DNA from: Cohaesibacter marisflavi
GTDB taxonomy: Bacteria > Pseudomonadota > Alphaproteobacteria > Rhizobiales > Cohaesibacteraceae
DNA length: 64,000 nt
Assembly (NCBI RefSeq): GCF_900115225.1
Contig: NZ_FOVR01000001.1
Coordinates: forward strand, 1-64,000
Direction: 5' to 3'
Shown here piece by piece: positions 1 through 64,000 of this stretch (position 1 is its first letter; each line of letters opens with the position of its first letter). The notes below the pieces were generated by a model, which saw only the letters and a list, made by a program, of their open reading frames with translations, made no database searches and was not told where the DNA came from. A program made the position numbers and the translations under genes.

Positions 1-285
1 GCCCAGCAGAACAGAGGCTTCCGATAAAAAATCTCGTTCCACAACCAATTGGCCGATCTTGGCATGCAGCCGGGCAATCTCGGCATCATTACCCTGATGC
101 TCGGTTTCCTTGCCCTTTGAAAAGCCTGACGCCATATTCTCAATCGCAGTTCGCTTCCAAGCGCTGATCATGTTGGGATGGACATCATACTTCTTCGACA
201 GCTCTGAAAGCGTCAATTCTTCGCGGATTGCTTCAAGCGTAACCTTGGCCTTGAAGTCGGCAGAGTAGCGTTTTCTCTTCGTCAT
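1..285 (-). CDS. IS3-family transposase OrfA (partial, cut by window edge)
   Basis: Reading the minus strand from the ATG at 285 gives 95 codons without a stop that run off the left edge. The protein opens MTKRKRYSADFKAKVTLEAI, contains the helix-turn-helix stretch LSELSKKYDVHPNMISAWKR and ends in an acidic/hydrophobic heptad region (EIARLHAKIGQLVVERDFL). This is the standard layout of IS3-family OrfA: an HTH that binds the IS ends, followed by a leucine-zipper-like segment. In this family OrfB is produced by frameshifting, and it would lie to the left, outside the window. The left IS terminus should lie in about 300-350. Whether the element is intact cannot be judged from here. Confidence 0.85.
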   Translation of the reverse strand, partial: MTKRKRYSADFKAKVTLEAIREELTLSELSKKYDVHPNMISAWKRTAIENMASGFSKGKETEHQGNDAEIARLHAKIGQLVVERDFLSEASVLLG

Positions 286-490
286 TTCGGATCGTCTTTC
301 TGTTCAGGCGATCCACCTTAACACATGGTCCAAATGCCTGGGACCAGCTCTCTATGCTGAAATAGGCCTATCGCGGATAAGCGAGTAAACAGCCCATGAT
401 TAGCCCATGAAACGGTATGAAAGCATGGGCATTTGCAAAGAGTGAAGAAAACAAAAGCTCAATGATTTCAAACTACTTGCACCTTAAATT
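286..490. other. IS end and probable end of an integrative element
   Basis: No convincing gene. The first ~60 bases after the transposase start should contain the IS3 terminal inverted repeat. The 9-mer AGCCCATGA then occurs twice in direct orientation (391-399, 402-410), and its reverse core CATGGGC follows at 424-430. Repeats of this kind beside a tRNA-derived core resemble integrase arm-type sites, but this is inference. Confidence 0.4.
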
Positions 491-540
491 ATGCCTTCGG
501 GAGGCAGGGGCCGGAGGTTCGAATCCTCTCACTCCGACCA
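491..540 (+). pseudogene. 3' half of tRNA-Pro(CGG), probable attachment-site scar
   Basis: The stretch folds as the 3' half of a tRNA. It has an anticodon arm (loop 496-502, anticodon CGG at 498-500, stem 491-495 with 503-507, outermost pair mismatched), a five-base variable loop (508-512), a perfect T arm (stem 513-517 with 525-529, loop TTCGAAT), a 3' acceptor strand CACTCCG (530-536), discriminator A and an encoded CCA (538-540). G72 and A73 together with anticodon CGG identify proline. The sequence upstream of 491 has no D arm and no 5' acceptor strand, so the gene is not functional. Integrative elements that enter the 3' end of a tRNA gene leave exactly such a displaced fragment. Confidence 0.85.
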
Positions 541-876
541 ACCTTTTCAATAGGTTAGGTCTTTCCCCTTCGGGTGAAAAACAAAAAACTCACCAAAAAC
601 TCACCAGAAATATTTCGTGCAAAAAAGCCTCATCTACGTGTGGTCGATTTTGTGTGGATAAATTTCTACATCCAACTATGTGCGGGGAATTGTTTTGGTG
701 CTCGCAATGTCGATGTGTGGGTACCGCCGCCTCTGATTGGCGTTTCTTCGTCGGACTTGTGGCCTGCAGGTTCAAGCTCGGTAGTTACAGTATTGGCTAA
801 CCTCTGATACTCTCCGCTCTTCATCATGAATTCTGATCTGGTTCATTATCTGGTCTAATTGCATAAAGAGCTTGCT
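541..876. other. Gene-free stretch with tandem 11-bp repeat
   Basis: No coding potential that I trust. The 11-mer AAAAACTCACC occurs twice in perfect tandem at 584-594 and 595-605, 44 bases after the tRNA scar, and may be a pair of recombinase arm sites. The rest is AT-rich leader for the MarR-type gene. Confidence 0.5.
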
Positions 877-1434
877 ATGATTGGTGAGATGATATATGTA
901 TTCTGCATGCATATAAATCTTGTCGCGAATAAAGTCGGTGCACTTGTTACGGCCTTGTCAGATGTCCTAACATCGCCGCAATATTCATCTTCGAGCGACG
1001 CTGCTTTGGTTACCTTGTTCCATCGTCAGCCGATCTCGGTCACGTCCCTTGCTCAGATTCTTGGGCTGACGCAGTCGGCAACGACACGCCTCGTCCAGAG
1101 ATTGAAAAGTGAAAAGCTGATTCAACAGCAGGACATGTCAGGGCGAGAACGCTTGCTTTCGCTGTCAAAAGAGGGAGAGCAGATTGCTGCTGCACTCGGC
1201 AAATTTCGCCTCGACCGGATTGCCAAAATCCTTAGTCCTCTGTCCGATGATGATCGTCAGGCACTCGATCGGATTGTTTCTTCCCTCTTGATCAATCTCG
1301 TCGAGGACGAAACACATGCGCGCCACATGTGCCGCCATTGTGACCATGGAATTTGCCGGGGAGAGGCCTGTCCCGTTGGGTCAGAAATTCGCCGGAAAGA
1401 AAAAATGGAGAAGTCGCATGATTCTGAAGCATAA
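877..1434 (+). CDS. MarR-type regulator with cysteine-rich C-terminus
   Basis: A 185-residue winged-helix regulator. The DNA-binding part spans about 40-105 (ISVTSLAQILGLTQSATTRL as recognition region, then the wing around RERLLSLSKEGEQI), followed by dimerisation helices. The tail carries four cysteines, C152, C155, C160 and C165, in the pattern C-x2-C-x4-C-x4-C. This suggests thiol-based redox or metal sensing, though nothing here proves it. The ATG at 877 was chosen because AAAGAG lies seven bases upstream; an in-frame TTG at 859 is less likely. The 3' end overlaps the next gene by 17 bases, so the two are probably translated together. Confidence 0.8.
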   Translation: MIGEMIYVFCMHINLVANKVGALVTALSDVLTSPQYSSSSDAALVTLFHRQPISVTSLAQILGLTQSATTRLVQRLKSEKLIQQQDMSGRERLLSLSKEGEQIAAALGKFRLDRIAKILSPLSDDDRQALDRIVSSLLINLVEDETHARHMCRHCDHGICRGEACPVGSEIRRKEKMEKSHDSEA

Positions 1435-2038
1435 CGGCAAATCACCCGTGATTGATCCTTCCTGTCGGATTGCGCCCAATGCCACGATTTGCGGCGATGT
1501 CACGCTAGGCGCCAACTGCTCAGTAGGGTTCGGGGCGGTCATCACCGCTGAAAGTGGTGCGGTCATTATTGAGGAAAATACCGTCATTATGGACACTGCC
1601 GTGATCCGGGGTGTCCGTGACAACCCGGTCTGGATCGGGCGAAATGTGCTGGTTGGTCCGCGCGCCTATTTGACTGGCTGCTCGATTTCCGATGACGTCT
1701 TTCTGGCGACCGGTTGCTCGGTGTTCAACGGGGCAAAAATTGAGGCGCAATGCGAAGTGCGTGTCAATGCTATTGTTCATCTCAGAACGAAACTTGAAAG
1801 AGGGACGGTGGTTCCTCTTGGCTGGATCGCGGTAGGTAATCCGGCTCGTATTTTGCCACCCGAGGAGCACGACACAATCTGGGAAATACAGAAGCCGCTC
1901 AACTTTCCCAATTACGTCTTCGGAGTGAAACGCCCCCAAGAGGGTGAGACAATCATGCCTGACGTCATGCCAAGATATGCCGCAGCACTCAAGCGCTGGC
2001 ACGATCTTGATGTCGAAGATACTCAGCATCAAGCGTGA
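1418..2038 (+). CDS. Left-handed beta-helix hexapeptide-repeat protein, gamma-carbonic-anhydrase-like
   Basis: A 206-residue protein whose first ~150 residues are hexapeptide repeats of the form [LIV]-G-x4 (DPSCRIAPNATICGDVTLGA, VWIGRNVLVGPRAYLTGCSI). It ends in a helix-rich tail, as in the gamma-class carbonic anhydrase and acetyltransferase-like family. Such proteins form trimers with metal or acyl-CoA sites between subunits. The usual three zinc-binding histidines are not obvious (only single His residues, as in AIVHLRTK), so real carbonic-anhydrase activity is doubtful. The start at 1418 has GGAGA six bases upstream and overlaps the preceding MarR-type gene, which suggests that the regulator controls it. 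Confidence 0.7.
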   Translation: MILKHNGKSPVIDPSCRIAPNATICGDVTLGANCSVGFGAVITAESGAVIIEENTVIMDTAVIRGVRDNPVWIGRNVLVGPRAYLTGCSISDDVFLATGCSVFNGAKIEAQCEVRVNAIVHLRTKLERGTVVPLGWIAVGNPARILPPEEHDTIWEIQKPLNFPNYVFGVKRPQEGETIMPDVMPRYAAALKRWHDLDVEDTQHQA

Positions 2039-2095
2039 TAGACCGCGAAGTCCGCAAGGAATGTACCTGCGGCTCTTCTCTGACCGTATCGGGAG

Positions 2096-3265
2096 CTAAG
2101 CCCGGAAATCAGCATAATGGGTTTCAAAGAAGCCGCGCATGGCGATGATGCCATCTTTGACAACCTGATCCCGGCCAAATCCGATGCGGAAGTGGTCTGC
2201 TGGCGTCTCGCCCAGATCTGAAGCGTAGATAGAGCTGGGCAATAGCAGGACGCCACTCTCATCCAGCAATTTGCGGCAGAAGGCTTCCCCTCCCTCTGGC
2301 CCTGTGAAGCGGGGGAATGCCACACAACCCCCCAGAGGGCGGGTCCACTCGATGAGGCCCGGATAGTCGGCAAAGAGCTGTTCCAGATCGGTGACGTTTC
2401 TTGCAACAAGCTGACGATTGCGCGTCAGGATCTGGTCTCTTGCCTTGAGGGCAATCAGCGCCAGTTGTTCTGAGGGAGCCGAATTGCAGATGGAAAGATA
2501 ATGCTTATAGCGCTCGACTTTTTCCAATTGCGCCTTGTCCTGGCAAGCGATCCAACCAATCCGCAAACCCGGCAGGCCGTAGGCTTTTGACATCACATTG
2601 AGTGAAATACCTTTTTCATAGAGATCGCAAACTTGTGGCAAACGATTTTCCGGATCCAGTTCCACACCACGATAAACCTCGTCACTCAGAATCCAGATAT
2701 CATGTTCTCGGCAGATTGCAATGATCGCCTCAAGGTCGGCACGGGGGATAATGAGGCCTGTCGGGTTGTGAGGAAAATTGAGCGAGAGCAGCTTGGTGTT
2801 CGGCCGGATCGCGTCACGCAAAGCATCCAGATCGAGGGCCCATCCGCCTTTCATAGTCCCTTGCTGCAAAGGCAGACCAGTAACCTTGCAAATGGAAAGC
2901 GGCACGGTCTCTGCGCTTTGATAATTGGGTGTCGGGACAATGGCGTGATCGTCTTTCCCCAATAATGTCTTGGCCACCATATAGAGGCCTTCACCGGCAC
3001 CGGCCAGACAAAGGATATTCTCTGCAGTCATGCGCTCGTAGGTGTTGGCGATCTCGTCTCGCAGCTCCGGCGCGCCCCATGTCTGGGTATAGCCCAACCA
3101 GAGAGACTGGTAGGCCTCACGGTCTTCCGGGCTGGCCATCGCCAGCAGATCTGCAACAGACAGGCTCTCCATGTCTGATGCTGTCATGTGGTACTTCGCC
3201 TTGAATTCCCATTCAGAGAAAAAAACTTCCAAACTGAAATCACGCATGGAACGGGACAATGTCAT
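2096..3265 (-). CDS. PLP-dependent aminotransferase, class I/II fold
   Basis: A 389-residue fold-type I aminotransferase of usual family length. The Schiff-base lysine is K227 in NVMSKAYGLPGLRIGW. Upstream lie the conserved NFPHNPTG loop and the cofactor-binding aspartate/tyrosine in ILSDEVYRG. The carboxylate-binding arginine is probably in HFRIGFGR near the C-terminus. AGGAG precedes the ATG. It lies 24 bases downstream of a YheO-type regulator on the same strand, so the two probably form one operon. The amino donor cannot be deduced. YheO/DauR regulators elsewhere control D-amino-acid or related catabolism, which makes an amino-acid substrate plausible. Confidence 0.85.
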   Translation of the reverse strand: MTLSRSMRDFSLEVFFSEWEFKAKYHMTASDMESLSVADLLAMASPEDREAYQSLWLGYTQTWGAPELRDEIANTYERMTAENILCLAGAGEGLYMVAKTLLGKDDHAIVPTPNYQSAETVPLSICKVTGLPLQQGTMKGGWALDLDALRDAIRPNTKLLSLNFPHNPTGLIIPRADLEAIIAICREHDIWILSDEVYRGVELDPENRLPQVCDLYEKGISLNVMSKAYGLPGLRIGWIACQDKAQLEKVERYKHYLSICNSAPSEQLALIALKARDQILTRNRQLVARNVTDLEQLFADYPGLIEWTRPLGGCVAFPRFTGPEGGEAFCRKLLDESGVLLLPSSIYASDLGETPADHFRIGFGRDQVVKDGIIAMRGFFETHYADFRA

Positions 3266-3289
3266 GGCTGGCTCCTAGTGCTGCTCTGG

Positions 3290-3907
3290 TTAATCGAGAG
3301 GCAGCTTGTTCTTTTTAATGTGGGAGTAGAGGGTGGTGCGGGAGACGCCAAGGGCTTCGGCGACATAATCGACGGCACCGCGGGCCGAGAATATGTCAGC
3401 GCCGATCAAGCGCTCGACAATGAGGTCCCGATCTTGCTTCTTGAGCTGATTGAATGAGAGTTTCAGCTCCGTGAGCGTCGCCGAGATAATGGCATTGGCA
3501 ACTTCGCGCCAGTCATTGCGCAGTAAATCTGAGGTTGGGGCGGGTTCGGTTTGGGTGAAGGCGGCCAACACATCGCGCGCCATTTCCAAGGCGTCCACCC
3601 GCATATTTATGCAGAGAAGGGCGACTGGATGGCCCTCATCATTGCGCAAAAGCGCAGAGACCGACCGCAAGCGGGTCCCGTCGGAGTTGGATTTCGTATA
3701 AGGCCCAATCGTATCATCGTCCCGTAATTCAGACTGGAAGTCTGCGATGTCGCTGAGGCTCTCATCTCCTGCTTGTCGAGGGGAAAAACTGTTCTCGATA
3801 AGAGCGATGCGGTTGGCTGTAAGGTCATGTAGCACGACCTCCACCTGTCCGGGGAGAAGGCGCACGAACGAGCGGCAAATGGGGGCAAGAAGGCTAAGCT
3901 GAAGCAT
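3290..3907 (-). CDS. YheO/DauR-type regulator (PAS-like plus HTH)
   Basis: A 205-residue regulator. The N-terminal ~115 residues resemble the YheO PAS-like domain (VEVVLHDLTANRIALIENSF; GHPVALLCINMRVD). The C-terminal ~60 residues are the characteristic HTH ending VDYVAEALGVSRTTLYSHIK. The ATG at 3907 was chosen because an in-frame TTG at 3937 lies inside a large palindrome (3921-3956) that is better explained as the operator of this gene. It heads an operon with the downstream aminotransferase. In the characterised relative DauR the ligand is an amino acid; here the effector is unknown. Confidence 0.75.
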   Translation of the reverse strand: MLQLSLLAPICRSFVRLLPGQVEVVLHDLTANRIALIENSFSPRQAGDESLSDIADFQSELRDDDTIGPYTKSNSDGTRLRSVSALLRNDEGHPVALLCINMRVDALEMARDVLAAFTQTEPAPTSDLLRNDWREVANAIISATLTELKLSFNQLKKQDRDLIVERLIGADIFSARGAVDYVAEALGVSRTTLYSHIKKNKLPLD

Positions 3908-3920
3908 CAAGAGATACGAT

Positions 3921-3956
3921 CTGTACGATATGTTCAATTTTGAAAATATTGTACAG
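3921..3956. promoter_or_regulatory. 36-bp near-perfect palindrome before the YheO-type regulator
   Basis: The arms are centred between 3938 and 3939, and 15 of 18 base pairs match. The outer arms are CTGTAC and GTACAG, then ATAT on both sides, then TTCAA and TTGAA near the centre. It lies 14 bases upstream of the chosen start, the right place for an autoregulatory operator. Confidence 0.65.
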
Positions 3957-4049
3957 GTTCGGTAATGTCAAGCCGTTCGCCTGTTGTGCGTGCAACCAAA
4001 CCAGAACTCGAACCCTCTTCATGCAGTCTATTGCGATAGGGCTGTGGGA

Positions 4050-4721
4050 TCACGCGTCAATCGACAGAGCAAGGATGCCGCTGATTTCGCTAAACGCGTA
4101 GCCGCGCTCATCTCGCCATGCCGAGAAGGCATCTTGCACTTTTTGCAGCGCCTTTGGTGAAGTGGGGGATGTCTCAATCACATGTTCCGCGATGAGCCTT
4201 GCGACGACATCCTTACCGAGGACGAAGCCGTCTACGCCCATGAAGCGCAGAAAATAACAGGCGGTTGGATAGCCCAAACGACTGCCGTTCTTTTTCAAGA
4301 GCATCAGGAGTGTTGAGAAGTTTTCAGCTCCGAAGGCCGAGAAATAAGCCCCCAACGATGGGTGCTCTTGCTCCAAACCGGTCAGGAAAGCCGCATTTTG
4401 GGGAATAGAGTGAAGTTTGGCTTTGTTGCCGACAATATCAGTTCTGCTGCCAATTGTTGTGAGATCCTCATCTGTCAGCGAGCGGCAAAAATCGAGATCG
4501 AAGTCGTTTAATGCGGCTTCATAGGCCTGCCACTTGCCATCGATCAAGGACCAGTCCAGCCCTGCGCGAAATATGCAGCGTGTCATGCCAGCAAGCCATC
4601 GGTCATTTGATATCAAGGCCAGGTCGCTGGGCTCTTTGGGGTGGAACAGTCGGCTCTGGACCGTCTGCAAGCCTCCATGACGGTCGGCGGCAATATGTGT
4701 GATCTCGGCAATCGACTTCAT
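4050..4721 (-). CDS. DNA-3-methyladenine glycosylase I-like (Tag family)
   Basis: A 223-residue protein resembling the Tag-related helix-hairpin-helix glycosylase group. The matching regions are WLAGMTRCIFRAGLDWSLID at about 43-62 and the following stretch with alternating helices. Tag enzymes excise 3-methyladenine from alkylated DNA. The conserved cysteine/histidine zinc site of the E. coli enzyme is not evident, so this may be a divergent branch with a different base specificity. GGTCAAGAG lies directly before the ATG. It stands alone between the YheO operon and the ArsR gene, with nearly 190 bases upstream. Confidence 0.65.
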   Translation of the reverse strand: MKSIAEITHIAADRHGGLQTVQSRLFHPKEPSDLALISNDRWLAGMTRCIFRAGLDWSLIDGKWQAYEAALNDFDLDFCRSLTDEDLTTIGSRTDIVGNKAKLHSIPQNAAFLTGLEQEHPSLGAYFSAFGAENFSTLLMLLKKNGSRLGYPTACYFLRFMGVDGFVLGKDVVARLIAEHVIETSPTSPKALQKVQDAFSAWRDERGYAFSEISGILALSIDA

Positions 4722-4908
4722 CTCTTGACCTCATTTCACTCTCAACAATGCGCTGCCGAACAGATCCACATCGAGGATATCACACGCTAGAACGTCGGTG
4801 CGCCAGTAAGTCAATCCAACTTTTGCAATTGTTGGGAAACCGATTCTAACTTGCGCTAGTCAAAGCTAAAAATGGCATTGCCAAATGGCTTTAAATCTCA
4901 GGCGCCGC

Positions 4909-5250
4909 TTACTTGGTAGAGTTTTCGACTGAGCTGTTATCCGCAGCACAAAGCAGCCAGTTGCCAAGTATCTTCAGCTTTTTCCGCTGAGGGCGATAGA
5001 AAATCCAGTTACCAATGCGCTTGCTCGTAACAAGCTCCGCTTCCGCCAGTTTTTTCATATGCGCACTGACGGTTGGCTGGGTCAGTCCGATTTTTTCGGT
5101 GATAAAGCCAACGCAAACCCCATCGTCAACCAGGTCTCCGTCCTGCTGCTCTGGAAAATGAGCTCTCGGCTCAAGAAGCCACAGGAGAATGCGAAGTCTG
5201 ACCGGGCTGGAAAGAGCCGCAAACATTTTGGCACTTGACTCGTCATTCAT
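4909..5250 (-). CDS. ArsR-family repressor
   Basis: A 113-residue winged helix with the typical opening SAKMFAALSSPVRLRILLWL and the recognition helix region EKIGLTQPTVSAHMKKLAEA. It ends in a wing (RIGNWIFYRP). An unusual acidic insert (EQQDGDLVDDGVCVG) sits between the second and third helices. The ATG at 5250 leaves a 47-base divergent promoter shared with the decarboxylase gene; a longer reading frame would run into that gene. The metal-binding ELCVC box of arsenic sensors is missing, so the ligand is not necessarily a metal. Confidence 0.8.
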   Translation of the reverse strand: MNDESSAKMFAALSSPVRLRILLWLLEPRAHFPEQQDGDLVDDGVCVGFITEKIGLTQPTVSAHMKKLAEAELVTSKRIGNWIFYRPQRKKLKILGNWLLCAADNSSVENSTK

Positions 5251-5264
5251 ATTGTCGATTATCA

Positions 5265-5284
5265 ATATAGATAACTTTCTATAT
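5265..5284. promoter_or_regulatory. ArsR operator candidate
   Basis: Perfect 7-bp inverted repeat, ATATAGA at 5265-5271 and TCTATAT at 5278-5284, with a 6-base spacer. It is centred in the short divergent region between the ArsR gene and the PLP decarboxylase gene. AT-rich inverted repeats of this size are typical ArsR-family sites. Confidence 0.55.
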
Positions 5285-5297
5285 AGGTTGGTGACGT

Positions 5298-6674
5298 ATG
5301 ACCGTATCTTTAACATCATTAGAACGTCAGGCCCTTGCTTTGCAAGAAGGAGCAAGCCGAGGCGCGAAATATCTTCGTCAGCTATCCAGCAGACATGTTC
5401 AGGCCAAAACAACAGGCCTTTACGCGCTTGACTTCGATCTGCCTACTACTGGCCAGCCCGTTGAAAGCATACTTGACCTGATGGAGATCATCGGGTCTGA
5501 GGGGACAATGGCGAGCGCTGCGGGACGGTATTTTGGTTATGTTGTGGGAGGGGCCCTGCCTGCTCCCAGCGCCGCGAGAGCTATGCTGACTGGGTGGGAT
5601 CAGATTGCAGACAAGCCAACCGGCCCGTCCGTTGTCCAAATGGAAACGGTTGCTGTCCGCTGGGTTAAGGAGCTTTTGCGCCTGCCTAAAGAAACACAGG
5701 GTGCCTTTACAACTGGGGCGACGATTGCGAATGCTTCTTTGCTCATAACGGCACGGGACGTTCTGCTGGAACGTTTGGGACACAGGCGGGAACGAGGACT
5801 GATCGGTGCCCCCGATATTCGAATCGTGGCCAGTGCAGAGATCCATGCAACGGTCCTCAAGTCGCTGCGGATGATCGGTCTAGGCTCCGACAAGATTGAA
5901 TTTGTCCCTGTTGATGATCAGGGGCGAATGATCCCATCGGCAATACCCATATTGGATGACCGCACGTTGGTTTTGGCACAAGCAGGCAATGTCTGTTCGG
6001 GCGCCATGGATCCGGTCGCTGAAATTGCCGATTTGTGTGAGCCTGCTGGAGCTTGGCTTCACATCGACGGCGCTTTCGGTCTCTGGACGCGCGTTTCCAA
6101 GCAAATGGGCCATAACCTGGATGGGCTGGAGCGCGCTGACAGTTGGGTCGTTGATGCACACAAGACACTGAATGCTCCCTATGATTCCGGGATTGCACTA
6201 TGTCGCCACCCGGACACCATGAGAGAGTCCATGGCCATCGGAGCTTCCTATCTGCCTCCATCAGAGCCGGGGCCGTCCGACTTGGCTATGGAATTTAGCC
6301 GTTCAGCGCGTGGAGCTGAAACATATGCCGCTCTTCTCTCCCTTGGTCAGAATGGCCTTGTTGACATGATTGATCGATTTCACGCTCTAGCCAAGAAAGT
6401 GAAATTCGGCGTTGAGCGCATTGGTTTTCAAGTGCCGCATGATGTTCATTTCAATCAGGTTTTTGTGACACTTCCTGAGGATGAGGCGCTTTGTTCTGCT
6501 ATCATCCATGAAGTACAGAATTCTGGCGAAGCCTGGTTTGGTGCCGCAGCGTGGCAGGGACGCTCGGGCTTCAGAATTAGCGTGTCGAATTGGGCCACGA
6601 CAGAAGAAGATGTTGATCGCCTGCTTGCCGTTTTGGAGAAGGCATTGGTCAGGGCGAGGCAGAAAACCAGCTAG
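5298..6674 (+). CDS. PLP-dependent group II decarboxylase-like enzyme
   Basis: A 458-residue fold-type I enzyme of the aromatic-amino-acid/glutamate decarboxylase group. K289 in VVDAHKTLNAPYDSG is the cofactor lysine. The upstream GAWLHIDGAFG holds the PLP-binding aspartate and the AHATVLKS-like stretch (AEIHATVLKSLRMIGL) the ring-stacking histidine. Such enzymes turn amino acids into amines; annotated relatives also include aspartate and tyrosine decarboxylases, so the substrate is open. It is divergent from the ArsR repressor and 66 bases upstream of a small exporter-like gene. The three are best read as one unit: repressor, amine-forming enzyme, and a membrane carrier for the product. Confidence 0.8.
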   Translation: MTVSLTSLERQALALQEGASRGAKYLRQLSSRHVQAKTTGLYALDFDLPTTGQPVESILDLMEIIGSEGTMASAAGRYFGYVVGGALPAPSAARAMLTGWDQIADKPTGPSVVQMETVAVRWVKELLRLPKETQGAFTTGATIANASLLITARDVLLERLGHRRERGLIGAPDIRIVASAEIHATVLKSLRMIGLGSDKIEFVPVDDQGRMIPSAIPILDDRTLVLAQAGNVCSGAMDPVAEIADLCEPAGAWLHIDGAFGLWTRVSKQMGHNLDGLERADSWVVDAHKTLNAPYDSGIALCRHPDTMRESMAIGASYLPPSEPGPSDLAMEFSRSARGAETYAALLSLGQNGLVDMIDRFHALAKKVKFGVERIGFQVPHDVHFNQVFVTLPEDEALCSAIIHEVQNSGEAWFGAAAWQGRSGFRISVSNWATTEEDVDRLLAVLEKALVRARQKTS

Positions 6675-6740
6675 CACGTTTATAAAAATCAACCTCATGA
6701 CATAGATATCCAGTTTCTGGATCGCCAATCGGAGTTATAT

Positions 6741-7265
6741 ATGCCGTTTCAATTTCCATCCTTCTTGCTTGCGTTGGTCGCTCTGGTCGCAGGCGCTTTG
6801 GTGTCTTTGCAAGCAGGGGCCAATGCAGAACTTGGTCGTGCACTGGGCCACCCACTTTGGGCAACCTTTGTTTCACTTGTTGTAAGCTTGATAGTAGCTA
6901 TCCCAGTTCTTATTCTAGCGCACGCTCCAGCTCCAACAATTCCGCATCTTGGAGAAGTCCCATTCTGGGCTTGGCTTGGTGGGGTCGCCGGAACAATTTT
7001 TGTAACCTCAGCCCTGCTTTTGGTTCCTCGTATAGGAGCCACGAGCTTCATTGTTGCGGTCATTGCCGGTCAGATATGTGTCTCATTGCTCATGGATAAG
7101 TTCGGTCTTTTGAACCTGCCGGTCAAAGAAATCAGCTTTGGTCGTCTGGTGGGAGTTTGTCTTGTTATATCTGGCATGTTGACCGTTCAGTGGTTCTCGC
7201 CCACAGCAGAAAAAAGTGAAGGAGCAGATCTCCTGTCTCCAAGGGCTGAAGAACCTATCAGCTAA
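6741..7265 (+). CDS. YdcZ/DUF606-type DMT transporter
   Basis: A 174-residue hydrophobic protein with about five membrane helices (for example FLLALVALVAGALVSLQAGA at 8-27 and the stretch LVGVCLVISGMLTVQWF near 145-161). The GANAELGRALGHPLWATFVS loop is characteristic of the DUF606 branch of the drug/metabolite transporter superfamily. Family members are half-size and work as dimers. It lies downstream of the decarboxylase gene on the same strand and probably moves its substrate or its amine product. That role is inferred from position only. Confidence 0.75.
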   Translation: MPFQFPSFLLALVALVAGALVSLQAGANAELGRALGHPLWATFVSLVVSLIVAIPVLILAHAPAPTIPHLGEVPFWAWLGGVAGTIFVTSALLLVPRIGATSFIVAVIAGQICVSLLMDKFGLLNLPVKEISFGRLVGVCLVISGMLTVQWFSPTAEKSEGADLLSPRAEEPIS

Positions 7266-7588
7266 GTACCTAACCTCAACTTGAGCATTCGAGAATAAGA
7301 GAGTTGGGCGTTTGTTGTTGCTGAAAAAGCGGAGCCCGACTTGACCGGTTCATATCTGTGATAACAACCGAAAAGCCAATCACCAATCTATCCTCTCCTG
7401 TAGATCTTTCTCCTGCCCCTTTCCGAGCACGAGTGCCTTCCTGAACGAGGGGAGTTGGGGTACAGATCACGTGAGAGGCAGAAATCGGCACAGATGCAGG
7501 TGCTGCAGGTGCGAAGCGGTCTTCAAACAAGCAAAGGATTGCAGCGCAATTTGGAACTGCGCTGCAAAGGCTTTTGATATGGGAACTG
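7266..7588. other. Gene-free stretch between converging genes
   Basis: About 320 bases between the convergent YdcZ-type and AttH-like genes. No reading frame with recognisable protein character and no clear terminator hairpin could be seen. Confidence 0.5.
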
Positions 7589-8584
7589 TTATGACCAGTT
7601 TCCGACCAGTTCGACATAGCCAAAGCCAGTAACGGATTTGCCCTGCCACGTGCCAGTAACCCTGCTGGCACCTTCATATTTACTCAACACCGGTGCCTCT
7701 TTGGAAACCACTTCCTGTTTCAGCGGGCGAGGGGCTACGTCCAGAACAGCATCCATTTCCGGAATGCGAACAGTCCAGTGGGTTGGATAGCGATAGTTGG
7801 TGACGTCGCTTTTCCATTCCCCTGTTGCGCCCAGTGTGGGATCAACGGGGATGACCATCTGGGTGCCGTCGGCCTTGAGCAGAGTGGCCCACGCGCGGGG
7901 GCTGCCGCCTGGCTGCATCGGGCAGGACCAGACGCTTAGCGCCTCGCCGGTATCGAGTGTCATTCCGATCCAGCTCCATTTCAGTTTGCTGACAGGAACC
8001 TTGGATAGAAGCTGCCACTGGCGATCAAACCAGCTTGTGCCTTCCACTTCATAGCTTTTGCCTTCGATCTCGATGGTTCCTGAGGTGGCGAGGCGAGGGA
8101 TCGAATATTGATGGATATGCATATCCATGCCGGTAAATTCGCCCACACCGGCATTGTAGATGACCGGCCCGGGCGCCGCGATATGCAGGGCAATCTTGCC
8201 GCTGCCGTCTCCAAGGGTGGCTTCCAGATCGATGTTGCCCAATGTGCCCCGAATGAAACCGTTTGGCATCTTGATGTCGAAACCTTCTTTGACCTCGGCC
8301 TTGCTCAGCGGCATGATGCGATCATCTGCCTTGTACCAGCCGGTCGTCTCGTTGGAGATGGCCACGATCAGCTGAACCGCATCGCCTATTTCCGGCAGCG
8401 GGATGATCATCGCATGGAACAGATAGTTTATGGTCTCCCCGTTGACCTCATATTGTCCGAAGTAAAACCACGAGTCATTTTCATAATCGGGCTTCCAGAC
8501 AAGGTCTGTAGCGGCATCGAGAAGAGGGCCGGGACCATCCAAAGGAAGAGAAGGGGACTGCGGGGTCATTTCTGCTGAAGGCAT
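7589..8584 (-). CDS. AttH/CrtC-like lipocalin-fold hydrolase
   Basis: A 331-residue protein of the AttH / hydroxyneurosporene-synthase-like superfamily. It starts with an extended strand-rich half (SWFYFGQYEVNGETINYLFH at about 38-57). The signature WFDRQW comes at mid-length, followed by SWIGMTLDTGEALSVW, and a second lipocalin-like barrel runs to the end (GYVELVGNW). Family members act on lipophilic substrates such as carotenoids or are uncharacterised predicted hydrolases. No carotenoid genes are nearby, so hydratase activity is not claimed. AAAGGAG precedes the start. It lies 71 bases downstream of a TetR-type gene on the same strand and is probably controlled by it. Confidence 0.7.
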   Translation of the reverse strand: MPSAEMTPQSPSLPLDGPGPLLDAATDLVWKPDYENDSWFYFGQYEVNGETINYLFHAMIIPLPEIGDAVQLIVAISNETTGWYKADDRIMPLSKAEVKEGFDIKMPNGFIRGTLGNIDLEATLGDGSGKIALHIAAPGPVIYNAGVGEFTGMDMHIHQYSIPRLATSGTIEIEGKSYEVEGTSWFDRQWQLLSKVPVSKLKWSWIGMTLDTGEALSVWSCPMQPGGSPRAWATLLKADGTQMVIPVDPTLGATGEWKSDVTNYRYPTHWTVRIPEMDAVLDVAPRPLKQEVVSKEAPVLSKYEGASRVTGTWQGKSVTGFGYVELVGNWS

Positions 8585-8655
8585 GTGTCATCTCCTTTGA
8601 TTTGTACAACCGACTTGACTTTTCAACCGGTCACTATGGCCGTTTTTCTCGGTTG

Positions 8656-9327
8656 TCATTCCTTCCGGGAAACAAGGGGCAGCGTCACGTTTCTGCGCAC
8701 GGCATCCTTGATGGCGCGCGCCTGTTCCGGGCCTATGGTTTCCCATTTCATATGTTTCAGGATCAGGGATCGTGCAGGGCGGAAGGCGAGAACCTGACCG
8801 ATCAGGATGGTCGTCGTCAGCCTGTTGTCCGTTTCGCTGCTGTCGGGGCGCAGTCGGGAGACAAGGTCTAGAAGACATGCGAAATGCGGCGCGACAAAAT
8901 TCTCGAAAACCCGCTCATGGGCAGCACTGTCCTCCTGCTGTTCCTGCAAGATGACGCAAACCCATGTCTCAAGCTCTGGCTCGATCAGCACGTCGACAAG
9001 GTTGTCAATCATCTCGCCGATGGCAAGAGAGCAGATGGTCCGCTCTTCCGGGGTGCCTTCTGACGCCTGTAGGCCATGCACCGTATCCTTGGATGGCATC
9101 AGTCGCGCAGAAAGCTGAGCTTCAACATAATCCAGAACGGCTGAGTAAAGCCCTTCCTTGCCGCCAAAGTGGAAGCCGATCAGTGCCTGATTGACACCGG
9201 CAGCGCTCGCTAACTCTCGAGTGCTGGTGAGGTGAAACCCCTTTTGTCCGAACAGCAGACATCCTGCTTCGATGAGGGCTTGTCGGGTGAGCTGGCCGCG
9301 TTGGCTGGTATCTTGTCTCTGTTCCAT
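8656..9327 (-). CDS. TetR/AcrR-family repressor (CerR-like C-terminal domain)
   Basis: A 223-residue regulator. The N-terminal TetR helix-turn-helix (LTRQALIEAGCLLFGQKGFH, then TRELASAAGVNQALIGFHFG) spans about 13-60. The remaining helices match the DUF1956/CerR ligand-binding type (VLDYVEAQLSARLMPSKDTV). The gene is preceded by a striking operator-like region of three 13-bp tandem repeats. It is followed by the AttH-like gene, which it probably regulates together with itself. Confidence 0.85.
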   Translation of the reverse strand: MEQRQDTSQRGQLTRQALIEAGCLLFGQKGFHLTSTRELASAAGVNQALIGFHFGGKEGLYSAVLDYVEAQLSARLMPSKDTVHGLQASEGTPEERTICSLAIGEMIDNLVDVLIEPELETWVCVILQEQQEDSAAHERVFENFVAPHFACLLDLVSRLRPDSSETDNRLTTTILIGQVLAFRPARSLILKHMKWETIGPEQARAIKDAVRRNVTLPLVSRKE

Positions 9328-9340
9328 GGTTGGTTATGTA

Positions 9341-9388
9341 AACTTAACCAAGTGAATAAGTCAAGTGAATTAATCAAGTGATTAAGTT
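9341..9388. repeat. Three tandem 13-bp repeats framed by an inverted repeat
   Basis: Repeat units run head to tail without gaps: 9349-9361 (CAAGTGAATAAGT), 9362-9374 (CAAGTGAATTAAT) and 9375-9387 (CAAGTGATTAAGT). They are framed by AACTTAA at 9341-9347 and TTAAGTT at 9382-9388. The block begins 14 bases upstream of the TetR start codon, so it most likely binds that repressor. Confidence 0.75.
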
Positions 9389-9687
9389 GCGAGCCAACAC
9401 CTTGTCCAAATGCGACTGGGATCAGGAGCCGAAGAATGGGAGTGGATGGAACAGCAGCAGGAAATTCTGAAAGGGATAAGACCCTAAACCTCAACAATGC
9501 CACTGCCTTCAGTAAACACATGAGGAAGATCGGTTTGCTGAAAGTTTTCTCGGGCGCGGCCCAAAGGCTCGAACTCCTTCATTCCGAACAGCTCGTCTAG
9601 CAGGTAAGACTTTTGCTGTTTGTGTGAAAATGTCCAGCGTCAGCGTGCTCTTGATGAGCTGTCATTGCGCGCCTCAACAGTTGACAC
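9389..9687. other. Gene-free stretch leading into IS21 remnant
   Basis: About 300 bases with no recognisable gene. The right part (about 9630-9687) may be the degraded 5' region of the IS21-type transposase gene that follows. Confidence 0.35.
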
Positions 9688-10002
9688 ATGAGCCAGCGGG
9701 AGGCGGCTCGTCATTTCGGTATTTCGCGCGACAGTGTTCGCAAGTTGGTTGCATTTTCGATACCCCTAGGATACCGGCGTGAGAAAGAGGTCAGGCGGCC
9801 CAAGCTTGATGGCTTTACGGCGATCATCGATGGATGGCTTGAATCAGACAAGGTCGTGCACCGCAAACAGCGTCACACGGCCAAGCGGATATTCGAGCGG
9901 CTTCGTGATGAGCGTGGGTTCACCGGAGGCTATACGATCATCAAGGATTATGTCGCGGATGATCTGATGGATCTTGCAAGGCAGGTTGAAGCCCGAAGCT
10001 GA
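9688..10002 (+). pseudogene. IS21-family IstA transposase remnant
   Basis: About 104 residues match only the N-terminal part of IstA. The HTH reads MSQREAARHFGISRDSVRKL, followed by RPKLDGFTAIIDGWL and RKQRHTAKRIFERLRDERGF, ending at GGYTIIKDYV. A full IstA is about 400-500 residues with a DDE integrase core, which is missing here. The very N-terminus is also lost: a stop lies two codons before the ATG. After about 9950 the frame continues with unrelated residues and stops. No IstB partner follows. This is a dead fragment. Confidence 0.75.
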
Positions 10003-10162
10003 TGCCCGCCTTCTCCGCTTCCGCGATGGCCAAGTGATGGCCGAGTGACAATGCTGTAAATTGGCAGAGTTAGTAATCGTGTCAAAAGCTATTTGCCACC
10101 TACTGACGATGGGTTTCGATGGCTAGCATCATGCGCTGCAATGAAATTGGAAAGGACCAACT

Positions 10163-10732
10163 GTGATAGGTAACGACACCAAATGGACCATTCGAGCATT
10201 CCGGCAATCTGACACCGAAGAGGTTGCCGACCTTTTTATAAAGGTCAACAGATTGCTGGCCCCACCCGGAATGGAAGCTGCTTTCGAAGCATATATCCAA
10301 CGATCCCTCGCTGAAGAAATTGAACGCATTGAAGACTATTATTCTGAGCATAAGGGACTATTCCATGTCGCTGAATCAGAAGGCTGCCTGTGCGGAATGT
10401 TTGGACTTGAGCAATCTGGCACCGACGCCATGGAGCTTCGCCGCATGTATGTTGCGCCGCAAATGCGAGGTAAGGGGCTTGGTCGCACGCTTTTAGCCAG
10501 AGCCGAGGCACTGACTGTTGAGGTTGGCCGAGCACGCCTTGTGCTCAGTACGTCGGAAATCCAAGAGGCTGCGCTGGCTCTGTATCGCTCGTCTGGCTAC
10601 ATTTTATCAGCCGAGAAAACGGCACAAACAGAATCCTTAAAGACGGTAGGAGGCGGACTTCGGCGATTTTATTTCGAGAAGGACCTGACTGTTTCGCCTC
10701 AACACCTTCAGAGCAATTCCAAGGCACCATAG
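10163..10732 (+). CDS. GNAT-family N-acetyltransferase
   Basis: A 189-residue acetyltransferase. The acetyl-CoA binding loop is MYVAPQMRGKGLGRTLLARA (about 95-114), matching the family Q/R-x-x-G-x-G/A pattern. Downstream the strand/helix ending ALALYRSSGYI is the usual motif B. The acceptor substrate cannot be predicted. It stands alone between the IS21 remnant and the sulfate locus, with no obvious partner gene. Confidence 0.85.
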   Translation: MIGNDTKWTIRAFRQSDTEEVADLFIKVNRLLAPPGMEAAFEAYIQRSLAEEIERIEDYYSEHKGLFHVAESEGCLCGMFGLEQSGTDAMELRRMYVAPQMRGKGLGRTLLARAEALTVEVGRARLVLSTSEIQEAALALYRSSGYILSAEKTAQTESLKTVGGGLRRFYFEKDLTVSPQHLQSNSKAP

Positions 10733-10929
10733 AGCGCGCCCTAATGATAGCTCATTTCGATGGGTGGAGTTGTTATGAATCCGGGAGGGAAAATCATCGT
10801 CGGAATGCACGCTAGCACCCCTGCCTTGCAAGTTAGACCTCAATCTCTTTAATTTATGAGATTTAATGACGACTAAACCGATGGGGTTTGCTAGAATAGA
10901 GCCGGTTGATCAGGGAAGACTGGAACGAA

Positions 10930-11373
10930 ATGATATCGCAGAAAGCACAATATGCCTTCAGGGCGCTGCTCGCGCTGGCGCGGCTGGATGATGATGAAGT
11001 CTCCATGATCTCCGATATTGCCTCCTCTCAGAATATCCCGAAAAAGTTTCTCGAGCAGATCCTGCTGGATCTTAAACGGCACGGCATCGTTCAGAGCCGC
11101 CGCGGGAAAATGGGGGGCTATCTGCTTCTTAAAGGCGCGAATGAGATCACCTTTGGCGAGGTCCTGCGTATCATAGATGGACCGATCGCACCGCTGCCAT
11201 GCCTGAGCAAGATGGCCTATCGCAAATGCGATGGCTGCGACGACGAAGAGGCCTGCGAGATCCGTAAAGTTTTTGCCAAAGTGACTGATGCTACGCGCAA
11301 AATTCTTGACAATACGACAATCGCAGACGCAATAGCTGACCCTGAAAAGGCTGATATCCCATTGATCGCATAA
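10930..11373 (+). CDS. Rrf2-family regulator with four-cysteine motif
   Basis: A 147-residue winged-helix protein. MISQKAQYAFRALLALARLD opens the HTH, the recognition region follows (IASSQNIPKKFLEQILLDLK), and the wing is RRGKMGGYLL. Four cysteines, C91, C100, C103 and C109, lie in the dimerisation region where IscR- and NsrR-type proteins hold an iron-sulfur cluster. It is transcribed ahead of the sulfate transporter genes, so it probably controls sulfur uptake, perhaps in response to sulfide, cysteine or Fe-S status. The ATG at 10930 was preferred to an in-frame ATG eight codons upstream because the protein then begins at the family-typical residue. Confidence 0.8.
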   Translation: MISQKAQYAFRALLALARLDDDEVSMISDIASSQNIPKKFLEQILLDLKRHGIVQSRRGKMGGYLLLKGANEITFGEVLRIIDGPIAPLPCLSKMAYRKCDGCDDEEACEIRKVFAKVTDATRKILDNTTIADAIADPEKADIPLIA

Positions 11374-11461
11374 GGTAAATTCGAGTGATGCATAAATTCC
11401 TTGACTAACACTACTAAATAGATAGAGATTAAGGGTATTGGTTGTGTTCAGGGAGGTTGTC

Positions 11462-12478
11462 ATGACTCGATATCGAAGTATCACCGCGGCTGCCGTCATG
11501 GCGATAGCCATAGGGTTTGCTGCACCGGTAGCCGCAGCGGATTTCACGCTCCTCAATGTGAGCTATGATCCGACGAGGGAATTGTACAAGGAGTATAATC
11601 AGCTGTTTATCGACAGCTGGAATGCAAAAACCGGAGACAAGGTGACCATTCGCATGTCCCATGGTGGCTCCGGAAAGCAGGCCCGCTCCGTTATCGACGG
11701 GCTAGAAGCTGATGTTGTCACTCTGGCTCTGGAAGCCGACATCAATGCGATTGCCGAGAAGACCGGCAAAATTTCCGCGGCGTGGCGTGAACGGCTTCCC
11801 AACAACAGCGCGCCCTACACCTCAACCATCGTCTTTCTCGTGCGCAAGGGTAATCCCAAGGGCATTTCCGATTGGGCCGATCTGGTGCGTGATGGCGTTG
11901 AGGTGATTACGCCCAATCCGAAAACATCCGGCGGCGCCCGATGGAACTTCCTTGCCGCTTGGGCCTGGGCACAAAAGGCTTACAAGGGCGATGAGCCCAG
12001 CGTGCGGCAGTATGTAAGCGATCTGTTTCGGCATGTACCGATACTGGATACCGGCGCGCGCGGCGCTACGACCACCTTTGTTCGCCGTGCTATTGGTGAT
12101 GTGCTGCTGGCTTGGGAGAATGAAGCGTTTCTGGCTCTTGATGAGCTGGGCGAGGGGGCGTTTGAAATTGTTGTTCCGTCCGTTTCCATCAAGGCCGAGC
12201 CTCCGGTTGCTCTGGTTGATGGCAATGTCGAACACAAGGGCACGACCGAGATCGCCACCGCCTATCTTGAGGGCCTTTACAGCGAGGATGGTCAGCGTCT
12301 GGCTGCCCGCCACTATTATCGCCCTTATCAGCCAGAATTGGCTGACCCGCAGGACATGACGCGCTTCCCTGATCTCAAGCTGGTCACTGTTGATGATTTC
12401 GGTGGCTGGAAGAAAGCGCAGCCGACCTTCTTTGCCGACGGTGGCATTTTCGATCAGATCTACAAGCCGGAGCGCTAA
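11462..12478 (+). CDS. sbp: Sulfate/thiosulfate-binding periplasmic protein
   Basis: A 338-residue binding protein with a signal peptide ([20 protein letters not shown]; cleavage near residue 25). Conserved family stretches include [32 protein letters not shown] (oxyanion-binding loop), [15 protein letters not shown] and the ending [15 protein letters not shown]. It captures sulfate or thiosulfate for the CysTWA permease encoded next. GGGAGG precedes the start at 11462. A TTGACT at 11401 followed by TAGAGA at 11423 is a possible promoter, but a weak one. Confidence 0.93.
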
Positions 12479-12479
12479 C

Positions 12480-13337
12480 ATGACTGCTACTGTGCAAAGC
12501 AGTAGATGGCACTTCCGCGAGCCGGGTGTGATCCCGGGCTTCAGGCTGACATTTGGCTTCGCGGTCTGCTATCTCTCATTGGTCATTCTGATCCCGCTGT
12601 CGGGACTGGTCTGGCACTCGTCCAACCTTGGTTGGGACGCCTTTTGGGCTTTGGCGAGCGATCCGCGCACGATCGCCGCTCTTAAAATCAGCTTCGGCAG
12701 CGCAGTGCTGGCTGCCCTGATCAATACGGTCTTCGGCCTTGTCGTCGCATGGGTCCTCGTGCGCTACCGGTTTCCGGGTCGACGCATTGTCGATGCTGTG
12801 GTTGATCTGCCCTTTGCGCTGCCCACAGCTGTCGCCGGGATCGCCCTTGCAACGCTCTATGCACCCAACGGCATGATCGGCGCATGGCTGGCAGATTTCG
12901 GCTTCAAGGTTGCCTTCACCCCCGCAGGGATCGTGGTCGCGCTCGTCTTCATTGGTCTGCCTTTCATCGTCCGCACCGTCCAGCCTGTGCTGGAAGAGGT
13001 CGACCGGGAGATAGAAGAAGCGGCCGCGACCTTGGGCGCATCGCGTCTTGATATTGTGAGGCGTGTGCTCCTGCCCGGATTGCTTCCGGCGATCCTGACG
13101 GGCTTTGCCATGGCCATGGCACGCGGCATTGGCGAATATGGCTCGGTCATCTTCATTGCAGGCAACATACCCTATGTCTCTGAAATCGCGCCTCTTCTGA
13201 TCGTCATTCGACTGGAGGAGTTCAACTATGCTGCAGCAACTGCTGTCGGCGTGGTGATGCTATCCATTTCATTCCTCATGCTTTTGATCATCAATCTGAT
13301 CCAGGCATGGAGCAGGGGGAGGTTCGGCCATGGCTGA
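12480..13337 (+). CDS. cysT: Sulfate ABC transporter permease CysT
   Basis: A 285-residue inner-membrane permease with about six helices. The EAA loop appears as [24 protein letters not shown] at roughly 176-199, the contact site for the CysA ATPase. The stretch [21 protein letters not shown] is typical of the CysT/CysU subfamily. The start at 12480 falls one base after the sbp stop codon, and the 3' end overlaps cysW by eight bases, so translation is probably coupled through the operon. Confidence 0.93.
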
Positions 13338-14166
13338 TCAAACCATTTCCATCCAGTCGGCGACGGCCGAAACTCCATTGGTCAGACTGGTGCTCATGGC
13401 CATTGCCTTCCTCTTTCTGGCACTGTTTCTGTTCCTGCCGCTGGTTGTTGTGGTCTCAGAAGCGTTCCGCAATGGCGTAGGGGCTTGGTTTCAGGCCATT
13501 CTCGACCCTGATGCATTGGCCTCCATTCGGTTGACGTTGCTGGTTGCTGCGATTTCTGTTCCGCTAAACATGGTATTCGGTGTCGCAGCCGCATGGGCCA
13601 TCGCCAAGTTCGAGTTTCGCGGCAAGGCCTTTCTCATCACGCTCATCGACTTGCCCTTCTCTGTTTCTCCGGTCATCTCCGGGCTGGTTTATGTGCTTCT
13701 GTTCGGTTCGGGCAGCGTGCTCGGGCCATGGTTGAAGGGCTGGGGGATCGAAATACTCTTTGCGGTGCCGGGCATCACTCTGGCCACGATTTTTGTGACC
13801 TTTCCCTTTGTCGCACGAGAGTTGATTCCACTGATGCAGGATCAGGGATCGGCCGACGAGGAAGCTGCGCTCAGCCTTGGGGCAAGTGGGTGGCAGACTT
13901 TCCTGCATGTCACGCTGCCCAATATCCGTTGGGGGCTCCTTTATGGCGTGCTGCTCTGTAACGCCCGCGCCATGGGCGAATTCGGGGCAGTCTCCGTCGT
14001 ATCTGGCCACATTCGAGGCCTCACGGACACCATGCCGCTGCATATCGAGATTCTCTACAACGAATATAATTTTGCCGCCGCCTTTGCCGTTGCCTCGCTG
14101 CTGGTGGGGCTGGCTCTTGTCACCCTTGTTCTCAAAACCGCAATCGAGCGTCGCTATGCCGATTGA
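13330..14166 (+). CDS. cysW: Sulfate ABC transporter permease CysW
   Basis: A 278-residue permease and partner of CysT. About six membrane helices, an EAA loop in [20 protein letters not shown], and family-typical [19 protein letters not shown] and [17 protein letters not shown]. It overlaps the end of cysT and is followed 40 bases later by cysA. With CysT it forms the membrane channel for sulfate or thiosulfate. Confidence 0.93.
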
Positions 14167-14206
14167 TCACCAAGTGCCTCTAGGCAATTTCAATGGGAGG
14201 TCTGTC

Positions 14207-15346
14207 ATGGATCTTGGCATTCAAAATGTAAGTAAGGCGTTTGGCGCCACCGCTGCTCTCAGAGACATTTCCCTTGCGATCCATGCCGGGGAACTGATCG
14301 CACTGCTCGGTCCTTCAGGATCAGGAAAAACAACGCTCCTGCGCCTGATTGCCGGACTGGAATCGCCCACCGCTGGTCAGGTTTTCTTTGGCGACGAAGA
14401 GGCCTCCGGAAAACCAATCCAGCAGCGGCAGGTCGGCTTTGTCTTCCAGCATTATGCCCTTTTCAGGCATATGACGGTGTTGGAGAATGTGAGCTTCGGA
14501 CTATCGGTCAGGCCACGCGAAAGCAGACCACCCAAACGGGAGATCGAGATGCGCGCCATGGATCTCATCAATATGGTTCAGCTTACCGGTCTTGAAAGGC
14601 GCTATCCTGCCCAGCTTTCCGGCGGGCAACGACAGCGTGTGGCTTTGGCACGAGCCATGGCGATCGAGCCGAAGGTTTTGCTTCTGGATGAACCATTTGG
14701 TGCGCTCGATGCCCAGGTGCGCAAGGACCTGCGCCACTGGCTGCGCGAAATCCATGATCGCACAGGGCACACCACCGTGTTCGTCACCCATGATCAGGAA
14801 GAGGCTCTGGAACTGGCCGATAGGGTCGTCGTCATGAATGAGGGGCAGATCGAGCAGGTCGGCTCCCCTGACGAGGTATATGATCATCCCGCTGCACCAT
14901 TTGTGCATCGCTTTATCGGGGAGGCATCCGAACTGCCCGTGCATCTGGGGCAGGGCCAGATCTGGCTCGGAGGGCAGCCCACAGGTCTTGCCAGTGATCA
15001 GATCGGGCTTGCGCTTCTCTTTTTCCGTCCGCATCAGATTGAACTCGTCGATGATGGGAGCCCATGCCTTGTTGGCAAAATCATTGCGAGCCGCCGCATG
15101 GCAGGCACACGCAGGCTGGATCTGCTCGTCGGATCAGGTGGCCATCATGTGGAGGTGGATGTCCCAATAGACCATCCCGCCGGACAACAGGACATGCTTA
15201 CATTCCGTCCCAAAGTCTGGACGCTCTTCCCCGAGAATGAGGACGAGGCAGGGGTGAGGAGAAAGGAGGCTCGCGAGGCTCGTGTAGTCTATCCACGCAA
15301 CCGGTCCGCAGGACCACTGCGACAGTATGAACCATCCTGTTCCTAG
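14207..15346 (+). CDS. cysA: Sulfate ABC transporter ATP-binding protein CysA
   Basis: A 379-residue ATPase. Walker A is GPSGSGKTT (near residue 36), the Q-loop [11 protein letters not shown], the signature [15 protein letters not shown], Walker [13 protein letters not shown] and the switch histidine [12 protein letters not shown]-terminal TOBE-like regulatory region follows from about 250. The start at 14207 follows GGGAGG; a much longer upstream reading frame overlaps cysW and is rejected. It powers the CysTW sulfate channel. Confidence 0.93.
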
Positions 15347-15426
15347 TGCTCGCAAGATCGTGACTGATCCACTATGCTTGATGGGCATTGCCCATCGGGC
15401 AAATCACTTGTGAAAGTAGCAAGCTG

Positions 15427-17193
15427 GTGACGATAGATCAGATCCTTATCCTTGGGCTCCTTGTCTCGATGCTCGTGGTTTTCGCGCGTGACTGGTTCAG
15501 GGTTGAAATTGTCGCTCTGGTCGGTTTGGCGATTGGAATAGTGCTGCATCTGGTGCCCTTTGATCGGGCTTTTTCCGGTCTGGCCAATCCAGCCGTTATA
15601 ACGGTGCTGGAAATCCTGCTCATCGTGGAAGTGCTAAAGACCAGCCACTTGCTGGACGGTGTGGCGGCATTTCTGAGCGAAAGGTTGAAGCGACCGCATA
15701 CCATCATGCTGGTGCTGTGCGGGGTGGGCGCCCTGCTTTCAACGGTCATGAACAATATTGGCGCTTTTTCGCTGATGTTGCCCATGGTCTTCGTGCTGAG
15801 CCAACGCCATCATATTCCCCAACGGCTCCTGATGATGCCCTTGTCTTTTGCCACCCTGATGGGGGGCATGTGCACGGTGGTCGGCACGCCGCCCAATCTG
15901 GTTGTCAGCGAGGCTCTGCTAAATAGCCAGATCAATCAGACCGGGACATTTCGCTTTCTTGACTTTCTGCCAACCGGCTTGGCTATCACCATAGTGGGGC
16001 TGGGTCTGCTTGTCTGGTGGGCACCGCGCATTCTTAAAAGCGATAGGCAAGAAGAAGAGGGCGAGGAGCCAATTGGACACCGCATGGTAACGGAAGTCTT
16101 TTGCCCTATCGCCGGTAAAGAGAGCTGGACGGTAGAGACCGTCGAAGCCATGATCGAGGGGCAGATAGACAGCGTCTTGCGACAAGAGCGCAGGCTCTTT
16201 CCCCTTCGGGCCGAAACAGGGCTCAAACCAGATGACCGTCTGTTGGTCGAAGCGGACGAGGGTTTGCTGAAAGAGGCCTTTGCTACAGGAACCTTGACGC
16301 CAGCGCGTTCATCTTTGGCCCGCTCCACAACAGGAGGGGCCGATCAGGTGCAAGCGCAGGCGGCAATCATGCCTTTCAGCATTCTGCAAGGGTCGGCTAT
16401 TGCCAATATTGGTGAATTTTCGGAGCAGGCGATCCGCGTCATCGGGGTTGCGACCCAGTCACCACGGGTCGAGGGCTCGCTAGATGAATTCAGGCTGTCG
16501 GTGGGGGATATTCTGCATCTTGAAGGGCAGGCAGAGGCTGTGCAAGACGCGATCACCAATACTGGTCTCGTCTCGGTTGTCTCCAGCGGGGGGCTCTTTT
16601 CCGCAAGAAAACACACCCTTTGGACATCGGTCATCTTCCTTTGTGGGCTGTTGGCTGCCGCCTTCGCCGATGTGCCGCCTGAAATCGCATATGGTATGGT
16701 GCTGGTCTGCTATCTGGTCGGCGGTATGCTCGATATGCGGGAAGCGCTCAAGCGGTTGAATTGGCCTATCATTTTGCTTCTGATGGCCATGCTGCCCTTG
16801 GGGGAGGCCGTTGCGACGACGGGCGCAGCAGAAACCATTGCCAAGACCATTATCGCGTGTCTGCCGGTGGCCAATGCTGCGCTGATCACAGTCATCATGC
16901 TGGCGCTGGCGGTCTGTATCACGCCCTTTGTCAACAATGCGACCACTGCGGTGGTGCTTGTGCCCATAGCCATTGAGCTTGCCCATTCAGCAGACCTGCC
17001 GCCAGCGCTGTTGCTGATGGCGGTCGCAATTGGGGCCTCTTGTGATTTTCTTACGCCCTTCGGGCATCACAACAATCTGCTGGCCTATGCGCTTGGCCCC
17101 TATCGTTTCAGGGAATTTTTTCTCGTCGGATGGCCCGTAACGCTGACAACGATTGGCGTTGGCTCTGCTGTCTGTCTCGCCGTCTGGAGTTGA
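15427..17193 (+). CDS. SLC13-family permease with internal TrkA-C domains
   Basis: About 588 residues. Two membrane blocks carry the family motifs STVMNNIGAFSLMLP and GTPPNLVVS in the first half and FVNNATTAVVLVPIAIELA in the second. Between them two cytoplasmic TrkA-C (RCK-C) domains lie at about 225-380 counted from this start. This architecture is shared with SAC1/SLT-type sulfate and other anion transporters. It lies about 80 bases after cysA on the same strand, so a second, ion-coupled sulfate route is a reasonable inference. The GTG at 15427 was chosen; an in-frame TTG at 15388 is also possible, and neither has a strong ribosome site. Confidence 0.8.
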   Translation: MTIDQILILGLLVSMLVVFARDWFRVEIVALVGLAIGIVLHLVPFDRAFSGLANPAVITVLEILLIVEVLKTSHLLDGVAAFLSERLKRPHTIMLVLCGVGALLSTVMNNIGAFSLMLPMVFVLSQRHHIPQRLLMMPLSFATLMGGMCTVVGTPPNLVVSEALLNSQINQTGTFRFLDFLPTGLAITIVGLGLLVWWAPRILKSDRQEEEGEEPIGHRMVTEVFCPIAGKESWTVETVEAMIEGQIDSVLRQERRLFPLRAETGLKPDDRLLVEADEGLLKEAFATGTLTPARSSLARSTTGGADQVQAQAAIMPFSILQGSAIANIGEFSEQAIRVIGVATQSPRVEGSLDEFRLSVGDILHLEGQAEAVQDAITNTGLVSVVSSGGLFSARKHTLWTSVIFLCGLLAAAFADVPPEIAYGMVLVCYLVGGMLDMREALKRLNWPIILLLMAMLPLGEAVATTGAAETIAKTIIACLPVANAALITVIMLALAVCITPFVNNATTAVVLVPIAIELAHSADLPPALLLMAVAIGASCDFLTPFGHHNNLLAYALGPYRFREFFLVGWPVTLTTIGVGSAVCLAVWS

Positions 17194-17246
17194 TGCGAGA
17201 GGAAAAGCCTGCTGCTAAAATGGCCTGTCCTTGAGCAAATAGAAAA

Positions 17247-17284
17247 GACCGGCAAAGCATTTTCTAATACATGCCTTGCCGGTC
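17247..17284. terminator. Bidirectional terminator between SLC13 gene and tkt
   Basis: Hairpin with GACCGGCAA at 17247-17255 and TTGCCGGTC at 17276-17284, extended inward by a GCAT/ATGC pair. On the minus strand the stem is followed by a T-rich run. It sits between two convergent genes. Confidence 0.75.
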
Positions 17285-17331
17285 TCGATTTTGTGGTGAT
17301 AACCCGCCCTACAAGGGGGCTAACTCATGCC

Positions 17332-19335
17332 TTACAGGGCGCCCTCAACCGCCTTGACGACGGCATCGGCTGTAAAGCCGAAATGAGCGATGACGTCATC
17401 GGCTGGGCCGGAGGCGCCGAAGCTGGTCATGCCCATGATGATGCCATTGCGCCCAACGAAGCGTTCCCAGCCGATGGTTGAGGCCGCTTCGATAGCCAAT
17501 TGCACGCTCTCTTCAGAACCAAGGACAGATTGCTTATAGGCCTTATCCTGCTTTTCAAACTGCGCCCAGTTGGGCAGGGAAACCACAGCCGTAGGAATGC
17601 CTTTTGCTTCCAGCTGCTTTTGGGCATCGACCGCGATATGGAGTTCTGAGCCCGTGGCATAAAGGGTTGCCTTGCGCTCTGCTGAAGCTTCCTTGAGCAC
17701 ATAGCCGCCGCGAGCGGAAAGATTTTCGTCGGCACTGGTGCGAACGACAGGTAGCGGGTTGCGCGACAGGCACATGACCGAAGGGGTGTGTTGTGCCTTA
17801 AGAGCCAGTTCCCAGCATTCCATAGCCTCGACCATGTCACCTGGGCGGAACACATTCAGATTGGGCATCGCGCGCAATCCGGGCAGATGTTCTACTGGCT
17901 GATGGGTCGGGCCATCTTCACCAACCGTGATGCAATCATGGGTCATGACATAGATGACCCGCTGTTCCATCATGGCAGAAAGGCGCACGGCGGGACGGGC
18001 ATAATCGATGAAGCAAAGGAAGGTGCCGCCAAAGGGAATGAGGCCGCCATGCACCGCCATACCATTCATCATGGCCGCCATGGCGTGTTCGCGGATGCCA
18101 AAGGGAACATACCGACCGCCCCAGTCGCCAGCAGCGATCGGGCGGGCCTTCTCAGCCCAGGTAAGGGTGGACCCTGCCAGATCGGCCGAACCGCCAACCA
18201 GTTCAGGCATCATGTCGAACAGGGCGTTGAGCACTTTGCCAGAAGCCATACGGGTTGCAATAGGCTTTTCTTCAAGAGCATTCTTGCGCAGGTCTGCCAG
18301 TGTGGCGAGGGCTTCCGCAGGCAGGTCTCCGGACATGCGCCGCTCGAATTCGGAGCGAGCACTCTCTGGTGCAGCATCAAGACGACCCTGCCAGGACTGA
18401 TGATCTTGCTTGCCACGCGCGCCAGCAGTCCGCCAGTCATCGAGCACGGTTTGCGGGATTTCGAATGCGGCATAGGGCCATGTCAGCAGATTTTGCATGG
18501 CCTTTCGGTCTTCTGCTCCGATGGCGCCGAAGTGGGCGGCAGGTTTCCCCTGCTTGGCAATAGAGCCGCGACCGATGACCGTACGACAGGCGATCATGGA
18601 TGGGCGCGGGTCTGACTTGGCGTCCAGAATGGCCTGCTCGATGGCGTCCGTGTCATGGCCATCGATTGACTGCACATGCCAGCCAGCTGCCGTGAAGCGT
18701 GCGATCTGGTCTTCCGATGTTGCGTGCGTGGTTCGGCCATCAATGGTCACCTTGTTGTCGTCAAACAGCATGACCAGCTTGCCCAGCCCCATATGGGCGG
18801 CAAAGGTGATAGCCTCCTGAGCGATACCCTCCATCAGGCAGCCATCGCCAGCCATGACGTAGGTATAGTGATCAACAAGAGTGTCGCCATAGTCGGCGTT
18901 AAGCGTGCGTTCGGCAAGGGCCAGTCCAGCCGCATTGGCTACGCCTTGTCCAAGTGGGCCTGTTGTGACCTCAATGCCGCGCAGCTGCTCATATTCGGGA
19001 TGCCCTGCGGTTTTGGCGCCGAGTTTGCGGAAATCCTTGATGTCATCAAGGGTAATGTCTGGCGAACCGGTGAGCCACAAAAGGGCATACATGAGCATGG
19101 ACCCATGCCCAGCTGAAAGTACAAAGCGGTCACGATCGGGCCATTCCGGGTCGGCTGCATCATATTTCAGGATGCGGTCGAACAGAACGGCGGCTACATC
19201 TGCCATTCCCATTGGCATGCCGGGGTGGCCTGACTGGGCAACTTCCACGGCGTCGACGGTCAGAAAGCGCAGGGCGCTGGCCATGTCATGCAGACGCTTG
19301 TCGGTCGGCTCAATGGGGGTGATGAGGGTAGTCAT
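17332..19335 (-). CDS. tkt: Transketolase
   Basis: A 667-residue transketolase of normal length. Thiamine-diphosphate binding is seen in AGDGCLMEGIAQEAITFAAH with the following DDNKVTIDG. The N-terminal substrate region is DVAAVLFDRIL...SAGHGSML. The pyrimidine-domain motif EDGPTHQPVEHLPGLRAMPN lies near 470-490. It transfers two-carbon units between pentose phosphates and glycolytic sugars. It lies 134 bases downstream of the TRAP permease gene on the same strand, with two stem-loops between. It may be partly read through from the TRAP operon or have its own promoter there. Confidence 0.95.
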   Translation of the reverse strand: MTTLITPIEPTDKRLHDMASALRFLTVDAVEVAQSGHPGMPMGMADVAAVLFDRILKYDAADPEWPDRDRFVLSAGHGSMLMYALLWLTGSPDITLDDIKDFRKLGAKTAGHPEYEQLRGIEVTTGPLGQGVANAAGLALAERTLNADYGDTLVDHYTYVMAGDGCLMEGIAQEAITFAAHMGLGKLVMLFDDNKVTIDGRTTHATSEDQIARFTAAGWHVQSIDGHDTDAIEQAILDAKSDPRPSMIACRTVIGRGSIAKQGKPAAHFGAIGAEDRKAMQNLLTWPYAAFEIPQTVLDDWRTAGARGKQDHQSWQGRLDAAPESARSEFERRMSGDLPAEALATLADLRKNALEEKPIATRMASGKVLNALFDMMPELVGGSADLAGSTLTWAEKARPIAAGDWGGRYVPFGIREHAMAAMMNGMAVHGGLIPFGGTFLCFIDYARPAVRLSAMMEQRVIYVMTHDCITVGEDGPTHQPVEHLPGLRAMPNLNVFRPGDMVEAMECWELALKAQHTPSVMCLSRNPLPVVRTSADENLSARGGYVLKEASAERKATLYATGSELHIAVDAQKQLEAKGIPTAVVSLPNWAQFEKQDKAYKQSVLGSEESVQLAIEAASTIGWERFVGRNGIIMGMTSFGASGPADDVIAHFGFTADAVVKAVEGAL

Positions 19336-19372
19336 GTCTTACTCCATGATAAAGAAGGCCGAGTTGGAGCCT

Positions 19373-19397
19373 GTCTGCACTTGAGGGAGTTGCAGAC
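19373..19397 (-). promoter_or_regulatory. Stem-loop in tkt leader
   Basis: GTCTGCA at 19373-19379 pairs with TGCAGAC at 19391-19397 across an 11-base loop. It lies about 38 bases upstream of the tkt start, directly beside a stronger hairpin. Confidence 0.45.
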
Positions 19398-19420
19398 ATG
19401 CTGGAGAAACTCAGGTTGGG

Positions 19421-19452
19421 GCCGCCTCTGGACTGCGAGGATCAGAGGCGGC
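19421..19452 (-). terminator. Stem-loop between dctM and tkt
   Basis: Perfect 10-bp stem, GCCGCCTCTG at 19421-19430 and CAGAGGCGGC at 19443-19452. It begins 17 bases after the dctM stop codon. No T-run follows, so it may be a weak or factor-assisted terminator, or an mRNA-stabilising structure. Confidence 0.55.
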
Positions 19453-19469
19453 GTGCTTGGGGAATTGAC

Positions 19470-20765
19470 TTACATAAGGCCAGCGAGACGCGGCAGATAC
19501 AGCACCAGATCAGGGAAGAGACTGATCAGGGCCAGAACGCCGATGGAGATGAACAGGAAGGGCAGGATCTCGCGGGATATTGCCCCTATTCGGGTCTCGT
19601 TGGATGTAATGGCCGCGCCTGCGAACAGACATAAGCCATAGGGGGGGGTCATCAGACCGATCATCAGATTGAAGACCATGATGACACCGAAGTGGATCGG
19701 ATTGATGCCGACTGCGGTTGCTATGGGCGTCAGGATCGGGCCGAGAATGAGAATGGCTGGAGCGGCGTCCATGAACATGCCCCACATGAGCAGGAAGACG
19801 TTGATGACCAGCAGAACCATCAGCGGGTCAACTGCATTCATGCGAATCCAGTCGGCGGCGATCTGCGGCAGATGGGCAACGGCCAGAATCCAGCCGAAAA
19901 TGCCCGCAGTGCCGATGAGGAAGAAGATCGCCGCTGAATCCCGGGCCACCTTGGCGCCAATGACCAGCAGTTCTTTCGGGCCGACATTGCGGTAAAGGAA
20001 GAAACCAAGAAGCAACGCATAGCCCACAGCAACAGAGGCTGCTTCTGTAGGAGTAAAGATGCCGGACAGAATGCCCCCCATCAGAATGACAGGCATCAGG
20101 AGGGCCGGGATCGAGGATTTGCAGATCTTGATGACTTCCTCGAGCATATACTTGCCATGCGAAGAGCGATAGCCCCGGCGGCTGGCGATGAGCCAGACAA
20201 CCAGCATCTGTGCCAGACCCAGCAAGACGCCGGGTAGGGCCCCACCAACCAGTAAAGCCCCGGTGGAAACCTGTGCCACTGAGGCAAAAATCACCATGGG
20301 GATGGAAGGAGGAATGATGGGGCCCTGTACGGAGGAGGCCACGGTAACCGCAGCAGAGAAGCCCTCTGAGTAGCCATTTTTCTTCATGGCGGGAATGAGC
20401 ACCGAGCCCAGACCGGCCACGTCTGCCAAAGCCGAGCCCGAGCAGCCGCCAAACAGCATGGAGGCGACCACATTCACCTGCGCCAGCCCACCGCGCATGC
20501 GCCCGACAAGCAGGTTCGCCAAAGACACGATGTTATCGGTGATGCGGCAGGCCGACATGACATGCCCTGCCATGACAAACAGCGGCACTGCCAGCAGTAC
20601 GAAACTGTCAATCGAGGTGAAAAACTGATGAATGACCGTCCGCATGGACTGCTCGGAAACCATGAAATAGACCAGCGAGGCGATTCCGGTTGTAAAACTC
20701 AGAGGCACGCCCAGAATGGCGAGCAGGCCAAAAACCACCAACATGAGGGAAAAGGCGAAGGTCAT
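19470..20765 (-). CDS. TRAP transporter large permease (DctM type)
   Basis: A 431-residue membrane protein with about twelve helices, the usual size for DctM. Family-typical stretches are AVPLFVMAGHVMSACRITD near 57-75, GLGSVLIPAMKKNGYSEGFS and GPIIPPSIPMVIFASVAQVS near 150-170. It forms the sodium-driven transport channel with DctQ. Its start overlaps the end of the small-subunit gene by four bases, which indicates coupled translation. Confidence 0.93.
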   Translation of the reverse strand: MTFAFSLMLVVFGLLAILGVPLSFTTGIASLVYFMVSEQSMRTVIHQFFTSIDSFVLLAVPLFVMAGHVMSACRITDNIVSLANLLVGRMRGGLAQVNVVASMLFGGCSGSALADVAGLGSVLIPAMKKNGYSEGFSAAVTVASSVQGPIIPPSIPMVIFASVAQVSTGALLVGGALPGVLLGLAQMLVVWLIASRRGYRSSHGKYMLEEVIKICKSSIPALLMPVILMGGILSGIFTPTEAASVAVGYALLLGFFLYRNVGPKELLVIGAKVARDSAAIFFLIGTAGIFGWILAVAHLPQIAADWIRMNAVDPLMVLLVINVFLLMWGMFMDAAPAILILGPILTPIATAVGINPIHFGVIMVFNLMIGLMTPPYGLCLFAGAAITSNETRIGAISREILPFLFISIGVLALISLFPDLVLYLPRLAGLM

Positions 20766-21322
20766 TTTTGTGTCTCCGAAATGGGATCATCATCACTGAC
20801 GAGAAACTCCGGTTCGAGAATCCAGCTCCTGTGAAAGAAGAGGATATTGATCGAATCCAGGATCAGGTAGAGAAGAACGAAGCAGGCACCGAAGGGAATG
20901 GCCAGAAACGGCCAGAAGAAGGATATCTGAAGACCCGGGGTCATCATCCATTCATTGGCAAGGGCGTAGCCCCAGCCGATATAGATCAGATAGACAAAGA
21001 AGATCGCCACGGGCAGGCGCAGAAAAAAATCGTACCATATGGCCGTTTTGCGCGGGATCATGGCGATGACAATCATCAGACGAGGGTGGGCATAGTGCCT
21101 GTAGGCCGTCGCCGCTCCGACGCTGGTCACATAAATCATCAGATATTTGGCAGCTTCTTCGGCCCAATAGAGTGGCATGGCGAGAAAATAGCGCATGCAC
21201 ACCTGCAGCAGCAGTACGAAGAAAATACCAAAAACCAATAGGGCGAGAAAGGCATTCAGAACCATATTGACGGCATCTAACGTCTTCTCGATCTTGTTTG
21301 GGGGCGTTGTGGGGTTTTGCAT
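20762..21322 (-). CDS. TRAP transporter small permease (DctQ type)
   Basis: A 186-residue protein with four membrane helices. The conserved WAEEAAKYLMIYVTSVGAA motif lies at about 53-71. The start at 21322 has GAGGAC upstream, whereas the ATG six codons earlier has no ribosome site. It lies between dctP and dctM, and a GC-rich stem-loop separates it from dctP. Confidence 0.88.
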   Translation of the reverse strand: MQNPTTPPNKIEKTLDAVNMVLNAFLALLVFGIFFVLLLQVCMRYFLAMPLYWAEEAAKYLMIYVTSVGAATAYRHYAHPRLMIVIAMIPRKTAIWYDFFLRLPVAIFFVYLIYIGWGYALANEWMMTPGLQISFFWPFLAIPFGACFVLLYLILDSINILFFHRSWILEPEFLVSDDDPISETQK

Positions 21323-21351
21323 TTCCAGTCCTCGGACCATAGGAAAAAGCA

Positions 21352-21379
21352 GGCGGGAAGCGCCTTGTTGCTCCCCGCC
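21352..21379 (-). promoter_or_regulatory. Stem-loop between dctP and dctQ
   Basis: GGCGGG at 21352-21357 pairs with CCCGCC at 21374-21379, extended by AGC/GCT inside one bulged pair. Such hairpins after binding-protein genes commonly protect the upstream mRNA, giving more binding protein than permease. Confidence 0.5.
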
Positions 21380-21392
21380 ACGGGTTAGCGGA

Positions 21393-22439
21393 TCAGTAAA
21401 CCAGATCCTGATAGCTATCCTGAATGCGTGTGATTTCGTCCTGAACCATCTTCAGAACTTCTGCGCCGCCATCGACATTCTTTTCAAACCAGGCAAAAGC
21501 CGCTGGCTGGAATGCTTTTTTGAATTCTTCGATTTCGGCAGCTGTCGGCTGGTAGATTTCAACGCCATGATCCTGAAGCCATTTGCCATCGATGATGTCC
21601 TTGAGCGGAGCAAGGGCTTCGGCGCCCGCCTGAGCTTCGTTACCAGCTTTCATGATGGCAACCTGAATATCCTTGGGCAGGCTGTTAAACCATTCGACAT
21701 TGAAGGTAACGGCGCCAACCAGATGAACATGCTTGTCCAGAGTGATATATTTCTGCACTTCGTGGAAGTTCATGGCACGGATGGTTGCCAGCGGGTTCTC
21801 CTGCCCATCAACAACACCGGTCTGCAGGGACGTGTAGACTTCAAGCCAAGGCACGGGTGTTGCCTGTGCGCCAGCTGCGTTGAACATTTCGATGTGAGGG
21901 CGAACCTGCATGGTGCGCAGTTTGACGCCCTTGAGATCTGCTACAGTATGAATTGGCTTGTTAGCCGTCGAAATCTGGCGATAGGCCTGCGGGCTGAAGA
22001 ACAAGATGCCAACGCCGGTTTTCTCTTCCAGCTCTTTCAGTATCTTTTTCATTACAGGGTTATCGCGGGTATACAGCTTTTGCGCGACGGCCATGTCAGG
22101 CATGACATAGGGCAGGTCGGTAAAGGTGATCTTCGGGAACAGGTTGGACATTACGCCCATAGCCAACTCGCTGCCCTGCAATTCACCGGATTTCACCTGC
22201 TGCAGGCCGGAGAGCTGATCGCCCAGCTGCCCGTCGGGGAAGACCTGAACATCCACTTTTCCGTCTGTATAGAGTTCGACCTTCTGTTCGAAAATCGCCA
22301 GCGATGCAGATGCCGGCAGAGCCATAGGATCGGCCGGTGTGCCGCTGGCAATCTTCATGACATAGTCAGCTGCGAAAGCAGCATTGGCACTCATGGCGAG
22401 TGCCATGGCAGTGCATGTAACAAGAGCCTTGAATTTCAT
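21393..22439 (-). CDS. TRAP transporter substrate-binding protein (DctP type)
   Basis: A 348-residue periplasmic protein with a signal peptide (LVTCTAMALAMSANAAFAAD). The ligand-contact region contains LKGVKLRTMQVRPHIEMFNA, in which the arginine after LKGVKL matches the conserved carboxylate-binding arginine of the family. It is followed by PVPWLEVYTSLQTGVVDGQE. A carboxylated ligand such as a sugar acid is therefore expected. GGGAGG precedes the start at 22439. Shared operator-like repeats before this gene and before iolC tie it to the inositol-type pathway next door. Confidence 0.9.
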   Translation of the reverse strand: MKFKALVTCTAMALAMSANAAFAADYVMKIASGTPADPMALPASASLAIFEQKVELYTDGKVDVQVFPDGQLGDQLSGLQQVKSGELQGSELAMGVMSNLFPKITFTDLPYVMPDMAVAQKLYTRDNPVMKKILKELEEKTGVGILFFSPQAYRQISTANKPIHTVADLKGVKLRTMQVRPHIEMFNAAGAQATPVPWLEVYTSLQTGVVDGQENPLATIRAMNFHEVQKYITLDKHVHLVGAVTFNVEWFNSLPKDIQVAIMKAGNEAQAGAEALAPLKDIIDGKWLQDHGVEIYQPTAAEIEEFKKAFQPAAFAWFEKNVDGGAEVLKMVQDEITRIQDSYQDLVY

Positions 22440-22504
22440 GTAAACCTCCCTGTGCCCAACCCTCCCGTCGGGCACGATTGCATCAAGGGGATGCATTCCA
22501 ATAC

Positions 22505-22531
22505 GATAGAAAATGGAACATATATTCTATC
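22505..22531. promoter_or_regulatory. RpiR-type operator candidate before dctP
   Basis: GATAGAA at 22505-22511 and TTCTATC at 22525-22531 form a perfect 7-bp inverted repeat with a 13-base spacer, placed 66 bases upstream of dctP. Inside it GGAACATATATTCT has the GGAA-N6-TTC form, as far as I recall close to the site reported for rhizobial IolR. Confidence 0.55.
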
Positions 22532-22567
22532 AGGGGGCAATATGAAATCTTTGCTCTTAAACTAAAG

Positions 22568-23407
22568 TCATATGTTCTCTTTCACGACGGATGCCGGATT
22601 CAGCCGTGTTCCCACGGAGACCGAAAGCGCCGCAGCCAGACAGAATGTTGCCGAATATGTGCGGAAACCACCGACATCTTCTTCAACCACTTCAAGGCTG
22701 ACATCGGCAAGCCCGGACAAGGGACTGAGCGGCGTGTCCGTGATTGCGACAATCTTTGCTCCATCGCCTTTGGCCTTTTCAGCCACTTGCACGACTTCAG
22801 GCGTGTAAGGCTCGAATGAGATAAGCAGCAGGACTTCGTTAGGGCGAAAACGACCTGGGATCTTTATGCCGCCAACATCACTGTGAAGAATGACACGGTG
22901 GTCAAACTGCCCTAGAACATAAGCCAAATAACTGGCCACGGGGAATGCTCGCTTTTGCCCGATGACATGCATTTCTGGCATTGAACAAATTATTTCTGTA
23001 GCTATTTCAATGGACTGTGGGGCCATTTTGCTCATGAGACGCTCAATGGATGCGATGGATGAATCGCAGAAATCGACAAAGAGAAGGTCTGTTTCCGTCT
23101 CCCCGCGCTGGCGTAAAGTGTTGATCCTGTAGCGATAGGGCGGGCGCTGCTGGGTTGCCTGACGCCGGAACAATTGCTGCAAATCAGAATATCCCTGCAT
23201 GCCCAGAGCCTGAGCAAAGCGAATGAAGGCCGAAGGAGCGATGCCGGATTCCTGAGAGGCTTGGGCTACGGTCAGAAAAGCCATGGCATCGCCTTTGCGC
23301 AAGACAAAGCTCGCACAATCCTGCAAGCGTTTGGGCAAACCACCCTTGATTGCCGCGATCTTTTTCTCAAACTCTGCGACGGAAGTTGGGCTGGAGGAGT
23401 CGGTCAT
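22568..23407 (-). CDS. RpiR/MurR-family regulator with SIS domain
   Basis: A 279-residue regulator. The N-terminal HTH_6 domain (SFVLRKGDAMAFLTVAQASQ, then GIAPSAFIRFAQALGMQGYS) covers about 20-85. The SIS phosphosugar-binding domain runs from about 120 to the end (EMHVIGQKRAFPVASYLAYV; VLLLISFEPYTPEVVQVAEK; KIVAITDTPLSPLSGLADVS). Rhizobial inositol regulators (IolR) belong to this family. It lies between the TRAP genes and iolC, with matching inverted repeats on both sides, so it probably represses both and senses a phosphorylated pathway intermediate. Confidence 0.85.
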   Translation of the reverse strand: MTDSSSPTSVAEFEKKIAAIKGGLPKRLQDCASFVLRKGDAMAFLTVAQASQESGIAPSAFIRFAQALGMQGYSDLQQLFRRQATQQRPPYRYRINTLRQRGETETDLLFVDFCDSSIASIERLMSKMAPQSIEIATEIICSMPEMHVIGQKRAFPVASYLAYVLGQFDHRVILHSDVGGIKIPGRFRPNEVLLLISFEPYTPEVVQVAEKAKGDGAKIVAITDTPLSPLSGLADVSLEVVEEDVGGFRTYSATFCLAAALSVSVGTRLNPASVVKENI

Positions 23408-23486
23408 CGCATCTTGCTTTCATCTTGAGTGAATAGACTTGCTTTCTTGGAATCGTTCGACACTATAGAAGATGTTTCATTTTTGG

Positions 23487-23506
23487 AATAGAAATTTCAT
23501 TCTATT
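23487..23506. promoter_or_regulatory. RpiR-type operator candidate before iolC, site 1
   Basis: AATAGAA at 23487-23493 and TTCTATT at 23500-23506, a perfect 7-bp inverted repeat with a 6-base spacer, in the rpiR-iolC divergent region. It carries the same TAGAA/TTCTA half-sites as the site before dctP. Confidence 0.6.
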
Positions 23507-23543
23507 TGACACACCTTGTTCAAAGTTTGATACATTCTGTTTA

Positions 23544-23560
23544 TAGAACAAAAATTTCTA
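23544..23560. promoter_or_regulatory. RpiR-type operator candidate before iolC, site 2
   Basis: TAGAA at 23544-23548 and TTCTA at 23556-23560 with a 7-base spacer, about 80 bases upstream of the iolC start. Further single TAGAA half-sites lie at 23466 and 23573. Confidence 0.5.
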
Positions 23561-23640
23561 AAAATTATCTTTTAGAATTTATATTTCATTGCTAGGCTCA
23601 GGTCAACTCGTCCACAACGGGAGGACACAATAGGTGAGCG

Positions 23641-25572
23641 ATGCAAAAGACACTTGATCTAATAACAATTGGACGCAGCTCGGTGGATCTGTACGGAAGT
23701 CAGGTCGGCGGCAGACTGGAAGACATGCGGTCCTTCGAGAAATATATCGGGGGGAGCCCTACCAATATGGCTGCAGGTACGGCCAAGCTAGGCGTTCGGT
23801 CTGCGGTCATTACTCGGGTGGGTGACGAGCATATGGGGCGCTTCATTCGGGAGGAGTTGCAGTCTCTGGGCGTCGATACGCGCGGCGTGAAAACCGATCC
23901 GGAGCGTTTGACGGCGCTGGCTATTCTCGGCATCAGGGATAAGGAGCAGTTTCCCCTTATCTTTTATCGCGAGAATTGTGCCGACATGGCTTTGTGTGAA
24001 GAAGATATCGACCCGGATTTCATCGCCGAGGCGCGCTGTGTCACAGTGACCGGCACCCATTTGAGCCATCCGCGCACCAAGGCGGCAGTGCTCAAGGCGC
24101 TGAGACTGGCAAGAGACAGTGGTGCCAAAACAGCGCTTGATATCGACTATCGCCCTAATCTGTGGGGGCTTTCAGGCCATGGCGACGGAGAAAACCGCTT
24201 CATTGCTTCAGAAGCTGTTACGCAGCAATTGCAAGAAACCCTGTCACTGTTCGACCTGATTGTTGGCACCGAAGAGGAATTCCATATTGCGGGCGGAACG
24301 ACAGTCACGCTCGATGCCCTCAAGGCAGTGCGCAAAGTAAGCGGCGCCACTCTCGTGTGCAAACGCGGACCGATGGGCGCAACGGCCTTCGCCGGTGCCA
24401 TACCCAAATCGCTCGATGATGGCGAGTCCGGCCCGGGCTTCCTGATCGAGGTGTTTAATGTGCTCGGCGCGGGAGATGGCTTCATGTCCGGCCTGTTGAA
24501 GGGCTGGCTTGAGGACAAGGATTGGGTTACGGCCCTGACCTATGCCAATGCTTGTGGCGCTTTTGCTGTCAGCCGCCATGGCTGCACGCCAGCGTATCCC
24601 AGCTGGGAAGAGCTGCAATTCTTCTTGCAGCGTGGCATCAAGACTCCCGCCTTGCGCAAGGATACTGAGCTGGAGCAGGTTCACTGGTCAACCAATCGCC
24701 ACAAGGCATGGCCGGATGTGCGTATCTTTGCCTTTGATCATCGTATCCAGCTTGAGCGCATGTGCGATGAGCTTGATGTGCCACGGGAGCGTATAGGCGC
24801 TTTCAAAAAGCTTTGCCTTGAGGCGACCATGCAGGTTTCCCAAGGGCGAGATGGCTATGGCATCCTGTGTGACAACCGGGTCGGGCAGGATGCGCTACAT
24901 GCCGCAGCTGACAAGGGCCTTTGGATCGGACGTCCGGTCGAGTTTCCGGCATCCTGTCCCCTTGCCTTTGAAGAGGAGCTCGGGCCTGATTGTGGAGGTC
25001 TCAAGGAATGGCCCCAGAACCATGTCGTCAAGGTGCTCTGCTACTGTCACCCAGATGATGAGGTCGCCTTGCGCGATCAGCAGGAAGCCACATTGCTGAA
25101 ACTGGCCGCCGCTGCGCGCAACAACCGTCTGGATCTGCTGGTCGAGCTGATTACCTCACCGGTCGGGCCTGTCGACGATCAGTCTGCAGCCAAGCTGATC
25201 AATCGTCTTTATGAAATCGGTATCTATCCGGATTGGTGGAAGCTTGAACCCATGAAGACTGACGCTGCCTGGCGCAATGCCTGTCGGGCGGTCGAGGACC
25301 ATGATCCCCATTGCCGCGGTATCGTTGTCTTGGGATTGGCCGCCGATATGGAAGCGTTGGGGCCTGCACTCAGAATTGCCGCAGCCCATCCGCTGGTCAA
25401 GGGATTTGCCGTCGGGCGCACCATCATGAACGCAACGGCGCTTCAATGGTTTGGCGGTGAAGTGGATGACGCAACGGCGGTAAGCCAATTGACGAACAAT
25501 TATCAATGCCTATGCACCCTTTGGGATGAGGCTCGCTCTTCTGCCCTCGGGGGCAAGGAAATAGCTAGTTAG
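23641..25572 (+). CDS. iolC: 5-dehydro-2-deoxygluconokinase fused to DUF2090 aldolase domain
   Basis: A 643-residue two-domain enzyme. Residues 1-330 are a PfkB-type kinase (LDLITIGRSSVDLYGSQVGG at the start, KYIGGSPTNMAAGTAKLG, and VLGAGDGFMSGLLKGWL with the catalytic aspartate near 280). Residues 340-640 are the DUF2090 domain (VRIFAFDHRIQLERMCDELD), a class I aldolase-like barrel. In the inositol pathway the kinase makes 5-dehydro-2-deoxygluconate 6-phosphate and the aldolase splits it into dihydroxyacetone phosphate and malonate semialdehyde. Such fusions are common in Rhizobiales. It is followed 10 bases later by iolB. Confidence 0.93.
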   Translation: MQKTLDLITIGRSSVDLYGSQVGGRLEDMRSFEKYIGGSPTNMAAGTAKLGVRSAVITRVGDEHMGRFIREELQSLGVDTRGVKTDPERLTALAILGIRDKEQFPLIFYRENCADMALCEEDIDPDFIAEARCVTVTGTHLSHPRTKAAVLKALRLARDSGAKTALDIDYRPNLWGLSGHGDGENRFIASEAVTQQLQETLSLFDLIVGTEEEFHIAGGTTVTLDALKAVRKVSGATLVCKRGPMGATAFAGAIPKSLDDGESGPGFLIEVFNVLGAGDGFMSGLLKGWLEDKDWVTALTYANACGAFAVSRHGCTPAYPSWEELQFFLQRGIKTPALRKDTELEQVHWSTNRHKAWPDVRIFAFDHRIQLERMCDELDVPRERIGAFKKLCLEATMQVSQGRDGYGILCDNRVGQDALHAAADKGLWIGRPVEFPASCPLAFEEELGPDCGGLKEWPQNHVVKVLCYCHPDDEVALRDQQEATLLKLAAAARNNRLDLLVELITSPVGPVDDQSAAKLINRLYEIGIYPDWWKLEPMKTDAAWRNACRAVEDHDPHCRGIVVLGLAADMEALGPALRIAAAHPLVKGFAVGRTIMNATALQWFGGEVDDATAVSQLTNNYQCLCTLWDEARSSALGGKEIAS

Positions 25573-25582
25573 GAGGAATGGA

Positions 25583-26386
25583 ATGTCTTACAATTTGCAC
25601 CGCAAGCCGCAGGGAGAGAGCGGCAAGGTTCATGATATTACACCTGAAAAAGCAGGTTGGACCTATGTTGGCTTTGGTCTCTATGACTTGAAGCCGGGAG
25701 AAACTGCGGCCGAAGCAACGGGAGATCGCGAAGTGATCCTTGTCATGCTGGAAGGTTATGCCGAAATTTCGGGAGCCGGGCAAGACTTTGGTAAAGTCGG
25801 CAGTCGGGATAGTGTTTTTGACCCGATCTCACCGCAATCCGTCTATATCCCGAATGACAGCGACTGGTCTCTGGTTGCCGTGACCGATTGCAAGATCGCC
25901 GTTTGTTCGGCTCCGGGTATGGGCGGTCACAAGGCACAGCTTCTCAAAGCTCCCGAGCGTGTAACAAAAGGCAAGGGTGCGAACACCCGTCATATCTTCC
26001 CGATTGCCATGGAAGACTATGATGTTGCCGACAGTCTGCTCGTGACCGAATGCGTTACGCCTTCTGGCCACTGGTCTTCCTATCCGCCGCACCGCCATGA
26101 TAGCGACAATTTCCCAACCATCACACATCTGGAAGAAAGCTACTATCATCGCCTGAACCCGGCCAAAGGCTATGCGCATCAGCGCGTTTACAATGATAGT
26201 GGATCCATTGATGAGACCTTCACTGTGCATGATGGCGAAGTGGTGCTGGTGCCGGAAGGCTACCATCCCTGCGGTGCTCCCTATGGGTATGACCTTTATT
26301 ATCTCAATGTAATGGCTGGACCTCTGCGCAAATGGCGTTTCCAGAATCATCCCGATCATGACTGGATCGCACAACGCGACGCTTGA
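25583..26386 (+). CDS. iolB: 5-deoxy-glucuronate isomerase
   Basis: A 267-residue bicupin of normal IolB length. The metal-binding cupin motif is clear in GHWSSYPPHRHDSDNFPTIT and the following EESYYHRLNPAKGYAHQRVY; the C-terminal part has EGYHPCGAPYGYDLYYLNVM. It converts 5-deoxy-glucuronate to 5-dehydro-2-deoxygluconate, the substrate of the IolC kinase encoded just upstream. AGGAGG lies before the start and the gap to iolC is 10 bases, so the two form one operon that ends in a hairpin. Confidence 0.95.
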   Translation: MSYNLHRKPQGESGKVHDITPEKAGWTYVGFGLYDLKPGETAAEATGDREVILVMLEGYAEISGAGQDFGKVGSRDSVFDPISPQSVYIPNDSDWSLVAVTDCKIAVCSAPGMGGHKAQLLKAPERVTKGKGANTRHIFPIAMEDYDVADSLLVTECVTPSGHWSSYPPHRHDSDNFPTITHLEESYYHRLNPAKGYAHQRVYNDSGSIDETFTVHDGEVVLVPEGYHPCGAPYGYDLYYLNVMAGPLRKWRFQNHPDHDWIAQRDA

Positions 26387-26408
26387 GCGGTCATGCATAC
26401 AAGTCAAG

Positions 26409-26435
26409 AGGCGCGACAGCTTGCACGTCGCGCCT
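26409..26435 (+). terminator. Terminator after iolB
   Basis: Stem AGGCGCGAC at 26409-26417 with GTCGCGCCT at 26427-26435, followed by TGTTTAT, 23 bases after the iolB stop codon. Confidence 0.7.
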
Positions 26436-26580
26436 TGTTTATGTGTGGGGGAATGTATGGGCGGCGACGAATTCTGAAAACGGAAGCATTGCCCCCTCTA
26501 CAGGCTCCTCACCCCGACCTCAGGCATCAGAGCTGTCTTTGGTTCTGCGAGCGCCAAACGAAAGGCCTGCAGATTTGCTC

Positions 26581-27039
26581 TTATAGAAGGCCAACCAGCC
26601 AACGTCTGACGATTGCTTCTTCTTCATTAGAAACGCCTGAAAGCAGATCCTTCTCGAGCGCATATATGCGATCCTTTGCAGCACGAAGCACTTCATGACC
26701 AAGCGCAGTGAGCTCAATATGCTGCTTTCTGCCATGAACCGCATGGGGGCTGCGCGTGATCAACCCCGATTTCGATAGATTGCTTACAATCACGCTCATG
26801 GTTTGCGGCGTGAGGAAGGCCAGACGCGCCAGATCTGCGCTGGAATGCTCCGGATAGGCTTCTAGCATCACCAGTGCAGAGAATTGCGGTTGGGTTAGCG
26901 GCAGATCAGCAAGGACGCTTTCCACGCGATATCGATAAGCGTTTGCTGCCTGCCTGAGCAGATAGCCCAGATATCCATTATCGCCACGCTTGCCTTCTCC
27001 TGCCTCGGGCAGGGGAGATTGATTTGGACTCTTGATCAT
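26581..27039 (-). CDS. MarR-family regulator
   Basis: A 152-residue winged helix. The LTQPQFSALVMLEAYPEHSS helix is followed by the recognition part ADLARLAFLTPQTMSVIVSN and the wing HAVHGRKQHIELTALG. Its start lies four bases from an inverted repeat in the region shared with the divergent AhpD-like gene. It very likely represses both transcripts. Related MarR proteins that control peroxidase-type genes sense oxidants or electrophiles, but no conserved sensing cysteine is present here. Confidence 0.85.
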   Translation of the reverse strand: MIKSPNQSPLPEAGEGKRGDNGYLGYLLRQAANAYRYRVESVLADLPLTQPQFSALVMLEAYPEHSSADLARLAFLTPQTMSVIVSNLSKSGLITRSPHAVHGRKQHIELTALGHEVLRAAKDRIYALEKDLLSGVSNEEEAIVRRWLVGLL

Positions 27040-27043
27040 TATA

Positions 27044-27071
27044 AGAACTCTGATACTAATGTTAGAGTTCT
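27044..27071. promoter_or_regulatory. MarR operator candidate
   Basis: AGAACTCT at 27044-27051 and AGAGTTCT at 27064-27071, a perfect 8-bp inverted repeat with a 12-base spacer, directly between the divergent MarR and AhpD-like genes. Confidence 0.65.
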
Positions 27072-27105
27072 GACATTAATACCCAACCACATCAAAGGTG
27101 ACAAG

Positions 27106-27588
27106 ATGAATGCACTTTCTGCCCCAACAGATTTCGCCTTTTCCTATGCCGATTTTCAAAAACAGGCGCCTGCGGCTCACGATGCCCTGATTGCCATGAG
27201 CAAGTCAGTGGATGCATCAGGGCTGGAAAAATCCCTCACGGAGCTTGTCAAGATCCGCATTTCGCAGATGAATGGGTGTGGCTTCTGCACAGAGCTTCAC
27301 TTGAGAGCGGCTCGGCAGATAGGGGTAAGCGAGGACAAGCTTGATCTTCTCGCGGTCTGGCGTGATTCTACTGAGTATGATGAGCGCGAACGCGCAGGTC
27401 TATTCTGGGCCGAGCATGTCACACAGTCTCCAGTTGCCCCGGTGCCAGAGGCCGAGATGACGGCAATCAGGGCGGTCTTTAGCGACGATGAACTTGTTCA
27501 GCTCACGGTTGCCATTGCAAATATCAATGCCTGGAACCGGATTGCTGGTGCCTTGCATTTTTCAGCTGCTAAACTATCCCGCGTATAG
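27106..27588 (+). CDS. AhpD-like carboxymuconolactone-decarboxylase-family protein
   Basis: A 160-residue helical protein. The redox motif C-x2-C with a downstream histidine (NGCGFCTELHLRAARQIG) lies near 60-75, as in AhpD-type alkylhydroperoxidases. The ending VAIANINAWNRIAGALHFSA is typical of the family. The start at 27106 leaves room for the MarR operator. It is followed 19 bases later by a dehydrogenase gene in the same direction. A role in peroxide or aldehyde defence is likely from the family and from the MarR control. Confidence 0.85.
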   Translation: MNALSAPTDFAFSYADFQKQAPAAHDALIAMSKSVDASGLEKSLTELVKIRISQMNGCGFCTELHLRAARQIGVSEDKLDLLAVWRDSTEYDERERAGLFWAEHVTQSPVAPVPEAEMTAIRAVFSDDELVQLTVAIANINAWNRIAGALHFSAAKLSRV

Positions 27589-27607
27589 GTCATGGGAGGG
27601 ACCGGCA

Positions 27608-28492
27608 ATGCCGCAAATGGAGAAAATCGGATTTATCGGGCTCGGAACCATGGGGACGCCAATGGCGCTCAAGCTGCTTGAAGCCGGAACACCCCTCATG
27701 GTTTGGAATCGGACGTTAGCGCGCAGCCGTCCATTAAGCGATGCCGGTGCCAGCGTTGCCCATGACGTTCAAGAGATGTTTGCCCAATGTCAGACTGTGC
27801 TGTTGATGCTCGCCGATGAAGCTGCAATCGATGCTGTTTTGTCGCGAAACACAGCCCATTTTGCTTCTTTGGTTGCTGGCAAGACCGTTGTTTCCTTGGG
27901 AACAGTGCCCGCCGATTATTCTGCATTGCTATCCAGAGACGTCTGCGATGCGGGCGGGCGCTATGTCGAGGCTCCTGTGTCCGGTTCCAGAAAACCGGCC
28001 GAGCAGGGACAACTTGTCGGCCTTCTGGCCGGTATGAGCCAAGACCTGAAAACAGCTCGCGCGCTCCTGACCCCATGTTGCAAAGATATTTTTGAATGTG
28101 GCGAGGTGCCACGGGCTCTCAACATGAAGATCGCAGTGAACAGCTATTTGATAACGCTGGTCACCGGTCTGGTCGAGGCTTGGAATCTGGCAGAACAGAA
28201 CAAGCTTGATATGGCGCTATTCACCGACATTCTGAATGCGGGGCCCATGGCAAGCGAGGTTTCCAAGGTGAAGCTTGCCAAGCTGCTGACCGGAGATTTC
28301 TCCCGCCAGGCAGGCATCGCCGATGTCTTTAAGAACTGCCGCCTCGTCGTTGAAAATGCCAAGGAATTCGAGGCCCCATCACCCCTCATGGATATCTGTT
28401 TGAAGCTATATCAAGAAACGAACCACATGGAACTGGAAGAAGATGATATGATCGCTGTATTAGGAGCGATAAAGAGACAGACGCAATCATAA
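27608..28492 (+). CDS. Beta-hydroxyacid dehydrogenase (3-hydroxyisobutyrate/tartronate-semialdehyde type)
   Basis: A 294-residue NAD(P)-dependent enzyme. The Rossmann opening is KIGFIGLGTMGTPMALKLL, the substrate loop YVEAPVSGSRKPAEQGQLVG lies near 117-136, and the catalytic lysine is probably in ALNMKIAVNSY. Family members oxidise 3-hydroxyisobutyrate or reduce short semialdehydes. GGGAGGGA precedes the start. It probably belongs to the MarR-controlled unit with the AhpD-like gene. Reduction of malonate semialdehyde from the nearby iol pathway is a possible but unproven role. Confidence 0.85.
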   Translation: MPQMEKIGFIGLGTMGTPMALKLLEAGTPLMVWNRTLARSRPLSDAGASVAHDVQEMFAQCQTVLLMLADEAAIDAVLSRNTAHFASLVAGKTVVSLGTVPADYSALLSRDVCDAGGRYVEAPVSGSRKPAEQGQLVGLLAGMSQDLKTARALLTPCCKDIFECGEVPRALNMKIAVNSYLITLVTGLVEAWNLAEQNKLDMALFTDILNAGPMASEVSKVKLAKLLTGDFSRQAGIADVFKNCRLVVENAKEFEAPSPLMDICLKLYQETNHMELEEDDMIAVLGAIKRQTQS

Positions 28493-28502
28493 GGGTCAAA
28501 AA

Positions 28503-28528
28503 GGGGCTTTGGCATTGGCCAAAACCCC
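28503..28528 (+). terminator. Terminator after the dehydrogenase gene
   Basis: Stem GGGG-C-TTTGGC (28503-28513) pairs with GCCAAA-A-CCCC (28518-28528), followed by a T-rich tail (TATTTTT). It lies between two convergent genes. Confidence 0.75.
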
Positions 28529-28538
28529 CGTATTTTTC

Positions 28539-29546
28539 TTAATGGCGGGTGCTGAATGGTTCTGTTTTCAGCCAGTCGAACATCTGGGCGATGGTGGTCG
28601 GTATATCGCGCATTGTCACACCCAGACTATCCCTTCGCGTAAAGTCAAAGCGGGTCGGCTCTTCGGGCTCCCCCTCCAAAGGCTGCGGCATGGCCGATGC
28701 TGGTGCATGTTTGGCAAACTCGGCATAGAGATCTCGCCATGGCCAACTGTCATAAACCGCGAAATAGCGCCCAGAAGCATCCGGCTTCTCATAGGCGGCC
28801 AAAAACAGCGCCGCAACATCCTCGATATGGCTAAGGGACATGGAGCCCGCCGGGGTTTCCTTGTGCAAGACTTGCTCGCCTTTGTTAAGGCCGACAATGA
28901 GGTGGTGACTATCCCCCTCCAGATGTTGAGGCAGGATGACGGGGCCAAGCATCATGGTTGGAATGATGATGCTGAGTCGCATCCCGTGGGCATCGCAAAA
29001 GTCCTTCGCGGCGGTTTCCATGACGATTTTCTCGGCCGCCGTAAATTTGCCCGCGTTCATCTGGACCTCCGCGTCGGAAACGGCATTCTCCTCTGTTTTG
29101 ACAGCAACCGGCTCTGGCGGATTGGTGCTCGACGTGGAAGAGCAGAGAATGACCGTCTTCACATTTTTTCTCGCTGCTGCCTCAAACACATTCATGCAGC
29201 CTTCCTTGACGGGTTTTACGATCTCATCATAGCCTCTTTGCCTGTCCAGATCTTTGGCTGGCGTGCCGTCTTTGCCCTTGTAGATTGGCGGGAAGCAGGC
29301 AATGAAAACAGCATCCGCGCCTTCAAGGGCGGCGTCAAAGCTGTCGCTTTGCGCCGTATCGGCAGAAAAAAGGGTCAATCTCTCCGCGGCTCCCGGCAGC
29401 GCCATGAGATAAGGGCGTTTGCTCTCGTCTTCAGCGTCGCGCATGGTGCCATTGACGCGATAGCCCTTGGCCAGAGCTGCCTTGACGATGTTTGAGCCGA
29501 CAAGGCCGCTCGCTCCTGCCACGCAAAGCGTTTTGGGATTGTTCAT
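28539..29546 (-). CDS. Extended SDR / NAD(P)-dependent epimerase-like protein
   Basis: A 335-residue protein. The Rossmann motif is LCVAGASGLVGSNIVKAALA at the N-terminus, followed by a GTMRD nucleotide-binding loop. The active-site serine/threonine region is ILCSSTSSTNPPEPVAVKTE. The canonical Y-x3-K is not evident (GKFTAAEKIV lies where it would be expected), so the catalytic mechanism may be altered. It resembles dihydroflavonol-reductase-like and NmrA-like oxidoreductases. GGGAAGGAGAAG precedes the start at 29546. No operon partner is certain. Confidence 0.75.
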   Translation of the reverse strand: MNNPKTLCVAGASGLVGSNIVKAALAKGYRVNGTMRDAEDESKRPYLMALPGAAERLTLFSADTAQSDSFDAALEGADAVFIACFPPIYKGKDGTPAKDLDRQRGYDEIVKPVKEGCMNVFEAAARKNVKTVILCSSTSSTNPPEPVAVKTEENAVSDAEVQMNAGKFTAAEKIVMETAAKDFCDAHGMRLSIIIPTMMLGPVILPQHLEGDSHHLIVGLNKGEQVLHKETPAGSMSLSHIEDVAALFLAAYEKPDASGRYFAVYDSWPWRDLYAEFAKHAPASAMPQPLEGEPEEPTRFDFTRRDSLGVTMRDIPTTIAQMFDWLKTEPFSTRH

Positions 29547-29721
29547 GGTCTTCTCCTTCCCTTGATCTTGTGTCTGTACGTTTGCAATGACTAAAGCCTC
29601 AAATGACTGTTTGTGCATAGCCTATAGTAAGGGTGGCAACCGTCAACCGGCATGATGTTGCCATGCGCGAGACGGTTGCTTGCCTCCTATGGATGAGCGC
29701 GTTCGGAATGTTCGGGCCTGT

Positions 29722-30429
29722 TCAGGCGCTTCTCGGTGGCTCGCTGAGGCGATCAGCCAGCATTCCCTGATAGCGCGTTAGTTCATCCGGCCCGGCTCCT
29801 GCCGCACCAAGAAAGGCGAGTGGCTCGGAGAAGGTCATGCCGGTATAGCGGGCGCTGGCCTGAAGAGGCGTGAGCACTTGCTCTATCGTAAAGCCAAGGC
29901 GACCATCCGGCTGATAGGCATCCGGTCCACCTGCCGTTGTGGTCACCACCAGCAGTTCCACGCCGCGAAGCTCGGAAGGAGCCCCAATCCACCAGATTTC
30001 ATTCATATAGGCCTTGAGCATTGGGGTGAGATTGAACCAGTGAATGGGAAACATCATTACGATCCGGTCAACCTGCTGATACAGCTTGCGTTCAGCGGCC
30101 CGGTCGAAGCCCCACATGTCATCGCCATGGATGCTTTCGAGATTCTTGAAGATGGAGCCCTCTGCCTGTTCAGCAACTTCCCAAAGGGCCTTATTGACCA
30201 CAGACCGTTCAGGATAGGGGTGTGAGGCCAAAATTAATGTATGTTCATCGCCACGGATCACGGGCCCTTTGGCCTGCGTTTGCGCCTGAGCTTTCTCGCT
30301 GGTCGCCATGGAGGTGAAGGCAGAGCCAAGCGCAAGACCGGCTCCGGCTTTCACCAAAGAGCGGCGATCAAGGCTGTTGGGGCTTGCTTGGTCGGAAGGG
30401 GTCGTCGGCGTATCACTTTTACGTGGCAT
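29722..30429 (-). CDS. Flavodoxin-fold NAD(P)H-quinone-reductase-like protein with Tat signal
   Basis: A 235-residue protein. The first ~50 residues hold a twin-arginine signal (DRRSLVKAGAGLALGSAFTS). The rest is the flavodoxin-like fold of the KefF/MdaB group (LILASHPYPERSVVNKALWE; RIVMMFPIHWFNLTPMLKAY). Enzymes of this family are normally cytoplasmic FMN or FAD reductases. A Tat signal implies export after folding with cofactor, where NADPH would not be available. GGAGCG precedes the start at 30429. Confidence 0.8.
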   Translation of the reverse strand: MPRKSDTPTTPSDQASPNSLDRRSLVKAGAGLALGSAFTSMATSEKAQAQTQAKGPVIRGDEHTLILASHPYPERSVVNKALWEVAEQAEGSIFKNLESIHGDDMWGFDRAAERKLYQQVDRIVMMFPIHWFNLTPMLKAYMNEIWWIGAPSELRGVELLVVTTTAGGPDAYQPDGRLGFTIEQVLTPLQASARYTGMTFSEPLAFLGAAGAGPDELTRYQGMLADRLSEPPRSA

Positions 30430-30664
30430 GGGCGCTCCTTTCTCAGGGCTGGCTAGCAAAGTGTCACATGGGAACCAGCCGGTAGATAGACCAACGTGGC
30501 CACAATCTCTGGCTTCAATTCCTCTTATATAGAGATATTCTCTGCACCAGCCGTAACTAGATCAGCGAAGCCGCTGACAGTCATGAGCCAGGATCATAAA
30601 AGCAGGAGGAGGCGATGGCCAATTAGCGCATTGGTTGCACGAAACCTGGCCAGCCGGTTCGGTT

Positions 30665-32686
30665 CTATTTGGCCAAGAAACCCTTGGCTATCAACTGTTG
30701 CTCAATTAGAGCGCTAATACGAGTGGCCATATAGCGAGAAGGGTGATTGGCATCCATATAGAAAACGCCATTTTCATCCTGAGTGGCGCAGCGATCAGTT
30801 TGCGTCGAACAAAGCAACTGATCTGGATGAATACGAATAAGATTGGGGGCATCACCTAGGCTGTCTAGCACTTGGTTGGTTAGCGCAGTACGCTCTTTGT
30901 AGCGTGTGTAGCTGGTGGTTATTGGGTTCACTGTAAGCGCCTCTTTGCGTGCTGCCGTATCAGGTATGCTTTCCAGTTTACGACGCAGGACGTCTGGTAC
31001 GTTCCATCCGACAGCAGGGATAGGATAGATCAGCACCACAATATTGCCACTATCAATCAGGTGCTGGAAGGTGGCTCGAATTTTGTCCGCAAGTGCACCT
31101 TGTTCGTTGCTTCCACTGGATGTGAAGAGCACGTTGAACAGCTTTTGACGGTTTTCGATTTCTTCCCCACCTTCTCCATTATTATAGAAGTGCCCTTTGT
31201 CGAGATACACTGGTAAACGTGCCTTGTAGATTATGATGGCAGGAGACAGGCGATCAATGCTCTGATGAGCCTCCTTCACGTGGGCCTGCGTACAATCAAT
31301 GGGTTTGCCGCCGCGCACCACATAGGTATCTAAAATGTAAGGACAAGATCCCCGCGTAATGGCGACGTAGGAGCGTTCGTAACGTTCTGCCATATCCCTC
31401 AGGGGATAGTCGAAATTCCATGAGTGGCTGTCACCTAGACTAATAATATGCTGATGCGTTTGCGCTTTTTTGTTGCAGGGGTGATCGATAGTGCAATCGA
31501 GTCGTTGCCATGACAGCTCCTCAAACACAGCTTCGAGCGGGCCGAGTGACTTTGGAAAACCCTTAAATCGAAGAATGCTAATATAGGCTGCTATGAGGAC
31601 CAGAAGCATGGCGAAAATCGCAACTATGAGCTTTGTAAAGCCGATGCGCTGCCGATTTCTCAAAGGTTGCTCTATAAATCGATAGGCTAGGTAGGCCAAC
31701 AGGCTGGCAACAAGAATATAAAGTCCTTTGAGCAAAGGAAGATCAAAAATGTCCAGATTGCGTGCAAAGGCGAAAAGCGGGAAATGCCAGAGATAAAGTG
31801 AATAGGAGATCAGACCAATGAATACCAATGGCTGCAACGCAAGAAATCGATAGCAGGGCCGATCATCTTTACCAAATGTGAGGATGGCCATGGTCCCGGC
31901 CACGGGCAGTAGTGTTAGTAGGGACGGATGAGGCATGTGATCATCCATCAAGATTATGCAAAGGATGAGCACCATGAAGCCGACTTCTGCAAGAGCGGGA
32001 TAGTGCTGCCGCAACCTTGTCAGTTTTCCTTGAAAGCTGGCCAGAGCAACAATAGAGCCGCCCATAAGCTCCCAGGCGCGCGTCGGTAAATGGTAAAAAT
32101 TGAACTTGGCAAAATGAACAGTACCGACCTGGGCGAGCAAAAGTGATGCGACAAACACAGCTATCAACCACTGCCACATTCGGTTTGAAGCATGGCGAAT
32201 GAGAAGGTAGGCGAACAGAGGAAAGACAATGTAGAATTGCTCTTCCACCGCCAAGCTCCAAGTATGGAGTAAGGGTTTGAGCTTGCTAGCTTCAGCGATA
32301 TAGCTGTCTTCCAGCCAGAACCAGATGTTGGAGGAAAAACCAAGAGCGGCTAACCCGGACCGTGCATATTCCATCATCCCCTTTGGCAACAGGAAGAAAT
32401 AGGCAACCGGCAAAGTGGCCAGCATCATGAAATAGAGCGCTGGCAAAATGCGGCGTGCCCTACGTTCGTAAAATGAAATGATGCTGAAGCTGCCTTCCGA
32501 GACTTCGCGAAAAAGAATGGAAGAAATCAAATAGCCGGAGAGGACGAAGAATATGTCGACGCCGAGAAATCCTCCCGGCAGAAAAGCGCGGCCAAAGAGC
32601 ATGAAGTCCGCGTGATAGAAAATGACAGAAAGAACAGCGATGGCTCGCAGACCATCGACTTCGGCCCTATACGCAATGGATGACAT
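30665..32686 (-). CDS. Acyltransferase 3 family protein with C-terminal SGNH domain (OafA-like)
   Basis: About 673 residues. The N-terminal ~370 form the ten-helix acyltransferase-3 domain (YRAEVDGLRAIAVLSVIFYH with the catalytic arginine/histidine spacing; FLGVDIFFVLSGYLIS). The C-terminal ~240 are an SGNH hydrolase-like domain (HIISLGDSHSWNFDYPL for the serine block; MDANHPSRYMA for the D-x-x-H pair). Such proteins O-acetylate lipopolysaccharide or other surface polysaccharides across the inner membrane. The start at 32686 (MSSIAYRAEV) fits family alignments better than an ATG 22 codons upstream. The gene stands alone. Confidence 0.88.
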   Translation of the reverse strand: MSSIAYRAEVDGLRAIAVLSVIFYHADFMLFGRAFLPGGFLGVDIFFVLSGYLISSILFREVSEGSFSIISFYERRARRILPALYFMMLATLPVAYFFLLPKGMMEYARSGLAALGFSSNIWFWLEDSYIAEASKLKPLLHTWSLAVEEQFYIVFPLFAYLLIRHASNRMWQWLIAVFVASLLLAQVGTVHFAKFNFYHLPTRAWELMGGSIVALASFQGKLTRLRQHYPALAEVGFMVLILCIILMDDHMPHPSLLTLLPVAGTMAILTFGKDDRPCYRFLALQPLVFIGLISYSLYLWHFPLFAFARNLDIFDLPLLKGLYILVASLLAYLAYRFIEQPLRNRQRIGFTKLIVAIFAMLLVLIAAYISILRFKGFPKSLGPLEAVFEELSWQRLDCTIDHPCNKKAQTHQHIISLGDSHSWNFDYPLRDMAERYERSYVAITRGSCPYILDTYVVRGGKPIDCTQAHVKEAHQSIDRLSPAIIIYKARLPVYLDKGHFYNNGEGGEEIENRQKLFNVLFTSSGSNEQGALADKIRATFQHLIDSGNIVVLIYPIPAVGWNVPDVLRRKLESIPDTAARKEALTVNPITTSYTRYKERTALTNQVLDSLGDAPNLIRIHPDQLLCSTQTDRCATQDENGVFYMDANHPSRYMATRISALIEQQLIAKGFLAK

Positions 32687-33084
32687 AATAGAAAAGGCTC
32701 TAACAAAAAAACACAGACTCAATTTGAAATCATTTAGCAATATTTGGCGCACTAGGGAAATAAAATTGCCACATTTCCGCCGCCTCTTTCTCAGAAAATG
32801 TCAGTGTTTTGTCACGCTATGCTACCAAAGAGTTGATATCGGCGAGGCTACATTGAATAGGAAACGTAGTTCGGCGTGTGGAGTTCAGGAAAGTGCGATG
32901 TCTCAACGACAACGCGCAGAGCCATTCCGACTTGCAAACATGGTGGTGGCGGCTCTTTCGCAGGATGTAGCTTGCGCGCTTTCTCGGGCCTGAAGACTAT
33001 TCTGGTCCGATTCCACTCATTGAAGGAGTTGATCACATTTGGGAGCGGTGTTTTGCTCTACCTCTCTTCTCGCTTGAGAAGCGG
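32687..33084. other. Gene-free stretch
   Basis: About 400 bases between the acyltransferase start and the GntR stop. No protein-like frame or clear RNA structure seen. It holds the acyltransferase promoter region, which is AT-rich next to the start. Confidence 0.45.
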
Positions 33085-33750
33085 CTAGCTGCTCGACAGG
33101 GTTTTCAAAAGGCTGATGCGCTGCATGCGGCCTCGCCTGACATGACGGCGGGCTGCTTCTTCAGCAGCAGTCGTATTTCCATCCTCGATTGCCTGATAGA
33201 TTTCTTCATGGTCTTGTAGTGACCATGTATTGTAATCATAGCGCCCTTGTGTCGTGCCTCGGATCATGCCTGCCGAAACCAGAAGAATTTCTGCGCTGCG
33301 CAGCAGATAGCGGTTGCTGGCAATTTTGTATACACAACGGTGAAAGCGGTCGTTGATATCCAGAAAGTCTGTTTCATCGGTGGCTCCCCGGCGCTGTTCA
33401 TCCAGAATGCTGCGCAATTCGATGAGATCCTTGGTGTTGGCCTTTTTCGCCGCCAGCTTGGCCGCAAGGCATTCCACGGCCTCGCGCATGTCATAGATTT
33501 CCTCTGCGCGCTCGATATCAATCTCAGCCACAACGATTCGGCCACTTTCGACCGTGGTCAGAAACCCCTCATTCAGCAGGCGACGAATGGCCTCCCGGGC
33601 GGGGGTTCTGCTGACCTGAAACCGGTCGCAGATATCAGCCTCACTGACGCGTTGGCCTGACGTGAAAGCGCCATCCCGCAGCAATTCTCGCATTTTTGCA
33701 TACACTTGATCGCTTAATGGAAGGTCCGCAATGTCCTGCTGAATTGGCAT
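33085..33750 (-). CDS. GntR-family regulator, FadR/FCD type
   Basis: A 221-residue regulator. The winged HTH is at about 15-75 (VYAKMRELLRDGAFTSGQRV; ICDRFQVSRTPAREAIRRLL). The all-helical FCD ligand domain follows, with metal-binding residues in DINDRFHRCVYKIASNRYLL and WSLQDHEEIYQAIEDGNTTA. FCD proteins usually bind small carboxylic acids. It is divergent from a dehydrogenase, RraA and TTT transporter operon and is the obvious controller of it. Confidence 0.88.
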   Translation of the reverse strand: MPIQQDIADLPLSDQVYAKMRELLRDGAFTSGQRVSEADICDRFQVSRTPAREAIRRLLNEGFLTTVESGRIVVAEIDIERAEEIYDMREAVECLAAKLAAKKANTKDLIELRSILDEQRRGATDETDFLDINDRFHRCVYKIASNRYLLRSAEILLVSAGMIRGTTQGRYDYNTWSLQDHEEIYQAIEDGNTTAAEEAARRHVRRGRMQRISLLKTLSSS

Positions 33751-33843
33751 GACGAGAAAACTCCTACAATTTCAGTCGGATATTAGATATAGCCTGACGC
33801 TCTGTGATTGTAAATGTATTTTGCATTTGACTTTATCATCATA

Positions 33844-33856
33844 TTTGTATACGAAA
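33844..33856. promoter_or_regulatory. GntR operator candidate
   Basis: Near-palindrome TTTGTATACGAAA around the GTATAC core, 19 bases before the first gene of the operon. FCD-type GntR regulators often bind TTGTATAC-like sites. Confidence 0.45.
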
Positions 33857-33875
33857 AAAGCAATTAAGTTGTTAA

Positions 33876-34895
33876 ATGGATACAGTAGCAATGAGCTCTG
33901 AAATGCAAAAAATATTGGTCACGCGCAGCCGCATTGACAGCTCTGCTGTGGACCTGCTCAAGGAAAACGGCTTTGAATGCGTGTTTTCTCCTCCCTATGC
34001 CAAGCCAGAAGAAGTGGTTGAAACGGCGAAAAACAACAATGTATGCGCGATTATGGTGTCTCAGGGCAAGATTACGGATGCCGTGATCAAGGCCTCTGGT
34101 TCCGTCCAGGTCATCGCCAAACATGGCAGTGGCGTGAACAATATCAATCTGGCTGCCGCTGAAAAAATCGGCATCCCTGTATACAGAGCTGCCGGAGCCA
34201 ACGCGCGAGCAGTGGCCGAGCATGCCATTGCGCTCATTATCGCGCTGCGCAAGTCATTGCCTTATCTCGATGAAGCAACCAAGGGCGGTAATTGGCTCAA
34301 GGGCTCTTTTATCGGCAAGGACTTTGCCGATACCAAACTCGGCCTCATCGGTTTTGGTGCTATTGGTCGCGAAGTGGCTGGTATGGCCATGGCGCTAGGT
34401 ATGAAAGTCTCCGCGTTTGATCCGGCTTTGCTGGCCAATGGCGGTGCGGCATGCCCTGAAGGTGTGGAAGCGGTTGCCGATATGGATGCCATTGCAACCA
34501 AATGCGACGTCATCTCTCTGCATTGTCCACTGGTTCCTGCCACCAAACATCTGGTCAATCGCGCGTTTCTGGAAAAGATGCCATCCCATGGTGCCATCGT
34601 GAACACCGCTCGTGGCGGTATGATCGACGAAGATGCTCTGGCCGAAGCGCTGGAGAAAGGCGTTATCGCAGGCGCTGGCGTGGACAGTTTCGAGCAGGAG
34701 CCTCCTGCCGCTGACTCCAAGCTTTTCAAGGCCCCCAATCTCATCGTCACCCCCCATGCTGCCGGTCTCACCCCTGGAGCCGAACGCAACATGGCAACGA
34801 TGGCTGCCCGTTTCATCATTGACCATTTTGAAGGTCGGGAAATAAATCCCGCCTTTCTGGCAACTTCCGCCGCGCTTGGCGGTCTGCAAGAATAG
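33876..34895 (+). CDS. D-2-hydroxyacid dehydrogenase (SerA/phosphoglycerate-dehydrogenase-like)
   Basis: A 339-residue enzyme. NAD binding is in KLGLIGFGAIGREVAGMAMA. Catalytic residues are the arginine in NTARGGMIDEDALAEAL, the glutamate in GVDSFEQEPP and the histidine in VTPHAAGLTPGAERN. It oxidises a 2-hydroxyacid or reduces a 2-oxoacid. Eight bases separate it from the RraA-type gene, so the two are co-transcribed and probably act in sequence on the imported acid. The first ATG was kept; alternatives at 33891 and 33900 lack better ribosome sites. Confidence 0.88.
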   Translation: MDTVAMSSEMQKILVTRSRIDSSAVDLLKENGFECVFSPPYAKPEEVVETAKNNNVCAIMVSQGKITDAVIKASGSVQVIAKHGSGVNNINLAAAEKIGIPVYRAAGANARAVAEHAIALIIALRKSLPYLDEATKGGNWLKGSFIGKDFADTKLGLIGFGAIGREVAGMAMALGMKVSAFDPALLANGGAACPEGVEAVADMDAIATKCDVISLHCPLVPATKHLVNRAFLEKMPSHGAIVNTARGGMIDEDALAEALEKGVIAGAGVDSFEQEPPAADSKLFKAPNLIVTPHAAGLTPGAERNMATMAARFIIDHFEGREINPAFLATSAALGGLQE

Positions 34896-34903
34896 GAGAA
34901 GAC

Positions 34904-35581
34904 ATGGCTGAAGGTTTCAGAATCAAGGAAAGTTGGGACCGGGTAAATCCGGATCTGATCGCCCGCGCTGCCAAACTGCCTGTATCCAACATTAGTGACG
35001 TCATGAACCGCCACACAGGGGCTCCTGCTAGCATGCGCCCCCGGCATCGTCAGGGCGTCCTCGCTGGCCCGGCCCTCACGGTCAGTGTTCGTCCAGGAGA
35101 CAATCTGATGCTGCATAAGGCCCTTGTTATGGCGCAGCCAGGTGATGTGATCGTCGTAGACGCCGGTGGCGCTCTGGACAATGCCATCATGGGTGAGCTG
35201 ATGCTTGCACGTGGTGTGTTTTCCAAGATTGCCGGTGTGGCTATCTGGGGTGCAATTCGCGACCTCGACAGCATCAGCAAACAGGATGTACCAGTCTTCT
35301 CGAGCGGCATCAGCCATCGTGGCCCTTACAAGGATGGACCGGGTGAAATCGGCTTCCCCATCGCTCTTGGCAATATGACCGTCAATCCTGGCGATCTGAT
35401 CGTTGGCGACTGGGACGGCCTTGTCTGCCTGCCAAAGGATAGCGCCGCAGAAATTCTCGACCGTGCTGACAAAAAGCACGCAGGCGAAGAACGTCAATAT
35501 CAGACGACCATTGAAGGCAAATATAATGGTGACTGGATTGACAAGAACCTCAAGGAGCTTGGGTGCGAATTCATCGCGTAA
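34904..35581 (+). CDS. RraA-family aldolase/decarboxylase-like protein
   Basis: A 225-residue member of the RraA / HMG-aldolase family. The metal- and pyruvate-binding stretch is VVDAGGALDNAIMGELMLAR with the following GVAIWGAIRDLDSI (conserved G-x-x-R-D). Enzymes of this family cleave 4-hydroxy-2-oxo-dicarboxylates to pyruvate or decarboxylate oxaloacetate. Others only bind RNase E, but that form is shorter and not found in catabolic operons. The position between a hydroxyacid dehydrogenase and a tricarboxylate transporter points to aldol cleavage of a dehydrogenated hydroxyacid. Confidence 0.85.
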   Translation: MAEGFRIKESWDRVNPDLIARAAKLPVSNISDVMNRHTGAPASMRPRHRQGVLAGPALTVSVRPGDNLMLHKALVMAQPGDVIVVDAGGALDNAIMGELMLARGVFSKIAGVAIWGAIRDLDSISKQDVPVFSSGISHRGPYKDGPGEIGFPIALGNMTVNPGDLIVGDWDGLVCLPKDSAAEILDRADKKHAGEERQYQTTIEGKYNGDWIDKNLKELGCEFIA

Positions 35582-35646
35582 CGCCCCGAGGTCTCTATAA
35601 CCCCGCAAATATTCTCATCGATAAATACTAGGGAGGAACCTGATCG

Positions 35647-36612
35647 ATGTTTTTCAAACCCTTAAAGACGGCCGTTGTTTTCTCGGCTCTTGTTGCTGCA
35701 GCAGTTCTGCCTGTCCAGGCTGAGGACTTCCCGACCCGTGGTCTCGAATTCGTTGCCGGTTATGGTCCTGGTGGCGGGCACGACACCATGCTGCGGTCCA
35801 TGGCCAAGGTTATTCGCGAAACCAATCTCATTGACGCATCCGTCAATGTCGTGAACAAACCTGGCGGCGCTGGTGCAACATCGCTTGGCTATCTCAACAG
35901 TCATGAAGGGGATGGCCACTATCTGATGGCTGCCACTTCATCCTTCATCACAACACCTTTGACGGCAGATGTTGGCTTGAACTACAAGGACTTCACCCCG
36001 ATTGCTCGTCTGGGTATCGACCCGACCCTGCTGGTTGTTCCTGCGTCCTCCGACATCAAGACCCTTGATGACATTAAAAACGCTGGCCGCGTGCTCAACG
36101 TTGCTGGTGGTGGCCGTGGACAGATCGAACATATTGCAACGATCATGGTGTCCGATGCCCTCGACGTGAAACTGAACTTCGTGCCGTTCCAAGGCGATGG
36201 TGAAGTCGCCAGTGCGCTGCTTGGTCGTCAGGTCGATTTCGCCATGATCAACCCGGGTGCTGTATCCGAGTTCATCAAAAGCGGTCGTATGCGTGCCATT
36301 GCCATCTCCACGGAGCAGCGCGCTGAAATGTTCCCGGATGTCCCGACCTTCAAGGAAAAGGGCTATGATGTGGTCGCCTCGGTTTTCCGTGGTGTCGTTG
36401 CTGCCAAGGATATTCCGGCAGAGGCCAAGGCTTATCTGTCCGAAATGGTTGAGCGTCTGCAGGAAACCCCGGAATGGACCGAACAGTATCTCAAACCAAA
36501 CGGGATCATTCCTGGTTATCTCGATGCTGATGCTTTTGCTGCCTATCTGGAAAAGACCAACAGCGTCTATGAAACCAACCTGTCCAATCTTGGTCTCCTG
36601 AAAAAGAACTGA
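35647..36612 (+). CDS. Tripartite tricarboxylate transporter binding protein (TctC type)
   Basis: A 321-residue periplasmic protein with a signal peptide (VFSALVAAAVLPVQAEDFPT). Family features are the glycine-rich loop VAGYGPGGGHDTMLRSMAKV near the N-terminus, VVNKPGGAGATSLGYLN, and VPFQGDGEVASALLGRQVDF. GGGAGG precedes the start. It binds a carboxylic acid and feeds it to TctB/TctA; which acid is unknown. Confidence 0.9.
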   Translation: MFFKPLKTAVVFSALVAAAVLPVQAEDFPTRGLEFVAGYGPGGGHDTMLRSMAKVIRETNLIDASVNVVNKPGGAGATSLGYLNSHEGDGHYLMAATSSFITTPLTADVGLNYKDFTPIARLGIDPTLLVVPASSDIKTLDDIKNAGRVLNVAGGGRGQIEHIATIMVSDALDVKLNFVPFQGDGEVASALLGRQVDFAMINPGAVSEFIKSGRMRAIAISTEQRAEMFPDVPTFKEKGYDVVASVFRGVVAAKDIPAEAKAYLSEMVERLQETPEWTEQYLKPNGIIPGYLDADAFAAYLEKTNSVYETNLSNLGLLKKN

Positions 36613-37076
36613 TGGGCACCATGAAAACTGCAGAAATTACATTTCTGGCAATTCTGGCGGCTTTTGCCGCCAGTCTTGCGATCGGTTCGCTCGATCTCAA
36701 ATATGCTGACGAATTCTCCTTCGGCCCCGGTTTTGTGCCGTTGAATGTTGGTGTGCTGATCGTCATCTGCTGCGCTTTGCAGGCCTTGCGGAGCCTTGCC
36801 AAAAGTCGGAAGGAAGCGGCTGAAGCCGGAGACAGACAAGAACACGCGGACACGTCCCCCAATATCGCCGGTCTTCTGATCACCACGGCTATCATTGTTC
36901 TTGGTGTTGCTGCCATGGCGCTTGGCTCTGTGCTCGCACCCATCTTTGCCATGATCTTCCTGCTGTCCTGGCGCGTCGCGCACCATCCGATCACATCGTC
37001 ACTATTTGTCGGCGCCACCACGACCGCCGCCATCTATGTCATCTTTGCCATTTGGCTGAATCTGCCGGTGCTTTGA
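36612..37076 (+). CDS. TctB-family small permease subunit
   Basis: A 154-residue protein with four predicted helices (for example LAILAAFAASLAIGSLDLKY and SLFVGATTTAAIYVIFAIWL). Its ATG overlaps the tctC stop codon by one base, so translation is coupled. TctB is the small membrane partner of TctA. A basic, hydrophilic stretch (SRKEAAEAGDRQEHADTSPN) separates the helical halves, as is usual. Confidence 0.82.
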   Translation: MGTMKTAEITFLAILAAFAASLAIGSLDLKYADEFSFGPGFVPLNVGVLIVICCALQALRSLAKSRKEAAEAGDRQEHADTSPNIAGLLITTAIIVLGVAAMALGSVLAPIFAMIFLLSWRVAHHPITSSLFVGATTTAAIYVIFAIWLNLPVL

Positions 37077-37107
37077 GCCGCAGCAAACAATTCACGGGAC
37101 GAAATGC

Positions 37108-38622
37108 ATGCTGGATTCGTTATCTCACCTGATGGTGGCGTTCAATCAGGTCGCCACGCCGGAAAACCTGCTGCTCATCTTTGTGGCTGGCTTGATCGGC
37201 ACGCTCGTTGGTGCCTTGCCCGGCCTCGGGCCATCGGCGGGTATTGCTCTCATGATGCCCCTGACCTTCGGCATGAGCCCGATCTCGGGTCTCTCCCTGC
37301 TGACAGGCGTTTATATGGGTACCATGTATGGCGGGCGTCTGACCGCCATTCTCATCAACACCCCCGGCGACGCCCCCGCCATTGTGACGGCCATGGAAGG
37401 CTATCCCATGATGCAACGGGGAAAAGGCGGACAAGCCCTCGGCATCTCGGCCATTGCCTCCTTTGTCGGCGGTATTTTTGGTCTGCTGATGCTGATCTTC
37501 TTTGCGCCGATCATCGCCGAATATGCCATCTTTCTCGGGCCTCCGGAATATTTCATGCTGATGCTGCTCGGCCTGAGCATGATCATCGTGCTGGCCGGCT
37601 CCGATCCGCTCAAGGCGCTGATTGCCACGCTGGTCGGGGTTCTGCTCAGTACCATCGGCAGTGATTATGTCTCGGGCAATGTGCGCTTTGCCGTTGTGCC
37701 TGAACTGATCGAAGGGGTGGACTTCGTGGCTGTCATCATTGGCCTGTTCGGTATCGGCGAAGTGCTGGTCAATGTCGAAGAACGCATTCGCCTGAATATG
37801 GGCAAGCCCAAATTCAAATTCAGCGAATTCATTCCCGGACTGGCTGAACTGCGCCATATCAGTTTGCCCACCCTGCGTGGCTCGGTGATCGGCACCGGCA
37901 TCGGCGTGTTGCCCGGCGCGGGCGCGACCATCGCCACCTTCATCGCCTATATCACGGAGAAAAAGCTCTCCAAACAGCCAGAGAATTTTGGCAAAGGGGC
38001 ATCCGAAGGTCTGGCCAGCCCAGAAGCGGCCAACAATGCGGCGGTTCCCGGCTCGCTGATCCCGCTTCTAACGCTCGGTATTCCGGGCTCGGGCGGCACG
38101 GCCATCATGCTGGGGGCGTTGATCATGTTCGGCCTTAACCCCGGCCCGATGCTGATGATCCAGTCAGCCGACATTGTCTGGGGCACCATCGCGGGTCTGA
38201 CCATTGCCAACCTGTTCCTGCTGGGCTCGAACATCCTGTTGATCCCGGTCTTCGTGAACGCTCTGCGCCTTATTCAGAACCATCTGAATGCCATCGTTGT
38301 TGCCTTCTGTCTGGTGGGGGCCTTCTCCATCAACTATGGCACCTTCGATGTCTGGGTAACCGTTGTATTCGGGGTCATCGGCTATCTGATGAAGCGCGCC
38401 AACTATCCAACCGGCCCGTTCATTCTGGCTCTGGTGTTGGCGCCTCTGGCCGAGAACTATCTGCGTCAGTCCATCATGCTGGGGCAGGGGTCTTGGGGTA
38501 TCTTCGTGCAAAAGCCGCTCACGATGACCTTTACCATTCTGGTGCTCGGGGTCGTTCTGTTCGGTCTCGCCAAGGCGCCAATCGCCAGCTATGTCAACAA
38601 ACGGCGCAATCAAGCGGCATAA
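37108..38622 (+). CDS. TctA-family large permease subunit
   Basis: A 504-residue membrane protein of the usual TctA size. Two family repeats are visible: LVGALPGLGPSAGIALMMPL near 35-55 and IGVLPGAGATIATFIAYITE near 270-290, followed by NNAAVPGSLIPLLTLGIPGS. It forms the transport channel of the tripartite tricarboxylate transporter. It is the last gene of the operon and is followed by a strong terminator. Confidence 0.93.
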   Translation: MLDSLSHLMVAFNQVATPENLLLIFVAGLIGTLVGALPGLGPSAGIALMMPLTFGMSPISGLSLLTGVYMGTMYGGRLTAILINTPGDAPAIVTAMEGYPMMQRGKGGQALGISAIASFVGGIFGLLMLIFFAPIIAEYAIFLGPPEYFMLMLLGLSMIIVLAGSDPLKALIATLVGVLLSTIGSDYVSGNVRFAVVPELIEGVDFVAVIIGLFGIGEVLVNVEERIRLNMGKPKFKFSEFIPGLAELRHISLPTLRGSVIGTGIGVLPGAGATIATFIAYITEKKLSKQPENFGKGASEGLASPEAANNAAVPGSLIPLLTLGIPGSGGTAIMLGALIMFGLNPGPMLMIQSADIVWGTIAGLTIANLFLLGSNILLIPVFVNALRLIQNHLNAIVVAFCLVGAFSINYGTFDVWVTVVFGVIGYLMKRANYPTGPFILALVLAPLAENYLRQSIMLGQGSWGIFVQKPLTMTFTILVLGVVLFGLAKAPIASYVNKRRNQAA

Positions 38623-38646
38623 AGACCACCTGTCTTGCGGAAAACG

Positions 38647-38675
38647 AAATGGCCAGCTCATCGGGCTGGCCATTT
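38647..38675 (+). terminator. Rho-independent terminator after tctA
   Basis: Stem AAATGGCCAGC at 38647-38657 with GCTGGCCATTT at 38665-38675, a 7-base loop, then a run of T. It ends the GntR-controlled operon. Confidence 0.9.
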
Positions 38676-38757
38676 TTTATTGGGGCAGCAAATTTCACGG
38701 GCTTGGTAAAAAGCTTGCTCCGGTTTCTCTGCTCTTGGGCAGGGTTGCGTCGTTCGA

Positions 38758-39738
38758 CTAGCCGCCCGTTGCCGCCATGGCCCTGTCAACGGGTGCAGAC
38801 ACTTCATTGAAATTATGCTGCCATGGCTTGAGAGCAATGGATTGGCGGATCAGCTCCATCAATCCGTCATCCGAAATGCCCTCGCGCAAGGGGGCCTTGA
38901 GGTCTGCCGAATGGCTGTTGCCAAGGCACATGTAAAGGGTGCCGTTCGCTCCGAGCCGCACCCTGTTGCAGGAGGCGCAGAAATGGCGGGACAGGGGCGT
39001 GATAAGGCCGATTTGTGTCTGCGTGCCGACGATGCGCAAGTAGCGGGCAGGACCGCCGCCAGAGGCAATGTCATCCACCAGTGTGAAATGCTGCTCCAGT
39101 TGTTGCTGCACCACTTCGAGCGGCACATAGCGCGACACGGCGTCACTGCCACCAGCCCCCATGGGCATGGTTTCGATATAGCGCAGGGTGAAGCCTTGCG
39201 CCGCGCACCAGCGGGCCATGTCGACCACTTCGTCGTCATTGATGCCCTTCATCACCAGCATGTTGATCTTGATGGGGTAAAAGCCAACCGCCCGCGCTTT
39301 TTCAAGCCCGCGCAACACCTTGGCCAGATCGCCCCCATGGGTGATGCGCGAAAAACGCTCCGCATCAAGGCTATCGAGCGACACATTTAGCCGACTGACA
39401 CCCGCCTCGAACAGGGCGTCTGCATGGCGCTCAAGCAACAGCGCATTCGTTGTCATGGAAAGATCATCAATGCCGGGCAGGGCATGAAGCTGCGCAGCCA
39501 AATCCGCAACGCCCTTGCGCACCAGCGGTTCGCCCCCTGTAAGGCGCACCCGATGCACGCCCAGCTTGGCAAACGCTGCCATGATCCGCTCGATTTCATC
39601 AAGCCCAAGGCGACTGCTCGAGGGCGCAAAATCTGAACTGCCAGCAGGTAGGCAATAGAAACAGCGCAGGTTGCACCGGTCCGTCAGGGACAGGCGGACA
39701 TAGTCGATCTTGCGTCCATAGGGATCGATAAAGGACAT
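38758..39738 (-). CDS. moaA: GTP 3',8-cyclase
   Basis: A 326-residue radical SAM enzyme for the first step of molybdenum-cofactor synthesis. The SAM cluster motif is in SLTDRCNLRCFYC, the second cluster cysteines are in CASCNRVRLGANGTLYMC, the GTP-related region includes RLTGGEPLVRKG, and the C-terminus ends in the required double glycine. The start at 39738 matches family length; a longer frame is rejected. It lies downstream of ttrA on the same strand with a 91-base gap. The probable reason is supply of cofactor to TtrA when tetrathionate is respired. Confidence 0.92.
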   Translation of the reverse strand: MSFIDPYGRKIDYVRLSLTDRCNLRCFYCLPAGSSDFAPSSSRLGLDEIERIMAAFAKLGVHRVRLTGGEPLVRKGVADLAAQLHALPGIDDLSMTTNALLLERHADALFEAGVSRLNVSLDSLDAERFSRITHGGDLAKVLRGLEKARAVGFYPIKINMLVMKGINDDEVVDMARWCAAQGFTLRYIETMPMGAGGSDAVSRYVPLEVVQQQLEQHFTLVDDIASGGGPARYLRIVGTQTQIGLITPLSRHFCASCNRVRLGANGTLYMCLGNSHSADLKAPLREGISDDGLMELIRQSIALKPWQHNFNEVSAPVDRAMAATGG

Positions 39739-39829
39739 GGCGCTTTTCCTATTCCTTTTTTTGCTTGGCAAAAGGGTAAAAAGGCTGCCGGAGAGGACCC
39801 CGACAGCCAAGGTTAAGGGAGGAGATGCA

Positions 39830-42800
39830 TCAAGCAAGTTTCTCGATTTTCGCAGGCAGCCCCTGACGCACGGCGGCCCCCGAGATCGGATCAACCCAGA
39901 CGCCGGGCTTGGCGCGTGTCGGGTCGATCAGGCCCAGATCATTTTGCAGCACGCCGCTTGCCTGCTTCGGATCTGCTGCCATGGTGATGCCGTCGACGGT
40001 AATGTCCGCGGCCCCGAAGCGGCGATGGCCAAAGCCATGCTCGATGGCAACCGTGCCCGGCACCACCCCGTCCCGCACGACGGCCACGCTCTCGATGCTG
40101 CCACCCGGTGTGGTGAGGCGCACCCTGTCACCGGTCGTGATGCCATGGCTTTCCGCCACATCGCGGCCGATATTGAGTGTGTTGGTCGCAACGATCCTCA
40201 GAAGTGTCTTGGCCCCGACGGAGTAGGAATTCTGCAATGGCGATTTGAAGCTGATTACCTTGATCGGCCAGTCGCTTTGCGGATAGACCTCAGCCACCTT
40301 GCTGCCATCGGAGAATTCCGCTTCGCGCCATGTGGGTACGCCGGGCGAGCGCTTGCCTGTCATGGCATTGCGCGCACTGCCGACCCCTTCGTTATAGACA
40401 AGCATCGGCTTGCCGAACGGATGCGCGCTTTGTTCGCCCTTGTAGCTCTTGTCTTTATTCTCGTAGCGTCCGCCCTTGGCATAGATCGCCGCCGCTTTGC
40501 GCCATTCATCGGGCTTGAGGGTTGATTCCAGCTGATCACGGATGCGGTCAACGCCAGATACCATCATGTCATCGTCGCTGGCGTCAGGCACGGACGAGCC
40601 GCCCACGGTTGCCACATTCACCGCACCTCGCAGATAGAAGTCTTCGGGCCGGTTGAGCGGATGCATGGTGCCGTCCTTATCAGGGATCGCCTCGTCACCA
40701 AAGCCTGGCAGGCCCATGCGCTTTGCTGTTGCTATGAGGAACATGTCGACATCGATCGGCACGCCATCGGCAGTTCTTTCCACCTTCGGGTCGACCACCG
40801 GCCAGCGGGCCGTGGTGATCTTGGTGGGCACGCCGTTCCATGGCTTGACGAACCCCCAGCTTTCATACATCACCGTATCCGGTACGATATAGTCGGCCAG
40901 AGCCGTGCTTTCATTGATGAAAGGATCAATGGAGATGATCAGCGGCACCACCTTCGGATCTTTCAGCTTGGGCACCAGATGCTCGATGCCTGCAATACCA
41001 TAGATTGGATTGGCATTGCGCAGGATGAGCGCCTCGATATTGTAGGGGTAGCCGTTGACCATGGATGAGAACCATTCCGTCGCCAGCCCCGGCGCATTGG
41101 GATACCATGGCCCATCGGCAGGGAAGGCCTTGCCCGCAGCTTTCTTGGCCTTGAATTCGGAGGTCTTCTCGTAAGGCACATTGCGTCCCAGTGGCAGGCC
41201 CTTGGGTTTAACGCCGCCCTTCACCTTGGCCAGATCATAGGCTGGACCATTGGTGTCCGGGTACCAGCCGCCCAGCATGAGGGTGCCGCCCTTCCAGTTG
41301 AGATTGCCAATGAGCGTGTTGAGCATCATCAGCGCAAAGGCATTGTAAAAGCCCGAGCCGCTCATCATGCCGCCATGGGTGTTCACCGCCGCCTTGCGGC
41401 CATGGCTGGTGAATTCATTGGCAAGGCCGGTGATGGTTTCGACCGGAATGCCGCAAGCCTCAGAATAGTCTTCATAGCTTAACCGCCCGGCTTCCTCGCG
41501 CAGCAGAGTGAGGCCGGTCTTCACCGCAACAGGGCCTTCCTTGCCCTCTACCGTGCCATCAAAGAACAGCGGCGCAGGCTGATCGCCCACTGGCACGGGG
41601 CCATTCTCAGACGCAACCATATAAGGGTCGCTATCGTCATAGGCCTTGGCGTCTTCGGCCAATTCCAGCCCCATGTCGGAGCCGCGCAGCAACTTGCCCA
41701 TGCGCGGATGGGTTTCATCTGCGATGACCAGATGGGTAGCATTGCTCCAGTTGGCTTCACCAGCTACCATTGCGGCTTTCTTGGATGGTTGGGCCAGATA
41801 GTCCTTGTTGATGCGGTCATTCTCAAACATCCAGCGGATCATGCCCATGGCAAGGGCGCCATCCGTGCCCGGAACAATCGGCAACCAGCGAGACCGATCC
41901 CCGGACGGGCCGCTCTGGGCATGGTTAAGCACCGGATCGACCACAACATAATCAAGTTTGCCATCGCTGCGGGCTTCAGCCACCAGCGCGCCAATGCGCT
42001 TGAAGGGGTTGCCCGCATTACCCGGTGCTGTACCGATGAAAATGATGAATTCGGCTTCCTCAAAATCCGGCTTGGCGTGTGGCATCTTTTTCACATCGCC
42101 AAACATTGCGCCCGAACCCGAACGATAGGAGCCACCGCAATAGGAGCCATGGCGAGCATAGTTGGTAGAACCATAGGCCTGTTTCAGCCAGCGCAGATTC
42201 ATGTTGTCTCTGCCATCATTGACCGAACTGAGCATGACAACACCATTGGCGCGGGGGCCCAGCTCAGGCGCATCGGCCTTGATGGGTGTCTCCAGATCGC
42301 GGATTTCCCGCAGGCCTGCCACCTTGCCCTCGCCAAACAGATCGCCGCCTTCAACCACTTCTTCGACAAGCTGCTCAAAGCTGATGGTTTCCCATTGGCC
42401 GGAGCCACGCGCACCGACGCGCTTTAGGGGCTTGAGCACCCGACGCGGATTGTCGATCTGATCAAGCACGGCATTGCCGCGCCCGCAGGCCGTGGAGCGA
42501 TGCAGCATGCCGTCGCCAGCGCCCGGTTGCCCAAGCGCAACAAGGCTTTCACGGACTGGTGTTTCATAAGGCAAAAACTCGGTGGTGCTGAGCGGGTTAT
42601 AGGGGTTGCCTGTAACGCGCAGGACCTTGTTGTTCGCCTTGTCGACACGCACCCGCACACCACACATGGTGGTGCACCCGATGCACATGGCGTAGCTTAC
42701 CGCCTGATCGGGATTGAGCTCGATGTCGCCATTGGCGGCCACTTTATATTCCGGCTCAGGGGCGTTGCCGGTCAAATGCTTGCGCGGCACCTTGCCGGAC

Positions 42801-42907
42801 CATTTGCCTCGGGTGATCTTTTTCACCGGCTCGGCATAGCCTGCGGCGAACGCGCCCAGCGCTCCGATAGCGACGGCGCCCTTCAATATGTTGCGACGTG
42901 TTGACAT
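39830..42907 (-). CDS. ttrA: Tetrathionate reductase molybdopterin subunit
   Basis: A 1025-residue Mo-bisPGD enzyme of normal TtrA length. It has a Tat signal (TRRNILKGAVAIGALGAFAA) and a 4Fe-4S site from C75, C78, C82 (MCIGCTTMCG) and C141. The probable molybdenum ligand is C257 in ARHGSYCGGSYRSGSG. It reduces tetrathionate to thiosulfate in the periplasm. It is encoded directly after ttrC (11-base gap). Assignment to tetrathionate rather than arsenate or polysulfide rests on the full set of ttrS, ttrR, ttrB and ttrC around it. Confidence 0.92.
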   Translation of the reverse strand: MSTRRNILKGAVAIGALGAFAAGYAEPVKKITRGKWSGKVPRKHLTGNAPEPEYKVAANGDIELNPDQAVSYAMCIGCTTMCGVRVRVDKANNKVLRVTGNPYNPLSTTEFLPYETPVRESLVALGQPGAGDGMLHRSTACGRGNAVLDQIDNPRRVLKPLKRVGARGSGQWETISFEQLVEEVVEGGDLFGEGKVAGLREIRDLETPIKADAPELGPRANGVVMLSSVNDGRDNMNLRWLKQAYGSTNYARHGSYCGGSYRSGSGAMFGDVKKMPHAKPDFEEAEFIIFIGTAPGNAGNPFKRIGALVAEARSDGKLDYVVVDPVLNHAQSGPSGDRSRWLPIVPGTDGALAMGMIRWMFENDRINKDYLAQPSKKAAMVAGEANWSNATHLVIADETHPRMGKLLRGSDMGLELAEDAKAYDDSDPYMVASENGPVPVGDQPAPLFFDGTVEGKEGPVAVKTGLTLLREEAGRLSYEDYSEACGIPVETITGLANEFTSHGRKAAVNTHGGMMSGSGFYNAFALMMLNTLIGNLNWKGGTLMLGGWYPDTNGPAYDLAKVKGGVKPKGLPLGRNVPYEKTSEFKAKKAAGKAFPADGPWYPNAPGLATEWFSSMVNGYPYNIEALILRNANPIYGIAGIEHLVPKLKDPKVVPLIISIDPFINESTALADYIVPDTVMYESWGFVKPWNGVPTKITTARWPVVDPKVERTADGVPIDVDMFLIATAKRMGLPGFGDEAIPDKDGTMHPLNRPEDFYLRGAVNVATVGGSSVPDASDDDMMVSGVDRIRDQLESTLKPDEWRKAAAIYAKGGRYENKDKSYKGEQSAHPFGKPMLVYNEGVGSARNAMTGKRSPGVPTWREAEFSDGSKVAEVYPQSDWPIKVISFKSPLQNSYSVGAKTLLRIVATNTLNIGRDVAESHGITTGDRVRLTTPGGSIESVAVVRDGVVPGTVAIEHGFGHRRFGAADITVDGITMAADPKQASGVLQNDLGLIDPTRAKPGVWVDPISGAAVRQGLPAKIEKLA

Positions 42908-42918
42908 GGGCTTTCTCC

Positions 42919-44037
42919 TCAGACAGTGCGAGCGGTTTGGGCAGAAGTGGTGGCTGACGTATCGTCAGGCAGGTCTGCTTCGGCCCATGGCACAAAGGTG
43001 GTGTAAAGAATGAGCAGGAAGATCCAGAGCCCGAAGGTGCCGATCACTCCCATGAGGCCTTCGATACCGGTGGGCATCAGGGCGTCATAGAGGCCGGAGC
43101 CGACCTTCGGCACCGCCTGTCCGCCCATGAAGACTGTCCAGCGGAACATCCAGGCGGCGTGAATGGCGATCAGGCCCGTGAACCAGCCCGAGCGAGCCGG
43201 TAGCGTCAGCGCGATGACAAAGGGAATAACGATGGCAGCGGCAGCCCAAAGAGCGATGCGCTGCCACACGGTGAAGCCTGCAACAGAGGCGAGTGCTTCG
43301 GTGTGGCTCTGGCTGATGCCTGAAAAGGCGACCGCGAACCATAGCGTGCCGATGATGGCGACCACGCCAAGAGCCAGCGCCAGCATGCGGTTCATCTTCG
43401 CTTCCACAATAGGACCGGTGGCAAACAGGCGACCAAGAATGAGCATCACGCCAAGCGCACCAACAGCACCGGTTGCTGCAAACTGGAAGGGGAGAAGTGG
43501 CGTGTGCCAAAGCGGACGGGAATAGACCACGGCCACTTCCATGCCGGTATAGGTGAGGATGCCGAGCGCGGCGACGCCTGCACCAATGCCTATGAGGCGT
43601 GCAAAGCCATTGGCCGGACTACCGAAGGCGAGAAAGCGGAAGAGCCATGCAAAGCGCCAGTCATCCTGACCCCAGCGATAGAAGGCTGGCCGGTTCACCG
43701 CCCATGCATAAAGCAGCAGCAAAGTGACATAGGACGAGACGATCCAGGCGCCCCAAGCCATCCATGAGGTGGCGTGGGTATAGACGAAGAACTCCCAAAA
43801 GCGACCCGGCTGATGCAAATCGGCCAGCAGAGCAACGGGGCCGGAAATGCCGGTCGTCACGGCTGTGATCAGCGCCAGCCGGGCATGGGGCAGGGAGGAA
43901 CCACGCCCGAAGACAAAGGCAGGGAAGGTGAGAAACAGGGCAGTCGTCGACATGCCGATGAGGAAGAAATATTGCACGGCCCAAGGCAGCCAGGCGGCTT
44001 CATGGACGGCACCAACAAGCTCATGAATTTGCATCAC
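42919..44037 (-). CDS. ttrC: Tetrathionate reductase membrane subunit (NrfD/PsrC type)
   Basis: A 372-residue integral membrane protein with about nine helices (for example YFFLIGMSTTALFLTFPAFV and WMAWGAWIVSSYVTLLLLYA). It belongs to the NrfD family and takes electrons from the quinol pool to TtrB. Its start overlaps the end of ttrB by four bases. The long loop with SPANGFARLIGIGAGVA is typical of the TtrC branch. Confidence 0.88.
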   Translation of the reverse strand: MMQIHELVGAVHEAAWLPWAVQYFFLIGMSTTALFLTFPAFVFGRGSSLPHARLALITAVTTGISGPVALLADLHQPGRFWEFFVYTHATSWMAWGAWIVSSYVTLLLLYAWAVNRPAFYRWGQDDWRFAWLFRFLAFGSPANGFARLIGIGAGVAALGILTYTGMEVAVVYSRPLWHTPLLPFQFAATGAVGALGVMLILGRLFATGPIVEAKMNRMLALALGVVAIIGTLWFAVAFSGISQSHTEALASVAGFTVWQRIALWAAAAIVIPFVIALTLPARSGWFTGLIAIHAAWMFRWTVFMGGQAVPKVGSGLYDALMPTGIEGLMGVIGTFGLWIFLLILYTTFVPWAEADLPDDTSATTSAQTARTV

Positions 44038-44798
44038 CGGCCCTCCTCGTGATGGTCAATATTGGTCGTGAGCGGAGGACGATAGGCGGCTTCGCCAGCC
44101 ACGCGCCCGTCGAGCGCTTCGTCCAGTCCGATATAATAGACATTGGGTGCGGTATGCATTTCCGGCCGCAGAACTGAGACTTCATGCTCTTTGAGCAACT
44201 TCGACACCGTGCTTTCGGGATCATTGAGATCACCGAAAATGCGGGCGCCACCAACACAGGTTTCCACGCAGGCCGGAAGCAGCCCTGCTTCGGTGCGATG
44301 AATGCAGAAGGTGCATTTGTCCGCGGTCTGGGTTTCGTGGTTGATGAAACGGGCATCATAGGGGCAGGCCTGAACGCAATAGGCGCAGCCCACGCAGCGT
44401 GATGCATCCACCAGCACCTCGCCGGTGCCTTCCTTCTTGTAGGTCGCCTCGACCGGGCAGACCTCGACGCAGGGGGGCTCGTCGCAATGGTTGCACAGCC
44501 GTGGCAGCATCACCATGGCCGGATCGCGCCCTTCCTTGACGACTTCATAAACGGAGACATGGGTGCGGAAAGAATCTTCCGGCACCGCATTCTCCATGAT
44601 GCAGGCCACTGTGCAGGCCTGACAGCCGATGCATTTGCGCAAGTCAACGACCATGCCCCATTTGGGGCCGGTCGGCTGGGGGCCATCGGAGGCTGAACCG
44701 GTTGCAGCTGAAGCACTGTTTGCGCCAGCGACCGTTGCCGCCGCGCCAATGCTCACCTGTCCGATCGCTCCAAGAAATTGGCGACGAGAACTGTCCAT
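44034..44798 (-). CDS. ttrB: Tetrathionate reductase iron-sulfur subunit
   Basis: A 254-residue ferredoxin-like electron carrier. It has a Tat signal (SRRQFLGAIGQVSIGAAATV) and cysteine clusters for four 4Fe-4S centres: RKCIGCQACTVAC, PRLCNHCDEPPCVEVCPVEA, RCVGCAYCVQACPYDA and KCTFCIHRTEAG...CVETC. The start at 44798 has AAAGGA at the right distance; an ATG five codons upstream is less suited. It links TtrC to TtrA. A region of 197 bases separates it from ttrR and should hold the TtrR-controlled promoter. Confidence 0.92.
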   Translation of the reverse strand: MDSSRRQFLGAIGQVSIGAAATVAGANSASAATGSASDGPQPTGPKWGMVVDLRKCIGCQACTVACIMENAVPEDSFRTHVSVYEVVKEGRDPAMVMLPRLCNHCDEPPCVEVCPVEATYKKEGTGEVLVDASRCVGCAYCVQACPYDARFINHETQTADKCTFCIHRTEAGLLPACVETCVGGARIFGDLNDPESTVSKLLKEHEVSVLRPEMHTAPNVYYIGLDEALDGRVAGEAAYRPPLTTNIDHHEEGR

Positions 44799-44981
44799 GG
44801 CTGGTCCTTTCACTCCGCCCCACTTTCTGCTTACCGATTGGTTCGGCTAACGATGGAGGCGTTGGGTCTCTCAAGGACCGTCCTCTTGTCCGTCAGAAGG
44901 ACGATGCAAGAAGGGCGGCCGGTCTGTTAACCAGCCTAGAGAGAGGAGCAAAAGGAGTGAATCAGGCCAAACCCAAGGCCC

Positions 44982-44999
44982 TTAGGGGGTAACCCCTAA
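44982..44999. promoter_or_regulatory. TtrR operator candidate overlapping the ttrR stop codon
   Basis: Perfect 7-bp inverted repeat TTAGGGG at 44982-44988 and CCCCTAA at 44993-44999 with a 4-base spacer. It lies about 185 bases upstream of ttrB. No other strong palindrome was seen in the ttrR-ttrB gap. Confidence 0.45.
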
Positions 45000-45622
45000 A
45001 TCTTGTCCCAATTGGCTGTGACAAGCTGCCGCACCAGATCGGCGGGCGTCGTGGCCTCCATCTTGGTCATCAGGTTATGGCGGTGAATTTCCACCGTCTT
45101 GAGGCTGATTCCAAAGTCTGCGGCAATCTGTTTGTTCTGCTTGCCGTCCATGATGGCGCGGGCGACATCAACCTCGCGGCCCGTCAGGCTCTCGATGCGG
45201 CTGGCAATGGCGGCCTTCAGGGCTTCATCCTCAGCCCGGGCGCGAGCCTCCTTGAGGGCATCATTGATGCGTTCCACCAGCGCCATGCCGTTGACGGGTT
45301 TCTCGAAAAAATCCAGAGCGCCCGACTGGATGGCCCGCACGGCCATGGGTACATCCGCGTGGGCGGTGATGATGATGACGGGCAAGGCACAGGCGCGGCG
45401 TTTCAATTCATCCAGCAGTTCCAACCCACTCATGCCGGGCATGCGCACATCAGCCAGAATGCAGCCGATGAGCGCGCCGTCAAGCCGGTCGAGCAAGTCT
45501 AACGCCGAACTATGGGTTTCGATGGTAAGACCAAGGGAAGAGAGCATGAAGCCGAGCCCGTCGCGCACGGCCCGATCATCATCAACGATATGAATGATTC
45601 CATCCTCATTGATCGCATTCAT
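44996..45622 (-). CDS. ttrR: Response regulator, FixJ/LuxR type, for tetrathionate
   Basis: A 208-residue regulator. The receiver domain has the acidic pocket HIVDDDRAVRDG and the phospho-aspartate D58 in CILADVRMPGMSGLELL; the conserved lysine is in FFEKPVNG. The LuxR-type HTH at about 145-200 reads LTGREVDVARAIMDGKQNKQ and GISLKTVEIHRHN. Its start overlaps ttrS by four bases, so sensor and regulator are made together. It should activate ttrBCA in response to tetrathionate. Confidence 0.9.
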   Translation of the reverse strand: MNAINEDGIIHIVDDDRAVRDGLGFMLSSLGLTIETHSSALDLLDRLDGALIGCILADVRMPGMSGLELLDELKRRACALPVIIITAHADVPMAVRAIQSGALDFFEKPVNGMALVERINDALKEARARAEDEALKAAIASRIESLTGREVDVARAIMDGKQNKQIAADFGISLKTVEIHRHNLMTKMEATTPADLVRQLVTANWDKI

Positions 45623-47403
45623 TCAGTTTCTCCCGCAGGCAGCCAGATGGCCACTTCAAGTCCCGGTCCGTTCGATGGGGAAAAGGCGCGCATTGAGCCG
45701 CCATGGGCTTCGACAATTGATCGGCTCAGGGCCAGACCCAACCCGATCCCCTCGGTCTTGGTTGTATAGAAGGCTTCGGCGAAATGGCCAAGATCTTCTT
45801 CATCCATGCCGTGGCCAAAATCGCGCACGCTGAGCAATATGCCCCGCCCGCCTTCTTCTTTCTCGCGCACAGTGAGGATAGCCTCGCGACGCTCCGCTGC
45901 CTCCTCGTTCATTGCGTCGATGGCATTTTGCACCAGATTGAGCACCACTTGCTGGATCTGGATGGGGTCGACACGCAGCGCAGGCAGGCCGGGAGCCAGA
46001 TCGAGGATCACGCGCACCCCGGCGCGGTTGGCAGAAGCTGCGTAAACGGCGGCGCAATCGGCGATAAGTTCGGGCACGGTGATGGTAACGGGCTTGGATT
46101 CCTTCTTGCGCACGAAAGCCCGGATGCGTTTGACGACTTCCGCTGCGCGTTGCGCCTGTTGGGCGATTTCGGTGGATGCCAGCTCCATGTCTGCGCTGCT
46201 GAACCGATCTGCCTTGATGCGCAGCAGGCACCCTTGCGCATAGTTGGAAATCGCCGCCAGCGGCTGGTTCAGCTCATGAGCAATGGAGGAGGCCATCTCC
46301 CCCAGAATGGAGAGGCGAGCGACATGTTCCAACTCGCGCTGATGTTGCCGGTCGGCCTCTTCGGCGCGTTTACGCTCTGCCATTTCCTGCTTCAGCTTTT
46401 CGTTGGTTTTTTTGAGGTCGCGGGTGCGCTTGCGCACAAGGCTCTCGATGCGCACCGAATAGATGGCCCAGAAGATCAGGGCACCCGCCAGAATGATCAG
46501 CCAGTCGCGATAATCCTCGATGAAGTCGGAAAGAGAAATCGGACCGGTGCGGGCATAGGGGCCGATCTGCAATTGCCGCAAAACGTCATGCACCGATTGA
46601 TAATCCAGCGGCACCGTCCAGAGATTTCCCTCCTGAATGCTGAGGAGCGTTACGGCCACTTGCTTGGCAAAGGCGGCATCGGTCTTGGGTGTTTTGGCAA
46701 AGGGCCAGTTGGGGTAGATCGGACTGGAAATGGCGCAGTCGGTCGGCATGTCGTGGCGCAGCGCAAAGCCACGCAGCGCGCCATAGCGGGCGGGGTTTTG
46801 CTTCTGCAACAGCTCCAACGTGCAAGTGCGCATCACCGCCGCGTCGGCCTTGCCATCCAGCACTGCCTCGGCCACATTCTGCATAGGATAGCCCGTCTGA
46901 ACCAGCTCAACACGGCGAGGGAGTGTCGGGTCCTGCTTGTGCATTTCTGCCCAGATGACCTGAAAACCGCCAAAGGCTTCGGTGGTCATCACCGCCAGCT
47001 TCTTGCCCACCAGATCTTCCATGCTTTCAAAGCCATCGGCTGTGACCAGCGTGGAGGCGACCGGCTGGTCTTCCTCAGCAGTGGCGATGCGGCTTATATG
47101 ATGGCGAAATTCCAGCTCAGCATAATTGCCCGGGTTGGTGAGCACGAAATCCAGCTCTCCAGCATTAAGCGCCGCATCAAGACCATCAATGTCCAGAGCC
47201 ACCAGCTCGAAGCGCACATCGGGAAAGGCAGCGCTCAGGCTGTCCGCCGTCTGTGCCCAGTGAGTGAGGGAGTGCTTGGCCCCCAGATAGTCCAGCACGC
47301 CGATCCGCTTGACTGTTTCGGCCAAGGCGGGGTGAATCCAGCATACAAGGCTTATCATCAGCAGCGCAAAGAGCCGGATGGGACGGGAAAAATAGCTTTT
47401 CAT
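45619..47403 (-). CDS. ttrS: Sensor histidine kinase for tetrathionate with PhnD-like periplasmic domain
   Basis: A 594-residue kinase. A signal/anchor (LFALLMISLVCWIHPALAET) precedes a periplasmic PhnD-type binding domain (about 30-290; KRIGVLDYLGAKHSLTHW, LVGKKLAVMTTEAFGGFQ, VLDGKADAAVMRTCTLELLQ). A membrane helix follows near 300-320, then a coiled-coil linker. The phospho-acceptor H376 is in SSIAHELNQPLAAISNYAQG, and the ATPase domain ends with GIGLGLALSRSIVEAHGGSM. The periplasmic domain is where tetrathionate is sensed in known TtrS proteins. It heads the ttr operon. Confidence 0.92.
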   Translation of the reverse strand: MKSYFSRPIRLFALLMISLVCWIHPALAETVKRIGVLDYLGAKHSLTHWAQTADSLSAAFPDVRFELVALDIDGLDAALNAGELDFVLTNPGNYAELEFRHHISRIATAEEDQPVASTLVTADGFESMEDLVGKKLAVMTTEAFGGFQVIWAEMHKQDPTLPRRVELVQTGYPMQNVAEAVLDGKADAAVMRTCTLELLQKQNPARYGALRGFALRHDMPTDCAISSPIYPNWPFAKTPKTDAAFAKQVAVTLLSIQEGNLWTVPLDYQSVHDVLRQLQIGPYARTGPISLSDFIEDYRDWLIILAGALIFWAIYSVRIESLVRKRTRDLKKTNEKLKQEMAERKRAEEADRQHQRELEHVARLSILGEMASSIAHELNQPLAAISNYAQGCLLRIKADRFSSADMELASTEIAQQAQRAAEVVKRIRAFVRKKESKPVTITVPELIADCAAVYAASANRAGVRVILDLAPGLPALRVDPIQIQQVVLNLVQNAIDAMNEEAAERREAILTVREKEEGGRGILLSVRDFGHGMDEEDLGHFAEAFYTTKTEGIGLGLALSRSIVEAHGGSMRAFSPSNGPGLEVAIWLPAGETE

Positions 47404-47618
47404 GATAGTGGTTGGCCGCCCTCAATCCTGTTTTTGGAATCCACGCCCCAAGCGTCTTTGGAGAAACGATAATGCTTTTGACTGCTTTTTCATAGCAGTT
47501 TGCAAGGGGACTATATGGCACGAAGAGGGCAGCTCCAACGGGGGAACAGGGGGCCATACTGGCGCGCTCTCTCAAGCGCCCCTCTGACGATTCGGCCTGA
47601 AGGTCGGCTGAAAAGAAA

Positions 47619-47641
47619 GGCGCCTGAAACGGTCAGGCGCC
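47619..47641 (-). terminator. Terminator between cytochrome c gene and ttrS
   Basis: Stem GGCGCCTGA at 47619-47627 with TCAGGCGCC at 47633-47641, loop of five. T-rich tracts flank both sides (TTTTTATT on plus, TTTCTTTTC on minus), so it can stop transcription both ways. It isolates the ttr operon from the upstream dehydrogenase genes. Confidence 0.85.
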
Positions 47642-47673
47642 TTTTTATTGTTTGTCAGTTGGTAAAGGCCGGA

Positions 47674-49014
47674 TCAGTGGCGCACGGCCTTGACCGCATC
47701 CGCAGTTACCGCACCGGCATCATTGCCCCAACCCTTGCGCAAGAATGTGGCGAGGGCTGCAACATCCTCATCGCTCAGGCGCTCGGCAAAACCGGGCATC
47801 TTCAGCTTTTCAGGGCGTTTTGCCGTTGAAGGCATTTCCGCACCATAGAGGATGGTCTCGATAAGGCCCGTGGTCTGATCAGAGGTGACGAGCGAGTTAT
47901 CACTCATCGCCGGGAAGACTTCTGCCGCCCCTTTGCCGTTGGTCATGTGACAGGCCGCGCAATTGTCCATGTAGAGCATTTCGCCTTCATCAAGGCCGAT
48001 GCCCTTGGCCAGCTTGAGCGAAGTGGCATCCGTGGCATTGTCGATCTGACGCGGAGCGCTGAGGCTCTGGTCAGGAACAGACGGAGCCGGTTGCCGCTCG
48101 CCTTTGACGATGTGATGCAGATAGGCAACCATCGCGTCGGCGTCCTCGTCGGTCATATATTGCAGGGAATCCTTGACCGCCAGCGCCATTTCACCGGCAA
48201 CCGCCGTGTGAGCATTGCGTCCGGTGGTCAGGTAGGCTTTGAGGTCTGCGGCAGACCATCTCTGTGCAGCAGAGCTGGCGCTACGCAGGTCTGGCGCTTC
48301 CCAGCCGCCAATTACGCCGCCGGAAAGGAAGCCGTCATCCTGAGCAGTCTTGCCACCCTCGGCCATGATCAGGTTGCGCGGGCTGTGGCAGGAGGCACAA
48401 TGACCCGGACCCTGCACCAGATAGGCCCCGCGAGCCAACTGCTCGTCAGAGGCGACGGCGTCTGTTTCAGGCTTGAAGCCGGAAGAGCCGAGGGCAACCC
48501 AGTTCCACAGGCGAATGCCCCAACGCTGGTTGAACGGGAAGGCAAGCGCCGTCTCTTCCACCTTGTTGTTCACCGCAGGCACCTCATTCATGAAGTAATC
48601 ATACATGGCGCGAATGTCGGTTTCGCTGAGGTTGCGATAATTCTCGTACGGCATGGCCGGATAGAGATGCTCGCCACCCGGAGCAATGCCGTCGACTAAG
48701 GCGGCGCGGAAGTCGTCCAGTGACCAATTGCCGATGCCTGTCTCTTTATCAGGCGTTATGTTGGTTGCCCAGATGGTGCCCATCGGGCTTTCGATGGCGC
48801 GGCCACCGGCAAAGGGCTGGCCACCCTCGGCCGTATGGCAGGCGGCACAGTCGGCCATGCGCATGGCATATTCGCCCTGTCCGGGCGCAGGCTGCCAGTC
48901 CGCAGAAAGCGGTTCGCTGGGTTTGGTCAGTTGCGGCGGCACGAAGATAATGGCCAGAAGCACGATCACGCCAAGGCAAACCAGCCCCGCCAGAATACGA
49001 AGGTAAGTTTTCAT
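47674..49014 (-). CDS. Triheme cytochrome c subunit of a membrane-bound FAD dehydrogenase
   Basis: A 446-residue cytochrome. It has an N-terminal membrane anchor (ILAGLVCLGVIVLLAIIFVP) and three heme-binding motifs: MADCAACHTAEGG near 55, GHCASCHSPRN near 205, and MDNCAACHMTNGKG near 350. This is the layout of gluconate 2-dehydrogenase and alcohol-dehydrogenase cytochrome subunits. It passes electrons from the FAD subunit to ubiquinone. The gene is last in a three-gene operon (12-base gap to the FAD gene) and is followed by a terminator. Confidence 0.92.
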   Translation of the reverse strand: MKTYLRILAGLVCLGVIVLLAIIFVPPQLTKPSEPLSADWQPAPGQGEYAMRMADCAACHTAEGGQPFAGGRAIESPMGTIWATNITPDKETGIGNWSLDDFRAALVDGIAPGGEHLYPAMPYENYRNLSETDIRAMYDYFMNEVPAVNNKVEETALAFPFNQRWGIRLWNWVALGSSGFKPETDAVASDEQLARGAYLVQGPGHCASCHSPRNLIMAEGGKTAQDDGFLSGGVIGGWEAPDLRSASSAAQRWSAADLKAYLTTGRNAHTAVAGEMALAVKDSLQYMTDEDADAMVAYLHHIVKGERQPAPSVPDQSLSAPRQIDNATDATSLKLAKGIGLDEGEMLYMDNCAACHMTNGKGAAEVFPAMSDNSLVTSDQTTGLIETILYGAEMPSTAKRPEKLKMPGFAERLSDEDVAALATFLRKGWGNDAGAVTADAVKAVRH

Positions 49015-49025
49015 CTTTCAGTCCC

Positions 49026-50798
49026 TCACATCAACGGGCGTGGATTTTTGAGATAATCCTTGCGGATGGCATCCGCAGCCCAATAGGCCAGCGCGCCGAG
49101 CGGACCGGTCGGATTATATTGCGTGTTCTGCGGATAGGCGGATGCACCCATGACGAACACATTGTGGCAATCCCAGCTCTGCAGATAGCGGTTGATGACA
49201 GAGGTTTTCGGATCGGTACCCATGATCGCACCGCCCACATTATGGGTCGACTGATAAGGCCGCACGTCATATTGCGAACCGTCGTGCTTGAAGCCCGAGG
49301 CCATCTTGTCCGGATTCATGGACTTTGCGACTTCCTCGATCTTGCCCTTCATGAACTGGGTCATCTTGATGTCATTGTCCTTCCAGTTGAAGGTCATGCG
49401 CATCAAGGGGCGACCGTGGCGATCGGTATAGGTCGGGTCGAGATCTAGATAGCAATCCCGGTAGGACATGTTAGAGCCATGAGAGCCGATGGACATCTTG
49501 CAGGCGTACCACTGGCCAGCCGCTTCCTTCCAGCCTTGTCCCCATGAGGGTGTGCCCGGAGGAGTGGAAAGTTGTTGGATTGGGCGTCCACCCGTATGAC
49601 CGCCGGTGATGTAGCTGCCGCCGATGAAGCCTTCTTCGGCGAAATCGATCTGGCTGATCGAGAAGTCGTCAATCGACATTCCGACCGAGCCGGTGCCGAT
49701 GAACGGATTGAAATTTTTGTCCTTGAAGAACAGGGCTGTACCACCGGTCATCTGATAGGAATAGTTCCGCCCCACGACACCTTCGCCGGTTGCCGGATCA
49801 TAAGGCTGACCAATGCCGGAGAGCAGCAACAGATGGACATTATTTAGGGAATAGGTGCAGACAAGCACCAGATCTGCAGGCTGGAACACCTCGTCACCGG
49901 TCTTCTCGTCGAAATAGGTGACGCCCGTGGCGGTTTTGCCATCGGCTGCCTTTTCGATCTTGAGCACCTCGGCATGGGTCTTGTAGCTGAAATTCGGCTT
50001 TTGCTTCAGCGCATCCAGAATACAGGTCTGTGGCGATGCCTTGGAATAGTTGAGGCAGCCGAAACGTTCGCAGAAGCCGCAATAATTGCAAGGGCCAAGC
50101 TGCATGCCATATTCGTTGGTGTAGGCGCGGCTGGCGTTGGCTGCCGGACGCGGGAAGGGATGATAACCGAACTTGCGCGCCGCATCGGCGAAGAGTTCCG
50201 CATCATAGGTATTGTCGAGCGGCGGATTGGGATAATCCCTTGCTCGAGGTGCTTCAAACGGGTTGCCGCCTTCCTGTATTTCACCATTGATGTTGCCGGC
50301 CTTGCCCGAGATGCCCATCATATATTCAAGGCGATCATAATAGGGTTCCAACTCTTCCTGTGTGACGCCCCAGTCTTGTATCTGCATGCCTTCGGGAATG
50401 ATGTCGGCGCCGAAGGTTTCCTCGACATAGGATTTCAGCCGCAATTCGACATCCTGCGTGCGCCATGTGTGGCCATTCCAGTGGATGCCAGCCCCACCGA
50501 CGCCATCGCCGGGCAGGAAAGAGCCCAAATGCCTATAGGGCAGGGCAGTCTGCTCTGTATTATGGCGTACGGTCAGCGTCATTTTGGTTGGCTTCTGCAT
50601 GAAGCCGTAGCGGATGCCATATTTCAATTCGTCAATCACACCCGGATATTGAAAATCAGGCACGGTGTTGCGATCTTCGCCGCGTTCAAGGGCGAGGATT
50701 TCAAGCCCTTCCTGCGCCAGTTCCATACCGAGAATGGAGCCGGTCCAGCCCAAGCCGAGGATCACGACATCTTTTTTAGGATCTGTTCTTGTAGCCAT
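49026..50798 (-). CDS. GMC-family FAD subunit, gluconate/sugar 2-dehydrogenase type
   Basis: A 590-residue GMC oxidoreductase. The FAD motif is in VVILGLGWTGSILGMELAQE with ALERGEDRN. The region GVGGAGIHWNGHTWR contacts the flavin. A cysteine-rich loop (PCNYCGFCERFGCLN near 230-245) may hold a small iron-sulfur centre, as in fructose and gluconate dehydrogenases. The catalytic histidine/asparagine pair is probably in STHNVGGAIMGT and NTQYNPTG. It oxidises a sugar, polyol or sugar acid in the periplasm. The exact substrate is not evident. Confidence 0.9.
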   Translation of the reverse strand: MATRTDPKKDVVILGLGWTGSILGMELAQEGLEILALERGEDRNTVPDFQYPGVIDELKYGIRYGFMQKPTKMTLTVRHNTEQTALPYRHLGSFLPGDGVGGAGIHWNGHTWRTQDVELRLKSYVEETFGADIIPEGMQIQDWGVTQEELEPYYDRLEYMMGISGKAGNINGEIQEGGNPFEAPRARDYPNPPLDNTYDAELFADAARKFGYHPFPRPAANASRAYTNEYGMQLGPCNYCGFCERFGCLNYSKASPQTCILDALKQKPNFSYKTHAEVLKIEKAADGKTATGVTYFDEKTGDEVFQPADLVLVCTYSLNNVHLLLLSGIGQPYDPATGEGVVGRNYSYQMTGGTALFFKDKNFNPFIGTGSVGMSIDDFSISQIDFAEEGFIGGSYITGGHTGGRPIQQLSTPPGTPSWGQGWKEAAGQWYACKMSIGSHGSNMSYRDCYLDLDPTYTDRHGRPLMRMTFNWKDNDIKMTQFMKGKIEEVAKSMNPDKMASGFKHDGSQYDVRPYQSTHNVGGAIMGTDPKTSVINRYLQSWDCHNVFVMGASAYPQNTQYNPTGPLGALAYWAADAIRKDYLKNPRPLM

Positions 50799-50801
50799 GG
50801 A

Positions 50802-51503
50802 TCACGCCCTTTCGCCGGAAATGGATAGTGCAGGCAGCGGATAGGTCTGATTATGTCTGGTAACCCATTCTGTGTAGGCTGCGCGGGCACCCGGGAAGCC
50901 GATATAGGCCCAAGCCTTCAATTGGTAATTCCCGCCATATTTCGGATCGGCAAAATAGCCTTCCTTGGTGTTTTGAAGCAGAAACGAGAAGAAATCGCGC
51001 AGCTCGGGAGCAAGGGCGACGTCACCCTTTTGCAGCGATGTCAAAGCTTTGTCCTTTGTGGCGGAATCCAGATTTTCAAAGGCATCGCCATGCGTGGTCT
51101 GGCACCATTCCTGAAAGGCTGGAATGGCTTGCCGGTAGATCTGGGCTGGTGTCAGCGGAGACTGAAAGCCCAGAAGTGGGTCGGCATCGGGCTGATGCGG
51201 TCCTGCCATATACCAGTCGGAGGCGTCGCCAAAGCTGCCTGCCATCTGCAGGTCGATGAAGACCGGAACGCGGGTTTCCAGCGCTCCCGGACCATCGCCT
51301 TCAGCCGGGATCAACCGGTCACAGGCAGCCATGACGAAACGCCATTCGTCGGCGGTGAAATAAACAGGCTCATACTCTTCCAAAGGCGGTAGTTCGCCCT
51401 GCGCATAGGAAAGAGACGGGTTCATCAGGGTTGCGTAAGCGGCACTCGCCGCAGAGCCCATGAGAAACCCTCGACGCGAAACACGCCCTGGAATATCGGT
51501 CAC
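50802..51503 (-). CDS. Gluconate 2-dehydrogenase-type small subunit with Tat signal
   Basis: A 233-residue protein of the gluconate 2-dehydrogenase subunit 3 family. The twin-arginine signal is RVSRRGFLMGSAASAAYATL and the mature part begins near 35 (EPVYFTADEWRFVMAACDRL). Three bases separate it from the FAD gene. It is thought to carry the FAD subunit, which lacks its own signal, through the Tat system as a complex. That is family knowledge rather than visible here. Confidence 0.9.
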   Translation of the reverse strand: MTDIPGRVSRRGFLMGSAASAAYATLMNPSLSYAQGELPPLEEYEPVYFTADEWRFVMAACDRLIPAEGDGPGALETRVPVFIDLQMAGSFGDASDWYMAGPHQPDADPLLGFQSPLTPAQIYRQAIPAFQEWCQTTHGDAFENLDSATKDKALTSLQKGDVALAPELRDFFSFLLQNTKEGYFADPKYGGNYQLKAWAYIGFPGARAAYTEWVTRHNQTYPLPALSISGERA

Positions 51504-51936
51504 GAAAAACTCCTTAGGTCCAAATTGGGAGAAGAAATTACATTGATATATTTCAGTAGGTCAGGGCCCCGACTATAAGCCGATCACATGACAGCTCAAC
51601 AGTTGCTGTAATTTTTCTAAAAAGAGTGCACCGCTGGCCAGGAGGCGTTAAATTTTGCCTCTTTGTGATGATTTGTTCTATTAAAACAATATCTTATATT
51701 GATAATAGGGCTGATTTGGACGTCCGGTTTTGTGCAGCTATGGTGTGAATGCAAGACTGCTTTGCCTTACGTGCTTAGCCGTATTGTAAAAATTGTCATG
51801 CTCAATCGCTGGTCAGGTCCGGATCGGAGGAAGATTAAAAAGTGAGTCGGTTCTTCCTCGCTCCCAGGCTAGCAAAAGGAAAGCCGCCAGACCGGAAGGC
51901 CTGACAGCTTGATTTGGTTTAAAAAGGAGAGCCGTA
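51504..51936. other. Gene-free stretch between two minus-strand operons
   Basis: About 430 bases. It holds the promoter region of the dehydrogenase operon and, at its right end, the terminator of the glutamine-synthetase-like gene. A weak stem (GAGGC/GCCTC around an AT core, about 51643-51661) is also present. No reading frame with protein character was found. Confidence 0.5.
51887..51904 (-). terminator. Terminator candidate after the GS-like gene
   Basis: On the minus strand CAGGCC pairs with GGTCTG across TTCC (one G-T pair), then a pyrimidine-rich tail (GGCTTTCCTTTT). It lies 33 bases after the stop codon of the GS-like gene. Confidence 0.5.
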
Positions 51937-53250
51937 TCAGTAGACCGCAGCATAGGCTGCGCAGCGCTCTGCTATGTCCTTGCCATCCAGATAGGCTAGC
52001 TCGCCTTTCTTGTGAGTCAGATAGACATCGACAAACTGGTCGGGGAACCAGCTGCGAACGGTCTCGTTGGCATTGAGACGTGCGAGAGCTGACTCCAATG
52101 TTTCAGGCAGGCGCACATAGCCACGTTCGCTAAGCGCACTTTCGCTGAGAAGGGAAAGATCTTCCTCCGTCACCTTCGGCATAGGCAGCTGGTCCTTGAT
52201 GCCCTGTGTGCCAGCGAAAAGAATGGCCGCAAGGGCAAGGTGAGGCGAGGCTGAACAATCGGCAGCGCGGAACTCGAAATTATATTGCCGAGCGATGCTT
52301 TCCGGATCGGTCGATGTGACCGGGCAGATGCGAACGGAGGCTTCGCGATCCCGGAAGCCAAGATTGTTGTAGGCCGCGCTCCAGCGATGAGGCGTCAAGC
52401 GCAAATAGGAGATATCCGAAGGGGCCGTGAAAGCCACGATGCTATCGAGATATTTGAGCACACCCGCAATGAAGGAACCGGTTATCGGCGACATGCCCGC
52501 AACACCATTGGCATCATAGGTGGCCGGTTCGCCAGCCTCAGTCACAAAGCTCATATGAATATGCACGCCGTTGCCAACGGAGGCCGGGTCCTGAATCGGC
52601 GTGAAAGTCACCGCCTCGCCACAGCGCGCTGCCGTCATGCGGGTTACTTCGCGCAGGATGAGGGATTCATCGGCGGCGCGATGGTTCTGGCTCGGGCCGA
52701 TGGTTACTTCATACTGGTCTGGCCCATATTCCTTCATGAAGGTATCGGGATGCAAACCGGCCTGTTCAAGCGCAGCCATCAGGGTTTCGCCAAACTGGCG
52801 GCGGCGGGTGAAGCCATTCAGGCCATAGGGTTCGCCCTCTGGGGCTACTCCGGCAAGAAACTGGAATTCATGCTCGAATGCAGCGATCAGTTCAACGCCG
52901 CCAGCCTCTTTCAGGCCAGCCAGTGCGGATTTGAGAATGGAGCGGGTGCAGCAGGTCCAGGGCTGGCCATCGAGATCGGTGATATCCCCCAGCATGAAGC
53001 GTTCAATGGGGCCGCCATCTTCAAAATCGAGCTCAACATTGGCATCCGCATCGGGAATGAGCAGCAGGTCGCCAAGCGAGCCGAATGGACTGTCGGCAAT
53101 CGCGTCAAAACAGGTAATCTGCACGTTGGTCGGCGTCCAGCCGACACCACGCTTGAGACGCTTTTGCATTTCCTTCAAGGGAAAGGCCTTGCCGCGGGAT
53201 TTACCCGCAATGTCTGAGGTCAGGGCGAAGACGAGAGGATTGGTGATCAC
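51937..53250 (-). CDS. Glutamine-synthetase-family ligase (gamma-glutamyl-amide type)
   Basis: A 437-residue GS-fold enzyme. The N-terminal beta-grasp domain is followed by catalytic motifs: AAFEHEFQFL (metal-binding glutamates), GNGVHIHMSF (histidine of the active site), and the ATP/phosphate region LRLTPHRWSAAYNNLGFRDR with EASVRICP. The canonical NRSA-type arginine loop and the adenylylation site of GlnA are changed, so it is probably not housekeeping glutamine synthetase but a ligase joining glutamate to an amine, as PuuA does. The GTG at 53250 was chosen: GGAGAA lies before it, and an earlier ATG would overlap the rpiR-type gene, which ends two bases upstream. Confidence 0.85.
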   Translation of the reverse strand: MITNPLVFALTSDIAGKSRGKAFPLKEMQKRLKRGVGWTPTNVQITCFDAIADSPFGSLGDLLLIPDADANVELDFEDGGPIERFMLGDITDLDGQPWTCCTRSILKSALAGLKEAGGVELIAAFEHEFQFLAGVAPEGEPYGLNGFTRRRQFGETLMAALEQAGLHPDTFMKEYGPDQYEVTIGPSQNHRAADESLILREVTRMTAARCGEAVTFTPIQDPASVGNGVHIHMSFVTEAGEPATYDANGVAGMSPITGSFIAGVLKYLDSIVAFTAPSDISYLRLTPHRWSAAYNNLGFRDREASVRICPVTSTDPESIARQYNFEFRAADCSASPHLALAAILFAGTQGIKDQLPMPKVTEEDLSLLSESALSERGYVRLPETLESALARLNANETVRSWFPDQFVDVYLTHKKGELAYLDGKDIAERCAAYAAVY

Positions 53251-53252
53251 TT

Positions 53253-54092
53253 TTATTCTCCAAAGTCTAATCGCATCGAATCCCAATGTTCGATGCGTTG
53301 CTTGGTTGTTTCCCAATGGGAGTCGGCGATGTTGGTCAGAGTCGCCTCAATGACGGCAAAGGCACCCGAATAACTATCCCATAAAGTATCGGTATTGATT
53401 GGAATGGCCAGAATCTCGGACGCATTGCGCGAGACAGGTGACATCCAGCGGTCGGTGATGAGAACCACATGTGCCTTGCGTTCTTCGGCCGCCTTGCGTG
53501 CCAAATGCGTCAGATTGGACTGGTAACGTCTGAAATCGGCGATCACGAGAATGTCCTTGGCCCGCATACGCAGCAAATATTCCGGCCACATTTCCGGATC
53601 GGAAGGCAGGTGATAGACCTTCTGGCGGATCTGGCGCAAATGGCGGGACATATATTGCATGAGCGTATCACTCATCCGGCCGCCGATAAAATAAAGGGAG
53701 CGTTTCGGATCGGACAACATCTGGCAGATCCGATCAAACTGAGCCTCGGAAATAGACTGCGTGGATTCTTCGAGAATGCCTGACACACGATCAAGGAAGC
53801 TGGCCATATAGGCGCCATGCATGGGCTTGCTCATGGATTTGCGCTCGACCGGAGAGGTCTGGATCTGCTTGAGTTCGTCGATCAAATGACGTTGAAAGTC
53901 CTGAAAACTCTGAAACCCGATTTTGGCAACAAAGCGCGAAATGCTTGGTGCCGATGTCTGCGCCCGCTCTGCCAGCGCCTGAATCGGTTCCAGGCCAGCA
54001 AAGGGATAGTCCAGCAAAAGCGTTGTGCTCAGGCGTCTTTCCGTAGCGGTAAAGTCGGCGGAATGGGCCTCGATCTGGTCGCGAACTGTCAT
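53253..54092 (-). CDS. RpiR-family regulator with SIS domain
   Basis: A 279-residue regulator. The N-terminal HTH (LLDYPFAGLEPIQALAERAQ; TSAPSISRFVAKIGFQSFQD) lies at about 25-75. The SIS domain begins near 125 (RSLYFIGGRMSDTLMQYMSR; ILVIADFRRYQSNLTHLARK; HVVLITDRWMSPVSRNASEI). SIS domains usually bind phosphosugars, but some relatives of this class in transporter operons respond to other ligands. It is the first gene of the minus-strand unit and faces the ABC transporter operon, whose promoter contains a fitting operator. Confidence 0.88.
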   Translation of the reverse strand: MTVRDQIEAHSADFTATERRLSTTLLLDYPFAGLEPIQALAERAQTSAPSISRFVAKIGFQSFQDFQRHLIDELKQIQTSPVERKSMSKPMHGAYMASFLDRVSGILEESTQSISEAQFDRICQMLSDPKRSLYFIGGRMSDTLMQYMSRHLRQIRQKVYHLPSDPEMWPEYLLRMRAKDILVIADFRRYQSNLTHLARKAAEERKAHVVLITDRWMSPVSRNASEILAIPINTDTLWDSYSGAFAVIEATLTNIADSHWETTKQRIEHWDSMRLDFGE

Positions 54093-54154
54093 GTCGTTCT
54101 CCCTTCAGAACCATAATGCGAAATGAAATTAATTTGTCAAATACATTTTTTTTG

Positions 54155-54184
54155 TTGACATTGAAATTCTGTTTTCATTATGGT
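54155..54184 (+). promoter_or_regulatory. Promoter with embedded operator before the Liv-type operon
   Basis: TTGACA at 54155-54160 and TATGGT at 54179-54184 are spaced 18 bases apart. Between them TGAAA (54162-54166) and TTTCA (54173-54177) form a perfect inverted repeat with a 6-base spacer. A repressor bound there would block RNA polymerase directly. Confidence 0.65.
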
Positions 54185-54210
54185 CACTAGCAATTAGTTG
54201 GAGATTTATG

Positions 54211-56022
54211 ATGCTTGTCACCTCTGGTCGTCAGCTGTTTTATTCAGTTTTTGCCATACTCGCCCTCGCTTTGATCGCATCGGCAATTGCTTGGTATATG
54301 GGCCCGGCAAGCCAGCGTATTCTCGTTGTTTTCTTCGTTTCGCTCATCGCGGTGGTCGCTCAGGGCGTCTATTGCGGTAACAGCGGTATCATGTCCTTCG
54401 GGCATCTTTCCTTCATGGCGATCGGGGCCTATGCCTCTTCGCTTCTGACGGTGCCCGCCATGATGAAAGCGGCCACCCTGCCCAAGCTGCCTCATTGGCT
54501 GGCCTCCACGGAGACGAGCCTATTGCCCGCCATTCTGGCCGCGCTCGTCGTGGTGGCGCTGGTCGCAATCATCACCGGCGTGGTGGTCGGCAAGCTTCAG
54601 GGGGAGGCGGCAACCATCGCAACGCTTGGATTGTTGATCATCGTGCATGGCATCCTGATCGGCTGGCGCGATGTGACGCGCGGCTCCGGTTCCTTCTTCG
54701 GCGTGCCCCGCGAGACGACGATGTGGGTTGCCATGATCGGATGTGTCATCGCACTCATCATCGCGCGGCTCTACAGGGACTCCATATCGGGTCTCAAGCT
54801 GCGCGCCAGTCGTGAAAATGCCATTGCGGCGGCAGCGGTTGGTGTCAATATCAAACGTGAGCGGCTGGTCTCCTGGGTTATCAGCGCTGTGCTGATGGGC
54901 CTGTCCGGTGCCTTGATGGCGCATTTCCTCGGTGCCTTCAGTCCCAAGAATTTCTATTTCGTTGATACCTTCCAGTATCTTGCCATGCTGATCGTTGGCG
55001 GCATGACCACCGTAACCGGCGCCATTTCCGGCGCGGTGGTGATCACCATTGTCACAGAAATCCTGCGCCATCTGGAAAGCGGCTTCTCGCTCGGTTTCAT
55101 TGAGGTGCCTCAGGTTTTTGGCACGACACAAATCGGCATCGCGCTGCTCATTCTGTTTGCCATGTTCCGCAAGGCCGATGGCTTGACTGGCCTCAAGGAA
55201 TGGGAAGAGCGCTTCATCAAGCCCAAACGCAAAATTCTCTCGGGCGCCTCTCTGCAAGCAGCAGAGCCCGATGGCATCCTGACATCGAAGGGCATGACCA
55301 TGCGCTTTGGCGGGCTCGTTGCGGTCAATAATGTCGATTTCAAATTGATGCCCGGCGAGATCGTGGGCCTGATCGGGCCAAACGGTTCTGGCAAGACGAC
55401 ACTGCTCAACATGCTCTCCGGTGTTCTGAAACCAAGCGAAGGCACCTTCAAGATCGCGGATACGCTGCTCGACGGTGTGCCTTCGCATAAAGTGGCTGAA
55501 CATGGCATCGCGCGGACCTTCCAGAATATTCGTCTGTTCAACCATTTGAGCGTTTTCCAGAATGTCTTGGTCGCAGCGCTTTCCACCCGCGGGGGCAAGG
55601 ATGCGGAAAGCCGTGCCCAGACAGCGCTGGAACGCATGGGCATGAGCAAATTTGCCGAAATGGATGCTGGAACCCTGTCTTACGGTGATCAGCGTCGGGT
55701 GGAGATTGCCCGCGCGCTTGCCTGTCAGCCAAGCCTCTTGTTTCTCGATGAGCCAGCCGCAGGCATGAACCGCGAAGAGACCGACGCGCTGATGGAAATG
55801 CTGCGCGGTCTCACCAAGGATCTGGGTATCGGCATTCTGCTTGTCGACCACGATCTGAAGCTTATCAACCAATTGTGTGACCGCATCGCCGTGCTCAATG
55901 AAGGCACCCTGATTGCGGCCGGCACGCCTGCTGAAATTCGCAAAAATCCCGCTGTTGTCGAGGCTTATCTCGGCGCCAGCACGGATCAGAATGATGACCC
56001 TGAAGGCAATCAGGGCAGATGA
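54211..56022 (+). CDS. Fused branched-chain-type ABC permease and ATPase (LivM-LivG)
   Basis: A 603-residue fusion. Residues 1-330 are a LivM-type permease (GIMSFGHLSFMAIGAYASSL; LLIVHGILIGW; VGGMTTVTGAISGAVVITIV). Residues 350-600 are a LivG-type ATPase: Walker A GPNGSGKTT near 389-397, Q-loop ARTFQNIRLF, signature LSYGDQRRVEIARAL, Walker B LLFLDEPAAGMN, switch VDHDLKLI. In most bacteria these are two genes. The ATG at 54211 has GGAGA six bases upstream; the adjacent ATG at 54208 is also possible. It is the first gene of an operon with livK-, livF- and livH-like genes. Confidence 0.92.
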   Translation: MLVTSGRQLFYSVFAILALALIASAIAWYMGPASQRILVVFFVSLIAVVAQGVYCGNSGIMSFGHLSFMAIGAYASSLLTVPAMMKAATLPKLPHWLASTETSLLPAILAALVVVALVAIITGVVVGKLQGEAATIATLGLLIIVHGILIGWRDVTRGSGSFFGVPRETTMWVAMIGCVIALIIARLYRDSISGLKLRASRENAIAAAAVGVNIKRERLVSWVISAVLMGLSGALMAHFLGAFSPKNFYFVDTFQYLAMLIVGGMTTVTGAISGAVVITIVTEILRHLESGFSLGFIEVPQVFGTTQIGIALLILFAMFRKADGLTGLKEWEERFIKPKRKILSGASLQAAEPDGILTSKGMTMRFGGLVAVNNVDFKLMPGEIVGLIGPNGSGKTTLLNMLSGVLKPSEGTFKIADTLLDGVPSHKVAEHGIARTFQNIRLFNHLSVFQNVLVAALSTRGGKDAESRAQTALERMGMSKFAEMDAGTLSYGDQRRVEIARALACQPSLLFLDEPAAGMNREETDALMEMLRGLTKDLGIGILLVDHDLKLINQLCDRIAVLNEGTLIAAGTPAEIRKNPAVVEAYLGASTDQNDDPEGNQGR

Positions 56023-56069
56023 AGACCTTCCAAGACAAACCATCACCACACCAATTCCAGAGGATAAAA

Positions 56070-57227
56070 ATGAAAAAGGCACTCTTTCTTACGAGCCTTC
56101 TCGCTCTGTCCGCGCTTAGCCAGCCGGTTCTGGCTGAAGATCTGAAAATCGGCCTCGCAACGGCCCAGACCGGTGGTCTGGCTCCTTATGACGCACCGGT
56201 TATTGAAGGCGTTAACATCGCCGTTGACGAAATCAACGCTGCTGGCGGCATTGATGGCAAATACAAGATCGACCTGATCGACAAGGATGTGCGTTCTGAT
56301 GCCGCGCAGACCTCTATCGCAACTCAGGAACTGGTCGACCAGCAAGTATCCGTTCTGGTGTTGCCATGCGATGCCGATCCGGCGCTGGCTGCCATTTCCA
56401 TTGTCGCTGCCGCTGAAATTCCGGCTATCTCCACCTGCGCCTCTTCGCCAACTCTGCCGCTGGTCGGTGGTGACTATATGTTCGCCAACTTCCCCGGCGA
56501 CAACGTGCAGGCAACCGTTTCGGCTGAATGGGCATGGGGCGAAGGCTACAAGTCGGCTTACATCATCTATAGCCCGGATGCGCAATACACCACGCTGCCT
56601 CTCTACTTCAAGGAAGTGTTTGGCAAGCTGGGTGGTGACATTTTGGGCGAAGACACCTATTCCATTGGCCAGCAGGATTTCTCTGCGATTGCAACCCGCA
56701 TCGCCGCGCTTGACCCTCAGCCGGATGTCATCATGACCGCCGCCTTCGAGCCCGACTTCCCGTCTCTTCTGAAGGCCCTGCGTGCGGCTGGCGTGAAAAG
56801 CCAGATGATCGGCTCGGATGGTATCGATAGCCCGACCACCTTCTCCCTTGGGGATGTTGTTGAAGGCACTGTCTTCACCACGGCAGGCTTTGCCACCGAA
56901 GGCAGCCCGATGGAAGCATTCAACAAGAAATACAAGGAAGTCACCGGCAAGGAAACCCAGACAGTCTTTAACGCGGTTGGCTATGACCTGATCAAGGTTA
57001 TCGAAGCCGCCGTCAAGGAAGCAGGTTCCACCGATCCGAAGGCCTTGCGCGATGCGATTGCCAATCTTGAAAATGTTCAGGGTGCAACCAGCCTGATCAC
57101 CTACAAGGGCACCAACGGCATGCCTGTGCGTCAGGTGTCTCTGGTGCGCGTCACCGGTGGCGACCGCGAATTGATCGGCCAGCCGAGCCCGACTGCTGAT
57201 CTGGTTCCTGCACCTCGTATGCAGTAA
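56070..57227 (+). CDS. ABC transporter substrate-binding protein, LivK/Leu-Ile-Val type
   Basis: A 385-residue periplasmic protein. It has a signal peptide (FLTSLLALSALSQPVLAEDL), then the type I periplasmic fold (IGLATAQTGGLAPYDAPVIE; VDEINAAGGIDGKYKIDLID). The ligand loop includes PAISTCASSPTLPL, close to the serine/threonine region that holds the amino group of amino-acid ligands. It therefore binds an amino-acid-like or amide compound. An ATG 17 codons earlier gives no signal peptide and is rejected. Confidence 0.9.
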   Translation: MKKALFLTSLLALSALSQPVLAEDLKIGLATAQTGGLAPYDAPVIEGVNIAVDEINAAGGIDGKYKIDLIDKDVRSDAAQTSIATQELVDQQVSVLVLPCDADPALAAISIVAAAEIPAISTCASSPTLPLVGGDYMFANFPGDNVQATVSAEWAWGEGYKSAYIIYSPDAQYTTLPLYFKEVFGKLGGDILGEDTYSIGQQDFSAIATRIAALDPQPDVIMTAAFEPDFPSLLKALRAAGVKSQMIGSDGIDSPTTFSLGDVVEGTVFTTAGFATEGSPMEAFNKKYKEVTGKETQTVFNAVGYDLIKVIEAAVKEAGSTDPKALRDAIANLENVQGATSLITYKGTNGMPVRQVSLVRVTGGDRELIGQPSPTADLVPAPRMQ

Positions 57228-57246
57228 GTCAAGGAGCGTTGATCCA

Positions 57247-57960
57247 ATGGAACCGCTGTTGAAAGTATCCTCGCTGCATGTGCGGTATGGCGCTGTACAA
57301 GCGGTTCGCGGGGTCGACTTTGAAATCCGGGAAGGCGAGATTGTCGCCTTTCTGGGCGCCAATGGGGCGGGCAAGTCTTCCACGCTCAATGCCATTGCCG
57401 GGTTGGTGGAGGCCCATGCGGGTACCATCGAGTTTGCCGGACGGGACATTACCGATCTGGCACCGGAAACACTGACCCCGTTGGGGCTGGCGCTTTCGCC
57501 CGAAGGTCGCCGTGTATTTCCTGCGCTGTCTGTCGCTGAAAATCTGTTGATGGGTGCCTATAGCGTCAAGGACAAGACAAAGGTCAAAGATGCATGGGAG
57601 CGGGTCTATTCGCTCTTTCCCATTCTGCATGACCGCAAGGACCAGTTGGCCGGAACTCTTTCGGGTGGTCAGCAGCAAATGCTCGCGGTCGGGCGCGCTC
57701 TGATGAGCGGCCCGCGCCTGTTGCTGCTTGATGAGCCATCCCTCGGCCTTGCGCCGTTGATCGTCGAGCAGGTGTTTGAACTGATCACCATCCTCAGAGA
57801 TCAGAAGGTGACCATTGCGCTTGTCGAGCAGAATGTCGCCAAGAGCCTCGAGATCGCCGACCGAGGCTATATTCTGTCTGGCGGTCAGGTTGTCGGCGCC
57901 GGAGCTGCTTCGGATCTGATGTCCGAGGGCGGCCTTGAAGATACATTCCTTGGAGCATGA
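57247..57960 (+). CDS. Branched-chain-type ABC transporter ATPase (LivF)
   Basis: A 237-residue ATPase. Walker A is in FLGANGAGKSSTLNAIAGLV, the Q-loop in LGLALSPEGRRVFPALSVAE, the signature in LSGGQQQMLAVGRALMSG, Walker B in LLLDEPSLGLAP and the switch histidine position is replaced by VEQNVAKS, as is normal in LivF. It overlaps nothing upstream but ends within the start of the livH-like gene region. It works with the fused LivMG protein. Confidence 0.92.
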   Translation: MEPLLKVSSLHVRYGAVQAVRGVDFEIREGEIVAFLGANGAGKSSTLNAIAGLVEAHAGTIEFAGRDITDLAPETLTPLGLALSPEGRRVFPALSVAENLLMGAYSVKDKTKVKDAWERVYSLFPILHDRKDQLAGTLSGGQQQMLAVGRALMSGPRLLLLDEPSLGLAPLIVEQVFELITILRDQKVTIALVEQNVAKSLEIADRGYILSGGQVVGAGAASDLMSEGGLEDTFLGA

Positions 57961-57962
57961 CA

Positions 57963-58856
57963 ATGGAACTTTTGCTGCAACAAACTGTCAATGCCATCGC
58001 GTTGGGGGGCACCTATGCCCTGCTTGCACTGGGGCTGGCCGTTGTCTTCTCCATAATGGGGCTGATCAACTTTGCCCATGGCGAATTGATGACCATTGCG
58101 GGGTATGTGTTGATGTATTGCGGCCTGGCAGGCGTGCCCTTTGCTATTGCCGCAGCACTGGCCATTGGTGCGGCCATGTTGGCCGCCGTGTTGATGGAAA
58201 TGATTGCCTTTAGGCCCGTGCGCAACGCCTCGGGGGAGACCATGCTGGTCACCTCTTTTGCGGTGTCCATGGTACTGCAAGTGCTGTTCCAGAACTTTAT
58301 CGCCGCGCGGTCTCAGCCAGTGCTGCTGCCGCAGCTTCTCTCCGATAGCATCAGCCTTTTCGGACTGGTCATCGGGGTGAACAAGATCGCCGCGATTGTG
58401 GCGACCATCGTCATGCTGGCCTTTCTCGACTGGTTCATGCGCAAACAGAAACACGGTATCGCCATGCGTGCTGCGGCAGAAGATTTTGCCGTCGCCCGGC
58501 TGATGGGCATTCGCGCCAACACGGTGATTTCCGCCGCCTTTGCTCTCTCTGGCCTGTTGGCCGGAGTGGCCGCTGTGCTCTGGGTTTCCCAGCGCGCGTC
58601 GGTTGACCCGCTGATGGGCTTTGCACCGGTGCTGAAAGCTTTCATCGCTGCCATTCTCGGCGGATTGGGCTCTCTGCGGGGCGCTGTAGCCGGTGGCTTC
58701 GTGCTCGGTTTCATAGAGATCTATCTGGCGGCCTTCCTGCCGTCTGACATGCAGGAGTTCCGAGAGCCGATTGGGCTGGGCATCGTCGTCTTCATCATGC
58801 TATTCCGTCCGAATGGACTAATCCCTGCCGCCAGCCTGAAGGCTGAGAAAGTGTAA
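57963..58856 (+). CDS. Branched-chain-type ABC permease (LivH)
   Basis: A 297-residue permease with about eight helices. Family stretches are NAIALGGTYALLALGLAVVF at the N-terminus, MGLINFAHGELMTIAGYV and ILGGLGSLRGAVAGGFVLGF in the C-terminal half. The start at 57963 has GGAG seven bases upstream; an ATG at 57957 overlaps the livF stop. Its place after livF instead of before livM is an unusual operon order. Confidence 0.9.
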   Translation: MELLLQQTVNAIALGGTYALLALGLAVVFSIMGLINFAHGELMTIAGYVLMYCGLAGVPFAIAAALAIGAAMLAAVLMEMIAFRPVRNASGETMLVTSFAVSMVLQVLFQNFIAARSQPVLLPQLLSDSISLFGLVIGVNKIAAIVATIVMLAFLDWFMRKQKHGIAMRAAAEDFAVARLMGIRANTVISAAFALSGLLAGVAAVLWVSQRASVDPLMGFAPVLKAFIAAILGGLGSLRGAVAGGFVLGFIEIYLAAFLPSDMQEFREPIGLGIVVFIMLFRPNGLIPAASLKAEKV

Positions 58857-58871
58857 TCAAGGTTCCCTTTC

Positions 58872-59624
58872 ATGACGCAATTGTTGCAAGCTGGCGATCC
58901 TTCGCCGTCCCTCATTCTCAATCCCGAAGGGACATGCCCCATCCTGTTAGCCTGCGAGCATGCCGGGCAGGGGATTCCCAAAGCTCTGGGCGATCTTGGC
59001 CTCAGCCGTGAGCAGCTGGACATGCATATTGGCTGGGACATCGGTGCCGCGGCGCTCACGCGTCTGCTCTCCGAGCGCCTCAATGCCACCGCCATTCTGC
59101 AGTATTACAGCCGTCTGGTCATCGACTGCAATCGCCCGCCCGAAGCCCCGGATTCCGTGCCCGAAGTCAGCGATAAGGTGACCATTCCGGCCAATGTGGA
59201 TGCGGATAACAAGCAGGCCCGCGTGGACGAGATTTTTACGCCCTATCAGGGGCAAGTGTCGCGCCTGCTCGATAGTGGCCGCTACAAGGCTGCGCTTTCC
59301 ATTCACAGCTTCACACCCGTCATGCAGGGCGTGCCGCGCCCATGGGATATCGGGTTTCTGTTTGGCTCCCATGACGACACATCTCGCAGGCTTGCCGCCT
59401 TCCTTGAGAAGGCCTACCCTTGGATGACCATCGGTTTCAACGAGCCCTATCAGGTGAGCGGCCTGTCTGATTGGTTCGTCCCCCGCCATGGGGAAGCAAG
59501 AGGCCTGCCGCATGCTCTTATCGAGGTGCGCAACGATCATATTTCAGACAAGGACGGTCAGGAAAAATGGGCCGATATTCTTGCTGCATCCTTTAGGCAT
59601 TTTCTTGAAGAGGTTCCTGCATGA
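58872..59624 (+). CDS. N-formylglutamate amidohydrolase-family enzyme
   Basis: A 250-residue metallo-hydrolase. Conserved blocks are LLACEHAGQGIP (metal ligands), MHIGWDIGAAALTRLLSERL, YYSRLVIDCNRP and SIHSFTPVMQGVPRPWDIGF. Characterised relatives (HutG type) remove formate from N-formylglutamate in histidine breakdown. No other histidine genes are present, so the substrate here is probably another N-acyl or N-formyl amino acid. It lies 16 bases after the permease gene and overlaps the next gene by four bases. Confidence 0.88.
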   Translation: MTQLLQAGDPSPSLILNPEGTCPILLACEHAGQGIPKALGDLGLSREQLDMHIGWDIGAAALTRLLSERLNATAILQYYSRLVIDCNRPPEAPDSVPEVSDKVTIPANVDADNKQARVDEIFTPYQGQVSRLLDSGRYKAALSIHSFTPVMQGVPRPWDIGFLFGSHDDTSRRLAAFLEKAYPWMTIGFNEPYQVSGLSDWFVPRHGEARGLPHALIEVRNDHISDKDGQEKWADILAASFRHFLEEVPA

Positions 59625-60256
59625 CTTTGACCCGTGACATACCCCTTGATCCTTCCGTCTCTGCGCTGTTGTTTGTAGACGTGCAGAATTTCAGTTGCAG
59701 CCGCAAGGGCGGAGAGTTTGCGCATCTCAGCGAGCAGGAACTGGAGGAAAAATGCGGCTGGTTCTTTGAAAAGGCCGAAACCGAAATCGTGCCCAACATG
59801 CAGGCTCTTCAGGCCAAATGCCGGGAGAAGGGCATCGAGGTGATGTATACCACCATCGAAAGCCTGACCTTTGACGGACGGGATCGCTCGCTTGATTACA
59901 AAATTACCGGTTTCAATGTGCCCAAGGGCTCTTGGGATGGCAAGGTGATCGACGAGATTGCGCCGCAGGGTGATGAAATCGTGCTGCCCAAAAGCTCGTC
60001 ATCGGTCTTCGTGTCTACCCATATCGACTATATCCTGCGCAATCTAGGCGTCAAACAGCTGGTCATCTGCGGCATGCTGACAGACCAGTGCGTGGAGAGT
60101 GCCATTCGTGATGCCTGCGATCTTGGCTATTTGGTGACCGAAGTGACTGATGCTTGCCTGACGCTCACTCAAGAGCGCCACGACAATTCTCTCAAGGCGA
60201 TCAAGGGCTACTGCAGACAGATCACGACAGCCCAGTTGCTTGAAGAACTGGGATAG
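59621..60256 (+). CDS. Isochorismatase-fold cysteine hydrolase
   Basis: A 211-residue enzyme of the isochorismatase superfamily. The catalytic triad is visible: D20 in LLFVDVQNF, the lysine in EIVLPKSSSSVF and the cysteine in GMLTDQCVESAIRDA. The superfamily includes amidases such as N-carbamoylsarcosine amidohydrolase, ureidoacrylate hydrolase and nicotinamidase. It overlaps the preceding gene by four bases and ends the operon before a strong terminator. Amide or carbamoyl hydrolysis on the imported compound is the best guess; the substrate is unknown. Confidence 0.88.
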   Translation: MTLTRDIPLDPSVSALLFVDVQNFSCSRKGGEFAHLSEQELEEKCGWFFEKAETEIVPNMQALQAKCREKGIEVMYTTIESLTFDGRDRSLDYKITGFNVPKGSWDGKVIDEIAPQGDEIVLPKSSSSVFVSTHIDYILRNLGVKQLVICGMLTDQCVESAIRDACDLGYLVTEVTDACLTLTQERHDNSLKAIKGYCRQITTAQLLEELG

Positions 60257-60283
60257 AGATATCGCTCTCAGATCTGCGATGAG

Positions 60284-60302
60284 AAGGCCCCGACGGGGCC
60301 TT
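60284..60302 (+). terminator. Rho-independent terminator after the hydrolase operon
   Basis: AAGGCCCC at 60284-60291 pairs with GGGGCCTT at 60295-60302 across GAC, followed by TTCTTT. It lies 28 bases after the stop codon of the isochorismatase-fold gene. Confidence 0.9.
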
Positions 60303-60464
60303 TTCTTTCCCTGATTTTCTCGGCATACAGCCTGCTATTCAGGGGCAAGGCAATTCATGAATCTGCCTCATTGCCGCTATTGAAAAGGTCCGTCTAATCA
60401 ATTTCTCCCGCGATCCACACATAGGACGTGGACATTCACCAACATGCCCTTAGGAGAACATGAC

Positions 60465-61571
60465 ATGACGAACAAGACCGGACAGGAAGTTGCCATTGAA
60501 ACACCGGATGCGGGCCGCCGCAATCTGCTTAAACTGGCTGGCGTCAGCTCTGCGACCATCGCAGCAGCATCTCTCGTAGCCGCTCCCGCCATGGCCAAGG
60601 CAAAAAGTCTCAATCTCACGGATGAGTGGGACAAGACCTTTGAAAAGAGCGACGCCGTTGATCACAAGAAGGTGACCTTTACGAACCGCTATGGCATCAC
60701 TCTGGCTGGCGATCTCTATATCCCGAAAGAGCGTTCGGGCGACAAACTGCCTGCGCTCGCTGTCGCTGGTCCGTTTGGCGCAGTGAAGGAGCAAGCCGCA
60801 GGTCTATATGCTCAGACCATGGCCGAGCGCGGTTTTGTTACGGTTGCGTTTGACCCTTCCTTCGTGGGCGAAAGTCAGGGCGCAGACTTGAGCGTTGCTT
60901 CCCCGGACATCAACACCGAAGACTTCATGGCTGCAGTTGATTTCCTTGGTTTGCATGAAGCTGTTGATCAGGAGCGTATCGGCATCATCGGTATCTGTGG
61001 CTTTGGTGGCATGGCTCTGAATGCAGTGGCAGCGGACAAACGCGTCAAGGCCGTGGCAACGGCCAGCATGTATGATATGTCGCGCGTCATGGCCAAAGGC
61101 TATTATGATGCGATGACACCAGAACAGCGCGCCGAAGCCATGAAAAGCATGAGCTACCAGCGCTGGGAAGACGCCAAATCAGGCGAAGCTGCACTGGCCG
61201 GAGGCCTGCCCGACACGCTCGAAGGCATCGATGATCCGGTGATCACCATGTATTATGGTTACTATAAAACCGACCGTGGCTACCATCCGCGTTCTGTTAA
61301 CTCCAATGCTGGCTGGACGGTCACCAACCCGCTGTCCTTCATGAACATGCCGCTGTTGACCTATGTTGACGAAATCTCTCCGCGCCCAATGCTACTGATT
61401 GCTGGCTCGGAAGCGCATTCAAAATATTTCAGCGATGATGCCTATGCGTCTGCGGCAGATCCGAAAGAGTTGATGATCATCGACGGAGCTGACCATTGCG
61501 ACCTCTATGATCAGGTGGACATCATTCCATTCGACAAGCTTCAGTCCTTCTTTGACAAAAATCTCGCGTAA
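60465..61571 (+). CDS. Tat-exported dienelactone-hydrolase-like alpha/beta hydrolase
   Basis: A 368-residue hydrolase. It has a signal with adjacent arginines (GRRNLLKLAGVSSATIAAAS) ending near AMAKA. In the catalytic fold the nucleophile elbow is GICGFGG, with cysteine in the nucleophile position as in dienelactone hydrolases. The acid and histidine are probably in LLIAGSEAHS and IDGADHCDLYDQ. GGAGAA lies before the ATG at 60465. The substrate is unknown; it is a single-gene unit enclosed by hairpins. Confidence 0.82.
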   Translation: MTNKTGQEVAIETPDAGRRNLLKLAGVSSATIAAASLVAAPAMAKAKSLNLTDEWDKTFEKSDAVDHKKVTFTNRYGITLAGDLYIPKERSGDKLPALAVAGPFGAVKEQAAGLYAQTMAERGFVTVAFDPSFVGESQGADLSVASPDINTEDFMAAVDFLGLHEAVDQERIGIIGICGFGGMALNAVAADKRVKAVATASMYDMSRVMAKGYYDAMTPEQRAEAMKSMSYQRWEDAKSGEAALAGGLPDTLEGIDDPVITMYYGYYKTDRGYHPRSVNSNAGWTVTNPLSFMNMPLLTYVDEISPRPMLLIAGSEAHSKYFSDDAYASAADPKELMIIDGADHCDLYDQVDIIPFDKLQSFFDKNLA

Positions 61572-61583
61572 TTGAGCCATAGA

Positions 61584-61613
61584 GGAATGTCTGCCATCCT
61601 TGGCAGACATTCC
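61584..61613. terminator. Bidirectional terminator between hydrolase and mgtC-like gene
   Basis: A 12-bp perfect stem: GGAATGTCTGCC at 61584-61595 and GGCAGACATTCC at 61602-61613, loop ATCCTT, with pyrimidine-rich flanks. It sits between two convergent genes. Confidence 0.85.
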
Positions 61614-61643
61614 GTCCCCTTTCTCTCCATCCCTTTTGGAGAG

Positions 61644-62144
61644 CTAACTGCTCTCGCTTTCCGTCTCGATATCATCGTGCAGTTTCCCTTTCACCAGTCC
61701 CAACAGACCCAGTACGACAAAGGCCAGTACTGTCGTTAGAATGGCGACCTGCCAGAAGCCGAATCCGGTTGCCAACCCTATGGCTCCGGCCATCCACATA
61801 CCTGCGCCTGTGGTGAGGTTGCGCACGCGCCCGCGACTAAACACAATCAGTCCCGCAGCCAGAAAGGCCACGCCGGAGGTGACGGCCTCGATCAGGCGGA
61901 ACGGATCTATCCGGATCGCATCGCCCTGAAAGGCTGGCATATGGGCAATGTCAATGGACAAAATGGCCATGAGAGCGGAGGCGAGACTGACCAGGATATG
62001 GGTGCGCAGACCGGCTGCATTGTGACGCCATTCTCTCTCGAAACCGACAACGGCGCCCAGCAACAGGGCAATTGTCAAGCGGATTGCTATTACGTCCATG
62101 CCCAGCCAACTCTCATTGGCCCAATATAAAATGTCGGTATTCAT
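61644..62144 (-). CDS. MgtC/SapB-family membrane protein
   Basis: A 166-residue protein with four membrane helices. The N-terminal family signature is AIRLTIALLLGAVVGFEREW near 21-40 with RHNAAGLRTHILVSLASAL following. Close relatives in pathogens favour growth in low magnesium and inside macrophages; free-living versions are mostly uncharacterised. The short C-terminus lacks the ACT-like soluble domain seen in some MgtC proteins. Confidence 0.88.
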   Translation of the reverse strand: MNTDILYWANESWLGMDVIAIRLTIALLLGAVVGFEREWRHNAAGLRTHILVSLASALMAILSIDIAHMPAFQGDAIRIDPFRLIEAVTSGVAFLAAGLIVFSRGRVRNLTTGAGMWMAGAIGLATGFGFWQVAILTTVLAFVVLGLLGLVKGKLHDDIETESESS

Positions 62145-62262
62145 TGTCTTGTTCCATTTGCTTTTTCTTGAGAAAAGAAACCGTATGCCGGTTACCGAAA
62201 GATGATCGGGAGAAGGGGAGACCGTGCAGAAGTAAGGTAGGCATACAACCAGCCAGCGTCTG

Positions 62263-63294
62263 CTACCCCAAGATGGATTGCAATGCTACGGCTGCGCCAA
62301 AAACCAGAAACAGCGCGACGCTTTCAAAACCGATTTTCGCCGTGCCTTCCTTCTGGCGCAACAAAAGGCCAAGCATGAGGATAGCCGTCATCACCAAAGC
62401 CACAGCATTCCAGAACAAATCCGCATCACTTATGGCGTGATAGAGCGAGCCGTCACGATATCCGGCATCTGCGATGGTCAAGAACAGGGTGTCGAAGGTG
62501 TTGCCTCCGATGATGCCTCCCACTGCGAGTTGGAGCGCGCCGCGTCGCACGGCGGCCAGCGTTGTAACCAGTTCGGGCAGTGATGTTATGACTGCGGTCA
62601 TCAGAGCGCCAACGAGCGTTTCCGAAAGGCCGATCCTATCAGAGAGAACCGCGCCGGAGCGGGCAATGGCCCAGCCCGCAATGGAGAGAAGGATCGCCAT
62701 CACGACGAATGCCAGAATGAGACGCGTTGCGCTTTTCGCCTCGGGGCCTTCGTCGTCGGGCTCGTCAAAGCGCGTCAGCTCCGTATGCACCGGCTCCCAC
62801 ATGGGATTATCCTTCACCCAGCGCGTGGCCAGCAGCCCAAAACCATAAATAACGGGAATGGCGAGCGATAGCGGATGCATACCGATAAGAGTGAGTTCCG
62901 GTGTGGTGGAAGCCAGAAAGGGAATGGCGAGCAGGAGCATCAACAGGCCGGCCTGAAACATGTTGGTTATTTCAGCGGAGGCATGCTCCAAATTGGCCTT
63001 GCGATAGATAAGATCCCCTACCGCCAGAAAGGCTGTCTGGGCTGCGATGCCGCCAATGCTGTTGGCAAAAGCCAAAGAGGCACGCCCATCCAGCGCCGAG
63101 GTGAGGGAAACGATTGTGCCCGAAAGAGACGTTGCCGCTCCGAGCAGAACACCGCCTATCAGGGCTTCGCCAAGGCCCGTCTTGTCTGCGATCTGGTCGG
63201 CAAGCGTCGTCATGCGTAGGCCGCAGAAAAGAATAATCACAGTCGCCGCCACCATAATGGCCAGAATGAAGGGAAAAGAGAGCTCTGCCATCAT
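62263..63294 (-). CDS. Calcium/cation antiporter-family protein
   Basis: A 343-residue membrane protein made of two inverted repeats. The first is GLGEALIGGVLLGAATSLSGTIVSL near 40-65. The second is LSETLVGALMTAVITSLPELVTTL near 222-245, followed by GGIIGGNTFDTLF. The second repeat has the canonical TSLPE ion-binding motif. In the first the proline-glutamate pair is replaced by SGT, so the ion selectivity may differ from typical Na+/Ca2+ exchangers. An acidic loop (RFDEPDDEGPEAKS) separates the halves. Confidence 0.85.
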   Translation of the reverse strand: MMAELSFPFILAIMVAATVIILFCGLRMTTLADQIADKTGLGEALIGGVLLGAATSLSGTIVSLTSALDGRASLAFANSIGGIAAQTAFLAVGDLIYRKANLEHASAEITNMFQAGLLMLLLAIPFLASTTPELTLIGMHPLSLAIPVIYGFGLLATRWVKDNPMWEPVHTELTRFDEPDDEGPEAKSATRLILAFVVMAILLSIAGWAIARSGAVLSDRIGLSETLVGALMTAVITSLPELVTTLAAVRRGALQLAVGGIIGGNTFDTLFLTIADAGYRDGSLYHAISDADLFWNAVALVMTAILMLGLLLRQKEGTAKIGFESVALFLVFGAAVALQSILG

Positions 63295-63667
63295 GCCGCA
63301 ACCGCCCGGCCAAACAGAGGCAAACGAAGCAACATGTTGATCGTACTGGCAGAGGTGTCGCTGTGCGAGATCACAAAGAGGGCTGACGGTTCAGAGGGCA
63401 TTGCGGAAGTCCTTATTCTAGCTCTTTATTGTTAACTGTGCGGTCGCCTGATTGTTCCCCTTTATTAATCAGCTTTCAGCAAGTGGTATGAAATTGCCTG
63501 ATATAGGGCCAAACGCTTTCGATCTGTCTCAGCCATGGACGTGAGTTTTCCAAGCTTGGAGACAAATTTCAAACCGGTTGGCACAAATCGGTAAAAAGCT
63601 TTTGCCTTTGGGCCATAATCGGCGCAACTAGAGACGACAAAAAGAAAAGATCACCACGAGGTAAGAC
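63295..63667. other. Divergent promoter region, no gene
   Basis: About 370 bases between the antiporter and aminotransferase genes. No protein-like frame seen. GAGG lies before the aminotransferase ATG; other signals are not clear. Confidence 0.45.
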
Positions 63668-64000
63668 ATGTTTGAAAAAATGCAGGAACAGCCACCTGTA
63701 AGCCTGTTGGGGCTGCTGATTGCCTATCAGGCAGATCCGCGCCCGCACAAGATTGACCTTGGCGTTGGCGTTTATCGTGATGCAACGGGGCACACGCCCG
63801 TCATGCGCGCTGTAAAGGCGGCCGAAAAGCGCCTTTGGGAAACGCAGGATAGCAAGCGCTATCTTGGTCGTGAAGGGGACATGGGGTTTGTTGAAGCACT
63901 CAAGCCGATCATTTTTGGTGCTGGCAGTGACCTGATTGACCAAACGGCAGGTTTGCAAACACCCGGTGGCTGTGGCGCCATCAGGCTGGCCGCTGATGTT
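63668..64000 (+). CDS. Aromatic/aspartate aminotransferase (partial, cut by window edge)
   Basis: The first 111 codons of a fold-type I aminotransferase. The opening MFEKMQEQPPVSLLGLLIAY followed by KIDLGVGVYRDATGHTPVMR is the N-terminus shared by AspC and TyrB. YLGREGDMGFVEALKPIIFG and QTPGGCGAIRLAADV follow as expected. The active-site lysine and substrate-defining residues lie beyond the window, so aspartate and aromatic types cannot be separated. Confidence 0.9.
   Translation, partial: MFEKMQEQPPVSLLGLLIAYQADPRPHKIDLGVGVYRDATGHTPVMRAVKAAEKRLWETQDSKRYLGREGDMGFVEALKPIIFGAGSDLIDQTAGLQTPGGCGAIRLAADV

What the first reader, a model, noticed from the sequence alone, without database searches (positions are those of the whole stretch)
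51937..60256. Uncharacterised nitrogen-compound pathway: GS-like ligase, RpiR, Liv importer, formylglutamate-type and isochorismatase-type hydrolases
Two divergent units share one promoter region. One encodes a glutamine-synthetase-fold ligase with an altered active-site loop and a regulator. The other encodes an amino-acid-type importer and two amide-bond hydrolases overlapping by four bases. No histidine, purine or creatinine genes accompany them. A possible scheme is import of an N-acyl or carbamoyl compound, stepwise removal of formate or ammonia plus carbon dioxide, and capture of the freed amine as a gamma-glutamyl amide. I know of no described pathway with this set.
Basis: inference. 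Interest (0 to 1): 0.75.

Follow-up and report, generated by a model that had tools for sequence, protein, structure and literature searches.

The report
Widespread glutamyl-tagging amine breakdown gene set
A set of neighbouring genes shared by many bacteria probably imports a nitrogen-rich amino compound, tags it with glutamate, splits ammonia off it and removes the tag again; I found no description of the set as a pathway, and its exact food molecule is still a guess.

Summary
In a Cohaesibacter genome, a GS-like ligase and RpiR lie divergent to a Liv-type importer, a PF05013 (FGase) and an isochorismatase-type (ICH) hydrolase. Of 80 named loci anchored on the ICH, FGase is present in 75, GS in 72, RpiR in 65, Liv in 63. 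A divergent version (RpiR-ICH-GS-FGase) sits in four unnamed non-alphaproteobacterial genomes whose ligases are 59-72% identical to PA5508, published to prefer bulky amines. The shared promoter region carries conserved face-to-face elements.
The FGase is not HutG; its sister FGases lie in other GS clusters, like those where PF05013 is predicted in print to hydrolyse gamma-glutamylglycine, and poly-gamma-glutamate hydrolases are among its nearest folds beyond the family. Best reading: GS adds a gamma-glutamyl tag to an amine, ICH removes ammonia, FGase takes the tag off. Some relatives add an amino-acid-amide/caprolactam racemase homologue, pointing to amino-acid amides or aminolactams. New variant of known gamma-glutamylation pathways; substrate unproven.

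The parts
51937..53250 (-). GS-fold gamma-glutamyl-amine ligase (PA5508 type), GTG start, 437 aa; flap Glu missing (PHRWSAAY)
   Evidence: PF00120 222.9 bits and PF16952 61.7 bits; best PDB hit 4hpp 330.9 bits; start codon
53253..54092 (-). RpiR-type regulator (HTH_6 + SIS), putative regulator of both units
   Evidence: PF01418, PF01380
54093..54207 (.). shared divergent promoter/operator region: face-to-face GTCAA ... TTGAC boxes with TGAAA..TTTCA-type elements
   Evidence: element at 54155-54177 is the only match in the genome at up to 1 mismatch
54208..56022 (+). LivM-LivG fusion: permease domain + ATPase domain of the importer
   Evidence: PF02653 + PF00005 + PF12399 in one ORF
56019..57227 (+). 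periplasmic substrate-binding protein (likely start 56070)
   Evidence: PF13458 199.6 bits
57247..57960 (+). LivF-type ATPase
   Evidence: PF00005; LivF model 243 bits, below its cut-off of 441
57957..58856 (+). LivH-type permease
   Evidence: PF02653
58872..59624 (+). PF05013 metallo-amidohydrolase, not HutG; proposed gamma-glutamyl-amide hydrolase (tag off)
59621..60256 (+). isochorismatase-type cysteine hydrolase with D20-K124-C157; proposed amide/carbamoyl hydrolase releasing ammonia
   Evidence: PF00857 121.4 bits; residues; overlaps FGase by ATGA

Best explanation
An import-and-breakdown module for a small amino compound that works by a removable gamma-glutamyl tag. The Liv-type importer brings in the compound. 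The GS-like ligase joins its amine to the gamma-carboxyl of glutamate at the cost of ATP (tag on). The isochorismatase-type hydrolase then cleaves a terminal carboxamide or carbamoyl group of the tagged compound and frees ammonia. The PF05013 enzyme hydrolyses the gamma-glutamyl amide bond and returns glutamate plus an amino acid (tag off). RpiR controls both divergent units from elements between them. Shown here: gene content, conservation, presence of the expected catalytic residues, the conserved operator-like elements, that the FGase belongs to a non-HutG subfamily often found beside GS-family ligases. Inferred: the reactions, their order, that RpiR binds the elements. The likeliest substrate class is alpha-amino-acid amides or aminolactams, because several relatives add an amino-acid-amide/aminocaprolactam racemase homologue (my estimate for this substrate class alone about 0.35; the confidence below is for the tag-on/tag-off mechanism).
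Confidence: 0.5

Rival explanations
1. One reading: an N-formyl or N-carbamoyl compound is imported, FGase removes formate and/or ICH removes ammonia plus carbon dioxide, and the ligase finally captures the freed amine as a gamma-glutamyl amide.
For: FGase is in Pfam family PF05013, named after N-formylglutamate amidohydrolase; the ICH's best NCBIfam models are RutB and biuret hydrolase, which act on carbamoyl groups (their reactions recalled).
Against: FGase is far below the HutG model and outside the HutG-like clade; its subfamily co-occurs with GS-family ligases of two different clades; ending with a gamma-glutamyl amide leaves the tag on, with no other hydrolase in the set.
Confidence: 0.2
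2. A detoxification or scavenging unit for bulky or aromatic amines: glutamylation by the PA5508-like ligase neutralises them, and the two hydrolases recycle the conjugates.
For: PA5508 prefers bulky amines (PMC6478659 passage); PA5506-PA5509 are over-expressed together in PAO1 carrying most of the plasmids tested (PMC6246594 passage).
Against: The set comes with a dedicated importer in most relatives (Liv in 63 of 80 loci), which fits feeding better than defence; ICH would have no role on plain amines.
Confidence: 0.15
3. The substrate is a ureido compound (ureido amino acid or N-carbamoyl amine): ICH hydrolyses the ureido group after glutamylation and FGase removes the tag.
For: ICH resembles RutB and biuret hydrolase most among NCBIfam models, though far below their cut-offs (79.1 of 377.95, 61.7 of 370); N-carbamoylsarcosine amidohydrolase is among its PDB hits.
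Against: The racemase homologue in relatives fits amides and lactams better; nothing that I scanned in the window is specific to ureides.
Confidence: 0.15

Closest known systems
P. aeruginosa PA5506-PA5510 genes with the ligase PA5508 (PDB 4hpp)
   Same: Window ligase's best PDB match is 4hpp. That PA5506, PA5507 and PA5509 are RpiR, ICH and FGase is recalled; PMC4409342 calls PA5507 and PA5509 hypothetical; PMC9397018 lists PA5510 as amino acid/polyamine permease.
   Different: Window version is split into two divergent units and uses a Liv importer in place of the permease; no pathway for these genes was found (PMC9397018 lists PA5508 under polyamine use).
Gamma-glutamylation pathway for ethanolamine (GlnA4, SCO1611-SCO1615; Chromohalobacter)
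   Same: PF00120 ligase plus a PF05013 hydrolase predicted to take the glutamyl group off.
   Different: Window set has no Fe-ADH or aldehyde dehydrogenase among its nine scanned genes; it has an isochorismatase-type hydrolase, and its ligase is only 24-28% identical to the ligases of the look-alike clusters L045, L046, L048, L053, L064, L068.
Puu/Pau putrescine pathway (PuuA-PuuD-PuuE-PuuP)
   Same: Gamma-glutamyl amine ligase plus transporter plus hydrolase.
   Different: No PuuD (C26 hydrolase) nearby; no oxidase or aldehyde dehydrogenase among the nine scanned genes; ligase scores 239.8 against a cut-off of 650 for gamma-glutamylputrescine synthetase.
Alpha-amino-epsilon-caprolactam racemase / amino acid amide racemase (2zuk, 5m46, 6gio)
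   Same: Relatives of the module carry homologues of this racemase beside GS/FGase/ICH.
   Different: Not in the scanned part of the window and not in its genome (best 35%).

Membership tests
Glutamyl organic amine synthetases (GoaS/PuuA/PA5508 type) | GS catalytic fold | tested here: met
   PF00120 222.9 bits, PF16952 61.7 bits
Glutamyl organic amine synthetases (GoaS/PuuA/PA5508 type) | nearest solved relative is a gamma-glutamyl amine ligase, not an ammonia-using GS | tested here: met
   4hpp 330.9 bits, next PDB hit 108.1 bits
Glutamyl organic amine synthetases (GoaS/PuuA/PA5508 type) | glutamylates an organic amine and not ammonia | not testable with these tools
   needs an assay
Gamma-glutamylputrescine synthetase (NF045547) | curated model cut-off 650 bits | tested here: not met
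   239.8 bits
HutG N-formylglutamate deformylase | TIGR02017 cut-off 278.75 bits | tested here: not met
   23 bits; outside the HutG-like clade of 22 rows
PF05013 metallo-amidohydrolase | Pfam gathering score and family fold | tested here: met
Gamma-glutamyl-amide hydrolase role | hydrolyses a gamma-glutamyl amide bond | not testable with these tools
   indirect only: and published prediction
RutB ureidoacrylate amidohydrolase | TIGR03614 cut-off 377.95 bits | tested here: not met
   79.1 bits
Biuret hydrolase BiuH | NF050097 cut-off 370 bits | tested here: not met
   61.7 bits
Isochorismatase-like cysteine hydrolases | Pfam score and Asp-Lys-Cys triad | tested here: met
   121.4 bits; D20, K124, C157 invariant in 15 rows. 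That these are the catalytic triad is recalled
Liv/HAAT importer | binding protein, two permease domains, two ATPase domains | tested here: met
   LivG, LivF and LivH models all below cut-off
PA5506-PA5510-type module | RpiR, ICH, PA5508-like ligase and FGase together | tested here: met
PA5506-PA5510-type module | amino acid permease as transporter | tested here: not met
   Liv importer instead
Puu/Pau pathway | PuuD-type hydrolase beside the ligase | tested here: not met
   no C26 match near 51.9-60.3 kb of C28
Ethanolamine gamma-glutamylation pathway | Fe-ADH and aldehyde dehydrogenase beside the ligase | tested here: inconclusive
   none among the nine genes scanned; the rest of the window was not scanned
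Amino-acid-amide/lactam racemase present | ACLR-type class III PLP protein in the genome | tested here: not met
   best match 35%

The most novel reading that the evidence does not exclude
The module is a previously undescribed route for breaking down alpha-amino-acid amides (or aminolactams) through gamma-glutamylated intermediates: an optional amide racemase equalises D and L forms, the PA5508-type ligase tags the amine, the isochorismatase-type enzyme deamidates the tagged amide, and a PF05013 enzyme removes the tag. It would give the PA5506-PA5510-type genes and the industrially used amino-acid-amide/caprolactam racemases a natural pathway, and would recast the non-HutG part of the 'N-formylglutamate amidohydrolase' family as gamma-glutamyl-amide hydrolases.
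Probability: 0.33. Interest if true: 0.8.

Novelty: new variant of a known kind. Interest (0 to 1): 0.6.

Why it matters
The annotated plasmid relatives seen here name the second PF05013 gene N-formylglutamate amidohydrolase; if it removes gamma-glutamyl tags, such names mislead metabolic models in the same way wherever they are used. The module is common in the marine and plant-associated Alphaproteobacteria that one search returned, and its ICH occurs in 46 Klebsiella plasmid records (one neighbourhood read), so its unknown substrate may be a nitrogen source of wide use. It also makes two open questions testable with four purified enzymes: what the genes around PA5508 do, and what amino-acid-amide racemases are for.

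Tried and rejected
HutG/histidine reading of the FGase: rejected on score and tree. Polyamine (Puu) reading: rejected, ligase far below the model and no PuuD near. Homarine pathway: considered from memory because FGase-like deformylation could fit; one search listed two papers that mention homarine in passing, and no oxygenase was seen among the nine scanned genes; dropped. Transaminase reading of the class III PLP neighbours: rejected for the stand-alone kind after PDB comparison of four of them; a second, ~1000-residue kind fused to an APH-type kinase and an M23 domain is a different protein and left unexplained. Searching a regulon by the operator: only the window's own site was found at up to one mismatch, with one match of the reversed control pattern too, so no further pathway gene came from it.

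First FGase tree was spoiled by wrong-frame ORFs that I had extracted (very long branches); I discarded it and rebuilt it, where the program still warns that two long branches meet. The label 'PotG' (72 of 80) is cross-matching of ABC ATPases and was dropped. The 15 genomes were chosen by me, most because they had an FGase beside a GS, so 23 of 32 is biased upward. The 80 loci are the best 80 of 491 relatives and overlap in part with the 40 (for example L074 and L036). The 40 were picked from the best 44 places; 4 (G068, G194, G270, G216) were skipped. In one search, a looser pattern gave 20 of 68 against a shuffle mean of 1.2, and the full two-sided pattern only 12 of 68 (shuffles 0). Of the six racemase places, three lie in modules, one (L242) does not within a truncated 12.9-kb stretch, two were not examined. 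A structure of the ICH was not obtained nor a plain Foldseek listing.

Papers: PMC6246594, PMC4409342, PMC11335346, PMC6478659, PMC9397018, PMC6529630, PMC11391342 and PMC7431475 were seen as passages only; others as search listings with abstract starts; Ladner 2012 was seen only as cited in these.
Full report
What was checked. The window is G000:C28:1-64000; the nearest named relatives of its ICH are Cohaesibacter (91 and 83%). Unit one (-): RpiR 53253-54092 and a GS-fold ligase that most likely starts at GTG 53250, two bases after the RpiR stop. Unit two (+): a LivM-LivG fusion, binding protein, LivF, LivH, a PF05013 enzyme (FGase) and an isochorismatase-type hydrolase (ICH), with four-base ATGA overlaps at three junctions.

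Is it more than chance? I searched 297 genomes of the order with the FGase and fetched 40 of the best 44 places other than the window's own (four skipped). A GS-family gene lies in the fetched stretch of 30 of 40, and 20 of 40 have both ICH and a ligase at least 40% identical (counted). From the other side, the ICH alignment found 491 relatives among genome contigs; of the best 80, FGase is present in 75, GS in 72, RpiR in 65, a Liv importer in 63, GS+FGase+RpiR in 61 and these with Liv in 55. Misses: no GS in 8, no FGase in 5, no RpiR in 15, no Liv in 17; some of these loci are truncated by contig ends. The transporter is the variable part: Liv importers of several subfamilies, PotFGHI in Antarctobacter, an amino acid (APC) permease in a Klebsiella and a Pantoea plasmid.

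A divergent version. Plasmid records with an ICH only 40-50% identical still show RpiR, ICH, GS and FGase together, with or without Liv and a class III PLP protein (Roseomonas, Shinella, Ensifer, Sulfitobacter, Nitratireductor; of the six such records read, one, Bradyrhizobium, lacks the set). In a phylum-wide sample, 19 of 398 genomes have the ligase at E <= 1e-60. Four of them, outside the class and unnamed (three of one family, Pseudomonas-like by my inference), show RpiR-ICH-GS-FGase in a row, with ligases 72, 65, 72 and 59% identical to 4hpp; in three a gene labelled as permease follows, the fourth contig ends. 4hpp is PauA7/PA5508 of P. aeruginosa (PMC6529630 passage). Passages in PMC6478659 say PA5508 was not induced by polyamines and prefers bulky amines; a passage in PMC6246594 reports PA5506-PA5509 over-expressed together. 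That PA5506, PA5507 and PA5509 are the RpiR, ICH and FGase is my recollection; PMC4409342 calls PA5507 and PA5509 hypothetical.

The ligase. Its best solved relative is 4hpp at 330.9 bits, the next is 108.1. In the flap, an ammonia-using GS has PGYEAPV; this protein has PHRWSAAY and 4hpp PHHWSAAY, without Glu. It is below the cut-offs of all five NCBIfam models it matched, GS and gamma-glutamylputrescine synthetase. So it is best filed with the glutamyl organic amine synthetases (GoaS; name from PMC11335346, where PA5508 stands on a branch next to the main GoaS branch), substrate open.

The ICH keeps Asp20, Lys124 and Cys157 in 15 of 15 aligned rows. It is the best conserved of the four core genes (72-91% in the 80 loci) and resembles RutB and biuret hydrolase far below their cut-offs. 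Known relatives split terminal carbamoyl or amide groups and release ammonia (recalled).

The racemase clue. In 13 of the 80 loci, and in the Klebsiella, Pantoea, Sinorhizobium, Shinella, Rhizobium, Maritalea and Sulfitobacter plasmid stretches read, a class III PLP protein of this kind (or, before comparison, annotated as class III aminotransferase) stands in or beside the set; identities among them are. Four were compared with the PDB: they match alpha-amino-epsilon-caprolactam racemase and amino acid amide racemase chains at 392, 524, 406 and 781 bits (the last to 6gio), and the next families at 278 bits or less. The homologue is rare in the order (4 of 121 genomes at E <= 1e-90, 6 places), yet three of the six places are inside such modules; one is not, within a truncated stretch, and two were not examined. 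PMC7431475 and PMC11391342 passages describe these racemases as acting on amino-acid amides, lactams, esters and a thiolactone. The window's genome lacks it (best 35%), while Cohaesibacter haloalkalitolerans has it next to its ligase (L074).

Regulation. The window and 70 relatives (found among 100 loci by a distance rule; 68 distinct sequences in all) have a divergent region between RpiR and the opposite unit. GTCAA-N6-20-TTGAC occurs in 46 of 68 (dinucleotide shuffles: mean 0.2, maximum 2) and TTGACNNTGAAA in 34 of 68 (mean 0.0, maximum 1). The rows are related, so this is a footprint, not 68 independent events. Read as promoters, the -35 boxes face each other and a TGAAA..TTTC element sits in each spacer; that RpiR binds it is inference. 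The right-hand element occurs once in the genome at up to one mismatch, at 54155-54177 (one hit of the reversed control).

Mechanism proposed. Import; gamma-glutamylation of the amine (ligase); removal of ammonia from a terminal amide or carbamoyl group (ICH); hydrolysis of the gamma-glutamyl bond (FGase); both units under RpiR. The carboxylate of the tag could serve as a handle for the ICH (inference). All steps lack assays. Amino-acid amides or aminolactams explain all four enzyme types at once, but that rests on neighbours in relatives.

Novelty. Ten searches of the paper library showed me no description of this gene set as a pathway; most subscription papers are not held, so this is a limited negative. 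The design is a new variant of known gamma-glutamylation pathways; the parts are members of known families.

Noticed in passing
L154 (NZ_LR890752.1 128503-153123): The module sits on an IncFIB Klebsiella plasmid (46 Klebsiella plasmid records have the ICH; this one neighbourhood read) with a permease and the racemase homologue, beside an IS5-family transposase: a metabolic trait that may move among enteric bacteria.
   Followed up: partly
L086:10649-13729; also L080, L087, L113, L136: About 1000-residue protein joining an APH-type kinase, an M23 domain and a class III PLP domain (domains scanned in L086) beside the module in 13 of 80 loci; looks like a kinase plus phospho-lyase fusion, role unknown.
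   Followed up: partly
L045, L046, L048, L053, L064, L068: A second kind of cluster: another GS clade with FGase, RpiR and, variously, aldehyde dehydrogenase, Fe-ADH, GMC or class III PLP genes, resembling the printed ethanolamine gamma-glutamylation pathway.
   Followed up: partly
window 54208-56022: Permease (LivM) and ATPase (LivG) of the importer are fused in one 604-residue protein; relatives match it over both parts in several loci.
   Followed up: no
L136 (Nocardioides marinus DP1N28-1): An actinobacterial record carries the alphaproteobacterial arrangement at 73% ICH identity: recent transfer or contamination of the assembly.
   Followed up: no
L155, L160, L162, L164, L171: Sinorhizobium, Shinella, Rhizobium and Nitratireductor versions carry a second isochorismatase-type gene in the same cluster.
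   Followed up: no
window 60444-61571: An alpha/beta hydrolase (S15/S9-like) with a signal-like N-terminus follows the ICH on the same strand after a 187-base gap; found at the same place in L034 but not in the DNA held for L035 and L036.
   Followed up: no
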